Shown: one piece after another, positions 1-47,879 of the stretch
Layout of the letters: the number at the start of each line of letters is the position of its first letter
Numbering within the stretch: the stretch's first letter is position 1
NCBI GenBank assembly: GCA_021794275.1
Contig: JAJYRD010000065.1
Span: forward strand, 1 to 47,879
Length of the DNA: 47,879 nucleotides
Source of the DNA: Pseudomonadota bacterium
GTDB taxonomy: Bacteria > Pseudomonadota > Gammaproteobacteria > Acidiferrobacterales > Acidiferrobacteraceae
Direction: 5' to 3'
Made by a program: the position numbers and the translations under genes
The notes under the pieces: model-generated
Database searches by the model: none
Seen by the model: the letters and a program-made list of their open reading frames with translations, nothing else
What the model was told of the DNA's origin: nothing

Positions 1-482
1 GGGCGCGGGTGGTCGCGCAGAAAGGTCTCCACGGCCTGCCCTATGGACACGACGTCCGGATGGTTGGTGAAGACCGGAAGCGCAGTCGGCGTGCCGTCGT
101 CCCACACCCCCAGGGCCTTGATCATCTCCACGCGTGGCAAAACCACCGGATCGCGACCGCGGCTTGCGAGTACCGCCTCCACCGAATGTCCGTGCAGGCA
201 GGCACCGACCGTCTGGGTCTGATAAATGGCCCTGTGGATGGCAGTCTCGGCCGAGGGCTTGTGATCGGAGCGCCCTTCCAATACCCGGCCATCGGTAAGC
301 CCGATGCGCAGGAAATCGTCCGGCGCGAGCTCGCCCTTGGACAGGCCGCTCGCAGTGATCCAAAAGGAGTCACAGTCGGCGCGCGCGCTCAAGTTGCCGG
401 CGGTCGCCCACATCCAGCCGCGCTCGTAGAAGAGCCGCCCTATCGCAACGAGTCGGGACCTGGGATCGGGCGGGGGGCTCAT
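1..482 (-). CDS. mtnB: Methylthioribulose-1-phosphate dehydratase, 3' end outside window
   Basis: Class II aldolase-fold, metal-dependent dehydratase of the methionine salvage pathway. It converts 5-methylthioribulose 1-phosphate to 2,3-diketo-5-methylthiopentyl 1-phosphate. About 160 residues are visible of the usual ~200. The reading continues past base 1, so the third metal ligand is not seen. Visible marks are the AGNLSAR stretch (residues 28-34), the PSAET segment with the likely catalytic Glu79, and two metal-binding histidines in LHGHS (His97, His99). The ATG at 482-480 overlaps the stop of the upstream RuBisCO-like gene by ATGA, so the two are translationally coupled. This start is too close to the window edge to appear as a full ORF but is fixed by the family match. 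Confident as MtnB. Other class II aldolases are less likely because the two neighbours are also methionine salvage genes. Confidence 0.88.
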   Translation of the reverse strand, partial: MSPPPDPRSRLVAIGRLFYERGWMWATAGNLSARADCDSFWITASGLSKGELAPDDFLRIGLTDGRVLEGRSDHKPSAETAIHRAIYQTQTVGACLHGHSVEAVLASRGRDPVVLPRVEMIKALGVWDDGTPTALPVFTNHPDVVSIGQAVETFLRDHPR

Positions 483-1606
483 GACGATATCGCCATCGCC
501 TCGAGGAAGGCCTCGACTGCGGCCTTCGGCGGTCGTCCGGCGTCGAAGATCGCGGAGCCCGCATTAATGACGAGGTCGCGCCCATAATCGGCGAGGAGGG
601 CCGGCACGATGGCGGGCTTGATCCCGGCCGAGGGCCCGGGGAACACCGCCGGCCACTCGCAGTCGGCATCCCTCAAGGCGCCTATGATGCGCGCCTCGTC
701 GGCGGCCGTGAACGGTAGCGAACCGAAGCGCGCCGGGTGCAGCACGACATCGGCCCCAGCGCGGCGCATGAGACGACCGAGCACAAGCCCGTAGTCGATA
801 CCGTGATCGGGGGCCAGGGCCAAGGCGCCCGCGAGTGCTGGGTGGGCGATGATGGGGACATCGATCTCGGGGTCGGCGGCCAAGGCCTCGAGCATCGGGT
901 AGCCGTAGACGAGGACGTTCAAGAGCAGCGCATTGGCGCCGCAGGCGACCAAGGCGCGGGCGCGGGCAAGCAGGGCGTCAGCGCGCCCCGTAACGTTCAC
1001 GGCATAAAGGAAATCGCGCCCGCGACGGTCGCGGATCGCCTCGATCACCGGACGACAGGCCCGCAGGCGCTCCATGGTCGGCGCCTGCGCCAGATTGCCC
1101 AGGATCTCGTCGTCCTTTATGAGATCGAGCTCGGTGTCTTCGATCGACCGCAGAAGGGTCGCGTGATCGGCCGCGGTGAGCCCGAGCGCCGGCTTGAAGA
1201 TCGCCATGAGCAGCGGGCGCTCGGCGACACCGAGCCGCTCGCGCAGCCCTTTTATACCAAACCGCGGCCGCGTGCCGAAGTCCGGGGGGAGATGCAGGTC
1301 AATGAGGCGCGCGGGCCCCGCAAGGCTGTATTTGCCGAACACCATGGTAAGCAGCGTGCCAATGTCGCCCTCGGTGTTCTCGGTCGGGAAGGCGACCCGC
1401 GCGCGCGCACCGTCCCCGCAGTCCCGCACCTCCAACACCCGTCCGCGACAGGCCGCCAGCGCCTGCTCGCGCCCGGCGAACTGCGCATCGGCACTGCCCA
1501 GGGTCTGGCCTATGGCAATGATCTCGGCTTGGCGCCCGGCGTCGACCCCGCGCGGAAAGCGGTAGGTCGCGATGATCGCCGCGCTTGGTGATGTCGTGGC
1601 GGTCAC
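479..1606 (-). CDS. mtnW: RuBisCO-like protein, MtnW-type 2,3-diketo-5-methylthiopentyl-1-phosphate enolase
   Basis: RuBisCO large-subunit fold protein (form IV), 375 residues against about 405 for Bacillus MtnW. The metal-site block DLIKDDE keeps the carbamylated lysine (Lys164) and the Asp166/Glu167 ligands. The phosphate-side block reads FKPALGLT, with Lys138 retained but the second lysine of the photosynthetic KPK motif replaced by Ala. Loop 6 reads AGADVVLHPARFGS and lacks the Lys334 needed for CO2 fixation; this loop resembles the MtnW/YkrW clade. The C-terminal block FPGPSAGIKP also fits MtnW. The likely role is enolisation of 2,3-diketo-5-methylthiopentyl 1-phosphate in methionine salvage, in the cytoplasm. 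It overlaps mtnD and mtnB by 4 bases on each side. The MtnX phosphatase that normally follows this step is not in the window. Carboxylation is not expected. Confidence 0.85.
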   Translation of the reverse strand: MTATTSPSAAIIATYRFPRGVDAGRQAEIIAIGQTLGSADAQFAGREQALAACRGRVLEVRDCGDGARARVAFPTENTEGDIGTLLTMVFGKYSLAGPARLIDLHLPPDFGTRPRFGIKGLRERLGVAERPLLMAIFKPALGLTAADHATLLRSIEDTELDLIKDDEILGNLAQAPTMERLRACRPVIEAIRDRRGRDFLYAVNVTGRADALLARARALVACGANALLLNVLVYGYPMLEALAADPEIDVPIIAHPALAGALALAPDHGIDYGLVLGRLMRRAGADVVLHPARFGSLPFTAADEARIIGALRDADCEWPAVFPGPSAGIKPAIVPALLADYGRDLVINAGSAIFDAGRPPKAAVEAFLEAMAISS

Positions 1607-2142
1607 GCCAAAACGACGGGGGTGTGCGTGTAGACGGGCACCCAGCCTGCCTTGTCGGTGAAGTAGCGCACCGCCTTGATACGCGGGGCGTCGCCCAACA
1701 CGAACCAGTGTTCGGCGCGCGCCGGGACATTGATGTAGTCCCCGGCGACGACCTTCAAGAGCATCTGCTCGCCGCCTGCGCCTACGAAACCGAAATATCC
1801 AGCGCCGGCGAGGACGTAGCGCACCTCGTCGTCATCGTGATAGTGGACATCGGCGAACTTGGCGAGGGCCTCGGAAAGACCTGGCAGATCCTCGTGCAGG
1901 ACAATTAGATCGCGCGCCTCGTAGCCCGACTCGGCCGCCAAGGCCCGGAACCTATGATCGACGAACCCCAGCAGCTCTTCCTTTTCGGGATCGGCCAGGA
2001 CCTTGGCGGCGAGGAGTTCGCGCGCCCGCTCGGCCCCGGGCAGGGACCAGTGGCGCAAGGTGACGCCGAGCGGTGCCAGGCGTCCGGCGATTTCCGTCGG
2101 ATCGGTAAACCGCGATCCATCCTGCAAGCGAAGTTCGGCCAT
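1603..2142 (-). CDS. mtnD: Acireductone dioxygenase
   Basis: Cupin-fold metalloenzyme that oxidises 1,2-dihydroxy-3-keto-5-methylthiopentene. With Fe it gives the ketoacid precursor of methionine; with Ni it gives an off-pathway product plus CO. The 179 residues match the family length. The four metal ligands are visible as His100, His102 and Glu106 in HYHDDDE and His145 in ARAEHW. It is the first gene of the mtnD-mtnW-mtnB run. Its ATG lies only 15 bases after the rhlB stop on the same strand, so read-through from rhlB is possible. The stop overlaps the start of the RuBisCO-like gene by ATGA. Which metal is bound cannot be told from sequence. Confidence 0.93.
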   Translation of the reverse strand: MAELRLQDGSRFTDPTEIAGRLAPLGVTLRHWSLPGAERARELLAAKVLADPEKEELLGFVDHRFRALAAESGYEARDLIVLHEDLPGLSEALAKFADVHYHDDDEVRYVLAGAGYFGFVGAGGEQMLLKVVAGDYINVPARAEHWFVLGDAPRIKAVRYFTDKAGWVPVYTHTPVVLA

Positions 2143-2157
2143 GGCGATTCCTTAACT

Positions 2158-3573
2158 CTAACCGAGAACGGGCTTTTCGGGGGTCTTGCGCCCTCGGGGG
2201 GGCGTCGGTTGCGCCGGACGGGGCGATGCCGCAGGCTTCGCGGGCGGAGGTGGGACCGCGGCGCCGTGCGCGCCACGAGTCTCCTCATGAGGCTGCTTCG
2301 ACGGATTTCTCTGGGCGTGATGGCGAGGTGGCGCCTCGCGCCCCTGTCGCGGGCGGCGCGCCACGCGCTCGGGGGGTGCGCCACGTGCCGGGCGGTTCAA
2401 GGGCACGATGAGATCATCCGTGACCTGCACGACCGGGATCTTGTGGCCGATATAAGCCTCGATATCGAGCAGCGAGAAGGCGTACTCGTCACAGGCCAGG
2501 CTCACCGCCTCGCCTGCGGCCCCGGCACGCGCCGTCCGCCCTATGCGATGCACGTAGTCTTCCGCGTCCTGCGGGAGATCGTAGTTGAACACATGGCTCA
2601 CGTCGGGGATGTGCAGGCCGCGGGCCGCCACGTCGGTGGCCACGAGCACTGGAAAGCGCCCTCCCTGGAAATCGGCCAACAGGCCCTGGCGCTTTTGCTG
2701 AGGAACATCCCCAGACAGCACCGCCGCCCCGAAATCGTTGGCGGCAAGCCAGCCCTGCACGCGCTCGGCGACGTGCTTGGTGTTGGTGAAGACGAGCGCC
2801 CGTGCCACTTGTTCCCGACGCAGAAGCGAGACCAACACAGGAAGCTTCTCGTCCTGGCCCAGGTGGTAGAGTCGCTCGCGCACGCGCTCGGCCGTCATCT
2901 TCTCGGCCTCGATGCGCACGAGCTCGGGGTTGTTCATGTGCTCGTAGGCAAGCTCCATGACCCGATAGGAGAGTGTCGCCGAAAACAGCAGGCTCAGGCG
3001 CTCGTTGACCGGCGGCATGCGGTGCAGCAGATAGCGGATATCCTTGATGAAGCCGAGATCGAACATGCGATCCGCCTCGTCCAGGACCATGGCCTGCAAG
3101 GCCCGCAGATCGAACACATGCTGCTTGAAATAATCTATGAGGCGGCCCGGCGTGCCTATGAGGACGTCCACGCCCTCTTCGATGTCCTTGCGCTGGCTTT
3201 CGTAACCGGTGCCCCCGTAGGCGAGCCTATAGCTAAGCCCGCAGTCCTGCCCCAACACCAGCGCGTCCTTGTGGATCTGGATCGCGAGTTCGCGCGTCGG
3301 CGCCAGGATCAAGGCGCGCGGTTGATTGGGTCGCCGCTCGGGGCGTGGCCCTTGGGTCAGAAGCCGATTGAACACCGCAAGCAGAAAGGCTGCGGTCTTG
3401 CCGGTCCCGGTCTGGGCCTGGCCCGCCACGTCGTGGCCCGCGAGCGCCTTGGGGAGGGTCGCCGCCTGGATGGGCGTGCAGTGGGTGAATCCAGCCTTCC
3501 GAACGCCGGCTAGGACAGTTTCTGGCAACCCGAGGTCGGAAAACGCCTGCTGAGTAAGGTGAGTATCATTCAT
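2158..3573 (-). CDS. rhlB: DEAD-box ATP-dependent RNA helicase RhlB
   Basis: RNA helicase that in enterobacteria works with RNase E and PNPase in the RNA degradosome. The start at 3573 gives [17 protein letters not shown], which parallels the E. coli RhlB N-terminus (MSKTHLTEQKFSDF); the longer upstream reading has no family resemblance. Seen in order: Q-motif region [10 protein letters not shown], Walker [26 protein letters not shown] box [13 protein letters not shown] in LFSATLS, and [10 protein letters not shown]. The last ~75 residues are a Pro/Arg/Lys-rich, low-complexity tail of the kind that binds RNA. It is divergent from trxA and rho across about 150 bases, the same arrangement as in E. 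coli, which supports RhlB over other DEAD-box paralogues. Confidence 0.92.
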
Positions 3574-3722
3574 TAGTAACCTAGAATAGCAAAAGGCGCC
3601 GGCCGGGGAAACCACGGGAGGCTTGCCAACTTCTGTCCGTTCCGTCCACAATAGCCCCCACTGCGACGTACTCCTCTCAACCAACGATCCAAATCATAAA
3701 CCGACCAACCGAGACCCCGACC

Positions 3723-4049
3723 ATGAGCCAAGGCATCATATACGTGACCGACGACACCTTTCAGGAGGCCGTATTGAATGCGTCCGGCCCCGTGCTAGTG
3801 GATTACTGGGCCGAGTGGTGCGGGCCGTGCAAAATGATCGCTCCAGTCCTGGAGGAGGTCGCCCGGGACTACAAAGACAGGCTGACCGTGGCAAAGCTTA
3901 ACATCGACGAAAACCCTGCGACGCCCCCCAAATACGGCATTCGCGGTATCCCGACCCTCATGCTCTTCAAGAACGGGGGCATAGAGGCAACGAAGGTCGG
4001 CGCCATGTCCAAATCCCAGCTCGCGGCCTTCTTAGACGACAACCTATAG
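3723..4049 (+). CDS. trxA: Thioredoxin 1
   Basis: Small cytoplasmic disulfide reductase, 108 residues, standard length. The active site is WCGPCK with Cys33 and Cys36; Asp27 in VLVDYWAEW and the cis-proline in RGIPTLMLF are also present. It sits between divergent rhlB and downstream rho, a conserved gammaproteobacterial context. About 160 bases separate it from rho, enough for an independent rho promoter or leader. Nothing unusual is seen. Confidence 0.97.
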
Positions 4050-4216
4050 CGGCGCAGCCTCGGTCGCTTGCGATACTGGACGGCGGGCGGCCGAGGTGCT
4101 AAGGTTCCGGATTAGAAAGCGCGGTTCCCCTGCTTTCCCATATCTCAACCCCTTTTCTGATCAGGTCGCGGATTCACCCGCCTTTTCATGCCTGACGGTT
4201 TCTCAAAAAGATGACA

Positions 4217-5473
4217 ATGCACCTTTCCGAACTGAAACGAAAACCCGCAACTGAATTGGTGGAAATGGCTGTGGCCCTCGATCTCGAAGGGGGCAGTCGG
4301 CTGCGCAAGCAAGATCTCATCTTCGCGATCCTGAAGGCGCAGGCCAAGAAGGGCGAGGATATCGTAGGCGAGGGCGTCGTCGAGATCCTGCAGGACGGCT
4401 TCGGCTTCCTGCGCTCATCGGACAGCTCCTATCTCGCCGGACCCGACGACATCTATGTGAGCCCGAGCCAGATCCGTCGCTTCAATCTGCGCACAGGCGA
4501 CACGGTGACCGGTAACATCCGGCCGCCCAAGGAATCCGAGCGGTATTTCGCGCTCCTCAAGGTGGAAAACATCAATTTCCAGCCGCCCGAGGAGGCGCGC
4601 AACAAGGTCCTGTTCGAGAACCTGACGCCGCTCCATCCGCTGAATCGCCTGAAGCTCGAACAAGCGAACGCCTCGACCGAAAACCTCACCTCCCGCGTCA
4701 TCGACCTCATATCGCCCATCGGCAAGGGCCAACGCGGCCTCATCGTGTCATCGCCGAAGAGCGGTAAGACCGTGATGCTCCAGCAGATCGCCCACTCGAT
4801 CACGGCGAATCACCCGGAATGCGTGCTGATCGTGCTGCTCATCGACGAGCGGCCGGAGGAAGTGACGGAGATGACCCGCTCGGTACGGGGAGAAGTGATC
4901 TCCTCGACCTTCGATGAGCCGGCGACACGCCACGTCCAGGTGGCCGAGATGGTCATTGAGAAGGCCAAGCGGCTCGTGGAACATAAGCGCGATGTCGTCA
5001 TCCTGCTCGATTCGATCACGCGTCTGGCGCGCGCCTACAACACCGTAGTGCCGGCCTCCGGCAAGGTTCTGACCGGCGGCGTCGACGCCAACGCCCTTCA
5101 GCGTCCCAAGCGCTTCTTCGGGGCGGCGCGCAACATCGAGGAGGGCGGCAGCCTGACCATCCTCGCCACGACGCTCGTCGAAACCGGCTCCAAGATGGAC
5201 GATGTCATCTACGAGGAGTTCAAGGGCACGGGCAACATGGAGATCCACCTCGATCGCCGCCTCGCTGAAAAGCGCGTCTATCCCGCGATCAATATCAATC
5301 GGTCCGGCACGCGGCGCGAGGAGTTGCTCATCGATGCGGGCGAGCTCCAGAAGCTCTGGATCTTGCGCAAGCTGCTGCATCCGATGGATGACGTCGAGGG
5401 TTCGGAATTCCTGCTCGACAAGCTCAAGGCCACCAAGAACAACGCAGAGTTTTTCGACTCGATGCGTCGCTAA
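4217..5473 (+). CDS. rho: Transcription termination factor Rho
   Basis: Hexameric RNA-dependent ATPase/translocase that ends transcription of untranslated RNA. About 418 residues, E. coli length. Seen in order: N-terminal MHLSELK, the cold-shock-like RNA-binding domain with [12 protein letters not shown] and the [16 protein letters not shown] stretch, Walker A SSPKSGKT, the [13 protein letters not shown] block, Walker [16 protein letters not shown], and [12 protein letters not shown] with the R-loop/arginine-finger region. Two in-frame ATGs lie 6 bases apart (4211 and 4217). The second aligns with the E. coli start (MNLTELK), so I use it; this choice is weak. The stop overlaps the stop of the convergent methyltransferase by 3 bases. 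Confidence 0.97.
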
Positions 5474-6120
5474 GGGGAGGCCGTCTTCTTGCGCGCGACG
5501 GTGACCCCGTCGCGCACCGTGAGGAGGACGGCGTCCACGCTGGGATCGTTGTGGACCTTGCGATTGAAGGCCGCAATACCGAGGTCGGCGGGCGTCGTAG
5601 GCGCCAGCACCCGGCCGGACCAGAGGGTGTTGTCGGCGACGAACAAGCCCCCGGGGCGCAGCAGGGGAAGCGCGCGCTCGTAGTAGGCGGGGTAGTTTTC
5701 CTTGTCGGCGTCCAAAAAAACGAGATCGAAGACCTCGTCACGCAAGGCCTCCAGGGTGTCGAGCGCGGGCCCGGGCCGGATGTGGATCTTACGACCGCAT
5801 GGGGTGCGATCGAAGAAACGCTGGGCGATGGCTATGGCCTCGGGGTCCCTTTCGCAAGACAAAACCTCGCCATCGGCGGGGAGGGCGCTTGCCATGGCAA
5901 GCGCCGAATAGCCGGTGAAGAGACCGATCTCCAGGACCCGGCGGGCCGGACAGAGCATGACCAGGAGCCGCAGAAGCGCGGCCTCCACGGGACCGCTCAG
6001 CATCGCGGCGTCAGCGCGATGGGCGCGGGTATAATGTTCGATCTCCGCGAGCGCCTCGGGCAGGGCCGTGATGTGAGCACGCGCGTAGTCTTCGATAGCC
6101 TTGTCGATGAGCTTTTCCAT
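5470..6120 (-). CDS. Class I SAM-dependent O-methyltransferase (Methyltransf_3 family)
   Basis: 216 residues, close to bacterial members of the caffeoyl-CoA/catechol O-methyltransferase-like family. The SAM-binding glycine loop is [10 protein letters not shown]. The acidic end of the next strand is CERDPEA. The metal-binding/catalytic block is [12 protein letters not shown], and DNTLWSGRV supplies the second conserved metal-site motif. Family members methylate catechol-type hydroxyls with a divalent cation, but bacterial substrates are mostly unknown, so I give no symbol. It stands alone on the minus strand, tail to tail with rho and divergent from ilvE. No export signal is seen, so it is cytoplasmic. 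Confidence 0.85.
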
Positions 6121-6268
6121 GGTGGGGACCAGTCTAGCGCATCGGGGTGGACAAGCCGAGAGGCTCCCCGGTCCCCGTTGCGAAGCGGGTTTTTTCGGTT
6201 CAGTATGGATCGGCTTTGGGCGACGCGGCCCAAGCCATGACGAGCGACTTTGCGAGGAGGCTTACAGT

Positions 6269-7225
6269 ATGTCGATGGCGGATCGTGACGGGGTCATTTG
6301 GTACGATGGCAAGCTCGTGCCCTGGCGCGACGCGAACACCCATGTCCTCACCCATACCCTGCATTACGGCATGGGGGTCTTCGAGGGGGTGCGCGCCTAC
6401 CCGACAAGCGCCGGGCCCGCGGTCTTCAGGCTCGAGGCCCATGTCGACCGGCTGTTTCGCTCGGCGCATATCATGGGCATGGACATGCCCTACGATAAGG
6501 AAACAGTGAGCGAGGCGATCCTGGCCTCGGTGCGCGAGAATGGCCTTGAGTCCGCCTACATCCGGCCCATGGCGTTCTATGGGGCCGAGGGCATGGGCCT
6601 GCGCGCCGACAAACTAAAGGTCCACCTGATCGTGGCCGCTTGGGCGTGGGGTGCCTATCTCGGCGAAGAGGCGCTCGAGCGCGGGATACGCATCAAGACC
6701 TCGTCGTTCAACCGCCATCACGTCAACGTCGCCCTCTGCAAGGCCAAGAGCAACGGCAACTACATGAACTCCATGCTCGCCTTGCGCGAGGCCCAGCAAT
6801 GCGGTTGCGACGAGGCCCTGCTTCTCGATACCGAAGGCTATGTAGCGGAAGGGAGCGGGGAGAACATCTTCATCGTCCGCGACGGCGCGCTGCTCACACC
6901 GGAACTGACGGCGGCCCTCGAGGGCATCACGCGCGAGACCGTCATAGAACTCGCGGGCGAGATCGGGGTGCCAGTACGCGAGAAGCGTATAACGCGCGAC
7001 GAAGTCTACATCGCCGACGAGGCCTTCTTCTCTGGGACCGCGGCCGAAATCACGCCCATCCGGGAGCTTGATTTCCGGCCCATAGGCCGGGGACGGCGGG
7101 GGCCGATCACCGAAAAGCTTCAGGCCCTGTACTTCGAGCAGGTGCACGGCCGACGCAAGACGCATCCGGAGTGGGTGACGCCTGTCAATAAACCGGAGGC
7201 CGCGCGCCTCTCGCGGAAGGGCTGA
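6269..7225 (+). CDS. ilvE: Branched-chain amino acid aminotransferase
   Basis: Fold-type IV PLP enzyme for the last step of leucine, isoleucine and valine synthesis. The start at 6269 is set by a strong ribosome site, GAGGAGG at 6254-6260, and by MADRDGVIWYDGKLV aligning with family N-termini; the reading extends upstream without family similarity. 318 residues, close to the family norm (~305-310). Seen: LHYGMGVFEGVRAY, the PLP lysine in CKAKSNGNYMNS, the EGYVAEGSGENIF phosphate/carboxylate loop, and the GITR cofactor-binding segment. It is followed after 1 base by a zinc-finger gene and then waaF, so the three probably form one transcript. Confidence 0.94.
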   Translation: MSMADRDGVIWYDGKLVPWRDANTHVLTHTLHYGMGVFEGVRAYPTSAGPAVFRLEAHVDRLFRSAHIMGMDMPYDKETVSEAILASVRENGLESAYIRPMAFYGAEGMGLRADKLKVHLIVAAWAWGAYLGEEALERGIRIKTSSFNRHHVNVALCKAKSNGNYMNSMLALREAQQCGCDEALLLDTEGYVAEGSGENIFIVRDGALLTPELTAALEGITRETVIELAGEIGVPVREKRITRDEVYIADEAFFSGTAAEITPIRELDFRPIGRGRRGPITEKLQALYFEQVHGRRKTHPEWVTPVNKPEAARLSRKG

Positions 7226-7226
7226 C

Positions 7227-7427
7227 GTGGACAAGGAACGGGTAGCGGCAACGCCGACGGCCCGCGCCATGCGCGTCGAGATCACCCGCAAGGACCTCCC
7301 CCTGCATTGCCCCATGCCTGGCATGAGCCTCTGGAACTCGCATCCGCGCGTGTTTCTGCCGATCGAGGCGAGCGGTGAGGAGCGCTGCCCCTACTGCGGC
7401 ACGGTCTACGTCCTCCAGGATCGCTAG
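7227..7427 (+). CDS. CHCC-type zinc-finger domain protein
   Basis: Small protein of 66 residues with a zinc-finger CHCC pattern: Cys in LPLHCPMPG, His in NSHPRV, and the C-terminal pair CPYCGTVY. The family (related to the zinc domain of NDUFS6) is widespread in proteobacteria. Its role is not firmly established. The GTG start at 7227 lies one base after the ilvE stop. An alternative ATG at 7269 would give a 52-residue protein that keeps all four ligands. The position between ilvE and waaF suggests co-transcription but no functional link is visible. Confidence 0.85.
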   Translation: MDKERVAATPTARAMRVEITRKDLPLHCPMPGMSLWNSHPRVFLPIEASGEERCPYCGTVYVLQDR

Positions 7428-7436
7428 GGGCGACGG

Positions 7437-8480
7437 ATGGGCACATCGCGGGCTCTGATCGTGGGCCCGGCGTGGGTTGGCGACATGATCATGGCCCACA
7501 GCCTCTTTCAACTCCTGAAGGCGCGGGACCCGGAGCGTGTGCTGGACCTGATCGCCCCACCCGCGACCCTGCCCCTTGCGACCCGCATGCCGGAGATCGC
7601 CGACACGATCGCCCTCAACGTCGCGCATGGAAGGCTTGCCCTATGGGAACGACTGCGTCTCGGTCGCAGGCTGCGCGAGCGGACCTACGCGCAGGCCTAT
7701 GTCCTGCCTCGCTCCTATAAGTCGGCGCTGCCCGCCTGGACGAGCGGGGCGGCGCGGCGCACGGGCTACCTGGGCGAGGGCCGCTTCGGGCTCATAAACG
7801 ATATCCGCAGCGAGCCCGCGGGCGGCAAACTGCCGACTGTCGAGCGCTTTTTGCTCCTGGGGCTCGAGCCCGGCGAGACGCTGCCCCAACCCCCCCCACC
7901 ACGCCTCAGGGCCGATCCGGAGGCGGGGAGGAAGTGCGCCGGGCGGTTCGGGATCGATATCGCGGCGCCGCTCCTCGCGCTCTGTCCGGGGGCCGAATAC
8001 GGGCCCGCGAAGCGCTGGCCGGCCCGCCACTTCGCAAAACTTGCCCGCACGTATCATGGTCGCGGATGGCAGGTCATAGTGCTCGGCGGCCCACGGGACC
8101 GCGAGATCGCGGAGGGCATAGGCGCGCTGTCCGAGCGGGCCTGCATCGATCTGACCGGACAGACGACCCTCCTCGAGGCCGTGGATCTCATGGCCCTGGC
8201 TACCGCTGTCGTAAGCAACGATTCGGGCCTCATGCACGTGGCGGCGAGCCTCCATAAGCCCATGGCGGCGGTCTTCGGGTCCTCGGACCCCCATCACACC
8301 CCACCCCTGGATGACCGCGCGATCGCAGTCACCTTGAATCTCGAGTGCAGCCCCTGCTTTGCCCGCACCTGCCCCCTGGGTCACCTGCGCTGCCTCGAGG
8401 ATCTCGCGCCAGAACGCGTGGAAGAGGCCCTCCAGGCGACCATAGGCCTCTCGCGCGGGGCCGTTCGGAGCGATCCCTAG
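7437..8480 (+). CDS. waaF: ADP-heptose:LPS heptosyltransferase II
   Basis: GT-B fold glycosyltransferase of family 9 that adds the second heptose to the LPS inner core. 347 residues, as expected. Seen: the N-terminal PAWVGDMIMAHSLFQLL block typical of WaaF, LCPGAEYGPAKRWP (sugar-nucleotide site), VVSNDSGLMHVAASL (acceptor/donor loop), VFGSSDPHHTPP, and a C-terminal cysteine set in CSPCFARTCPLGHLRC. It starts 9 bases after the zinc-finger gene. waaC and waaA lie 9 kb downstream, so the core-heptose genes are split between two sites in this window. Confidence 0.93.
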   Translation: MGTSRALIVGPAWVGDMIMAHSLFQLLKARDPERVLDLIAPPATLPLATRMPEIADTIALNVAHGRLALWERLRLGRRLRERTYAQAYVLPRSYKSALPAWTSGAARRTGYLGEGRFGLINDIRSEPAGGKLPTVERFLLLGLEPGETLPQPPPPRLRADPEAGRKCAGRFGIDIAAPLLALCPGAEYGPAKRWPARHFAKLARTYHGRGWQVIVLGGPRDREIAEGIGALSERACIDLTGQTTLLEAVDLMALATAVVSNDSGLMHVAASLHKPMAAVFGSSDPHHTPPLDDRAIAVTLNLECSPCFARTCPLGHLRCLEDLAPERVEEALQATIGLSRGAVRSDP

Positions 8481-8556
8481 GACAGCCGGCCGAGGCCTTC
8501 ATCCCGGGCGGCCCATCCCCGCGCGCCAGGCCCGGCGCGGTTACGCGCCCCTGTGC

Positions 8557-8562
8557 TATGAT
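8557..8562 (+). promoter_or_regulatory. Extended -10 element just before the zeta-pair operon
   Basis: TATGAT preceded by TGC (8554-8556) gives an extended -10. A start site about 7 bases downstream would fall on or beside the ATG at 8569, so the mRNA would be leaderless or nearly so. No -35 match was seen. Inference from motif spacing only. Confidence 0.4.
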
Positions 8563-8568
8563 GCGGTC

Positions 8569-8817
8569 ATGGAAAAGGACCGACCGCACAAGGACCGACC
8601 GCACGACGAGGCCCCGAGCGGTTTTCCGGACACCGCGGCCTATCTCGACAATCCCAGAGCCCCTTGGGAACGGCTTTTTGCGGGTTGGGAGGAGGTCATG
8701 GTAGCGGAGGACGAAGTGCGGCTGCGGCAGCACATCAAGCGCCTGCGAGCCGCCATGAACCAAGTCCGCTGCGAGGTCCGGCCTCCCCCTTATGAGCGAC
8801 CTGACGCCAGCGAGTAA
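8569..8817 (+). CDS. Small acidic/basic protein upstream of zeta-like kinase, candidate antitoxin
   Basis: 82 residues, family not recognised. The N-terminus has KDRPH twice in a row, from a perfect 15-base tandem duplication (8575-8589 and 8590-8604). The centre is AYLDNPRAPWERLFAGWEEV, followed by a charged helix (residues ~47-65) with a coiled-coil-like spacing. Its last 26 bases overlap the start of the zeta-like kinase in another frame, the usual layout of a small antitoxin gene before its toxin. No ribosome site is seen before the ATG. The antitoxin role rests on position and size only. Confidence 0.6.
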   Translation: MEKDRPHKDRPHDEAPSGFPDTAAYLDNPRAPWERLFAGWEEVMVAEDEVRLRQHIKRLRAAMNQVRCEVRPPPYERPDASE

Positions 8818-9466
8818 GCCCACCCTTCTCGTGATCGCCGGACCCAACGGGTCCGGCAAGACCACCCTCACACGCCGCATGGTGGATTTGTCGTGGCTGC
8901 GGGCCCCGTGTGTCGTGGACCCCGATGCCATAATGGCCTCCCTTCCCGGCGGCTTCCGTGCCAGCACGAACGCACCAAGGGCAGCCCTCGCGGCCGGCAG
9001 GCTGCGATACCGGGCGCTTGCGGTCGGTCAGGATATCGTCTGGGAAACCGTGTTCGCCGCCCACGCCGACCCTGGCCGCTTCATGCGAGCGGCCAGGGAT
9101 AGGGGCTACCACACCCACCTCCTCTTTGTCGCGACCCGAGACCCGGCCATCAACGCCTATCGGGTCGCGCGGCGCTACATGGAGGGCGGGCACCCTATAC
9201 CCGTCGACACCATCGTCGATCGCTATTACCGATCCATGACTAATCTGTCGCGATCGCTCGACGATTTCGATCTCGTGCACGTCCTGGACAACTCGGTCGA
9301 TGCGCGAGCACCCGCCCTCGAATGCGTGGTGGACAACATCGCAAGACGTCTCTGGCTCGCGGACTCGGTGGAAGACTGGGTGCGCGTTGCGACAGAGAAC
9401 CTAAGGGCTGTCCGTAAACCCCACCGTACTGAGTCCCCGACCTGCCCGCCGTATTTCTCGCCGTGA
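8792..9466 (+). CDS. Zeta-toxin-like P-loop kinase
   Basis: 224-residue P-loop protein resembling the zeta toxin/AAA family. Walker A is AGPNGSGKTT (residues 16-25). Asp43 lies in VVDPDAI and Glu85 in DIVWETVF, at the positions of the conserved substrate-side acids. GGHPIPVDTIVDRYYRS carries the arginine-rich lid typical of the family. Zeta toxins phosphorylate UDP-N-acetylglucosamine or related sugars and block the cell wall; chromosomal relatives often lack a proven toxin role. The tail after residue ~205 looks unstructured. It is convergent with chaB. Alternative: a housekeeping kinase of unknown substrate. Confidence 0.75.
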   Translation: MSDLTPASKPTLLVIAGPNGSGKTTLTRRMVDLSWLRAPCVVDPDAIMASLPGGFRASTNAPRAALAAGRLRYRALAVGQDIVWETVFAAHADPGRFMRAARDRGYHTHLLFVATRDPAINAYRVARRYMEGGHPIPVDTIVDRYYRSMTNLSRSLDDFDLVHVLDNSVDARAPALECVVDNIARRLWLADSVEDWVRVATENLRAVRKPHRTESPTCPPYFSP

Positions 9467-9590
9467 TCGCCATGCCACATTGATCTACGCCCGACCTGGC
9501 CCCTAGACGAGCAAGGCCAGAGCCCTCCCGGCTCCGCCCCTTTCACGGTAAGCGAATACCGAGGGATCGCCGGCGGCACCTGTGGTTGAG

Positions 9591-9618
9591 CGATGCCCCC
9601 TTTGTTAAAGGGACATCG
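9591..9618. terminator. Inverted repeat between convergent zeta-like and chaB genes
   Basis: CGATG...CATCG arms enclose CCCTTT-GTT-AAAGGG, giving an extended hairpin with one small bulge in the 255-base gap between the two convergent genes. No long T run follows on either side, so intrinsic termination would be weak. It may serve both strands. Confidence 0.4.
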
Positions 9619-9721
9619 CGGCCACCCTCGGTCGCGGACGTTCTGCTGCACGGATCTCAGATACTTTGCTCTTCCGCGGACAGCGCCCGGTCGCGTCGCG
9701 CTTCAGGTTCCGGGCTTACCC

Positions 9722-10240
9722 TCACCGCCCGGACGACTTGGCGTGCAGCTCCGTCGGGGCACCGTTTTTGCGAACCACATGGCCCCGCCCGGTGCGGGTG
9801 GGCTTCTCGGTCGAACGGGGCCGAGTCGTGGGGCCCCGCGCGGCCTGCGCATCCGAAGGCCCGGCTTCGTCCTTGCGCACCCAACGATTGCCGCTTTTCT
9901 CGTACTCGTGCTTCAAGGCGCTATAGGCGACCCTGTGGGCGCGGGCCCCGTCGCCATAGGTCTTTTCGGCGCTCGTAAGTGCCTTGCGCCACAAGCTCTG
10001 CGCGTGGCGATCGGAGCGCGCGATCGTCGAGGGCACACTCCCGCTCGGAGATGTGGACTTCGAGCGACTCGCCTTGGCAGTCTTCGCAGCCGTGGCGATC
10101 TTGCCGCTCTTCGCGCGCGCGGATGTAGCCACAGGCTTCGCAGACCGCGCCGCGCGGGTGCGCGACGAGGACTTACTCTTGGCCGCGGTCTTCGCGGTCG
10201 ATTTCTTCTCAGCTTCCATCGAGGTCTTTTTCTTGGGCAT
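9722..10240 (-). CDS. chaB: ChaB-family protein with histone H1-like N-terminal tail
   Basis: 172 residues. Residues ~75-124 match the short ChaB fold of E. coli: HAQSLWRKALTSAEKTYGDG, then AHRVAYSALKHEYEKSGNRW. E. coli ChaB is only ~76 residues and was named for an effect on the ChaA cation antiporter; its function is unclear. Here it is preceded by ~70 residues made almost entirely of Lys, Ala, Ser, Arg and Thr, like bacterial histone H1-like proteins. It is followed by ~45 residues, again basic, so the tails probably bind nucleic acid. A strong ribosome site (AAAGGAGA, read on the minus strand at ~10246-10253) fixes the ATG at 10240. It stands alone and is convergent with the zeta-like gene. 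Confidence 0.82.
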   Translation of the reverse strand: MPKKKTSMEAEKKSTAKTAAKSKSSSRTRAARSAKPVATSARAKSGKIATAAKTAKASRSKSTSPSGSVPSTIARSDRHAQSLWRKALTSAEKTYGDGARAHRVAYSALKHEYEKSGNRWVRKDEAGPSDAQAARGPTTRPRSTEKPTRTGRGHVVRKNGAPTELHAKSSGR

Positions 10241-10728
10241 GAATATCTCCTTTGCGACAAAGGGCTATTGCAACGCACTTAGGCGCCGAGAGCATCCCAC
10301 TTGTGAGGGATCAGCGATGCGCGCACGGGCACGACCCATGGCCGCTCCTTAAGCATCGTTTGTGCGATGCGGTTGCACAACGCCGGATGAATCCTCTGTC
10401 GTACGCTCTCACGATCCCGCGCTTCTTCGCTTATTGCGCTCGCGTACGAGCAGGCCCAGGCCCGATGCCAAGCGCAAAAGCAAAGGGGGCGGGGTCCGGC
10501 AAATATCGGGTTACTGACCCTCTTTCGATCAACAGCCCATCGCGCGCATCGCACGACACCGGGAGCGGGCGCGGTTGACTCATCGTAGGCCTGACACAGC
10601 CCACAACCGAACGCGTCTCCATTGGCGCGCGCAAGGAGGCGCGGACTGCGCGACGGGGCTCAAGTTATCGCAAGCCTTGGCAAGCGCGGGGCGGAGCAAA
10701 GAATGACTGCTTCAGGTGACAGAAAACG
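10241..10728. other. 488-base gap without a convincing gene
   Basis: Lies between chaB and the end of the LPS cluster. The chaB promoter and leader must be at its left end. One minus-strand reading (10279-10554, 91 codons) ends with protein-like sequence such as RIHPALCNRIAQTMLKERPW, but its first half looks random and no ribosome site was seen. I treat it as a possible remnant. No repeats or RNA genes were recognised. Confidence 0.5.
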
Positions 10729-11835
10729 CTAAACGATCCCCGGCCGGTAACGCGATAGTATTTCGTCGAGCACGGCTATGACAGTTTTCGGAGCCAATTC
10801 GTCGAGACAGCGACTGAAGCTTTCCCGGTGCCGTTCGCAACCTTCCTCCTGGCAAGGCACGCAGCTCCCTGGCCCTTGGAGCAAAACGACGTTGCCCGCA
10901 CGCTGCAAGCCACCGACCTTGGCGTACGGACTTCTATCCCCAACGAAACGGGCCGGCCAGGGGCCCCAGCGCACGGGATCGGTTGGCCCAAAGAGGGCAA
11001 GCGTTGGCACGCCGGCTGCGGCCGCGAGGTGAGTGACTACAGTATCGGGCCCTATGTAGACCGCAGCGTGATGCAGTAGCGCGGCAAGCGCGGGGAAAGA
11101 TAAGCGTCCCGTTAGGTCCGTAACCGCGCCATAGCTCCCGCCCAAGGCCGTGCGGACATAGTCTTTCTCAGCGACCGTAGGTCCTCCGGAGACGAGCACG
11201 GGCAGACCCCTCCCGACGAGATGATCGACGACGCGTTGCCACCCTTCATGCGTCCAGCGCTTATAACGCCGCAAGGGGGCGAGGTGCAAAACTGCGAACT
11301 GGGTTCTTGCCCATTCAAACGACACTAGGCCTGCAAGATCCTTCTCGACACCGGAGGCCATCGGCAACACGACGTCATAAGAGCGCCCGATACCCAGACA
11401 ATCCGCCAAGCGCAGATATTGGATGACCATAGGCGTATGCAGATCGTTCACCGCTGCGCAGTCGTAAAACCTGCGCTTCCAGTGCCCGGTCTGGCCTGGG
11501 GCAGGAACGACGCCGACCCGCGTGCGGGCGGCGGCGAGCGCGTAGACAAAGGGCCGGTCGCCAGGGATGACTGGAACAGCCAAATCATAGCGGAAAGCGA
11601 CATCACGCAGCCAACGCGCATAGTCGCGCCACGAGGGGCGCTCGGGCAGGACGATGACACGGCGGATGTCGGCGTTGCCGTCGAGCACCCCCTCGGTGCC
11701 GCGATTCACAACCACGTCGATTGCGGCTTGCGGGAACCCTTGTCGTAGAGACCTCAACAGAGGCGTTGTCAGGAGCACGTCACCGATTTGGCGCGTGACT
11801 ATGACAAGTATGGAGCGCGGATGCCGGTGCCTCAT
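10729..11835 (-). CDS. Glycosyltransferase family 9, heptosyltransferase III-like
   Basis: 368-residue GT-B protein related to WaaQ/WaaF. The N-terminus ILVIVTRQIGDVLLTTPLLR has the GDVLLTTP block of the heptosyltransferase family. VYIGPDTVVTHLAAAAGVPT and LFGPTDPVRWGPW form the C-terminal nucleotide-sugar site. The cysteine set CVPCQEEGCERH near the end is typical of WaaQ-type members. It is the last gene of the six-gene minus-strand LPS run, 6 bases after the preceding GT2. Likely adds a heptose or similar sugar to the LPS core at the cytoplasmic face. The exact acceptor is unknown, so no symbol is given. Confidence 0.85.
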   Translation of the reverse strand: MRHRHPRSILVIVTRQIGDVLLTTPLLRSLRQGFPQAAIDVVVNRGTEGVLDGNADIRRVIVLPERPSWRDYARWLRDVAFRYDLAVPVIPGDRPFVYALAAARTRVGVVPAPGQTGHWKRRFYDCAAVNDLHTPMVIQYLRLADCLGIGRSYDVVLPMASGVEKDLAGLVSFEWARTQFAVLHLAPLRRYKRWTHEGWQRVVDHLVGRGLPVLVSGGPTVAEKDYVRTALGGSYGAVTDLTGRLSFPALAALLHHAAVYIGPDTVVTHLAAAAGVPTLALFGPTDPVRWGPWPARFVGDRSPYAKVGGLQRAGNVVLLQGPGSCVPCQEEGCERHRESFSRCLDELAPKTVIAVLDEILSRYRPGIV

Positions 11836-11841
11836 GCGGAC

Positions 11842-12675
11842 CTACGGCGCAAGGCCCGGTGTAGAACGTTCTGGCTCGCGCTCGCTAAGCCCTTTGCGGG
11901 CCCGAATCTCCGTAGAGTTGAGGCACATCGCGAGGCGTTCCTCATTGCGCCCGAATTGCGCGCGGGAGTTCTCGCGATGCCATAGATGGAGTAGGGGTGC
12001 GGCGAAGCGGCCACTTCTACGCCGGCATCCCGAACGCAGCAACCTTATGGCTAAATCCGAATCCTCCAAGCCCCAGCCTTCGTAGCTCTCCTCAAACCCG
12101 TTCAAACGCTCGAGATCTGAGCGCCACACGCCCAGATTGCAGGTCTTGACGCCGGCCCACCCGCTTGCACGTCGCCCCCAGGTCCCCGGTATGGTGACGA
12201 GCCCCATCCACCGATTGATGTCGCCCCGAAACCAATGAAACACCCAGCGCGGCAAGGGCCACGAAAAAAGCGGTGTCTTGTTCGCCAAGGCCCTGCGGGT
12301 GAATGCGGGGGAGAGGAGCGCGCGATGGCCTGAGACGAAATACCCCGACTGCGCGAGCACTTTATGCGACGCAACGAAGCTCGGAAGCGGTATGCAGTCC
12401 CCATCCGTAAAAACGATGTAATCCGCGTCCGTGCGCGCAAGCGCGCGATTGCGAGCGGCGGCCGCGCGGAAACCCTCATCCGGCTGCCACACGTGCCGTA
12501 CTGGGAAGGGAGCGCGCCGACCAAAGGCCGCGACGACATCAGCCGTGTCCACCGTAGAGCCGTCATCAGCCACAAGCAGCTCGAAACACACATCGGTCTG
12601 CGCGCCGTAGCCTGCGAGCACGAGCGCGAGTGCCTCGGGCCAATTATAGGTCGTGACGATGACCGCGAGACGCAT
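11842..12675 (-). CDS. Glycosyltransferase family 2 (GT-A)
   Basis: 277 residues from the ATG at 12675, chosen because MRLAVIVTTYNWPEAL is the standard GT2 N-terminus; the longer reading upstream lies inside the preceding gene. Seen: DDGS (nucleotide site), DEGFRAAAARNRALA, the DxD-like TDGDC, and GWGLEDSDLAIRL, the ED catalytic region of galactosyltransferase-like GT2 enzymes. It overlaps the upstream GT2 gene by 32 bases and ends 6 bases before the GT9 gene. Role: addition of a sugar to the LPS core or O-chain. Donor and acceptor cannot be read from sequence. Confidence 0.85.
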   Translation of the reverse strand: MRLAVIVTTYNWPEALALVLAGYGAQTDVCFELLVADDGSTVDTADVVAAFGRRAPFPVRHVWQPDEGFRAAAARNRALARTDADYIVFTDGDCIPLPSFVASHKVLAQSGYFVSGHRALLSPAFTRRALANKTPLFSWPLPRWVFHWFRGDINRWMGLVTIPGTWGRRASGWAGVKTCNLGVWRSDLERLNGFEESYEGWGLEDSDLAIRLLRSGCRRRSGRFAAPLLHLWHRENSRAQFGRNEERLAMCLNSTEIRARKGLSEREPERSTPGLAP

Positions 12676-13429
12676 CGGAGATGTCCGCCGGTTTCGATAA
12701 GAGCATGAGCTTGGCGTAGCGGTAATAAGCTCCCTCGGCGTTGGATACTGCGAGCATGAAACCTTCACGCCCGTCCGCGATGCCGCCTCGCAGAAGGTAG
12801 GTGCGGATGAACGCCCAAAAACCGTGCGCCACCGCTTGGCGAAGCGTCGCCCTGCGGCCGCGCTCATGCATACTCTGGGCGCCGAGCGTCGAGTATCTGT
12901 CGACCTTGGCCAAAACTTCCTCCAGATCCACGAAGGCCTCGTGATAAAGGGTCAGTTCAAGGGCGGCAACGCGCCCTTGAACTGTGAGCCGCTCGTGCAC
13001 GACATCATCGCTAAACCGGCCTCGATCGCGCACGAAGAGCCGCGTGACAGGGTCGGGCGCCCACCCGGAGTGCCGTATCCAACGGCCGCAATAGCTTGAG
13101 ACTCTCGACAGACGGTAGCCGCTCGTTTCCGGGCCGCACAACGTTGCCTCGCGTATGAGGCTCTCGGCTCCCAGAGGAAGGTACTCATCAGCGTCTAGCG
13201 ATAGAACCCACTCCCTCGTCGCGAGGCCCAGCGCCAGGTTTTTTTGGGGACCGAACCCACGCCAGTCGGCCTGCACGACCTTGTCCGTGAATTCCCGGCA
13301 AATCTGAATGGTCTTATCACTGCTTCCGGAGTCGACCACGACAATCTCATCGGCCCACGCGACGGACGCGAGGCAACGCCGAATGACCGCCTCTTCGTTC
13401 TTCGTGATGACGATAACCGATAAGCTCAA
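12644..13429 (-). CDS. GT2 family LPS core glycosyltransferase, WaaE/KdtX-like
   Basis: 261 residues. The N-terminus LSVIVITKNEEAVIRRCL, VVVDSGSSDKT, FGPQKNLAL, SLDADEYLP and the block HSGWAPDPVTRLFVR followed by VVHERL are the signature order of the WaaE/KdtX group. These are beta-1,4-glucosyltransferases acting on inner-core heptose. The symbol is withheld because donor specificity varies in this group. The start overlaps the waaL-like stop by 4 bases; its own 3' end overlaps the next GT2 by 32 bases. No membrane segment except a possible amphipathic C-terminal helix. Confidence 0.85.
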   Translation of the reverse strand: MSLSVIVITKNEEAVIRRCLASVAWADEIVVVDSGSSDKTIQICREFTDKVVQADWRGFGPQKNLALGLATREWVLSLDADEYLPLGAESLIREATLCGPETSGYRLSRVSSYCGRWIRHSGWAPDPVTRLFVRDRGRFSDDVVHERLTVQGRVAALELTLYHEAFVDLEEVLAKVDRYSTLGAQSMHERGRRATLRQAVAHGFWAFIRTYLLRGGIADGREGFMLAVSNAEGAYYRYAKLMLLSKPADISDASRGHRHDL

Positions 13430-14658
13430 GCCTCATCTCCGCGGCACGTACGGGGCCCGTAGCTCAACGCTGACCAAAAAACGGCGGTGAGTGTGATAAA
13501 GAACATCCGCTCGGTTTCGTCGATGAGTAGCGAGTTGGCGAGGCAGCCGGTGACGAATGTCAGCCACAAGGCGCGGGCAAGAGCCTGATCGGGGGGGGCC
13601 AAGCGGCCTGCAGTATCCCATTGCCGATAAAGCAGATAAAGAAATCCCGCGAGACCCACGACACCGAGCTCGACCGTGATCAGGATAAACTGGTTGTGAG
13701 GGTTGGTTGTGGGTGCAAGCGTCGTGTGCGCCACCTCATTTTTATAGGCGACGGCAAAACCTCCTGTGCCGACCCCGAAAAATGGATGGCGGGCGATGAT
13801 AGCGAGGCTCTTCTTGTAGTATTCGAGCCGAAGCCCTACGGGTGTCCCCTTATCCCGCCCATGCAGCCAGCCGACGCTTTCCCGCGCCGCCTCATTCATG
13901 CGCTTATGAAAACTTGGCGACCAGACGTACGCGGCCGAGGCGAGCACCAGAAAGGCCATCGCACCCGCGACCAAACCGCGCCACCTGAATGTCAGGAACC
14001 CGAAATAAGCCGCGAGCACCGGCAGGATGAAGTAGCCGGTACGCCCTTGGACCATGAAGACGATATTAGTGATCGCAAGCACCGTCAATGCGATCAGCAA
14101 GGCTTTGTGCCGCCAATCCGTCACAAGCTTGGCCTTTAAGGAAAAAACAAAGGCGGCATAGGCCATCAAGATATTTTGCGTTATATGATCCTTGAAGACT
14201 GAGGCATCCTGGGGCATTCCATGGATCCATCGGTCCGGGCGGACGAGACCCCAATGCAGGAGGCATGAGACACCGAGCGTCAGAAGCATTGCGGCCAGAA
14301 AGGCATTCAAAGCCTGCGCCCGGACGCGGTCATCCGAGAAGACCGGGGTCAGCAAGGGTATCAGCAGTAGATCTGCGTACTTGCCGCCATAATTCGAGGC
14401 GTTAGCCCACGTTCCCTCTCCGTAAAACAGTCCGGCGATGACTAGAAGCAGGAGTGCCGCCGCAGCCACGGCGACCGGGTTTCGTGCAACGAGCCGCCAG
14501 CGAGCCCGCCACTGTCCCTGCGCCAAGCTGGTGAGCAGGATCAGTGCGGAAAAAAGTCCGCTCAAAAACGTGGAGATGGGGAAGGAAAAGGCGAGCGCCA
14601 CGGCGAATCTCGGCGCGAGCTGGTCAGCCGTGGCTTGTATCTTTTGCGTCGGTGTCAC
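13426..14658 (-). CDS. waaL: O-antigen ligase family membrane protein (WaaL/Wzy_C)
   Basis: 410 residues with about ten to twelve hydrophobic segments spread from residue ~20 to the C-terminus. The Wzy_C hallmark is visible: VQGRTGYFIL, then a periplasmic loop with GLRLEYYKKSLAIIARHPFFG, VGTGGF, and TNPHNQFILITVELG. The conserved Arg and His of ligases lie in RLEYY and NPHNQF. Role: transfer of undecaprenyl-linked O-antigen to lipid A-core at the periplasmic face. The context of core glycosyltransferases favours ligase over O-antigen polymerase, though the two cannot be separated by sequence alone. It overlaps both neighbours by 4 bases. Confidence 0.82.
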   Translation of the reverse strand: MTPTQKIQATADQLAPRFAVALAFSFPISTFLSGLFSALILLTSLAQGQWRARWRLVARNPVAVAAAALLLLVIAGLFYGEGTWANASNYGGKYADLLLIPLLTPVFSDDRVRAQALNAFLAAMLLTLGVSCLLHWGLVRPDRWIHGMPQDASVFKDHITQNILMAYAAFVFSLKAKLVTDWRHKALLIALTVLAITNIVFMVQGRTGYFILPVLAAYFGFLTFRWRGLVAGAMAFLVLASAAYVWSPSFHKRMNEAARESVGWLHGRDKGTPVGLRLEYYKKSLAIIARHPFFGVGTGGFAVAYKNEVAHTTLAPTTNPHNQFILITVELGVVGLAGFLYLLYRQWDTAGRLAPPDQALARALWLTFVTGCLANSLLIDETERMFFITLTAVFWSALSYGPRTCRGDEA

Positions 14659-15770
14659 GAGGTCCTCCCTGCCACGATCATCTCGAGCAGTCGTTGTATG
14701 TTTGCGGCGACGGAAAACCGTGCGCGAACGGACGGGGCCCCCGCCAGCGCCTTGGCGCGCAGGGCCGCATGGTCATCGTGTGCCCCGCGAAGGGCGCGGC
14801 CCCAGCTCTCCTTCGAGCCGGCCACGGCAAGTATACCCGCTTCGCTGTCCGCGAAGGACTCGGGTATGCCGCCGACGTTACTCGCGAGGACAGGTACGCC
14901 GAGACCCAAAGCCTCGGCCTGCAGCATCCCAAGCGGCTCAACAAAGGAGGGTGCCACTACGAGGTCGGCCCGTGCCAGAAGCGGAGCAACGGCCGAGACG
15001 AGACCCGCCACGAGAACGTGGTCGCGCAGATCGAGATCCCTCACCCGGTCCTCTATCTGTGAACGCATGGGGCCATCCCCGGCGATGACATAGCGCGCAT
15101 CAGGGATTTCAGCGAGAAATTCCTTAAAAACCTCCAGCATGAAAAGGTGGCCCTTTTCTGGACGCAACATGGCGGCCTGGATCACGAGAAACCCGGGCCG
15201 CTGTTCGAGCCAGCGCTCAACCTCCCGGGGGAGAGGGAGCGTCCGGCCCCTATCCAGGGCGGCGAAATCGATACCGGGATAGAGGATGCCAACGGACGAA
15301 GGCGTGAAGCCGCCCCCGCGTTGGAGTTCGGTGCCAAGCGCGGCGCTCGGCACCAGGAGTTTGTCAAAAAAGCGGTTGAGCGCCCATGTTCTGGGCCGGC
15401 GCGCACCCTGGTATGTTTTGATGCGAATCAAGACGGGCCTTGGCCGCGCGAACCGCGCGGCCAGCGCACAGACATAGCTGTCGTGGCTGCTATGCGAAAC
15501 AATAGCGTCGGGCCGCCAACTACGCACGATCGCGATGGCCCGAACCAGACTCTGTGGGTCGAGCGCGCTCCGGAAATCGACCGCCGACAGGGAAAGGCCG
15601 CGCGCCATGGCAAGGCGAGCCACGCCGCTTGATGGCGGCGCAAGGAGCCGCGCCTCAACGCCGGAGTCGCTCAGGCGCTGCATTTGCTGGAGGATCTGCA
15701 GCTCCTGGCCGCCTACGTTGGGCGAGCTTTCGGTGAACAAAACCTTTTGGACTGAAGAGACAGGGGGCAT
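14655..15770 (-). CDS. Glycosyltransferase family 4 (GT-B)
   Basis: 371 residues from the ATG at 15770. This start is 15 bases after the previous gene and gives VQKVLFTESSPNVGGQELQI, the usual GT4 N-terminal glycine loop. A longer reading overlaps the upstream gene and is unlikely. Domain 2 shows VIQAAMLRPEKGHLFMLEVF, VIAGDGPMRSQIE, LVAGLVSAVAPLLARADLVV and SFVEPLGMLQAEALGLGVPV, the E-x7-E retaining GT4 motif. Donor and acceptor are unknown; a core or O-chain sugar is likely from context. The stop overlaps the waaL start by ATGA. Confidence 0.86.
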   Translation of the reverse strand: MPPVSSVQKVLFTESSPNVGGQELQILQQMQRLSDSGVEARLLAPPSSGVARLAMARGLSLSAVDFRSALDPQSLVRAIAIVRSWRPDAIVSHSSHDSYVCALAARFARPRPVLIRIKTYQGARRPRTWALNRFFDKLLVPSAALGTELQRGGGFTPSSVGILYPGIDFAALDRGRTLPLPREVERWLEQRPGFLVIQAAMLRPEKGHLFMLEVFKEFLAEIPDARYVIAGDGPMRSQIEDRVRDLDLRDHVLVAGLVSAVAPLLARADLVVAPSFVEPLGMLQAEALGLGVPVLASNVGGIPESFADSEAGILAVAGSKESWGRALRGAHDDHAALRAKALAGAPSVRARFSVAANIQRLLEMIVAGRTS

Positions 15771-15784
15771 GCGCAGGGCTAAAG

Positions 15785-16705
15785 CTAGCTCGCTTGCGAG
15801 GCCTTGCCGCGCAGTCTCTGCCATGCACGGCGGCCCTCGAAACGCAAAAGCCGCTCCCATGACCCTGGGCTCAAGGGACGATGATGGAGAAGCTCGGACA
15901 TGGTGGCGCGCGCCTCCCGCCACCGTCCCGCGCGATAATAGGCGCCCGCAAGGGACCCGAGGTAATGCGTCTTAAGGTCTGGGAAACGGCAAAGAAACGC
16001 GGAATTCTTGGCTATGAGGCGCCCCTCGCTGTCGGCTATTTTCGCATAGTCCCGCGAACGACTGAGGCTCGGATGGCCTCCAGAGCGGATGCGCACAAGC
16101 GGGCGCCGCACATGCATGTAAACGTGGCCCGCGGCCGCGAACCGGAAGAGGAGATCGATGTCCTCGGAAACCACCAAGCGCTCATCAAAGCCGCCCAGAC
16201 CCGCGAGGACTGCGGCGCGCGCACACAGACCGAGAGAGGCTGATATTCCCGCCAATGAACGCGGCGAGCAAACCAACGGGTCCCTTGGCGCCTGATTGCG
16301 CGAGCGGCGATGCTCTAGGTTGGTGCCCCAGCCGGCGCTCTCCCCCCAAGCAATGTCCGGCGCAGTCGGACCGCTGAACACCTCGGCCATGACCGCGAGG
16401 AACTCCGGCAAATATTCGTCGTCGTCGTCGAGAAATGCCACGAGGCGACCGCGCGCTTGGGCGACCCCAGCGTTGCGGGCGCAAGACACGCCCTGGGGAC
16501 GTTCATGCCGAATGGACGTCACGCGGTCACCGGGGAGTCCAGCAAGGTAGGTCGGAGTTGCGTCGCCACTGGCATCGTCGATTACGATGAGCTCCCAAGA
16601 CGAAAACGTTTGACTGAAGACACTCGCGACGGCGCCCCGCAGGTAATCGCAGCGGTTGTGTGTAGGGATGATGACCGAAAACAGGGGGCTGGCTTGCGCT
16701 GTCAT
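15785..16705 (-). CDS. Glycosyltransferase family 2 (GT-A)
   Basis: 306 residues. FSVIIPTHNRCDYLRGAVAS, VIDDASGD, GVSCARNAGVA and the acidic FLDDDDEYLP (DxD metal site) are clear GT2 marks. EDIDLLFRFA supplies the catalytic acidic pair. The C-terminal ~60 residues (YLGSLAGAYYRAGRWREA) form helices often seen in O-antigen-type GT2 enzymes. It is the first gene of the minus-strand LPS run, so its promoter must lie in the 530-base gap shared with divergent waaC. Sugar specificity unknown. Confidence 0.86.
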   Translation of the reverse strand: MTAQASPLFSVIIPTHNRCDYLRGAVASVFSQTFSSWELIVIDDASGDATPTYLAGLPGDRVTSIRHERPQGVSCARNAGVAQARGRLVAFLDDDDEYLPEFLAVMAEVFSGPTAPDIAWGESAGWGTNLEHRRSRNQAPRDPLVCSPRSLAGISASLGLCARAAVLAGLGGFDERLVVSEDIDLLFRFAAAGHVYMHVRRPLVRIRSGGHPSLSRSRDYAKIADSEGRLIAKNSAFLCRFPDLKTHYLGSLAGAYYRAGRWREARATMSELLHHRPLSPGSWERLLRFEGRRAWQRLRGKASQAS

Positions 16706-17235
16706 GGACGGGTTACCGGAATTCGAGACTATCAGGGCGTGCGGGCATGGCCCTTGTGCGCAGTGTCGCGCGCTTGGCCGCAGAGCATGTCAGGTACCGT
16801 CGGCAAGCGTCAAGTCCTGACCTGGCCCACGCCTCGCGGTCTCGAGGCGCGCGCAGAGCCGGCCCGGGCATAGGTAACCGACCGACAGGGCCCCTGCTAG
16901 CTACGCGCGCCGACGTCGGGAGGTAGCGGAGTGATACACTAAACCGCGGTCGATCCCTTGGAACCACATGTGAGGACGAGGATGTGGACTAGGCGGCGCC
17001 CAGATTCGGGGCAATTGAGGGGCAGCCACTCGACGGGGCCGCTTAGCGGGGCTTATCGCCCGATGCTCGCTCTATCTTGAACGCGGGCGGTAATATTAGA
17101 TTTAGATATTAGATAAAGGTAGCGGCCAGGGGCTCGCGGGAACGCCGGGTTTGTCAACGTTCTTGGGATGCGACAGGGCAACGTTGCTTCCTTAGTGCCA
17201 CCATAGGTCGGTCGACGCGAAAATTTAACTCGCTA
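16706..17235. other. 530-base divergent intergenic region of the LPS cluster
   Basis: No convincing gene on either strand. It must hold promoters for the six-gene minus-strand operon and for waaC. Most of it is GC-rich, but 17086-17120 is sharply AT-rich and contains TATTAGAT twice with a 13-base period (17094-17101 and 17107-17114). This is a good place for a promoter or regulator site in front of waaC. Confidence 0.5.
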
Positions 17236-18198
17236 ATGAAAATACTTCTCGTCAAAACCTCCTCACTGGGTGATGTCGTCCATAACCTCCCCATGCTCAC
17301 GGATATCGTGACGGCGCGACCCGGCATCACGATCGACTGGTTGGTGGAACCCGCCTTCGCCGACATCCCTGCCATGCACCCGGCCGTGAGTTCCGTGATC
17401 CCGGCGGATCTGCGACGCTGGCTGCGAGCGCCCTTCGACCGCCGGACGTGGCGGGATGTCGCGGCGCTACGCGCGAGACTAAGGGGATTGGCGTACGACA
17501 TGATCCTGGACACGCAGGGTCTCGTGAAAAGCGCGGTCGTCGCCCGTTTGGGGCGTGGACCACACTATGGGCCGGACCGCCGGTCGGCGCGAGAACCGTT
17601 GGCAGCGGCCTTCTATGACCACGGCCTCGCCATGAACTGGGATCGGCACGCGGTGTGGCGGAACCGGATGCTGGGCTCGGGCGCCCTGGGCTACCCGCTT
17701 CCCGAGACGCCGCCCGATTATGGCCTGGCCATTCCTGAAGCCGAGGGTCGCGCGATCGAACCCGCGTGCATCGCCTTCCACGCCACGAGCCGCGCCTCGA
17801 AGCTGTGGCCGCAAGGGAACTGGGTAGCGCTCGGCCAGACGCTCCGGCGTCAAGGCTTTCGGATCCTCCTACCCTCCGGCAACGCGCGGGAGCAGGCAGC
17901 CGCCAAGGAGATCGCGCAAGCGATCGGGGACGGCGCACAGGCGCTTGCGCGCACGAGTGTGCGGGCGCTTGCGGACCTGATCGCTTGCGCGCGCATGGCA
18001 GTGGGCGTGGATACGGGGCTGCTGCATCTGGCCGCAGCGCTTGGGCGACCTACGGTCGGCATCTTCTGCGATAGCGACCCGGCCCAGACCGGGGTTCTCG
18101 CCGCCCGCGCCATCAATCTGGGCGGGTTCCAGGCCTCTCCTCGTGTTGATGAGGTCTTGGGCGCGCTCGACCGACTCGGGATCGTACGCGCGGCATGA
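17236..18198 (+). CDS. waaC: LPS heptosyltransferase I
   Basis: GT9 enzyme adding the first heptose to KDO2-lipid A. 320 residues, standard length. MKILLVKTSSLGDVVHNLP is diagnostic of WaaC. IDWLVEPAFADIPAMHPAV and DLQG-like LDTQGLVKSA follow. The C-terminal site shows FHATSRASKLWP, VGVDTGLLHLAAALGRPT and CDSDPAQTG. The stop overlaps the waaA start by 4 bases (ATGA), so the KDO and heptose steps are coupled. Confidence 0.95.
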   Translation: MKILLVKTSSLGDVVHNLPMLTDIVTARPGITIDWLVEPAFADIPAMHPAVSSVIPADLRRWLRAPFDRRTWRDVAALRARLRGLAYDMILDTQGLVKSAVVARLGRGPHYGPDRRSAREPLAAAFYDHGLAMNWDRHAVWRNRMLGSGALGYPLPETPPDYGLAIPEAEGRAIEPACIAFHATSRASKLWPQGNWVALGQTLRRQGFRILLPSGNAREQAAAKEIAQAIGDGAQALARTSVRALADLIACARMAVGVDTGLLHLAAALGRPTVGIFCDSDPAQTGVLAARAINLGGFQASPRVDEVLGALDRLGIVRAA

Positions 18199-19475
18199 TC
18201 TGGTATACGCTCATAACCCGTCTTTTGCTGCCGTTCGCCCTCATACGGCTCTGGTGGCGCTCGCGACATCATCCCGATTACGCCCCACGCTGGCCGGAGC
18301 GCCTGGGGTATAGGTCCGCAGTCGAGGGGGCGCCTGTATGGGTCCACGCGGTATCGGTGGGTGAGACCCGGGCGGCGGCCCCCTTGATCCGGGCGCTGCT
18401 CGAGGACCATCCCGAGATACCGCTGCTCGTCACCACGACGACCCTGACCGGGGCCGCGCAGGTAGCCATGCTTTTCGGGAATAGTGTCGTCCACCGCTTC
18501 GCGCCTTTCGATCTGCCGCGGGCGGTCGCGCGCTTCCTCGATGCGACGCGGCCCCGGGTCGCGGTCATCCTCGAGACCGAGATCTGGCCGCACCTTTTCA
18601 TGGCCCTGCGGGATCGCGACATCCCCCTCTTTCTCGCGAACGTAAGACTCTCGGAACGATCCTACCTCCGCTATCGCCGTGTCGAGGGCTCGATCGCCAA
18701 GATACTCGACATCCCCGCCGTCATCGCCGCCCAGTCGCCCGCGGACGCCACGCGCGTGCGCGCCCTGGGCGCGCCGCCGAAGCGCGTCCATGTGACCGGG
18801 AACATGAAATTCGAGCTGTCGCCGACCGCGGGCCTGCGCGAGGCGGCCCAGGCCCTGCGGCTCGCCTTCGGCGACCGGATCGTGTGGGTCGCGGCGAGCA
18901 CTCACCAAGGGGAGGAGGAGATCGTTCTTAGCGCCTACGCGATTCTAAGCCAGGGCTTGCCCAATCTCCTGCTCGTGCTCGTGCCAAGACACCCAGAACG
19001 CTTCGAATCGGTGGGCAGGCTCGTGCGCGCGCGCGGGATGGCCGCGGTGGAGCGAAGCTCGGGCCGCCCCGTGACCATGGACACGCAAGTCCTGCTGGGA
19101 GACACGATGGGGGAACTCATGTTGTTTTTCGCGGCCGCTGACTGCGCCTTCATAGGCGGCTCGCTCGTCGCCACGGGCGGACATAACCCCATAGAGGCCC
19201 TGGCCTTAGGGGTACCGGTGGTATTCGGCCCTCATATGTTCAATTTCGCGGAGATCGCACGCCTCACGCTTGCGGCGGGAGCAGGGATTCAAGTGGTCGA
19301 CGAGGATGGCCTTATAGCGGCCCTAAGGACCTATCTCGGCGATGCGCCTTCACGAGACACGGCAAGCAAGGCTGGTGAATCACTCGTCCGCGCCCATCAG
19401 GGGGCGCTTCGCCGCACGCTGTCGCTACTGGAACCGCTGCTCAGTCGCCAGACCCGGCCCTTGGCAGATCTCTGA
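18195..19475 (+). CDS. waaA: 3-deoxy-D-manno-octulosonic acid transferase
   Basis: Membrane-associated GT-B enzyme that transfers KDO from CMP-KDO to lipid A precursor. 426 residues. An N-terminal hydrophobic segment (residues ~2-20) anchors it to the inner membrane. Seen: GAPVWVHAVSVGETRAA with the catalytic-base glutamate, TTTTLTGA, ILETEIWPHL, NVRLSERS, GNMKFEL, ASTHQGEEE, GGSLVATGGHNPIEALALG and FGPHMFNF. All are standard WaaA blocks. Whether it adds one or two KDO residues cannot be told. The 3' end overlaps the convergent isochorismatase-like gene by 35 bases. Confidence 0.95.
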   Translation: MIWYTLITRLLLPFALIRLWWRSRHHPDYAPRWPERLGYRSAVEGAPVWVHAVSVGETRAAAPLIRALLEDHPEIPLLVTTTTLTGAAQVAMLFGNSVVHRFAPFDLPRAVARFLDATRPRVAVILETEIWPHLFMALRDRDIPLFLANVRLSERSYLRYRRVEGSIAKILDIPAVIAAQSPADATRVRALGAPPKRVHVTGNMKFELSPTAGLREAAQALRLAFGDRIVWVAASTHQGEEEIVLSAYAILSQGLPNLLLVLVPRHPERFESVGRLVRARGMAAVERSSGRPVTMDTQVLLGDTMGELMLFFAAADCAFIGGSLVATGGHNPIEALALGVPVVFGPHMFNFAEIARLTLAAGAGIQVVDEDGLIAALRTYLGDAPSRDTASKAGESLVRAHQGALRRTLSLLEPLLSRQTRPLADL

Positions 19476-20013
19476 TATCGCGGGCAAGATCCCGAAAGCG
19501 TGGGTGGGTGGCGCCGCGTAACCATTCGAATATCGTCGATTCTATGGACGCAAGCCTGACACCTTCGCGGCTCATGCGCGCGAGCGCCTGGTCACGATCT
19601 TCGCGGCTGCGACTTGCGCAGGCGTCGCTGAGGACGTAGACGTGGCGGCCGCGCGCGTGGAGATCGAGCGCCGTCTGGAGCACACAGACATGGGTCTCGA
19701 TGCCGGCCACCACGATTTGGTCCCGATCACCGTCCAGGGCGTTCGCGATGGCCTGGTCGGCGCAACAGGAGAACGTCATTTTGTCGAGTGGGCGCAGGCC
19801 CTCGGGCAAGGCCGCGGCAAGCTCAGGGACCAGGGGACCTAAGCCCCGGGGGTACTGGCGGGTCACGACGACCGGGATGTCGAGCGCTACGGCAGCGCGC
19901 GCGAGCAAGGCGATGCGCGCGAGGAAATTTGCCGACGACGGCGTCATGGCCGCATGGAGCCTGGTCTGAAGATCGACCAGGAGAAGGAGGCTGCGGCGCG
20001 CCTCGATCAGCAT
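19441..20013 (-). CDS. Isochorismatase-like cysteine hydrolase
   Basis: 190 residues of the cysteine hydrolase superfamily (nicotinamidase, YcaC, isochorismatase-type). The catalytic triad is visible: Asp14 in LLVDLQ, Lys78 in PLDKMTFS and Cys110 in GIETHVCVLQT. The cis-peptide loop VAGIETH is present. Substrate is unknown; the metal-binding DxHxH of nicotinamidase is not seen, so a YcaC-like hydrolase is more likely. It ends within the 3' end of waaA on the opposite strand and lies 3 bases after the rhodanese gene in the same operon. Confidence 0.85.
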   Translation of the reverse strand: MLIEARRSLLLLVDLQTRLHAAMTPSSANFLARIALLARAAVALDIPVVVTRQYPRGLGPLVPELAAALPEGLRPLDKMTFSCCADQAIANALDGDRDQIVVAGIETHVCVLQTALDLHARGRHVYVLSDACASRSREDRDQALARMSREGVRLASIESTIFEWLRGATHPRFRDLARDIRDLPRAGSGD

Positions 20014-20016
20014 GGG

Positions 20017-20334
20017 CTAGTAACGCGCCATGGTCTTGTCGACCTCGCGCGCCCAGGCCTCGATGCCGCCCCGGAGGTTCACGACGTTCTTGAAGCCGTT
20101 ATGCTCGAGAAACTTGCCGACATGAAAACTCCGCACGCCGGTGTGGCAGTAGACGACCACCTCGCGCTCGGGATCGAGATCGTTTATGGTCGTGGGGATC
20201 TGCTGCATGGGCGCGTGCAGAGAGTTGGGGAGGGCGCAGAGATTGCGCTCCCACGGTTCGCGGACATCGAGAAGCACGGGGCTGTCGCCGGCCTTGATCC
20301 GGGCGTCGAGGTCTTGAGCCGAAATCTCACGCAT
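20017..20334 (-). CDS. Single-domain rhodanese-like sulfurtransferase
   Basis: 105 residues, one rhodanese domain. DVREPWERNLCALPNSLHAP matches the family core. The active-site loop YCHTGVRS carries Cys63 followed by a six-residue loop, as in thiosulfate or persulfide-handling members. GGIEAWAREVD is the usual C-terminal helix. It sits between the PCMT-like and isochorismatase-like genes. In many proteobacteria a rhodanese lies between a PCMT-like gene and tolC; tolC is not here. Sulfur acceptor unknown. Confidence 0.9.
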   Translation of the reverse strand: MREISAQDLDARIKAGDSPVLLDVREPWERNLCALPNSLHAPMQQIPTTINDLDPEREVVVYCHTGVRSFHVGKFLEHNGFKNVVNLRGGIEAWAREVDKTMARY

Positions 20335-20351
20335 GACGTCCTAGCCCCGGA

Positions 20352-21017
20352 CTAAAAGTAGAAGCGATCCCGTTGGGGTGCGTTCGTCAACACCGGCACC
20401 TCGGTCTCGAACAGAGAGCGCTCGCTGTAATGATCGGCGTCCTCGCGCACGATGAGGCGCGCCTCCATGGCTGGCGATAGGCCTACGATCACGACCATGC
20501 GGCCCCCCATTGCGAGCGATTCGCGGAAGCTCGGGTCCGGACCCAGGGGCAGGGCACCGCTCACGAGAATGGCGTCATAGGGCGCATGCCGCGGCCAACC
20601 GCGCGCGGCATCCCCCACGTCGAAAAGCACATTGGCGCAGCCCTGCGCCGCCAGCCGCGCAGCGGCGCGCAGTTTGAACTCGGGGACGATCTCGACTGTG
20701 TAGATGGTCCGCGCAAGCCCGCTCATGACTGCGGTGAGGTAGCCGGTTCCGGTGCCCACCTCAAGCACGCGATCCTCGGACTTCAGCGCCAGGGCATTCA
20801 CCAGGCGCGCATCGAGCATCGGCGGGAACATGATCTGGCCGCGGCCTATGGGTACGGCGGCGTCGGCGAATGCCGCGGCGCGCTTGTCCTCAGGCACGAA
20901 GTCCTCGCGCGGGACCGTGCGCAAGCGCTCAAGCAGGCGCTCATCCAGCACCTCGCAGGTGCGGATCTGCTGCGCGACCATGACGGAGCGCGCGACATCC
21001 AGGGGTGTTTGAGACAT
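20352..21017 (-). CDS. Protein-L-isoaspartate O-methyltransferase family protein, atypical
   Basis: 221 residues with the PCMT fold. N-terminal RSVMVAQQIRTCEVLDERLL and EDFVP match the family. The SAM loop is VLEVGTGTGYLTA (residues 84-96). The block that should read GQTIS-P in repair enzymes here reads GQIMFPP (residues 60-66), so the serine/threonine pair at the isoaspartate site is absent. This is typical of the PCMT-like proteins found next to a rhodanese, whose substrate is unproven. I therefore give no symbol. First gene of the minus-strand operon 21017-19441; divergent from thiC. Confidence 0.8.
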   Translation of the reverse strand: MSQTPLDVARSVMVAQQIRTCEVLDERLLERLRTVPREDFVPEDKRAAAFADAAVPIGRGQIMFPPMLDARLVNALALKSEDRVLEVGTGTGYLTAVMSGLARTIYTVEIVPEFKLRAAARLAAQGCANVLFDVGDAARGWPRHAPYDAILVSGALPLGPDPSFRESLAMGGRMVVIVGLSPAMEARLIVREDADHYSERSLFETEVPVLTNAPQRDRFYF

Positions 21018-21054
21018 GGGTAAAGGGAATCCAAAACCTGAATTTCGAGGTTAA

Positions 21055-23025
<1,971 letters not shown>

Positions 23026-23144
23026 ATGGCGGTTGAAGTAGACCGTCCGCGCAGCGGGCTTCATTGGCCTCGCGGCCCGTGGGCGACGCGTCTTATGGCC
23101 CCGGCGCACCGGGCAACGGGGTTCGGGACCGGAGGGTCCGTGGT

Positions 23145-23540
23145 ATGAGCGCGGCTTTTCCGGTTAAGGTGGCGGACGAGCGCGGGAAGTGCGGGACCTG
23201 CCCCTCGATCTGCTGCCGATACATCACGCAGAAGATCCCGACGCCGCGGGCGCGTAGCGACTTTGAGCACCTCCTATGGCAAGTGAGCCACCAAGGCGTG
23301 GAGGTCTACCAGGATGAGGACGGGTGGTTCCTGCTCGTGCAGTCGGCGTGCGCGCACCTCGAAGCCAGCGGGGCGTGCGGCATCTACACCGCGCGGCCGC
23401 CGATCTGCCGCGACTACTCCAACGACTTTTGCGAGCGGGACGAGCCCGCCGAACGCCACTTCCGGGTCCATTTCCGCGACTACGCGGCGCTCCTCGACTA
23501 TTGCCGCAAGCGCTTCAAGACCTGGCCACGTCCGGTTTGA
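23145..23540 (+). CDS. YkgJ-like cysteine-cluster protein
   Basis: 131 residues of the CxxCxxCC (YkgJ/YcgN, UPF0153) family, thought to bind zinc or an iron-sulfur cluster. The N-terminal cluster is CGTCPSICC. Further cysteines lie in SACAHLEASGACGIY and RPPICRDYSNDFCER. The ATG at 23145 was chosen because MSAAFPVKV leads straight into the cluster; the upstream extension is Arg/Gly-rich and unlike the family. The role is not established. It is followed closely by, and may overlap, the SRPBCC gene. Confidence 0.85.
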   Translation: MSAAFPVKVADERGKCGTCPSICCRYITQKIPTPRARSDFEHLLWQVSHQGVEVYQDEDGWFLLVQSACAHLEASGACGIYTARPPICRDYSNDFCERDEPAERHFRVHFRDYAALLDYCRKRFKTWPRPV

Positions 23541-23562
23541 AACGAGCCTCCTCATCGCCCTT

Positions 23563-24099
23563 TTGACGGCGATACAGGCCGTGCCGGCCCATGCCCACGG
23601 GCGCCCGAAGATCGCGGTGTCGGTGCGCGGTGATCACTACCGCATGAGCCTCGACCTCGTCCTGCGCGCACCGCTCCACCGCGTCTGGCACGTCATCGCC
23701 GACTACGCCGACATAAAACGGCTGAACCCGGCGGTGAAGAGCAGCGCGGTCATCCGGCGCGACGGCATCACGCTGATGCGCATGCGCATCAGGAGCTGCG
23801 TCCTCTTCATCTGCTTTCCGGTCACGCAGACCGAAGCCATGACGACCGACGGACACAATTGGGTCCGCGGCGTCATCATCCCAAGGCTTTCCAGTTTCCG
23901 GTCGGGGGACTCGCGCTGGCAACTGCGGACGGTGGCAGGTGGCACCGAGGCCCATTTCAGTGCCTCGCTTACCCCCTCGTTCTACATTCCTCCCGTCATA
24001 GGGCCTTGGATGGTCCGGCGGAAACTGCGCGCCGAGATGCGCGAGACCGCGTCGCGCCTCAAGGCCTGGGTCTACGCGAAAACGCCATATGGAGCATAG
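23563..24099 (+). CDS. SRPBCC (START-like) family protein, probably exported; start uncertain
   Basis: The domain begins at GRPKIAVSVRGDHYRMSLDL and has the polyketide-cyclase-like order APLHRVWHVIADYADIKRLN...WVRGVIIPRLSSF. Such proteins bind hydrophobic ligands; none can be named. It is preceded by a signal-peptide-like stretch SLLIALLTAIQAVPAHA with an AHA cleavage site, but in that frame there is no ATG or GTG before it. TTG 23563 is the only usual codon and leaves out the first hydrophobic residues. TTG-AAA-CGA at 23537 in another frame would supply M-K-R if one base were missing, so a frameshift near the start is possible. The last 42 bases lie inside the left 73-bp repeat. Confidence 0.65.
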   Translation: MTAIQAVPAHAHGRPKIAVSVRGDHYRMSLDLVLRAPLHRVWHVIADYADIKRLNPAVKSSAVIRRDGITLMRMRIRSCVLFICFPVTQTEAMTTDGHNWVRGVIIPRLSSFRSGDSRWQLRTVAGGTEAHFSASLTPSFYIPPVIGPWMVRRKLRAEMRETASRLKAWVYAKTPYGA

Positions 24100-24130
24100 G
24101 GCCGATAAAGAGCGAGGCGGCGAGCGCGAG
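24058..24130. repeat. 73-bp direct repeat, left copy
   Basis: Identical to 26247-26319 except at one base (24091 G, 26280 A), an offset of 2189 bases. On the plus strand it encodes the C-terminus of the SRPBCC protein; on the minus strand it encodes an RND-transporter tail. Weaker similarity continues about 19 bases to the left and, after a 6-base in-frame indel, about 9 bases to the right. Confidence 0.95.
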
Positions 24131-24166
24131 GCCGCCCATGACCACGATTCCCCGAAGCGCAAGGGG
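24059..24166 (-). pseudogene. RND transporter C-terminal remnant
   Basis: Reading the minus strand straight after the hipA stop codon, and in the same frame, gives about 35 codons that end in LFIGPMLHMAFSRRPRP and a TGA. This is nearly the tail of the intact RND gene (LFIGPMLYMAFSRRPRP). Before it, PLALRGIVVMGGL resembles the last membrane segment of RND proteins but differs from the intact copy, including a two-residue in-frame deletion. There is no start codon. It is a leftover 3' end, not a gene. Confidence 0.75.
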
Positions 24167-25417
24167 CTACGGTTCTAGCGAGGGAAAGGCGTGCTCGCGC
24201 AATAACCCCGCCTGTTGCAGACCATCACGCCACAGCAACAGCATTTTGGTTCCCGTCTTATGATTGTCCGGGTGATTTCGCATAACATCCGCCAAGGCCC
24301 GTGCCGCCGAATGGACGCCCGAGGCGATGGTCTCCAACTCACGGTCCACATGAACGACTCCGCAGAGCGCCCCCAATTGCGCGAAATCTCGAGATTTGAA
24401 CCATCGCTTCGTGTTGCGCCACATAAGGGCCGGAATATCGTGGGTCGTACCGGTCGGCGAGATGGGAGCGTAAGCTGCCATTGTCACCATATCGTAGCAC
24501 GGTGCCAGTCGCACATCATCGCCACCACCTTGCGGGGAATACAGAACACCGAAGTTCTTCAGATGCGCATCGCCATTGCGCAGAATCATCGCCAACGCGT
24601 ACTGCCGGAAGAACTGCTCGAGCGCCGACATGCGCAATGAACCCTCGCAAAAGGCCACGAGCGTCTTGATGATCCGTTCGACCGACCCCGAGAACTTCGC
24701 CGATGACGGGAGCCCCATGAGCGAGGCCATGTCCTCGAAGGCCAAACGGTTGCCGGCCGTGTCCCGGTCGAATCGCCGAACCAAAAGGAGCCGGCCATCC
24801 TCTGAAAGGTGAGTGTCCGCCGTCTCGATGCCACCCTTTTGCGCCGCCAGCATCGAGTAGAACTCGTTCATGGCCATGCCCGGATACTCCGCATCGGGGA
24901 TCTTGATGATCCAGTCCGCAAGAACCATGGTTCCTTGCGGCGGATCGCCGTCTGCTAGGATCTTCGGGTATCCCCCCGACACGCCGGATTGGTGGGCATA
25001 ACGGCGCAACAACTCGGCAACGAAAGCCGGATCTGTACCGTGGTGCAGCAACGACGAAAAATCCACGGCATCGCGTGCTTGGTCCGGGGAGGCTCCCTCC
25101 GGCACGACGGAAATGGCCCCAATCAGGTGAGCTCCGACAACAGACAAGACCGCCATGTCGCCTGCGGCGTGAACCCTTTTTAGCAGGCCCCGCTCGATGG
25201 TGGTGCGCAAGGGCCCTTCCGGCAGACTGACCTGAAAGACGGGGAATAGATAAGGAGCCACATAGGGGGCCGACCGCATGGGCATGGTCAGTGAGACGGG
25301 AAACCCTGTCTCGCGGTACGTAAACCGGTATTCTCGAGGCGAGGGCTGCTCTAAGAGCCCCGAAAGCTTCCCGTCGGCGTACACGTCAAGGCGCACGGCT
25401 CCCTCCGTCGCCGTCAT
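24167..25417 (-). CDS. hipA: HipA-family serine/threonine kinase toxin
   Basis: 416 residues from the ATG at 25417, chosen because VRLDVYADGKLSGLLEQ matches the HipA N-subdomain and the longer reading lies in hipB. Seen: the N-terminal Couple_hipA domain (residues ~5-105), a Gly/Ser loop SGVSGGYPKI (144-153) at the site of the regulatory phospho-loop, VRRFDRD, catalytic NGDAHLKNFG with Asp283, and the metal-binding CYDMVTM with Asp309. E. coli HipA phosphorylates glutamyl-tRNA synthetase and causes persistence; the target here is unknown. It overlaps hipB by 32 bases. Base composition is less GC-rich than its neighbours and it sits between direct repeats, which suggests acquisition. Confidence 0.87.
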   Translation of the reverse strand: MTATEGAVRLDVYADGKLSGLLEQPSPREYRFTYRETGFPVSLTMPMRSAPYVAPYLFPVFQVSLPEGPLRTTIERGLLKRVHAAGDMAVLSVVGAHLIGAISVVPEGASPDQARDAVDFSSLLHHGTDPAFVAELLRRYAHQSGVSGGYPKILADGDPPQGTMVLADWIIKIPDAEYPGMAMNEFYSMLAAQKGGIETADTHLSEDGRLLLVRRFDRDTAGNRLAFEDMASLMGLPSSAKFSGSVERIIKTLVAFCEGSLRMSALEQFFRQYALAMILRNGDAHLKNFGVLYSPQGGGDDVRLAPCYDMVTMAAYAPISPTGTTHDIPALMWRNTKRWFKSRDFAQLGALCGVVHVDRELETIASGVHSAARALADVMRNHPDNHKTGTKMLLLWRDGLQQAGLLREHAFPSLEP

Positions 25418-25817
25418 CGCTAGCCTGCCCCGTGGGAATTTGCTCTCCAGGTGCCGGCTCGTCGCCCTTTCCCTCGAAGGATGCCGCGTCTTCTTTGCTG
25501 GGCGGAAACCGATTGACCGATCGGCGACCGTGGCGGACCCGCCGACGCGGCTCGCTTGGCGGGCTGTCCTCCTCCCACATATTCTGCTGCAGCAACTCAT
25601 CGAGCGTAGGCTTCGATACTGGAGTCAACGTAATCGTAAGGCCGAGGATATCCGCCACCCGCTCAAGCAGGGACAGCGACACCGCCCCTCGTTGAGTCGG
25701 GGACTCAAGCACCGAGATCGTCTTGCGTGTCACATGCGCCTTGTCCGCCAGCTGTTGCTGGGTCAGGTGCAACGCGATGCGCTGGCGCCGAATTTGATTA
25801 GGCCATTCTGTGTCCAT
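25386..25817 (-). CDS. hipB: HipB-like XRE-family antitoxin/repressor
   Basis: 143 residues. Residues ~8-62 form an XRE helix-turn-helix: IRRQRIALHLTQQQLADKAH, then VTRKTISVLE and LSLLERVADILGL. This is followed by an unusually long, charged and probably disordered tail (residues ~75-143, rich in Pro, Arg, Glu and Asp); E. coli HipB is only 88 residues. HipB binds HipA and represses the operon. An AT-rich repeated element lies right at its start codon. The tail encodes, in another frame, the start of hipA. Confidence 0.87.
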   Translation of the reverse strand: MDTEWPNQIRRQRIALHLTQQQLADKAHVTRKTISVLESPTQRGAVSLSLLERVADILGLTITLTPVSKPTLDELLQQNMWEEDSPPSEPRRRVRHGRRSVNRFPPSKEDAASFEGKGDEPAPGEQIPTGQASDDGDGGSRAP

Positions 25818-25860
25818 AACGTAACTTATTATGTATCATTATCTTATTAAGTACATATAA
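25815..25860 (-). promoter_or_regulatory. Putative hipBA promoter/operator
   Basis: A very AT-rich block at and upstream of the hipB ATG in an otherwise GC-rich region. CTTATTATGTA (25825-25835) and CTTATTAAGTA (25843-25853) form a direct repeat with an 18-base period. CATAA (25815-25819) and TTATG (25829-25833) form an inverted pair. Autoregulation by HipB-HipA is known for the family; this placement is inference. Confidence 0.55.
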
Positions 25861-26246
25861 CTGAACGGTACGCGTGCCATTATGTACCGCATGGAGCCAT
25901 CCTGCAGCCGCCCTGGTAGCACCGCATCATGCCTCGGCCGGGATCGCCGCCCCTGTCGCGTTGTTGGAAACGGCATCCGCACGATACTGTCCTATCGCCG
26001 CACTCGCGGCGACCTCGCCGGCGATCAGCGTGAGCCTGGTGCCGACCCACAGGTCCATGATCTCGCGGCACCATCCTGCATGCATGCGCGGAACCTGCTT
26101 ATACCCATGGGCTGCGTATTCTGGCGAACGCAATAGGGGCCTTTCTATTACATCCTCGGCGTTTCTTACTGATTATTTGCCGCTCCCAACGAAAGTGCTG
26201 CACGCACGCGCCCCGATGGCGTAAGAGGCGCGAGGCCGCCTCCCAT
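25818..26246. other. Non-coding stretch between hipB and the right repeat
   Basis: Holds the hipBA control region at its left end. No confident gene. A minus-strand reading at 25927-26133 (68 codons) has protein-like composition (IMDLWVGTRLTLIAGEVAA) but no recognised family or ribosome site. Just before the right repeat, 26228-26246 resembles the SRPBCC 3' end with several changes (REAASH against RETASR), so a second, decayed SRPBCC tail lies there. Confidence 0.5.
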
Positions 26247-26319
26247 CTCAAGGCCTGGGTCTACGCGAAAACGCCATATAGAGCATAGGGCCGATAAAGA
26301 GCGAGGCGGCGAGCGCGAG
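26247..26319. repeat. 73-bp direct repeat, right copy
   Basis: Matches 24058-24130 with one mismatch. Here the minus strand is the true C-terminus of the intact RND gene, whose stop is at 26248-26250. On the plus strand it repeats the last codons of the SRPBCC gene. The two copies bracket the hipBA segment. Confidence 0.95.
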
Positions 26320-29286
26320 CACGAGCCCGCCCATCACTGCTGTCGCGAGCGGCTTCAGCAGGTCCGTTCCGTGACCCACACCCACCGCGAGCGGCAGAAA
26401 GCCCAGGACATCGGCGGCCATGGTCATGAGGATGGGCCGCAGCCGGCGGCGAGCGGCAAGCTCGATCTGGAGGCGGCCGGGGGGGCTGCGGTAATGGCGG
26501 GCCTGACCGAAGATCAGGATGCCGTTATTGACGACGATCGCGAACACGAGCAAAAGGCCTAAGAACGACGTGCTGTCCAGGGGGATGCCGCGCAGCCAGA
26601 GGGCCGTGAGCGACCCCAAGGCGCTCAAGGCGGTCGCCACGAGGACCGCGAGTGCCGCGCGCTGGGCGCGCAGCTGATACCCGACCAGTACGACCAGCAC
26701 GAGCAGCGCGAAGACCAAGGTGAGCTCCATCTGCGCGAAGCTCTTGGCCTGCTCCTTGTAATAGCCTCCTATGCGAGTAGTGATTCCGTGGGGCAGGGCG
26801 GTCTGGGCGATAAACCCGCGCGCCACGGCGGCGGCCTGGGCAAGCCCCATGGAGCGATGGGGGCGAATCTCGATGTCGGCGAACGGCACCAGGTTCTGGT
26901 GGGTGATGACCGGGACCTGGTGCCGGATGTGAGCGGTGGCGAAGGCCGCGAGCGGGGCGTAGGGGCCGCCTGGGGCATGCACGAAGAGGTTCGGGGCCAA
27001 ACTGCGGCTTATGTCTCCCGATGGGCGCGTGCCGACCGCGATCGGGAGGATCTGCGCGCCACGCAGGAGATAGCCTGCTGGTACCCCCCAATAGGCGGCC
27101 TGGACCTGTTCGCCAAGGAGCGGGGGCGTGAGGCCTCGTTGCTCGGCGCGCAGGCGCGGGGTCAGGGTGATCGCGGGCCCCGCCGAAGAGGTCGCGAAGC
27201 TCACGTTGGCGAATCGATGGCTCGCGACCAGGCGGGTCTTGAGATGCGCCGCATAGGCCGCGAGCGCCGAGACGCTGTGCCCGAAGACCTCGATATCGAG
27301 CGGGGAGTGGGCGCCCGAGAGGTTGCCAAGCTGGGTTACGAGCAACTGATGGAGCTTCAGCATGGAGAGGCTCGGATAGGCGGCACGGAAGCGCGCGCCG
27401 AGTGCACGCATGACCGCCACCGCCGAGGCGCTCGGTTTCAAGGTGAGGACCAGATCGCCCTTGTTCGGGGTCGCCCGCGGGTTGCCGAGGCTTTGGCCCA
27501 CGACCACCGAGGCAGTCGCGACGGCGCGGTCATGGGTGGCAATGGCCACGAGGCCGCGTCCCACGGCCAGGGTCTGGGACGCCGAGCTTCCGACGGTCGT
27601 GCGAAACGGCACGGCTATGACACCCTCGTTCCAGGCGGGCAGGAAGGCGGTCGGCAACACTCGGAAGAGGGCATAGGCCGCGGCCAGGATCGCGATACTG
27701 GCAATGACGCCGAAAAAGGGTTTGCCGAGGGCACGGCGCAGGGTACGCGCGTAGGTCACGCGGGCGCGACGCGCCGGTCGCCAAGCCTTAGAGGAGCGTG
27801 AGTGGCGACCGGCGAGGTAGGTCGCGAGCAACGGGGTCACCGACAGCGCCACCGCCTGGGACACGACTAAGGCCGTGACAAGCGCGATGGCCATCTGGCG
27901 GAACAGGATGCCGATAGTCCCGCCTAAAAGGATGAGCGGGACGAACACGAGCGCCGAGGTGAGCGTCGCGAAAGTCATCATGGGCAAGACCTCGCCTGCG
28001 GCGCGCAGCGCTCGCACGCGCCGCTCCTGCATGCTCCCGGAACCCTGGCCATGGGTCGCTTGCTCAATCACGACAATGGCGTGGTCCACGAGCGCTCCTA
28101 TGGCCGCGGTTATGCCCCCCAAGGTCATGATGTTCAGGCCCAGATGGAGGAAGTGTAGGACCACGAAGGTGCCGGCCAATGACAGCGGAACGACCACGAG
28201 AGTCGCAAGCGCCGTGTCGAAGCGCCGCAAGAAGGCGAGCAGCACCAGGAAGGTAATGACGGTGCCCAGAAAAAGGGCCATCCAGACGTCGTGGAGGCTT
28301 GCCACGATGAGCCGCGACAAATCGTAGTCGCGCACGAGGCGCATGTCATGCGGCAGACCCTTGCGCAAAGACGCGATCGCGCCGCTCACACCCCGCGCCA
28401 CCTGCTCGACGTTGGCGCTTGCCTGGGCGGCGACCTCGATCAGCAGGCTATGCGCCTGATGGGCGACCGCCGAACCCCGTATCCGCGGGGGCGGTCCGAC
28501 CGTGATACGCGCAAGCGACGACAGCGGCACTACGGCCCCGCGGGCGCCCCCCAGAGGGATGGGGAGACGACCGAGCGCGTTCACCCCCGCCGGGCGGCCG
28601 GCGGCGGTCAGTAAAAAGCTGCCATGGAAGCCCGCCATGATACCGCCGAAATAGGGCCCCTGGTGCGCACGCAGGAGGGCTACGACGCGACCGAGCCCGA
28701 GGTGATGGCTTATGAGACGCCTGAGCGACAAGTCGACATGGACCTGCGGCCAGCCGCGACCGATGGAGGCCACGGTGTAGACCCCTGGGACATCGAGCAG
28801 GCGGGGCTTCAGCGTGAAGGCATAGGTCGGCAGCATCTCACTGCTCGTCTTCGCCTGTGAGACCAGGGCGTATTCGGCGAAGGGATAGATGCTCGGCATC
28901 ATGAGCCGCACGCTCATATGCGCGCCAGGGGGCAAGGCCACCTGACCTAGGCGCGCCTCGAGCAACAGATACGCGTTATTGGGCGTGATGGCGCCATTGA
29001 AGAAGACATGGATCTTGGTAAGGCCGTTGCTCGTGGTCGAGCGCACCAGGGTCACGTTCTGCACGCCCTTGGCCGCTTGTTCGAGCGGTTCGGTCACCCG
29101 CACCAGCATCACGTGGACGGGAAGGTAGCCGTCGCTCACGAGCACCGAAATGCGAGGGAAGTTCACGTTCGGAAAGACGCTACGCGGCAGCGCCCGGAAT
29201 GCCACGAAGCCCGCGCCGAGCACGAGGACTGCCACCAGGGCCGTAGTGTAGCGGTTGCCCCAAAGGGCCTCGAGATAGGCCCTCAC
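26248..29286 (-). CDS. RND-family efflux permease subunit
   Basis: Inner-membrane proton-driven pump, 1012 residues. The GTG start at 29286 overlaps the stop of the fusion-protein gene (GTGA) and gives RAYLEALWGNRYTTALVAVL, a normal RND N-terminus (TM1 residues ~12-30). Two large periplasmic loops and about 12 membrane segments are evident. The TM4 proton site reads GALVDHAIVVIEQ: Asp401 is kept, but the second Asp of AcrB-type pumps is His402; Glu408 is kept. TM10 reads NNGILI, without the AcrB lysine. It is between HAE1 and heavy-metal types, so the substrate is not called. Part of the operon yrfG-tolC-MFP-RND. Its 3' end is duplicated 2.2 kb away. Confidence 0.88.
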   Translation of the reverse strand: MRAYLEALWGNRYTTALVAVLVLGAGFVAFRALPRSVFPNVNFPRISVLVSDGYLPVHVMLVRVTEPLEQAAKGVQNVTLVRSTTSNGLTKIHVFFNGAITPNNAYLLLEARLGQVALPPGAHMSVRLMMPSIYPFAEYALVSQAKTSSEMLPTYAFTLKPRLLDVPGVYTVASIGRGWPQVHVDLSLRRLISHHLGLGRVVALLRAHQGPYFGGIMAGFHGSFLLTAAGRPAGVNALGRLPIPLGGARGAVVPLSSLARITVGPPPRIRGSAVAHQAHSLLIEVAAQASANVEQVARGVSGAIASLRKGLPHDMRLVRDYDLSRLIVASLHDVWMALFLGTVITFLVLLAFLRRFDTALATLVVVPLSLAGTFVVLHFLHLGLNIMTLGGITAAIGALVDHAIVVIEQATHGQGSGSMQERRVRALRAAGEVLPMMTFATLTSALVFVPLILLGGTIGILFRQMAIALVTALVVSQAVALSVTPLLATYLAGRHSRSSKAWRPARRARVTYARTLRRALGKPFFGVIASIAILAAAYALFRVLPTAFLPAWNEGVIAVPFRTTVGSSASQTLAVGRGLVAIATHDRAVATASVVVGQSLGNPRATPNKGDLVLTLKPSASAVAVMRALGARFRAAYPSLSMLKLHQLLVTQLGNLSGAHSPLDIEVFGHSVSALAAYAAHLKTRLVASHRFANVSFATSSAGPAITLTPRLRAEQRGLTPPLLGEQVQAAYWGVPAGYLLRGAQILPIAVGTRPSGDISRSLAPNLFVHAPGGPYAPLAAFATAHIRHQVPVITHQNLVPFADIEIRPHRSMGLAQAAAVARGFIAQTALPHGITTRIGGYYKEQAKSFAQMELTLVFALLVLVVLVGYQLRAQRAALAVLVATALSALGSLTALWLRGIPLDSTSFLGLLLVFAIVVNNGILIFGQARHYRSPPGRLQIELAARRRLRPILMTMAADVLGFLPLAVGVGHGTDLLKPLATAVMGGLVLALAASLFIGPMLYMAFSRRPRP

Positions 29287-30260
29287 CGCACAACCCGCAC
29301 CGGAATCCCGGCGCGCAGGCGTGCGACGCCCGTATCGATCACCAGCGCCCCGCGCGCCAATGGGCCCGCCACGAACACCCGCCGGGCACCCATACGCACG
29401 ATCGTCACCCTGACCGGTTGCGCCCGCGCACCGCGCACAACGTAAACCCACGCCCGGCCGTGGCGGACGAGGAGCGCGCTGCGCGGGACCGCGATCGCGG
29501 TACGCGGGTGCCCCAGGAGGTCGAGCCGCAAGACCTGTCCGGGACGCAACCGCCCCCCGGCCCCGCGCACATACGCGCGCACGAGGCCCAGGTCGTCGAC
29601 GCGCGCACCGATGGCGTACACGCGGCCGCGGGAAGCCTCGGCCCGTCCGTGGCGCGCCAAGCGCCGTACCCGCGCGCCGACGTAAAGGCGATCAGCCTCG
29701 CGCACGGTGAGCGAGCAGGTCTCGTAGAGACCCCCCGCGCCGCCGATCGCGACCACATCCGCGCCGCGCGCGAGCAGCACCCCGGGGGCTACCCGATAAC
29801 GCACGGTGCCGGCGAACGGCGCGCGCACCGTGCCACGCGCAAGGCGCGCACCGTCGGCGCGCAAGGCGGCAGCATCGGCCTGCCAGCGGGCCTTGAGACC
29901 GCGGGCATGAGCGGGCGTGACGAGGCCTTGGTGCGCCAGGACGCGGGCCTGCTCGTAGACGGTGCGGGCGGCCTCGGTCTGGGCCTCGAGGGCGCGCACA
30001 GTACCGGCGAGACTCAGGGGCAACAGTCGCGCGATGACGGCGCCGGCGGCGACCGCGGTCCCGGGGGCCACGACGAGCGGACCCATGACGGCGTCGTAGG
30101 GGGCCTGGATCACTGCGTGCTCAGGACCGTGAGCGCGGGCGAATACCTGGATCGCCGGCCGATACGATGCCTGGACCGCGCGCGTCCCATGGACCGACAG
30201 GGGCGCGGCGGCGCAAGCGACGACCGGAACGAGTAACAGGGCCGTGAGCGCGCGCCTCAT
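29283..30260 (-). CDS. Periplasmic adaptor (membrane fusion protein) of RND efflux system
   Basis: 325 residues from the ATG at 30260, which overlaps the tolC-like stop by ATGA. The signal peptide is MRRALTALLLVPVVACAAAP; a cysteine near residue 16 could be a lipid site but the lipobox is poor. Order seen: barrel-sandwich half-motif (VIQAPYDAVMGPLVVAPGT), a short alpha-helical hairpin with LEAQTEAARTVYEQARVLA, the second half-motif GTVRAPFAGTVRYRVAPG, then beta-barrel and proximal domains. Shorter than CusB or AcrA (~370-400). It links the RND pump to the outer-membrane channel. Very Arg/Ala-rich. Confidence 0.82.
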   Translation of the reverse strand: MRRALTALLLVPVVACAAAPLSVHGTRAVQASYRPAIQVFARAHGPEHAVIQAPYDAVMGPLVVAPGTAVAAGAVIARLLPLSLAGTVRALEAQTEAARTVYEQARVLAHQGLVTPAHARGLKARWQADAAALRADGARLARGTVRAPFAGTVRYRVAPGVLLARGADVVAIGGAGGLYETCSLTVREADRLYVGARVRRLARHGRAEASRGRVYAIGARVDDLGLVRAYVRGAGGRLRPGQVLRLDLLGHPRTAIAVPRSALLVRHGRAWVYVVRGARAQPVRVTIVRMGARRVFVAGPLARGALVIDTGVARLRAGIPVRVVR

Positions 30261-31609
30261 GACCGCCCCCCGGACCACGGCCTCGCGGTCGCGGTGACGA
30301 GGGCTAGTGTGGTCGCCGCCCGGGAAAGGCGTAGGGCGGTCATTTTCAGCTCCACGGCGGTAAGCTCCTGCATCAAAGTGAGGTAGGACACAAGCCCCAG
30401 GGCATGCGCCGTCCAGGCCGTCCCTGCGGCACGGGCGGTACGGGCGAGCCTTGTCCTGCGGCCCTTGAGCCCCGCAAGCTCACGATCGAGGCTCGCTTGC
30501 GCCGCATCCAACTGGTAGATCTGGGCGCGAGCCTCCGCGAGTCTGGCTACGTAATCCTTGAAGAGTGCCGCGCGCCGCGCGCGGGCGATAGCGACGGCCC
30601 CGCGATTGGCGTTGAAAAGCGGCACCACGACGCTAAGCTGCAGACCGGCCTCGCTGAGTCCCGAGCTGTTGCGGGCACCGGCGGCCCCCAAGCTCAGGCG
30701 CGGATACTGGTCGAGCACGGCGCGCAGCAGCGCCTGGTCAGCGCTATGGTAGGCCGCGACCAGCGCCACGAGATCGAGCCTTCGCGACACGGCGCGGTGA
30801 AATAGGCTGCGCGGGGCCCCCGCCACCCCTCGTAGCCGCGTGGGGCGGGCGATCCGAAGCGTGGCCCATGGCGGGAGACCGAGCTGCCCGTTCAAGGTGA
30901 TGCGCGCGGCCTTCAAGGCGCGATGCAAGGCCTGGGCCTTCATGCGCAGCGCGTCTTGCGCGGCTTGAAAGAAGAGCAGCTGGCGGTCCCCGATCAGGCG
31001 ACGGTGCGCGTCGCGCGCAAGCACCTGATCGTGGTTCCCGAGGAGCGCCGAGGCCTTGCGGGCGATCCTCCACTCAGCCCCGAGCCAATAGACCTGGCGC
31101 GCAGCAAGACGTGCCTCGTTCGCCGCCACCCACTCACGCCAGGCCACGTTGTAACGGACCGAAGCCGCTCTTTCCCGCGCCATGCGGATGTCCGTGGAAC
31201 GCGTGACGAGCCTTGAAAGATCCCAAAGGAAGCCGTCGGACAGGGCCAAGGACCGACCCGCCGACCCCACGCCGTAAGGCTTCAGGGCGCTAAACTGCAC
31301 CACGGGATCGGGCAGGAGACCTGCGGCGAAGACCTGCGCCCGGGCGATCCGCTCACGTGCGCGCAAGGCGCGCAGGGAGGGGTTGGCGATCACCGCGATC
31401 ACCCCGAGGTCCTTGCCAGTGAGAGGCTTGCGGAAATCCAGCGGAAGCGACACGAGCCCTGGCACCCGAAGCGTGCGCGCGGCTGCGGCCAGAGCCCGGT
31501 GCGATGGGCTTTTCAGGGCCGCGAGCGCAGGGGCGCGCAGGGGCTTGGCTTGGTAGGCGGCACAACCGGATAGGATTGCCAGGGCAAGCGCGAGCGCGGG
31601 TATCCGCAC
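30257..31609 (-). CDS. TolC-like outer-membrane efflux lipoprotein
   Basis: 450 residues from the GTG at 31609, chosen because it gives VRIPALALALAILSGC, a lipoprotein signal with lipobox LSGC; the longer upstream reading lies within yrfG. The body has the two OEP repeats with long Ala/Arg/Leu-rich helices (for example SLRALRARERIARAQVFAAG and AVAIARARRAALFKDYVARL). LLPDPVVQFS is a typical TolC-family block. It forms the outer-membrane channel of the RND pump encoded downstream. The gap to the yrfG stop is 1 base, so yrfG leads this operon. CusC is the nearest functional type, but metal specificity is not shown. Confidence 0.83.
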   Translation of the reverse strand: MRIPALALALAILSGCAAYQAKPLRAPALAALKSPSHRALAAAARTLRVPGLVSLPLDFRKPLTGKDLGVIAVIANPSLRALRARERIARAQVFAAGLLPDPVVQFSALKPYGVGSAGRSLALSDGFLWDLSRLVTRSTDIRMARERAASVRYNVAWREWVAANEARLAARQVYWLGAEWRIARKASALLGNHDQVLARDAHRRLIGDRQLLFFQAAQDALRMKAQALHRALKAARITLNGQLGLPPWATLRIARPTRLRGVAGAPRSLFHRAVSRRLDLVALVAAYHSADQALLRAVLDQYPRLSLGAAGARNSSGLSEAGLQLSVVVPLFNANRGAVAIARARRAALFKDYVARLAEARAQIYQLDAAQASLDRELAGLKGRRTRLARTARAAGTAWTAHALGLVSYLTLMQELTAVELKMTALRLSRAATTLALVTATARPWSGGRS

Positions 31610-31610
31610 G

Positions 31611-32267
31611 CTAGCCGACCGGGAGGAGGTTGCGAAACGACTCGACCGCCCTGAATTCGCCGCAATCCTTGTCCGGCCCGCACAAATCAGGCTTGCGGAT
31701 CGCAAGCAGATGCCGTACGCCATAGTCTCGCGCGCAGCGCAGGACCGGCAGACTGTCGTCTATGAGCAGCGTGCGCGAAGGATCAAAGGGCTCGAGCGCC
31801 CGTAGCTCCCCCCAGAAAGGCGGGTGCTCCTTGGCTAGCCCGAGGTCGTGGGCGCAAAAAATCGCGTCCATATAACGATCGATGCGCGTACGACGGAACT
31901 TCAGGGTTACGGTCTTGCCGTGGGCGTTTGTCACGAGCACGAGGCGCTTGCCGGCCTTACGCATGGCATCCAGGAATTCCTCCACAAAGGGGCGCACGGC
32001 AATGCGGTGGGCGACCTCCTCCTTCAGCTGCGCGATGTCCAGGGCAAGCTCGTCGCTCCAATAGTCCACACTGTACCAGTTCAGCGTCCCTTCGGCGCGC
32101 CGAAACCTCTGATAGAGCCGGCTCTTGGCCTCGTCGAGCGCGAGTCCGTGGCGCTCGGCATAACGCAGGGGCACATGTTCTTGCCAAAAGTGGTTATCGA
32201 AATGCAAGTCGAGCAAGGTGCCGTCCATGTCCAAGAACGTGGTGTCTATGGAGCTCCAGTCGATCAT
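31611..32267 (-). CDS. yrfG: HAD-family GMP/IMP nucleotidase YrfG
   Basis: 218-residue cytoplasmic phosphatase. HAD motif I is LDMDGTLLDL (Asp13 and Asp15), followed by the family block HFDNHFWQEHVP that closely parallels E. coli YrfG. TLNWYSVDYWSDEL in the cap, motif II LVTNAH, motif III around KEHPPFW, and motif IV LLIDDSLPVL are present. E. coli YrfG dephosphorylates GMP and IMP. It is first in a minus-strand operon with the efflux genes, with no clear functional link. Divergent from the HIT gene across 89 bases. Confidence 0.9.
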   Translation of the reverse strand: MIDWSSIDTTFLDMDGTLLDLHFDNHFWQEHVPLRYAERHGLALDEAKSRLYQRFRRAEGTLNWYSVDYWSDELALDIAQLKEEVAHRIAVRPFVEEFLDAMRKAGKRLVLVTNAHGKTVTLKFRRTRIDRYMDAIFCAHDLGLAKEHPPFWGELRALEPFDPSRTLLIDDSLPVLRCARDYGVRHLLAIRKPDLCGPDKDCGEFRAVESFRNLLPVG

Positions 32268-32356
32268 GGTTCGTCCCCCCGTTCCGTCATTACATTATAG
32301 GAGGGCATGGCGGGCTTAGGCTAGCCGGCCGCGCCCCCCCATGCTAGCCTCTCTGC

Positions 32357-32788
32357 ATGACACGGGATCACTGCCCTCTCTGCGAGTTCGATATGGCGCA
32401 GGCGCTGTGGGCGAACGATCGCTGCTTCGTGATTTCGGTCGAGGTTGCGGGCGTCGGGACGATCTGCCGGGTCGTGTGGCGAGGGCATGTCCAGGAAATG
32501 AGCGAGCTCGACCCGCTCGCGCGAGACGCGTTCATGGACGTCGTGTTCGGGGTCGAGGCCGTTTTGCGCGGCCTTGCGCGACCCGCGAAAATGAATGTGG
32601 CCTCACTCGGGAACCTCGTCCCCCATCTCCATTGGCACGTCATACCGCGCTACCGGGACGACGCCTACTTTCCCGACGCCATCTGGGCGCCCGCGCGCCG
32701 CGAGGGAGTCGAGCAGCCCTTGAGCCGCCCCATTTTAAGTGCCGCGCTCGAAACCGGGCTCGGAAAACAGACCAAACCCCTGCTATAG
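32357..32788 (+). CDS. HIT-family nucleotide-binding protein
   Basis: 143 residues. The histidine triad is HLHWHVIPR with His90, His92 and His94. An N-terminal CPLCEF pair may bind zinc, as in some HIT proteins. MNVASLGNLVPHLH is the usual lead-in. HIT proteins hydrolyse or transfer from nucleotide phosphoramidates and dinucleoside polyphosphates; the specific substrate is unknown. It precedes the FGGY kinase by 33 bases and may be co-transcribed with it. Confidence 0.88.
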   Translation: MTRDHCPLCEFDMAQALWANDRCFVISVEVAGVGTICRVVWRGHVQEMSELDPLARDAFMDVVFGVEAVLRGLARPAKMNVASLGNLVPHLHWHVIPRYRDDAYFPDAIWAPARREGVEQPLSRPILSAALETGLGKQTKPLL

Positions 32789-32821
32789 TTGTGGGAATTC
32801 CAGGTTGCGGAAGGGGGCGGG

Positions 32822-34252
32822 ATGCGCCAACCGCTGTACTTGGCCTTGGACCAAGGAGGGCAATCGACGCGCGCGACGATCTTCGATGAGTCGGGGATAG
32901 CGGTAGCGCGCGCGGCGGTGCCTGTAGGCCAGACAAGCACGGGTGACCTTAGGGTGGAGCAAGACCCGGAGGAGCTCGTCGCCTCATTGCAGCTCGCAGC
33001 CGAGCGGGCGCTGCGCATCCTAGGGACGGACTGTAGCATGCAAATCGCGGCCGCGGGTCTCGCCACCCAACGGTCCAGCATGGTGTGCTGGGACAGCCGC
33101 ACAGGCCAGGCCCTGTCGCCGGTCCTGAGCTGGCAAGATCGGCGCGCGGCTGCGCTCATGCCCGCGTATCGGGACCACGCCTTCCTGATCGCAGAGCGCA
33201 CAGGCCTGCGCCTGTCGCCCCACTACGGCGCCCCCAAAATGCGCTGGTGCCTGGACAACCTGCCCGCGGTGCAAGCGGCGCGTAAGGCCGGCCATCTGGT
33301 CATGGGGCCTTTGGCGAGCTTTCTCGCATTTCGCTGCGTGACCCCGCAACCCTTGGTCGCGGACCCCTCAAACGCCGGACGGACGCTCCTTTGGGGGCGC
33401 AAGCGCCAGGATTGGGACCCCGAGCTTCTGGATATCTTTGATATTCCCCGTGGGGTCTTGCCCTTGTGTTCGCCGAGTCACCAGCGCTTTGGCGGAGTGA
33501 AGGCCGGCGGCGGCCTCGTGCCACTTACGATCCTCACGGGCGACCAAGGGGCGGCTCTCTTTTGTCAGGGCAGGCCACGGCCCGACACCATTTACATCAA
33601 CATGGGTACCGGCGCCTTTCTCCAACGGCTCGTGCCGCGTCAAGGGGTCGACCGGGGCCGGCTTCTGTGGAGCGTCGCGGTGCGCCACGGGCAGGAGGAC
33701 ATAAACGTCCTCGAGGGGGCGGTGAGCGGCGCCGGCGCAGCGCTCGCGTGGGGCGCGCAGACCTTGCCCTACCGGGATCTCGCGAAACAGTGTGATCGCC
33801 TGCTCGCAAGCCAGGAGGCACGCCCGCTCTTTCTGAACACGATAGGCGGACTCGGATCACCGTATTGGCGCCCGGACGCCGTCGCGCGCTTCGAAGGCGT
33901 TGGCACGCCGGCAGCCAAGGCCGCGGCGATCATCGAAAGCATCATCTTTCTGATCCACGAGAACATCGAAGCCATCTGTGCCGCCTCCGGGCCCTGTCTG
34001 GCCTTGGTGGTGACAGGCGGCCTTGCCGCATCGGGCGGTCTCTGTCAGGCGCTCGCGAATTTGAGCGGGCTTATCGTGCGCCGTCCCTCCGAACACGAGG
34101 CGACTGCCCGCGGGCTCGCCTTCCTGGCCGCAGACATGCCGCACGACTGGCCCGCGGGCGGCGACGAGCATGTGTTCTGGCCGAATGACGACGAGCCGCT
34201 TCACGAACGTCACGAGCGTTGGCGCGCGCTCATGCCCTCACCCCACGGGTAG
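32822..34252 (+). CDS. FGGY-family carbohydrate kinase, GlpK-like
   Basis: 476 residues from ATG 32822, preceded by a GGAAGGGGGCGGG purine-rich site. The N-terminal phosphate loop is LALDQGGQSTRA. SWQDRRAA, HYGAPKMRW, LTGDQGAALF, NMGTGAFLQ, GGLGSPYW and LVVTGGLAASGG follow the E. coli glycerol kinase order. Of the glycerol contacts, Arg84, Trp104, Tyr135, Asp241 and Gln242 are kept, but the glutamate of NQRE is replaced (TQRS, Ser85). It faces glpD tail to tail with a 15-base overlap, so glycerol is a fair guess. Another polyol is possible, and I give no symbol. Confidence 0.83.
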   Translation: MRQPLYLALDQGGQSTRATIFDESGIAVARAAVPVGQTSTGDLRVEQDPEELVASLQLAAERALRILGTDCSMQIAAAGLATQRSSMVCWDSRTGQALSPVLSWQDRRAAALMPAYRDHAFLIAERTGLRLSPHYGAPKMRWCLDNLPAVQAARKAGHLVMGPLASFLAFRCVTPQPLVADPSNAGRTLLWGRKRQDWDPELLDIFDIPRGVLPLCSPSHQRFGGVKAGGGLVPLTILTGDQGAALFCQGRPRPDTIYINMGTGAFLQRLVPRQGVDRGRLLWSVAVRHGQEDINVLEGAVSGAGAALAWGAQTLPYRDLAKQCDRLLASQEARPLFLNTIGGLGSPYWRPDAVARFEGVGTPAAKAAAIIESIIFLIHENIEAICAASGPCLALVVTGGLAASGGLCQALANLSGLIVRRPSEHEATARGLAFLAADMPHDWPAGGDEHVFWPNDDEPLHERHERWRALMPSPHG

Positions 34253-35401
34253 CATCAGGCGACTCGTATCCGCCCGCGCCGGGCGTTCCGGGAGCGCGAT
34301 CCCGAGGCGTTCCATGACCTGTTCGGCGGTCCGTCGGTAAGCAGTGAGCTTACCACCGAATATGCTGACGAGCCGGGGTAGCGGGGCATCGGCAAGCAAC
34401 ACGACCTCGCGTGAGCGGGCGTTAAGATCGCCCCCGACTTTGGGCAACACGCGCAGACCCGCGAAGCTCTCCGCTACCGCCGTGGCCAGGCCCGGAAAAT
34501 AGGCCGCCAAAGCCTCTTGCAGATACGCGATCTCCTCCGCGCTCGGCGCCACGAGGCCCGGGTCGCCCGTGTAGAGGCGCTCCGTGGTGCCGGTCAAGAC
34601 GCGGCCGCGCCAAGGCAGGATGAAGACGCCACGATGGTCGGAAGGCGCCTCGACGTAGTAGCAAGCCTCGCCTAAAGAACCTTCGCTGATGATGTGGGTG
34701 CCGGCGACAAGGTCGTGGGGCAGGCGCGGGGGGCCCGGCAGGACGCGGCTTAGGGTCTGCGCGACCCACGGACCCGCGGCATTGACGAGCACGCGCGTCT
34801 CGCACGAGGCCACCGCGCCTTCGCGCACATAGCGCACCTCGTAGCCTGCGCCGGCGCGCTCCGCCCCCACGAAACACGTGCCGATACGGATCTCCGCGCC
34901 GAACTCCGCGGCCGAACGCGCCACTGCATGGGTCAGGGCCACATCATCGGTCTGCGCGTCGCTATAGCGGAAGACGGCCTTGAGGCCCCTGGTCTCGAGC
35001 CCGTCCAGCGAATCCCAGGCGCGGGCCGGGACCCGCTCGAACCCCCCGCCGGGCCCGCCTGCGAGCAGGCGATAGAGTAAGAGGCCCGCGCGCACATGGC
35101 CTGCCGTGCGCCGTGAGGACGCGTAGATGGGGATGTAAAAATCCTTGCGCGCGACGAGCCCTGGGGCGATGCGCAGCAGGGTCTCGCGCTCGCGTAGCGA
35201 TTCGCGCACGAGCCGAATGCGGCCCGACTCGAGGTAGCGTAGGCCGCCGTGCACGAGCTTCGAGGAACGGCTCGAGGTCCCAACGGCCAAGGTATCTCGC
35301 TCCAAAAGCAGGGTACGGTAACCGCGCACAGCCGCCGCCTGGGCGACACCCACGCCCTGTATGCCGCCACCTATGACCACCACGTCATAGGTGGCGGTCA
35401 T
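34238..35401 (-). CDS. glpD: FAD-dependent glycerol-3-phosphate dehydrogenase, short form
   Basis: Membrane-associated oxidase of glycerol 3-phosphate to DHAP, passing electrons to quinone. FAD-binding VVVIGGGIQGVGVAQAA (residues 7-23), then GTSSRSSKLVHGGLRYLESG, VLVNAAGPW, PWRGRVLTGTTE and LVSIFGGKLTAYRRTAE are hallmarks. At 387 residues it lacks the ~110-residue C-terminal DAO_C domain of E. coli GlpD (501). The reading ends cleanly without a frameshift sign. The start overlaps the gdpd stop by ATGA. It pairs with the glycerophosphodiesterase that makes its substrate, and the quinone reduced here could feed the cyo oxidase nearby. Confidence 0.88.
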   Translation of the reverse strand: MTATYDVVVIGGGIQGVGVAQAAAVRGYRTLLLERDTLAVGTSSRSSKLVHGGLRYLESGRIRLVRESLRERETLLRIAPGLVARKDFYIPIYASSRRTAGHVRAGLLLYRLLAGGPGGGFERVPARAWDSLDGLETRGLKAVFRYSDAQTDDVALTHAVARSAAEFGAEIRIGTCFVGAERAGAGYEVRYVREGAVASCETRVLVNAAGPWVAQTLSRVLPGPPRLPHDLVAGTHIISEGSLGEACYYVEAPSDHRGVFILPWRGRVLTGTTERLYTGDPGLVAPSAEEIAYLQEALAAYFPGLATAVAESFAGLRVLPKVGGDLNARSREVVLLADAPLPRLVSIFGGKLTAYRRTAEQVMERLGIALPERPARADTSRLMLPVG

Positions 35402-36129
35402 AGGTCGAGGCCCCTTAAAGCCCGAGCGAGTTCCGCAAAGGCGAAGGTCTCGATGAAGCGCACCCCGCGCGCGTGAAGAGTTCGCGCGTGCCCCGCATCG
35501 TCCACTTCGTACACCACGAGCGTGGAGCCTTCGTGGCCCAGGACGCCGCGTCGCGGCAGACCATCCACGTCGCAGAAATGGTATTCCGGCGCAAGCGCGG
35601 CCCGGTCTGAGGCGCGGAATTCACGATAATGCTTGGTGACGAGACCGATGGCCGGCCACAAGGCGCGGGCCGCCACAAGGACTGGCCGCGAAAACGAGAT
35701 CAGGACTGTCTGACTGAGCACGGGCTTCAAGACATCATGTGTCGCCCTTACGACCCGCTCGGGCCCGAAGCGCCGGGCCGCTTCGCGTTTGATCTCGACG
35801 AAGACGGTGACGGCGGCGTGGCTCACGAGAAAGGCGGCGAGGTCGGCGACTTTCGCCACCGGCAGGACCGGGTGAGAGGTGCCGGCAGGCTCGGGCCAGG
35901 AGACCGCGAAGGTCATGACGGCTGCGAGATTGTGGTCGGCAATCTCACCCGCGACGTTGCAGAGACGGCGGCAGTCGCGGTCGTGGAACAAGACCGGCAC
36001 GCCGTCTGCCGTCAGCTGCACATCGACCTCGATGTAGCGCGCGCCCGCGGCGACCGCGCCCTCCAGGGCGGCAAGCGTGTTTTCGGGGAAGCGGCGTGCA
36101 TAACCGCGGTGGGCGACCAATTCGAGCAT
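35398..36129 (-). CDS. ugpQ: Glycerophosphodiester phosphodiesterase, cytoplasmic
   Basis: 243-residue TIM-barrel enzyme hydrolysing glycerophosphodiesters to glycerol 3-phosphate and an alcohol. Catalytic blocks: VAHRGYARRFPENTLAAL (His8, Arg9, Glu16 region), YIEVDVQLTADGVPVLFHD with the metal-binding Glu/Asp and the second catalytic His. VEIKRE supplies a further metal ligand. No signal peptide, so it is the UgpQ-like cytoplasmic type rather than the periplasmic GlpQ. It is first in the gdpd-glpD operon. Confidence 0.92.
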   Translation of the reverse strand: MLELVAHRGYARRFPENTLAALEGAVAAGARYIEVDVQLTADGVPVLFHDRDCRRLCNVAGEIADHNLAAVMTFAVSWPEPAGTSHPVLPVAKVADLAAFLVSHAAVTVFVEIKREAARRFGPERVVRATHDVLKPVLSQTVLISFSRPVLVAARALWPAIGLVTKHYREFRASDRAALAPEYHFCDVDGLPRRGVLGHEGSTLVVYEVDDAGHARTLHARGVRFIETFAFAELARALRGLDL

Positions 36130-36427
36130 GAGGCCTTAAAGTCTTTGGTGATACAGATCTCGCCTGGGCCTTAAGCCCGCGGGCGTGCTGTACGCTACAC
36201 CGCGCACTGCCGCCCTTCAATGCCCTGACCGTTCCGCTTATCTGAAAGAGGCAGCAGGGGCCGGGCTCTCCGGAGCCCTCTGGACGCTTGGAGCGGGCGG
36301 ACCCCCATTGGGCCGCGCTGGCTCCGAGGATCATGGGAGAGACCTTTTATACGGTTATATTCCAATGTATAGTATGATATTCGCGTAACTGGGTATATTT
36401 TAGTATAAACGACAAAAGGGGTGTCCT
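36130..36427. promoter_or_regulatory. Divergent promoter region of ugpQ and the AAA ATPase
   Basis: 298 bases with no gene. The left part is GC-rich. From about 36345 to 36412 it turns sharply AT-rich, with overlapping -10-like hexamers TATAGT (36368-36373) and TATGAT (36373-36378), and several ATA/TAT half-sites. This is the probable promoter and possible operator of the ATPase gene. No reliable -35 match was found. Confidence 0.5.
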
Positions 36428-37624
36428 CTGGACAGAATTCGGAACCCATTTTCACCGGGAGCGGGTGCGCCGCCCCCAGAACTGGCCGGACGAGATGCGA
36501 TCTTGGAACAAATCGACACGCTGCTCGGGAGGACGCTCGCCAAGCGCCCCGAAAAGAGCATACTTCTCACCGGTCTGCGCGGGGTCGGAAAGACCGTATT
36601 GCTCAACGAAATGGAGCGGAGGGCCGCTCGAGCCGGTTACAGGACCATCTTCATCGAGGCCCTCGAAGGGAAGTCGCTCGCCGCCGCACTCGTTCCCCAC
36701 CTGCGCCGATTGCTTTTCGACCTGAACCGCATCGCCGGGGCCCATGATAAGGTGCGTCGTGGCCTGGCAGTCCTCGCGGGCTTCGTTCGGGCGATACGGA
36801 TCTCCGTGGGGGACCTGAGTCTCGGGCTGGACATCGAACCCGAGACGGGCTCCGCCGACAGCGGGGACATCGAGGTCGACCTTCCGGCCCTGCTCCTCGC
36901 GATCGCGGAGGCGGCGGACGACAAAGAGGCGGCAGTGGCCATCCTCGTGGACGAGATTCAGTACCTCCATCCGACGGAGATTGGAGCACTCATAGCGTCC
37001 ATGCACAAGATGCAGCAGAGGCAGCTTCCTTTGGTCTTGCTTGGCGCCGGGTTGCCCGTCCTTCCGGGCTTAGCCGGGAACTCGAAGTCCTACGCCGAGC
37101 GCCTGTTCGATTTTCCGAACGTCGGGCGGCTCGCGCAGACCGACGCCGTACGCGCACTTCAGGGGCCGATGCTCGCAGCCGGCGAAGCGTTTGCCGAAGA
37201 CGCCCTGGTCGAAATCTATGCCCAAACCAACGGCTATCCGTACTTCCTCCAGGAATGGGCTTATCAGGCCTGGAACCTGGCTCCACATTCGCCTATCGAC
37301 GTATCCGTCGTGACAGCCGCCACCGCGCATGCGATGCGGCGACTGGACGAAAACTTCTTTCGCGTTCGCTACGACCGGCTAACGCCCCGCGAGCGCACGT
37401 ATCTGCGCGCCATGGCTGACCTGGGCGCGGGACCCTACCGGACCTCAGACGTCGCCCGCCGCCTTAGCAAACGCACGAGCGCTCTCACGCCGGTTCGGGC
37501 CGCCCTGCTTGGAAGCGGCATGATATTCAGTCCGTCGCATGGAGATCTCGCGTTTACCGTTCCACTATTCGACGTCTTTATGCGCCGAATAATCCCCGAC
37601 CTCGGTGACATCCAAGGCGCGTAG
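36428..37624 (+). CDS. AAA/STAND-type P-loop ATPase, probable CTG start
   Basis: About 398 residues if CTG 36428 is used. The conventional start TTG 36503 cuts off DRIRNPFSPGAGAPPPELAG, which I recognise as the conserved N-terminus of this ATP-binding family. No ATG, GTG or TTG lies upstream in frame before the TAG at 36401. AAGGGG (36417-36421 region) sits 6 bases before the CTG. Walker A is GLRGVGKT (residues 49-56) and Walker B AILVDEIQYL (~170-180). RMHKMQQR-like ASMHKMQQRQLPLVLLGAGLP is the sensor region. A winged-helix-like C-terminus (YRTSDVARRLSK) follows. Function unknown; it stands alone behind an AT-rich promoter, which fits an accessory or regulated gene. Confidence 0.8.
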   Translation: MDRIRNPFSPGAGAPPPELAGRDAILEQIDTLLGRTLAKRPEKSILLTGLRGVGKTVLLNEMERRAARAGYRTIFIEALEGKSLAAALVPHLRRLLFDLNRIAGAHDKVRRGLAVLAGFVRAIRISVGDLSLGLDIEPETGSADSGDIEVDLPALLLAIAEAADDKEAAVAILVDEIQYLHPTEIGALIASMHKMQQRQLPLVLLGAGLPVLPGLAGNSKSYAERLFDFPNVGRLAQTDAVRALQGPMLAAGEAFAEDALVEIYAQTNGYPYFLQEWAYQAWNLAPHSPIDVSVVTAATAHAMRRLDENFFRVRYDRLTPRERTYLRAMADLGAGPYRTSDVARRLSKRTSALTPVRAALLGSGMIFSPSHGDLAFTVPLFDVFMRRIIPDLGDIQGA

Positions 37625-37725
37625 CGAAGGCACCTGAAACGACACGCAGCCACCGACACCCGCGCGCCCGCTCTGGCCGCGGCGCACCCCGAATCGGAGA
37701 CGGGCCGAAGGTGTCCGCAGCTTGC

Positions 37726-38079
37726 CTAGGGCATGAGGTGGGGCATCATGGTGCGGGTATAGAGGGTCGCAAACATCCACGCGGTGAGGCCCACGGTGAG
37801 CATATAGAGCGGTATGCAGAGCAGGAAGCAGGCGGTAAACCATCGCCTGGACGGCGCGAGGGTCAGCTGCAAAGCGCCTATGAGCTGCGCGGCTGCGGCG
37901 AGGCCCGCCATAAGCGCGATGGCGATGGACAGGCTCGGGATGGACCACGCGTCGCGAACGACGACCATGAACGAGAATGTGAGCAAGGCTGCGGTGGCGA
38001 CGAAGCTCGCGACACTTAAGCGCACGTCAAGATCGCGCACCTCGGGGTGCGAGAGCGGCTCTTCCTCGTAAGAACTCAT
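37726..38079 (-). CDS. cyoD: Cytochrome bo3 quinol oxidase subunit IV
   Basis: 117 residues with three predicted membrane helices (roughly residues 26-44, 50-70 and 83-105), as in CyoD. The ATG at 38079 overlaps the cyoC stop by ATGA; the longer reading lies inside cyoC. Subunit IV aids assembly and stability of the CuB centre. Last gene of the cyoABCD run. The haem O synthase gene cyoE does not follow it in this window. Confidence 0.85.
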   Translation of the reverse strand: MSSYEEEPLSHPEVRDLDVRLSVASFVATAALLTFSFMVVVRDAWSIPSLSIAIALMAGLAAAAQLIGALQLTLAPSRRWFTACFLLCIPLYMLTVGLTAWMFATLYTRTMMPHLMP

Positions 38080-38702
38080 ATCAACACTCCGCGCAGATAG
38101 GTGAAGCTGAAAACCAACACCCAAACGAAGGACTGGAAAAACCAAAAGAGCTTCAGGTTCAGGAGGCGGTAGACGACATTCGGGTGGAAACCGAAGACCG
38201 CCACCTGAACCATCATGACGAGAAACCATACGAGGCCCAGGCCGATGTGCAATGCGTGATAGACGATGAGCGCAAGATCGGCCGAGAGATAGCCGCTACG
38301 CTCGGGCGTTATGCCGCGGGCGATGAGGGCCAGGAGGGTGTGGACGCTCAAGGCCGCGAACCCGGCCCCCAGCAGGAAGGCGACCGTCATCCACGCAAGA
38401 ACAAGCGCCTTGCGACCGCGCTTCAGGCCCTGGAGCGCCAAGCCATAGGCGAGGCCACTTGCAAGCAGCAGGAGCGTTTCCCAATAGGCACTCAGGGGAT
38501 GAAGGACCGTGGCGCCCATGGGGCCACCCGCGGCGTTCATGCGATGGCCGAGCACCACAGAGGCACCGAAGAGCGCCGCATACACCATCGAGTCGCTCAG
38601 CATATAGAGCCAGAAACCGAGCGTATGCGTGCCGATCTTGTCGTGGTGGACGTCCTTGCGGTCCCAGAGCCCTTGCTCGCGTATCGCCTCCTGGCCGCTC
38701 AT
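38076..38702 (-). CDS. cyoC: Cytochrome bo3 quinol oxidase subunit III
   Basis: 208 residues from the ATG at 38702, which overlaps the cyoB stop (ATGA). Five membrane helices are visible. Family blocks: TLGFWLYMLSDSMVYAALFG, the conserved Glu of helix III in SAYWETLLLLASGL, and the C-terminal HALHIGLGLVWFLVMMVQV plus LFWFFQSFVWVLVFSFTYL. It lines the oxygen/proton entry side of subunit I. Members with five helices belong to the quinol oxidase type. Confidence 0.93.
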   Translation of the reverse strand: MSGQEAIREQGLWDRKDVHHDKIGTHTLGFWLYMLSDSMVYAALFGASVVLGHRMNAAGGPMGATVLHPLSAYWETLLLLASGLAYGLALQGLKRGRKALVLAWMTVAFLLGAGFAALSVHTLLALIARGITPERSGYLSADLALIVYHALHIGLGLVWFLVMMVQVAVFGFHPNVVYRLLNLKLFWFFQSFVWVLVFSFTYLRGVLI

Positions 38703-40870
38703 CGCCGCGCGCCCTTGCCAAGCGGGCCCGGCGCAACCACACCTTCGCGCAACGTGCTCGCCACCCTGTCGGCGCACCGAGACACCGCCCCCGTCTTGGC
38801 GAAAAAGGGTACGGGCATGGGGCTCGGATAGGGGTTGACCGAACCCGGCGCATCGGGCAGCCCACCTTCACCGCCGTCCAGTTTTGCCACCAGCGCGGCG
38901 CTCAGGGTGTGCTCGGTGTGATTGTCGAAGGAGCGGATGATCACGACGAGCAGAATGCCGGCGATCGTCACGGCGCACAGCCACCAGATGCGCCATACAA
39001 GGCCAAAGCCAAGCCCGAACGAAAGGGCCCCCAGGAGGAGGGGCACGGACGTGTTCTTCGGCATGACGATGTCGAAATAGTGGTCTGGCACGCGGTCCAC
39101 GTATTCGTGTTCGCGTCGCCACGCCCACTCGTCGCGCCCATGGACCACGGGCAGGACCGGATAATTGTAGGCCGGCACCGGCGACCACGTGAGCCATTCG
39201 AGACTGCGCGTGGTGGCCCAGGGGTCTGCGCCCGCCGGGCGCGTCTTGCGGTCGCGCAAACCCACGTAGAGCTGCCGCACGAGATAGTACGAGGCGACAC
39301 AGTAGAAGAAGATACCAACCTCGGCGGCTATGAGCGGCGGCCTCCACTGTACGAAGGGGATGTAGTCCAGACGGCGTGTCATGCCCATGAAGCCGAGCGC
39401 GTAGAGCGATCCAAATACAGCCAGGGTGCCAGCCGAAAAGAACCAGAAGGCTTTGCGTCCCGCGCCGTCGTCTAGATAAAATCCAAAGACCTTCGGAAAC
39501 CAGAACTGGTAGCCAGCTATGGCCGCGAACGTAATGAGCAACATGAACGAATGGAAGTGCGCGATCAGAAAAGCGCTGTTGTGCACCGAGTAGTCAACCG
39601 CAGGCATCGCGAGCATGATGCCGGAAAGCCCGCCGATCAGGAGCAAGGCATAGGCGCCCAGACACCAGAGCATGGGGGCATCGAAACGCAGGCGGCCGCG
39701 GTAGAGGGTAAGCGCCCAGTTGAAGGCCTTAACGCCGGTCGGGACGCCGACTAGCATGGTGGCCGCGCCATAGAAGAGGTTCACGCCCGGGCCGGCGCCC
39801 ATGGTAAAAAAGTGATGCAGCCACACCATCCAGGAAAGGCCGGCTATGGCCAAGGCGGCCACGGCCATGGAGGTGTAGCCGAAGAGCGCCTTCTCGGAAA
39901 AGGTCGGGATCACCTCCGAGATAATGCCAAAGGCGGGTAGGACCACGAAATAGACCTCGGGGTGGCCCCATATCCAAAAGAGATCGGTGTAGAACATGAG
40001 GTCGCCGCCGAAGGAGGCTGTGAAAAAGTGCGTCCCGAGATAGCGATCGGCGGCCAACATGAAAAGCGCTGCGCTCAGGACCGGAAAGGCCGTCACGCCT
40101 ATGACGCTCGTACTCAAGGCCGTCCAGGTGAATATGGGGACCTCGTTCCAGCCCATGCCGGGGGCGCGCATTTTTATGATGGTGGCGATGAGGTTCACGG
40201 AACTCAAGGTGCTCCCTATTCCGGAAAGCTGTACTGCCCACATCCAGTAGTCCGTGCCGACATCGGGACTATAGGGGAGTTCGGTGAGCGGTATGAGCCC
40301 GACCCAGCCCGCGTGTGAAAAGTCACCCACGAAGAGCGAGACCATGACTAAGGCGGCGCCGGCTGCGGTCAAGTAGAAGGTGAGGGCGTTCAGGTAGGGG
40401 AAGGCGAGGTCGCGGGCACCGATCTGCAAGGGGACCATGATGGCCATGAGGCCCGTGAGGATGGGGGTGATCGCAAACAGGATCATGATCGTACCGTGGG
40501 AGCTGTAGATTTGATCGAAATGATAGGGGGGTAGGTAACCGTGGAGGGCGCCCAGATAGCCTGCCGAATGCGGCCCTATCGCCATGACCTGTTGGCTGCG
40601 GATCATGACGGCGTCTATGAAACCGCGAAACAGCATGACGAGACCCAGGACGATGTACATCACGCCGATTTTTTTGTGATCGAGGCTCGTAAGCCATTCC
40701 TCCCAAAGATAACGCCATTTTTTGTAGTAGGTGATGGCGGTGAGGACGGCGAGGGCCGTGAGGACGACAAAAAAGAAGGCGCCCTGGATGATCTGGGTCT
40801 TGAACGGGATTTCGTGCAGGGAGAGCCTGCCGTAGATCGGGTTCCATGAGCCTTGGAGGTGTACGAACAT
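38699..40870 (-). CDS. cyoB: Cytochrome bo3 quinol oxidase subunit I
   Basis: 723 residues, about 15 membrane helices, the haem-copper catalytic subunit that reduces O2 and pumps protons. HGTIMILF holds a low-spin haem ligand. GARDLAFPYLNALTFYL has the D-channel aspartate. IWGHPEVYFVVLP has the CuB His, the D-channel Glu and the cross-linked Tyr. HHFFTMGAG gives two CuB ligands, PTGVKAFNW the K-channel, and AHFHSFMLL the high-spin haem ligands. Length, GFMGMTRRL and the C-terminal cytoplasmic part match CyoB rather than CtaD. One difference is Ser-Phe after AHFH, where E. coli has Asn-Val. The last ~40 residues are low complexity. Confidence 0.95.
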   Translation of the reverse strand: MFVHLQGSWNPIYGRLSLHEIPFKTQIIQGAFFFVVLTALAVLTAITYYKKWRYLWEEWLTSLDHKKIGVMYIVLGLVMLFRGFIDAVMIRSQQVMAIGPHSAGYLGALHGYLPPYHFDQIYSSHGTIMILFAITPILTGLMAIMVPLQIGARDLAFPYLNALTFYLTAAGAALVMVSLFVGDFSHAGWVGLIPLTELPYSPDVGTDYWMWAVQLSGIGSTLSSVNLIATIIKMRAPGMGWNEVPIFTWTALSTSVIGVTAFPVLSAALFMLAADRYLGTHFFTASFGGDLMFYTDLFWIWGHPEVYFVVLPAFGIISEVIPTFSEKALFGYTSMAVAALAIAGLSWMVWLHHFFTMGAGPGVNLFYGAATMLVGVPTGVKAFNWALTLYRGRLRFDAPMLWCLGAYALLLIGGLSGIMLAMPAVDYSVHNSAFLIAHFHSFMLLITFAAIAGYQFWFPKVFGFYLDDGAGRKAFWFFSAGTLAVFGSLYALGFMGMTRRLDYIPFVQWRPPLIAAEVGIFFYCVASYYLVRQLYVGLRDRKTRPAGADPWATTRSLEWLTWSPVPAYNYPVLPVVHGRDEWAWRREHEYVDRVPDHYFDIVMPKNTSVPLLLGALSFGLGFGLVWRIWWLCAVTIAGILLVVIIRSFDNHTEHTLSAALVAKLDGGEGGLPDAPGSVNPYPSPMPVPFFAKTGAVSRCADRVASTLREGVVAPGPLGKGARR

Positions 40871-40877
40871 GGCGCCT

Positions 40878-41894
40878 CTAATGTAAGACCTTGACGTACA
40901 ACGGTTTGGTCATGTTCTCGGTCATGCGTAGCGGCGTCTCATAGACCCGCCCGGTCAGGACCCGCCGGATGACGTGATCAAAAAGCCCTTTTTGCGTGCG
41001 CGAGAAGTACATGGGTTTCTCGGCAAGGTTGATAGTGGGCTTGGCGATCTTATCGAAGGCGGCATAGGTCATCCTGTCAGGGGCGCGGGCCGCCTTGCGC
41101 GTCCACGCCCGGTAGGCGCGGCGGGACACCACCGTGGTCGTGAAACCCATCCACGAGAAGCCACCCCCGCTGAAGTTCGCTGAATAGCCACGGTAGTTAC
41201 CCGGGCGCGAGGCGATCATGGCAAGCTTGGTACGCATGCCCGGCATAATGTCAATCTCACCCACGAGTTCGGGGATCAAGAAGTCGTTAACCACAGTCGC
41301 GGAGGTGAGGCGGAAGTGGACGGGCGTATCGACGGGCACCACCAAGCGATCGACGGTGGTGATTCCGGTGCGCGGGTAGATGAAGACCCATTGCCAGTCG
41401 GTCGTGATCACGTTGACGTCGACCTGGGGACCGTGACGTACCGTTCCATTCGAGCGCGGGTAGGCGGCGAAATGGCTTGTGCGGCCCGCAGTCGGTGGCG
41501 GCCTGGACTTCTCTGCCAGCGATCGAGGAATAGCCGTTGGATCATAAGGGTCGGCGAGGTACACGGCCTGATAGGAAAAATAGGTGAGTACGCCCACGGT
41601 CGCGATGGGCACTCCCCACATGAGGGCCTCCAGGACCCGCGATTTCTTGAAATGCGGGTCGTACCGCGCGTTTCGGCCCTTCCGATAGCGCACGATAATG
41701 AGTGCGGTCGCTACTAGGAGCGGGCCCACTATCAAAATCATGATCGCGAAGTCGATAACGGTGTAATGGAATTCGGCAGCCGCTACGGCACCATGCGGGT
41801 GGAATAACCAGACCGACCGGGCCTGGCAACCTCCGAGACATAGACAGATGAGGGCCAAACCGTAGAGCGCGCGCGGCCGATCTCGCGAAGGCAT
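40878..41894 (-). CDS. cyoA: Cytochrome bo3 quinol oxidase subunit II (lipoprotein)
   Basis: 338 residues from the ATG at 41894, preceded by GGAGAA on the minus strand. The signal peptide ends in a lipobox (LCLGGC), as in E. coli CyoA. Two membrane helices follow (residues ~50-70 and ~90-112). In the cupredoxin domain, VGEIDIMPGMRTKLAMIA and YSANFSGGGFSWM replace the CuA-binding Cys-Ser-Glu-x-Cys region, so there is no CuA and the electron donor is quinol. First gene of cyoABCD; the 325-base gap upstream should hold its promoter. Confidence 0.94.
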   Translation of the reverse strand: MPSRDRPRALYGLALICLCLGGCQARSVWLFHPHGAVAAAEFHYTVIDFAIMILIVGPLLVATALIIVRYRKGRNARYDPHFKKSRVLEALMWGVPIATVGVLTYFSYQAVYLADPYDPTAIPRSLAEKSRPPPTAGRTSHFAAYPRSNGTVRHGPQVDVNVITTDWQWVFIYPRTGITTVDRLVVPVDTPVHFRLTSATVVNDFLIPELVGEIDIMPGMRTKLAMIASRPGNYRGYSANFSGGGFSWMGFTTTVVSRRAYRAWTRKAARAPDRMTYAAFDKIAKPTINLAEKPMYFSRTQKGLFDHVIRRVLTGRVYETPLRMTENMTKPLYVKVLH

Positions 41895-42219
41895 GTCTTT
41901 CTCCAATTTGTTGTCGCTATTATTTACGCCCCCGGCGGCACCGCAGCCATCCGTCAAAGGCACTGCAACGCGCGCGTTTGGGAGTTTGCGGGGACGCAGC
42001 CCCTTGAGCGGGAGAGCGGGCGAAGCGTGGGTTCGCGTCTTTCGCTATCCAGCGGCCCGAGCGATCGGCCGACCCTCCAGGGAAATCGCGGGGTAGCGGA
42101 AAGGGCTGGTCGCGTAAGGGCGGATTGACCGGGCGCGCTTGCCTTAGCAGAATCAAGCGACCATTTAGTGGTGAGGCAAAGGGACCGGCTTTGAAGCGCG
42201 GTCGCGACAGGAGGCGTCC
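41895..42219. other. 325-base divergent gap between cyoA and pqiA
   Basis: Promoters for both operons must lie here. 41900-41932 is relatively AT-rich, just before cyoA. Otherwise GC-rich with no gene, RNA or clear repeat seen. The pqiA end carries CAGGAGG (42208-42214). Confidence 0.5.
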
Positions 42220-43482
42220 GTGCAGATTGGGGCTTGGCTTCGTGGGTCAGGAGATGCCGTATCCAATCCCCCGCGCGGGGCCGTGGCGTGCCCGGATTGC
42301 GGCGCGGTGCAGGCCCTGAGAGCCTTCGACACGCACGGCTTTCTGCACTGTTATCGGTGCGCAAGTCCTCTTGAGCGCATGCGCGGGCGCTCCCTGGATG
42401 CAGCGCTTGCGTGCTCGCTCGCGACCTTTCTTCTGCTTTGGCCCGCCAACATACTGCCGCTGCTGTCGGTGGACATACTCGGCGCACGACGAAGCAGCGT
42501 GATCGCCTCGGGTGTTGGCACGCTTTGGCACCAGGACTGGCCTCTGACCGCCATCGCGGTCGCCATTGAGATCGTCATCCTTCCTTTTTTTCGCTACGGC
42601 GGACTTGTGGTCGTTCTCGGGCTCCTGCGCGCAGGGGTCCGCGGGCCCGCATTGGGACGGGCCTTGCGGTGGATCGAGACCATCGATCAATGGGCGATGC
42701 CCGACGTGTTTCTGTTCGGAGGTTTCATCGGGTATAGCCGTGTCGCGCCCTTCGTGCCTACCCGCATAGGCGGGGGCGCCTACTGCCTGATCGCCGCGGC
42801 CTTCTTTTCCATGGTGACGCGGGCGACCTTCGAGCGGCGAGCGACATGGCGCCTCATTGGGCCGAGCGCCGAACGGCCCGAGCCCGGCATGGTGGGGTGC
42901 CAACACTGCGACGCGGCCCTGCCAGCTCGATATGATGGCGCACGCTGCCCGCGCTGCGCGGGGCCCGTCTTTTACAGCCGACCGGCGACCGTCGCGCGGT
43001 CGCTGGCCTTCACGGTTGCGGGCCTTGTCCTTTACCCTATCGCCTACCTGTACCCTATGGAGGCCAACGATCGCCTCGACAGTCTTCACCCCTACTCGAT
43101 CATGACCGGCGTCATGCGGCTCGTTGACGCCCACATGGTCTTCTTCGCAGCCGTCGTATTTGTGGCGAGTATCGTGATTCCGTTCTTGAAGCTATTCGCC
43201 TTGGCGTGGTTTGCCATCTCTGTCCATACGCGATCCAATAGGCGCCTGCGCCTGAAGACCCGCCTCTACCGCATGATCGTCACGATCGGGCGATGGTCTC
43301 ATATCGACGTCTTCACGGTAGCCGTGTTCCTCCCGCTCATGCACCTGCGAGGTTTTCTTGCGGTAAGCGTGGGCTGGGCGTTACCGGCGTTCCTTGCGGT
43401 CGTGATCCTGACCATGGTGGCCACCGACTTGTTCGATCCGCGCGCCATGTGGCGGGCGGCGGAGGCGGCGGATGACGGATGA
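42220..43482 (+). CDS. pqiA: Paraquat-inducible protein A family (PqiA/LetA)
   Basis: 420-residue inner-membrane protein with two PqiA repeats. Each begins with a zinc ribbon: CPDCG with CYRCAS (residues ~24-48) and CQHCDA with CPRCAG (~227-247). About eight membrane helices in two groups of four follow, including RYGGLVVVLGLLRAG and PLMHLRGFLAVSVGW. It is the membrane partner of the MCE protein encoded next, in transport of lipids between membranes. The GTG start is set by CAGGAGG (42208-42214). It overlaps the MCE gene by 11 bases. Confidence 0.92.
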   Translation: MQIGAWLRGSGDAVSNPPRGAVACPDCGAVQALRAFDTHGFLHCYRCASPLERMRGRSLDAALACSLATFLLLWPANILPLLSVDILGARRSSVIASGVGTLWHQDWPLTAIAVAIEIVILPFFRYGGLVVVLGLLRAGVRGPALGRALRWIETIDQWAMPDVFLFGGFIGYSRVAPFVPTRIGGGAYCLIAAAFFSMVTRATFERRATWRLIGPSAERPEPGMVGCQHCDAALPARYDGARCPRCAGPVFYSRPATVARSLAFTVAGLVLYPIAYLYPMEANDRLDSLHPYSIMTGVMRLVDAHMVFFAAVVFVASIVIPFLKLFALAWFAISVHTRSNRRLRLKTRLYRMIVTIGRWSHIDVFTVAVFLPLMHLRGFLAVSVGWALPAFLAVVILTMVATDLFDPRAMWRAAEAADDG

Positions 43483-45142
43483 GTCTCGGGGCGGTGAGGC
43501 GCATGAGGCGCGGTTTCGCCCGAGTCGGTGGCCGGGGCTCGTGTGGGCGGTGCCTCTCGGAGCGCTCCTGGTCGTCGCGTGGATAGGCATCAGGGCCTAT
43601 GTCCATAACGGTCCCGAGGTGCGTGTGATTTTCCCCTTGGTCGGCGGCATAAAGACGCAACACACCAAGGTCAAATACCGTGGCGCAATCGTGGGCCACG
43701 TGAGCGAGGTCGATATCTATCCCGTACGCAACCAGATGAAGGTCGACATACGATTCGATTCCGACATGGAGGGTTACTTGGGGCGCGGGACGAGATTCTG
43801 GATCGTGGGCAATTCTTTTCAGGCCACAAGCCTCTCTTCCCTGAAAACCGTGATCACAGGCCCCTATATCGACATCGACCCCATCAAGGGCAAGACCTGG
43901 CATAAGTTCGTGGGATCATCGAAGCCCCCTATTCTGAAGCGGCGCCACAAAGGAGAGACCTTCGTGCTGGTGACACGACACATAGGGAACATCACGCGCG
44001 GCTCGAAGGTGTACTACCGGCGCATGAAGGTGGGAGCGGTGCTGGGGTATCGCTACAAACAAAGGCTGGACGCCTTCCATATCTACACCTTTATCCGCGC
44101 GCCTTACCAAAGACTCGTGCGCACCAGCACGAAATTCTGGAACGCAAGCGCCCTACATGTCGCCCTGGGGGGAAGCGGACCGCGCGTCCAGCTCCAGTCG
44201 CTTCCCGCCATGGTCTCGGGGGCGGTGGCGTTCATGACGGAGGGGCCTGGGCGCCCCGCGCCTAAAGGGGCGCCCTTTACACTTTATAGCAGTCGCGGCA
44301 CGGCCCGGGACGCGCCTTCGCCGGTTGCCGTCTACTACCAGCTGAGTCTGCCGGGAGGGCCTCACGGCCTGAAACGATCAGCTCCGGTCACGCTCGAAGG
44401 CGCACGCGTGGGCTCGGTGACAGCGGTCCGCATGGTCTACGAGGAGCATAAAAAGCGGCTTGTCACGCGCGTGCGCATCGCGCTCGACCCCCGGCTGCTG
44501 GGCCTCCCTCACACCGCGCATTTGCGCGCACCGCCGCGCGCCACCGTGGATGCCATGCTGCGGGCCCTGATCCGGCAGGGCCTCCGGGCCGAACGGGCGC
44601 GTAGCACGCCGCTCGTGGGCGCCCCGGGCATCGTGTTGACACGCATCCCAGGGGCGCGGCCTGCCACGCTCGAAGCCGGCCGTCCCCCAATCGTACCCGT
44701 AGTTGCCGCAGGTGGGATCAAGAACATCACGCGAGAGATAAGCGCCATCCTCGTAAAGGTGCGCGCTCTGCCGCTTGCCGCGATCGCAGACAACGTCCGT
44801 GTCGCCACAACTCATCTTGCCGCATTGAGTCGTTCGCAGAAGACAAAGGGGGCGCTCGACAACCTGAGGAAGACGCTCGCCGATGTGCATGCGATCAGCG
44901 CCCGCGGTCGCCGCGATGTACCGGCCATCCTGAAACGCATCCGCAAGGCCGCGCGCTCGGCGCAAAAGGCCGTGGCGGGGCTCCAGAAAATGACGGGGCG
45001 TGGTGGAGCAAACCCGGGGCCCCGAGCCGGCAACCTGCCGGGCACGCTCCACCAGGTGAGCACGGCGGCGCGCTCGCTTCGTACCCTGGCTGATTACCTG
45101 GACGAGCACCCCAACGCGCTCATCGTGGGAAAGGGCGGATGA
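43472..45142 (+). CDS. pqiB: MCE-domain lipid transport protein PqiB
   Basis: 556 residues, close to E. coli PqiB (546). One N-terminal membrane helix (residues ~24-45) anchors a periplasmic protein with three MCE domains, about 47-130, 160-230 and 285-375. Each begins with a GIKTQHTKVKYRGAIVG-like strand (for example RGSKVYYRRMKVGAVLG and APVTLEGARVGSVTAV). A long helical C-terminus (~residues 425-550) would form the needle seen in PqiB. The lipoprotein gene pqiC does not follow. Three MCE domains favour PqiB over LetB (seven). Confidence 0.92.
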   Translation: MTDESRGGEAHEARFRPSRWPGLVWAVPLGALLVVAWIGIRAYVHNGPEVRVIFPLVGGIKTQHTKVKYRGAIVGHVSEVDIYPVRNQMKVDIRFDSDMEGYLGRGTRFWIVGNSFQATSLSSLKTVITGPYIDIDPIKGKTWHKFVGSSKPPILKRRHKGETFVLVTRHIGNITRGSKVYYRRMKVGAVLGYRYKQRLDAFHIYTFIRAPYQRLVRTSTKFWNASALHVALGGSGPRVQLQSLPAMVSGAVAFMTEGPGRPAPKGAPFTLYSSRGTARDAPSPVAVYYQLSLPGGPHGLKRSAPVTLEGARVGSVTAVRMVYEEHKKRLVTRVRIALDPRLLGLPHTAHLRAPPRATVDAMLRALIRQGLRAERARSTPLVGAPGIVLTRIPGARPATLEAGRPPIVPVVAAGGIKNITREISAILVKVRALPLAAIADNVRVATTHLAALSRSQKTKGALDNLRKTLADVHAISARGRRDVPAILKRIRKAARSAQKAVAGLQKMTGRGGANPGPRAGNLPGTLHQVSTAARSLRTLADYLDEHPNALIVGKGG

Positions 45143-45824
45143 GGCCTCGAGGGCCGGGCATCTTTTCCCGGGAGGGCTGTCTTCCTGCGCGTAACCGTCC
45201 CGCCCCTCGAGGCCAGCCCCCGTCGTGACGACGCGCCCGGCGGCGCGGTCCGCCCACGCGTGAGGCGGCATGGGGAATGCCGCTGGTCTTGGCCTGCGCC
45301 CGCGCTATGCGGCGGCCGAAGCTTGCGGCCGAAAGGGGTCGGCGATTCCACGGCAACAGGCGCTTCACGGTCCGGGGACAGTTTCGCGACAAGATCGATA
45401 CCCTGCCGGAGCCTGAAAGGATGAGACCCTGTTCAGCGAGCTGACCGGCGAGCAGGGGGCGACCAAGTCCACGACGCAGCGGATTTTGCGGGGTTTTATC
45501 GACCCGCCCGAGGTGGCCCTACGCGGACGCCTAAAGACGGTTGAAGATATTTTCGTGGCGGCGAGCATTCCCGCCCACAGAGTGGCGTAACCGGCCGCAA
45601 ATCGGGTTTCGGGCAATAAAAGCCCCCGGTACGACCAATCATGCCCCCTCGGCCGCGGAACAGTGCATTTTTCCTTCCCGCCCCGGCAAAACCCGTTTCG
45701 TGGCCTTGCGCTTATCGAAATGGGGGCTCAGTCCAAACGCACCCCAGGCTCCTCACCCCAGGGGGTCGCCGGCTACGATCCCTTGTGTTTTGCTGGAACG
45801 ACGCAGTCTACGGGCAGCGGTTGC
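45143..45824. other. 682-base stretch without an intact gene
   Basis: Begins with a perfect 11-base inverted repeat (45143-45153 with 45204-45214) around a 50-base loop after pqiB, possibly part of its terminator. It contains one gene-like fragment (listed separately). The rest shows no ribosome site, RNA gene or recognised element. Several readings here are without start codons or family resemblance. Confidence 0.5.
45417..45590 (+). pseudogene. Fragment of an unrecognised protein
   Basis: A 57-codon open stretch between in-frame stops has protein-like composition: SELTGEQGATKSTTQRILRG, then DPPEVALRGRLKTVEDIFVA, ending SIPAHRVA and TAA. It has no ATG, GTG or TTG near its beginning. The segment just upstream in another frame (FTVRGQFRDKIDTLPEPER) also looks protein-like, so a frameshifted remnant is likely. 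I do not recognise the family. Confidence 0.3.
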
Positions 45825-47135
45825 CTATGTGGCCGCCGCCTCAAGGGGGTCCTCGAGGTCATCGCGCTCTATTCGACGATGATTGACCAATAAAGTGTGG
45901 ATTGTCCGCTCGGAGACCTGGAAGTGCTCCGCCACGTCTTCGCGGTTCTCTTCCGAGTAATCCCCCTTTAACAGGGCACCGACCTCTTCAAAGGGCGCAA
46001 GGAACTCTGCCGCGAACGATCGCTGCGCCTTTTGCCGAAAGGTGCGTGAGCGGGTTGCAAGGAAAAGCTTTTCCGAACCGGGATTCATGAGCCGGTCTCC
46101 AAGCAAGCGGGCGAGCTCGAACCTTCGCCCTGGAGGCCGCTTAGGACGCAGCACTAGGCGGCAGCCGCTCTGCTCGTCGTCCAACACGAAAGATAGGTCG
46201 GGACCACGGACATCGGCAAGCAGGGCACTCTCCGAGACGCTCGCCAAGTCAGCCAGCTTTTTATTCGAAATGGGGGTGGTAGCAAGGCCGAGCTGTGCAC
46301 GCAGAATCTTCGCCACGCGCGCACCCAGGAGCCAAGCTGGAATGTTGGCGTCCGCCTGCGGCATGGTTCCGGGCGCCAGACCGGGAATATCCTGCAAGGC
46401 GTCAAATCCCCGAGATTGAGCGACCTCGCGGAGAGCGTCGGCGCCCCTGACCACGCCGCCCGATGGAATGCCGGCCGCGAGTTCGCTGATCGAATTCTTG
46501 CCCAGGACGTTAGCATCACGAACAAGTTGCTCGATCGTCTCGGGCGTAGCCTCATCGGGATCAGCGCCGAGCAGGGCCTCAAGCCTCCGGCGCAGGGCGA
46601 TGTCTGGATTGGAGCGTTCTGCCAAGAGATCCTGCCATACGCGATCAAGGTTGGTTTCCGAAATCCCGCTGTCGCGTAGTCGCGCAAGGACTTGAGGGAC
46701 GAATGCGTCGATCGCCGCCTCAAGCCTGGAGGATGCCAAGATACAAGGGTCTGTCCCAACATAACGAAATGGCTTGGCATTCGATCGGGAAGATGGGCGC
46801 GAGATGAGCGCCGTTCGCAGCCCGTCTGAAAATATGGTGAGGTTCGGCCAGATATACCCCTCGCCAATCGACACCATCTTGTGCGCCCGCCACCAAGTTG
46901 GCGAACTCGATTGGGGTTCCCACCGAAGACGCCACCAGTTCCACGCGAACCATTCCGCAACGTGATACCCTGACACGAGGGGGCCGGGGCGATAACCGTT
47001 TATCCATGAGTCGAAGCCTTCGGTTAGATTAACCCCGTCAGCGCGGATCGTGAGCAGGCCAAAGCAGGCCCGCTCTTCCGGTGAGCCCTCGTCCAGGCGC
47101 TCCGGTGACAAAGTAATGGCTAGTTCTTCGGGCAT
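45825..47135 (-). CDS. ImmA/IrrE-like protein with degenerate peptidase site
   Basis: 436 residues. The C-terminal third resembles the ImmA/IrrE fold: the helix RRFELARLLGDRLM stands where HExxH should be, followed by RSFAAEFLAPFEEVGALL and EDVAEHFQVSERTIHTLLVN, the usual last helices. The His, Glu and His of the metal site are Arg, Leu and Asp, so peptidase activity is not expected. The N-terminal ~130 residues are Trp-rich (WFAWNWWRLRWEP) and not recognised. The ATG at 47135 is preferred to GTG 47147. It overlaps the upstream small gene by 16 bases, so the two form one unit near tRNA-Phe. Role unknown; stress or phage-related regulation is typical of relatives. Confidence 0.65.
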   Translation of the reverse strand: MPEELAITLSPERLDEGSPEERACFGLLTIRADGVNLTEGFDSWINGYRPGPLVSGYHVAEWFAWNWWRLRWEPQSSSPTWWRAHKMVSIGEGYIWPNLTIFSDGLRTALISRPSSRSNAKPFRYVGTDPCILASSRLEAAIDAFVPQVLARLRDSGISETNLDRVWQDLLAERSNPDIALRRRLEALLGADPDEATPETIEQLVRDANVLGKNSISELAAGIPSGGVVRGADALREVAQSRGFDALQDIPGLAPGTMPQADANIPAWLLGARVAKILRAQLGLATTPISNKKLADLASVSESALLADVRGPDLSFVLDDEQSGCRLVLRPKRPPGRRFELARLLGDRLMNPGSEKLFLATRSRTFRQKAQRSFAAEFLAPFEEVGALLKGDYSEENREDVAEHFQVSERTIHTLLVNHRRIERDDLEDPLEAAAT

Positions 47136-47560
47136 CGCCGCCCCCACTCATCGAGAATGTAGCGCCGCATGTCCCGCTCATCGTCCCCGACGCGATAACC
47201 GTGATAATCCGCCCCTCTCTCGGGTTTAGTCTTCGCCTCGTAAACCTCGCCGTGTTCGTCTACCGCCCAGACGTATTTTGGCACGCCACCGTCGTCGATC
47301 TTGCTCACCATCCCGGCCGCGATGCCTTGCCGGAAAAGCTCCGTGGCCTCGTCTTTCAGGATGGCGCGAATCTCGTCACAGGATGATTTTGAGGGTCGGG
47401 GGTTGCATGAGGGGATGAAACCATAGTCACCTGGTGACAGCTTATGGAGGGCGCTTCCCACATAGCGCATGCGCACGACCAACCCCTCGATCTCCTGGGT
47501 GGAGAGCGATCCGATTGACACCACACGCCTATCTGGCCGGTTCCCTTGCCTCTTGCCCAC
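47120..47560 (-). CDS. Conserved-looking protein of unknown function, partner of ImmA-like gene
   Basis: About 146 residues from GTG 47560, which follows GGAG at a good distance; TTG 47611 and GTG 47521 are alternatives. I cannot name its family. Protein-like blocks include VRMRYVGSALHKLSPGDYGF, IPSCNPRPSKSSCDEIR, VPKYVWAVDEHGEVYEAKTK and YHGYRVGDDERDMRRYILDE. The pattern of conserved-looking Gly, Pro and aromatic residues suggests a folded, possibly nucleotide- or DNA-handling domain, but this is only an impression. Its end overlaps the ImmA-like gene, giving the layout of a two-component module. Confidence 0.6.
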   Translation of the reverse strand: MGKRQGNRPDRRVVSIGSLSTQEIEGLVVRMRYVGSALHKLSPGDYGFIPSCNPRPSKSSCDEIRAILKDEATELFRQGIAAGMVSKIDDGGVPKYVWAVDEHGEVYEAKTKPERGADYHGYRVGDDERDMRRYILDEWGRRCPKN

Positions 47561-47752
47561 GATCTGGTCTCCGCCCCCGAAACCCCAAGCGTCATCATCC
47601 GCCGGAGCCAAACGGTCTGCGGACGTCCTTCAAGGTTAAAAAACGCTAGAACCCCGGTTTATGTAGATAATATGCGTGCTCTGCGGGGACAGCAAGCGCG
47701 TGAGGGGCTGGGTGAGCGGCTAGAAAAAGGCGCCATAGCCATCGGGTTGACT

Positions 47753-47828
<76 letters not shown>

Positions 47829-47879
47829 GAAGCGCGCATTAAAGCCGCTCGCCGGGGCCACGTCAAGACGATACTAGGC

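Follow-up and report, generated by a model that had tools for sequence, protein, structure and literature searches.

A hipBA operon between duplicated copies of a convergent gene overlap in the Acidiferrobacteraceae: a candidate variant of insertion with long target duplication

Integrative elements that use the 3' end of a gene as their attachment site restore the gene, as e14 does at icd, and usually keep such a target whole. Insertion with long target duplication was reportedly described for restriction-modification genes by Nobusato et al. in 2000. In the portions of the literature on this type of insertion used here (PMC3874152, PMC3031569, PMC2654758, PMC1643837), a bare addiction-type unit of restriction-modification genes lies in the chromosome with its target directly duplicated. 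Toxin-antitoxin operons can also form genomic islets on their own: in the excerpted text of PMC2654758, the ccdO157 islet consists of the operon alone, systems of this type decay, and no target duplication is mentioned. A search of open-access papers, with subscription papers mostly outside its range, returned none that describes long target duplication for hipBA. Here we describe a hipBA locus that shares features with each of these systems. It lies in a window, i.e. the whole stretch of DNA analyzed, of 47,879 nt from contig JAJYRD010000065.1 (GCA_021794275.1; genome G000 in the following).

The operon comprises two predicted genes on the minus strand. The first, hipA (24167..25417; the ATG at 25417 gives 416 aa, in an ORF open to 25600), encodes a predicted HipA-family kinase toxin with a HipA_C domain (PF07804, E 1.1e-40) and an N-terminal Couple_hipA domain (PF13657, E 1.2e-15). 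Its segments NGDAHLKNF and PCYD align with TDGHAKNF and PFYD of E. coli HipA, and we take the aligned GDAHLKNF and PCYD segments to be the catalytic motifs. The second, hipB (25386..25817), encodes a predicted HTH antitoxin of 143 aa (HTH_3, E 5.4e-9; the match to the couple_hipB profile scores 37.3 bits, under the NCBIfam cut-off of 71.65) and lies upstream of hipA on the same strand, overlapping its start. The pairing of HipA_C with Couple_hipA, the upstream HTH antitoxin, the conserved Asp loop and the second Asp motif are as in the family of E. coli HipA (PDB 3tpd), but the sequence is distant from it (best PDB match E 1.6e-16). The half-sites TATGTA, GTACATA and TATGTAC, read by eye upstream of hipB (25830..25887), form a possible HipB operator; this region is partly conserved in G006. 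A sigma-70 promoter scan found none, and shuffles give 1.0, so the scan is uninformative.

Two genes converge upon the operon: an SRPBCC gene (Polyketide_cyc2-like; Pfam Polyketide_cyc2, E 9.3e-9) on the plus strand, with its longest ORF at 23314..24099 and its true start probably near 23540, and an RND (AcrB-type) pump gene on the minus strand (26248..29451, start uncertain; ACR_tran, E 1.5e-158). The first-pass annotation, made from the letters alone, had noticed 73-bp copies differing at one base, each being at once the 3' end of both genes, with hipBA in between, and the ORFs together with the Pfam matches bear this out. A direct-repeat search of the window places the copies at 24058-24130 and 26247-26319, with 72 of 73 bases equal and the sole mismatch at 24091 (G) vs 26280 (A). 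The left copy, which holds the SRPBCC 3' end and the duplicated RND 3' end, completes the SRPBCC gene and the right copy completes the RND gene, so that neither is damaged. The 73 bp stand as the core of the duplication, and their boundary needs correction: similarity runs past them on both sides as decayed arms, with a wider match of 96 nt at 93% (24035-24130 and 26224-26319, spacing 2189), and an 86-bp insertion-sequence end abuts the right copy. On the left of the insert, comparison with the right copy delineates a non-coding RND 3'-end remnant (24100..24146, minus strand), equal at 31 of 31 positions, beyond which come a gap of 6 nt and decayed sequence (24131-24160, 14/30 mismatches); on the right, sequence comparison including G006 delineates an SRPBCC 3'-end remnant (26226..26288, plus strand).

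The duplication is direct and on the scale of 100 bp. With minimum values of 60 bp and 90% identity and a spacing of 0.5-5 kb, blastn finds no other direct repeat in the whole 47.9-kb window, and the same thresholds yield a comparable pair in one of 60 other loci (497 kb). The two copies score 166 against each other, vs 42 for the best of 1000 dinucleotide shuffles, and the repeat occurs at just these two places in the G000 genome.

Comparison of 13 genomes of the family Acidiferrobacteraceae that have the SRPBCC-RND junction shows the target in its undisturbed form. In nine of them the junction carries no cargo and the 3' ends of the two genes meet or overlap, the target being present in single copy. 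The overlap, measured in seven of these nine (G014 and G016 being the remaining two), is 41 bp in G003 and G007 and 50 bp in G002, G005, G008, G009 and G010; by alignment, the 41-bp overlap corresponds to 24059..24099 of the window. The tail-to-tail ancestral state that the annotation had proposed is thereby supported; its suggested mechanisms, an att-like site or homologous exchange, are not established. The other four junctions (G000, G006, G001 and G011) carry cargo. G006 has the window-type module in decayed form, without hipA. Other cargo at the same junction, which the annotation had proposed looking for, is present in G001 and G011: here a distant hipBA (HipA 36% identical to that of the window over 316 aa) occupies the overlap in the same orientation, again flanked by copies of it; in G011 both of its genes are broken. 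The left and right tails are alike in all four cargo genomes, none of 1000 shuffles reaching the respective score, with a narrow margin in G001 (43 vs 40) and G011 (38 vs 33), where the detectable duplication is about 50 bp.

We consider it reasonably probable that a bare hipBA operon inserted with long target duplication into the SRPBCC/RND overlap. An operon that encodes neither integrase nor transposase would have entered the 41-bp tail-to-tail overlap and duplicated about 100 bp of target. The event would have been an illegitimate one, in which either the polymerase jumped backward while switching templates or a fragment was captured at a staggered break that was then filled in. Because the coding ends overlap, insertions duplicating the overlap would be the only ones tolerated. 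The hipBA of G001 and G011 would represent a separate insertion, the core in G000 would later have been homogenized by gene conversion, and G003 and G007 would have lost the module through recombination between the repeats. As the cargo is hipBA rather than the restriction-modification unit of the original description, we call the locus a variant. Relative to the restriction-modification insertions of the cited excerpts it further differs in that the target is a convergent overlap, with two genes kept whole at once, and in that the site was apparently used twice. With the ccdO157-type islets, as excerpted, it shares the lone operon and the decay (hipA is lost in G006, and G011 has neither gene intact), and departs from them in the duplicated 50-100 bp.

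With e14-type elements the locus shares a gene end doubled at both borders and a gene left whole, and the overlap could accordingly be viewed as the attB site of a tyrosine recombinase, with hipBA as all that is left of islands in whose attP a copy of the gene ends was present. The near-identical core with diverged arms resembles an att core, two distant hipBA cargos occupy one site in the same orientation, and the habit of integrative elements of sparing a gene-end target also counts in its favor. However, no integrase lies beside either border. The annotation had seen none, and of the 14 PF00589 matches in the G000 genome none is on the window contig; inspection by eye of the ORF lists at the junction of G006, G001 and G011 revealed none either. 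The inserts hold little beyond hipBA: in the window, only hipA, hipB and the 86-bp insertion-sequence end (26140-26225, plus strand) were recognized. The last corresponds to positions 1-90 of a complete insertion sequence in G009, of 2.55 kb with a Tn5-type transposase and a DruA-like gene; it lies inside the insert and has a decayed counterpart in G006. In G001 about 40 bp separate the start of the longest hipB ORF from the recognizable right copy, and a 6-nt deletion shared between the copies of G001 and G011 suggests that the second copy arose in place and not on foreign DNA. Unlike with e14-type elements, no other element gene was seen at the locus either, and two convergent genes are kept whole together. 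On this evidence we regard site-specific integration as unlikely. The locus also lacks the terminal inverted repeats, flanking insertion-sequence copies and short target-site duplication of classical transposons and composite insertion sequences, and none of the 17 inverted pairs in the window links the two borders.

Homologous exchange, in which DNA from a relative already carrying hipBA at this place recombined at the conserved flanks and spread the module, is in our opinion quite unlikely. It would fit the patchy presence within the clade of G000, G003, G006 and G007, the empty G003 and G007 nesting with G000 and G006 on the tree, and the right SRPBCC remnant of G000, which differs at 5/23 positions from G003 and 6/23 from its own left copy. 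Yet it accounts for spread and not for the first insertion or the duplication, and G000 and G006 have diverged in hipB to about the extent seen in the flanks (dS 0.34 vs 0.42-0.59 for four flanking genes), which places the module at about the age of the species split or somewhat younger.

Under the preferred reading, the core and its arms have had different histories. Mismatches number 1/73 in the core vs 20/53 in the arms (Fisher p 3.5e-8, overstated because the core was delimited by its own identity). With arms so much more diverged and the same insert decayed in G006, the close match of the 73-bp copies does not, as judged from these alignments, simply mark the scar of a fresh insertion, and the core in G000 may have been homogenized later by gene conversion. 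The case for homogenization is modest: the left copy differs at 3/42 positions from G003, and likewise from G007, the doubly coding part being conserved between species anyway, and the chance of 0/31 mismatches in the non-coding part is 0.04 to 0.006 at 10-15% divergence. The absence of the insert from two sister lineages would fit scarless loss between the repeats, which between-species transfer of the locus could mimic.

A single insertion in the ancestor of the genus, with a later swap of hipBA and five or more losses, appears improbable. Site and orientation are equal, but losses would be required in G008, in G010, in the ancestor of G002, G005 and G009, in G003 and in G007, and the nearest tree partner of the G001 HipA is G006:C156 (100/100), joined next, on weak support (86/88), by G000:C40, whereas the window HipA is placed elsewhere. 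The 6-nt deletion is present in all four copies of G001 and G011 and in none of 11 other aligned sequences, and being private to these copies it suggests an insertion separate from that of G000 and G006; the deletion becomes indecisive, and the case for two insertions weakens, if gene conversion between copies spread it.

The hipBA family of G001 and G011 is also found in G006 between rpsU and tsaD (names assigned by eye), with no long duplication discernible by eye. DNA similarity in this family stops at or near the operon, and the operon alone thus appears to be the moving unit.

An assembly artifact, which the annotation had named as an error that long reads might reveal, has next to no probability and is rejected: direct repeats often give rise to misassembly, the G000 assembly consists of 89 contigs and several related MAG contigs are of low coverage according to their record titles, but the same arrangement recurs on a contig of a second MAG, where 28,096 bp align without a gap and with 33 substitutions, which makes such an error very unlikely, and the decayed form in G006 contradicts it as well.

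No donor molecule for the preferred insertion of a bare operon was found among plasmids or viral contigs. The window HipA matches 633 plasmid records, all below 60% identity (36% for the best among the matches listed), and no relative was confirmed in viral contigs. Of 369 genomes of the class, 8 have a match at E 1e-40, none exceeding 35% identity besides the window itself. The nearest relative seen comes from G016, where a truncated fragment matches at 77% over 95 residues, one stop included, and at 69% over 107.

A general rule that hipA loci of the family are bounded by long repeats was rejected by a survey of 66 rows, 58 of them in the family and the remaining 8 elsewhere in the order. 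The source list held 69 HipA_C rows; three row pairs were merged and eight were left out (G007:C138, a near copy of the window, and G012:C143, G006:C9, G008:C64, G016:C8, G006:C179, G003:C9 and G003:C65). Nine of the 66 rows have any flanking repeat at E 0.05, six have one of at least 60 bp, and only the window has one of at least 70 bp at 90%. These counts come from a scan in which several loci were cut by contig ends and which did not pick up those in G001 and G011; old duplications thus escape it. Two of the other repeats, that of L115 within an HTH (hipB-like) ORF and that of L121 where a vapB-like ORF ends (both ORFs identified by eye), are of a design unlike that of the window. Further flanking repeats were observed at L125, L143 and L152.

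The locus bears on the question of how chromosomal toxin-antitoxin operons enter genomes without a visible vehicle, and offers a hint of how they could be mobile although no mobile element is apparent. It suggests a simple rule: an overlap of convergent genes makes duplication compulsory, and such overlaps should therefore be promising places to seek further insertions of this type. We raise, as a tentative and rather doubtful generalization, that tail-to-tail overlaps might be safe harbors for bare toxin-antitoxin operons moving by insertion with long target duplication, the overlap copies keeping the genes whole, remaining recombinogenic through conversion and permitting scarless exit. If this were true, toxin-antitoxin genes would amount to mobile elements of minimal size that return to particular target sites. 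One small genus combines unoccupied sites, the duplication, a descendant in decay, a second and distant hipBA in the overlap, and patchy absence, which makes insertion and excision at a defined site testable.

The two copies of a 73-bp repeat reported in the first-pass annotation, at 24058-24130 and 26247-26319, were recovered with 72/73 identity and are embedded in a longer 96-nt match of 93% identity. The left copy closes the SRPBCC ORF (stop at 24099) and the right copy the minus-strand RND pump ORF, whose stop is at 26248; the antitoxin gene hipB and the HipA-family kinase toxin gene hipA, both on the minus strand, lie between them. A genome search placed the repeat sequence at these two positions only in the source genome (G000). 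The copies align with a score of 166, the highest of 1000 shuffles reaching 42, and a chance origin of their similarity is excluded. An assembly error is very unlikely, as the same structure occurs on contig C138 of genome G007; across 28,096 bp, this contig runs colinear with 18653-46748 of the window, the two differing by 33 substitutions and 0 gaps. One of these substitutions, at 24101, falls in the left copy, such that the copies of that strain match at 71/73 positions. The G007 MAG contains both this filled locus, nearly identical to the window, and an empty one on contig C3 (84-89% DNA identity to the window); C3 holds the version that belongs to G007 itself, so C138 probably strayed in by cross-binning, its source being a strain related to that of the window.

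SRPBCC was detected in 13 of the 18 family genomes. These 13 comprise 11 genomes from the genus and 2 from a sister genus; each species is represented by a single genome, and many of the relatives are MAGs, several at low coverage according to their record titles. In nine of the 13 (G002, G003, G005, G007 on C3, G008, G009, G010, G014 and G016) SRPBCC directly abuts or overlaps RND at a single junction lacking hipBA. This comparison of relatives supports the earlier proposal of an ancestral tail-to-tail overlap of the two genes without an insert. The frame overlap, measured in seven of these nine genomes, is either 41 bp (G003, G007) or 50 bp (G002, G005, G008, G009, G010). Given these lengths, each window copy spans the gene overlap in full (positions 24059-24099 for the left copy), and any insertion that left this stretch unduplicated would truncate one of the genes.

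A module of the window type is also carried by G006, with hipB showing 86% protein identity over 133 residues. The two inserts have in common the intergenic region and the right SRPBCC remnant, and the insertion-sequence end found in the window insert persists in G006 as a degraded vestige; the G006 hipA is lost except for the start, and its left RND remnant is unrecognizable (20/31 mismatches against the window remnant). Between G000 and G006 the dS of hipB is 0.34 (140 codons), as against 0.55 for RND, 0.46 for ThiC, 0.42 for SRPBCC and 0.59 for a CxxCxxCC gene in the flanks; these values come from simple counting by script over frames taken from stop to stop, two of which overlap. Hence, the shared module is old, if perhaps a little younger than the species split. 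The lone hipB of G006 (L025:3940-4362) shows a dN of 0.079 and a dS of 0.343 relative to the window hipB; selection on this antitoxin may thus persist, or else the toxin was lost recently. G003 is sister to G006 (support 100/99 in the RND tree and 100/100 in a tree of five flanking blocks) and G007 to G000 (83/82 and 89.6/85), the blocks being partly missing for G008, G005 and G009. As G003 and G007, whose sites are scarless, nest with G006 and G000, vertical descent implies that both lost the module; alternatively, its patchy presence might reflect transfer between species rather than loss. In the sister genus, about 220 bp of window-type hipA (L034:4422-4739 on G016:C8; 82.5% DNA identity) adjoins, on the opposite strand, an ORF that appears ATPase-like by eye, and is possibly a trace of a once wider spread.

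The left and right copies of G000 differ at 1/73 positions in the core and 20/53 in the arms (Fisher p 3.5e-8, overstated in that the core was delimited by its own identity). Sequence in much of the core is in any case shared across species: within the doubly coding part, the left copy has 3/42 differences from G003 and likewise 3/42 from G007. More telling are 31 bases that lie outside any gene in the left copy: they show 0/31 differences from the right copy, whereas in that region the RND genes of G003, G007 and G006 differ from the right copy at 2/37, 4/37 and 5/37 sites; the probability of 0/31 is 0.04 at 10% divergence and 0.006 at 15%. This contrast suggests that gene conversion later homogenized the core in the lineage of G000. 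The same picture of a near-identical core with diverged arms could also be left by a crossover core in site-specific recombination. None of the 14 integrase matches in G000 (two of them below cut-off) lies on the window contig, which upholds the earlier remark that no integrase is visible. The insert also includes 86 bp from one end of an insertion sequence 2.55 kb long, oriented with the inner side of this end toward the SRPBCC remnant. The complete element, at L035:2750-5305 (G009:C2:171749-174304) and seven further full-length places in G009, encodes a Tn5-type transposase (PF14706, PF02281), and its other ORF has a match to Pfam DruA (Druantia protein; E 1.1e-44). The retention of just this end suggests that the captured DNA broke inside an insertion sequence. 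An illegitimate event is favored as the source of the insertion: replication might have switched templates with a backward jump of ~100 bp, or a staggered break might have been filled in around the captured fragment.

A search for other cargo at the junction, also proposed earlier, recovered distant hipBA modules in G001 and G011 in the same orientation as in the window. The G001 HipA is 36% identical to the window HipA over 316 residues, while in G011 hipA is broken into two ORFs and hipB has a frame change. SRPBCC-tail similarity on the two sides of the insert scores 43 in G001 (shuffle maximum 40) and 38 in G011 (shuffle maximum 33), with 0/1000 shuffles reaching either score; the signal is weaker than in G000 and G006 (74 versus 35 in the latter). 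All 4 copies of the SRPBCC tail in G001 and G011 lack the same 6 nt, a deletion present in 0/11 other aligned sequences; read most simply, the duplication in these genomes took place locally, once the deletion was present, and was an event distinct from the window-type insertion. The deletion could also have been spread by ancient conversion between copies.

In Helicobacter, restriction-modification genes are reported to insert with long target duplication (Nobusato et al. 2000, as cited in PMC3874152, PMC3031569, PMC2654758 and PMC1643837), and PMC2654758 names ccdO157 among toxin-antitoxin islets. Our literature search found no paper on hipBA inserting in this manner, and the main text of an Acidiferrobacter mobile-element paper (PMC8889020) mentions hipA 0 times. 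The window case is read as a variant of insertion with long target duplication. Long near-identical flanking repeats are unusual at hipA loci (1/66 survey rows, the window itself), and accordingly the case should not be generalized at present. Another hipBA family in G001 (contig C51) lies between 143-bp repeats of 85% identity (L121:468-610 and 3475-3616), whose positions, as read by eye, are where a vapB-like ORF ends and a vapC-like ORF starts; an insertion scar is not clearly indicated.

Outside G011, the nearest relative found of the G001 module is on G006 contig C156 (HipA 79% identical), flanked by putative rpsU and tsaD genes read by eye. Its entry point is visible from rpsU-tsaD sites without it in G003, G000 and G007, and no long duplication was seen there by eye. 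This intergenic region, with its genes likewise read by eye, is variable across the genus: it contains hipBA in G006 (L195; C156 about 845-2639), an addiction-module antidote (PF21716, E 1.6e-27) beside a sub-cut-off Gp49-like ORF in G012 (L188; C117:12864-13836), a ClpP-like protease ORF in G013 (L189; C6:65903-68051) and, in G008, an ORF that matches rve below the cut-off (L190; C77:10457-11907), and in G003 the putative rpsU and tsaD matches are just 36 bp apart. As the DNA similarity between the G001 and C156 modules spans hipBA and stops at or near the operon borders at two different sites, the hipBA operon appears to have moved with little else to at least two places. Of the two sites compared, the long target duplication is seen only where two coding ends overlap, which is consistent with a filter imposed by the overlap on the insertions that survive, rather than with a site-specific enzyme making the repeat.
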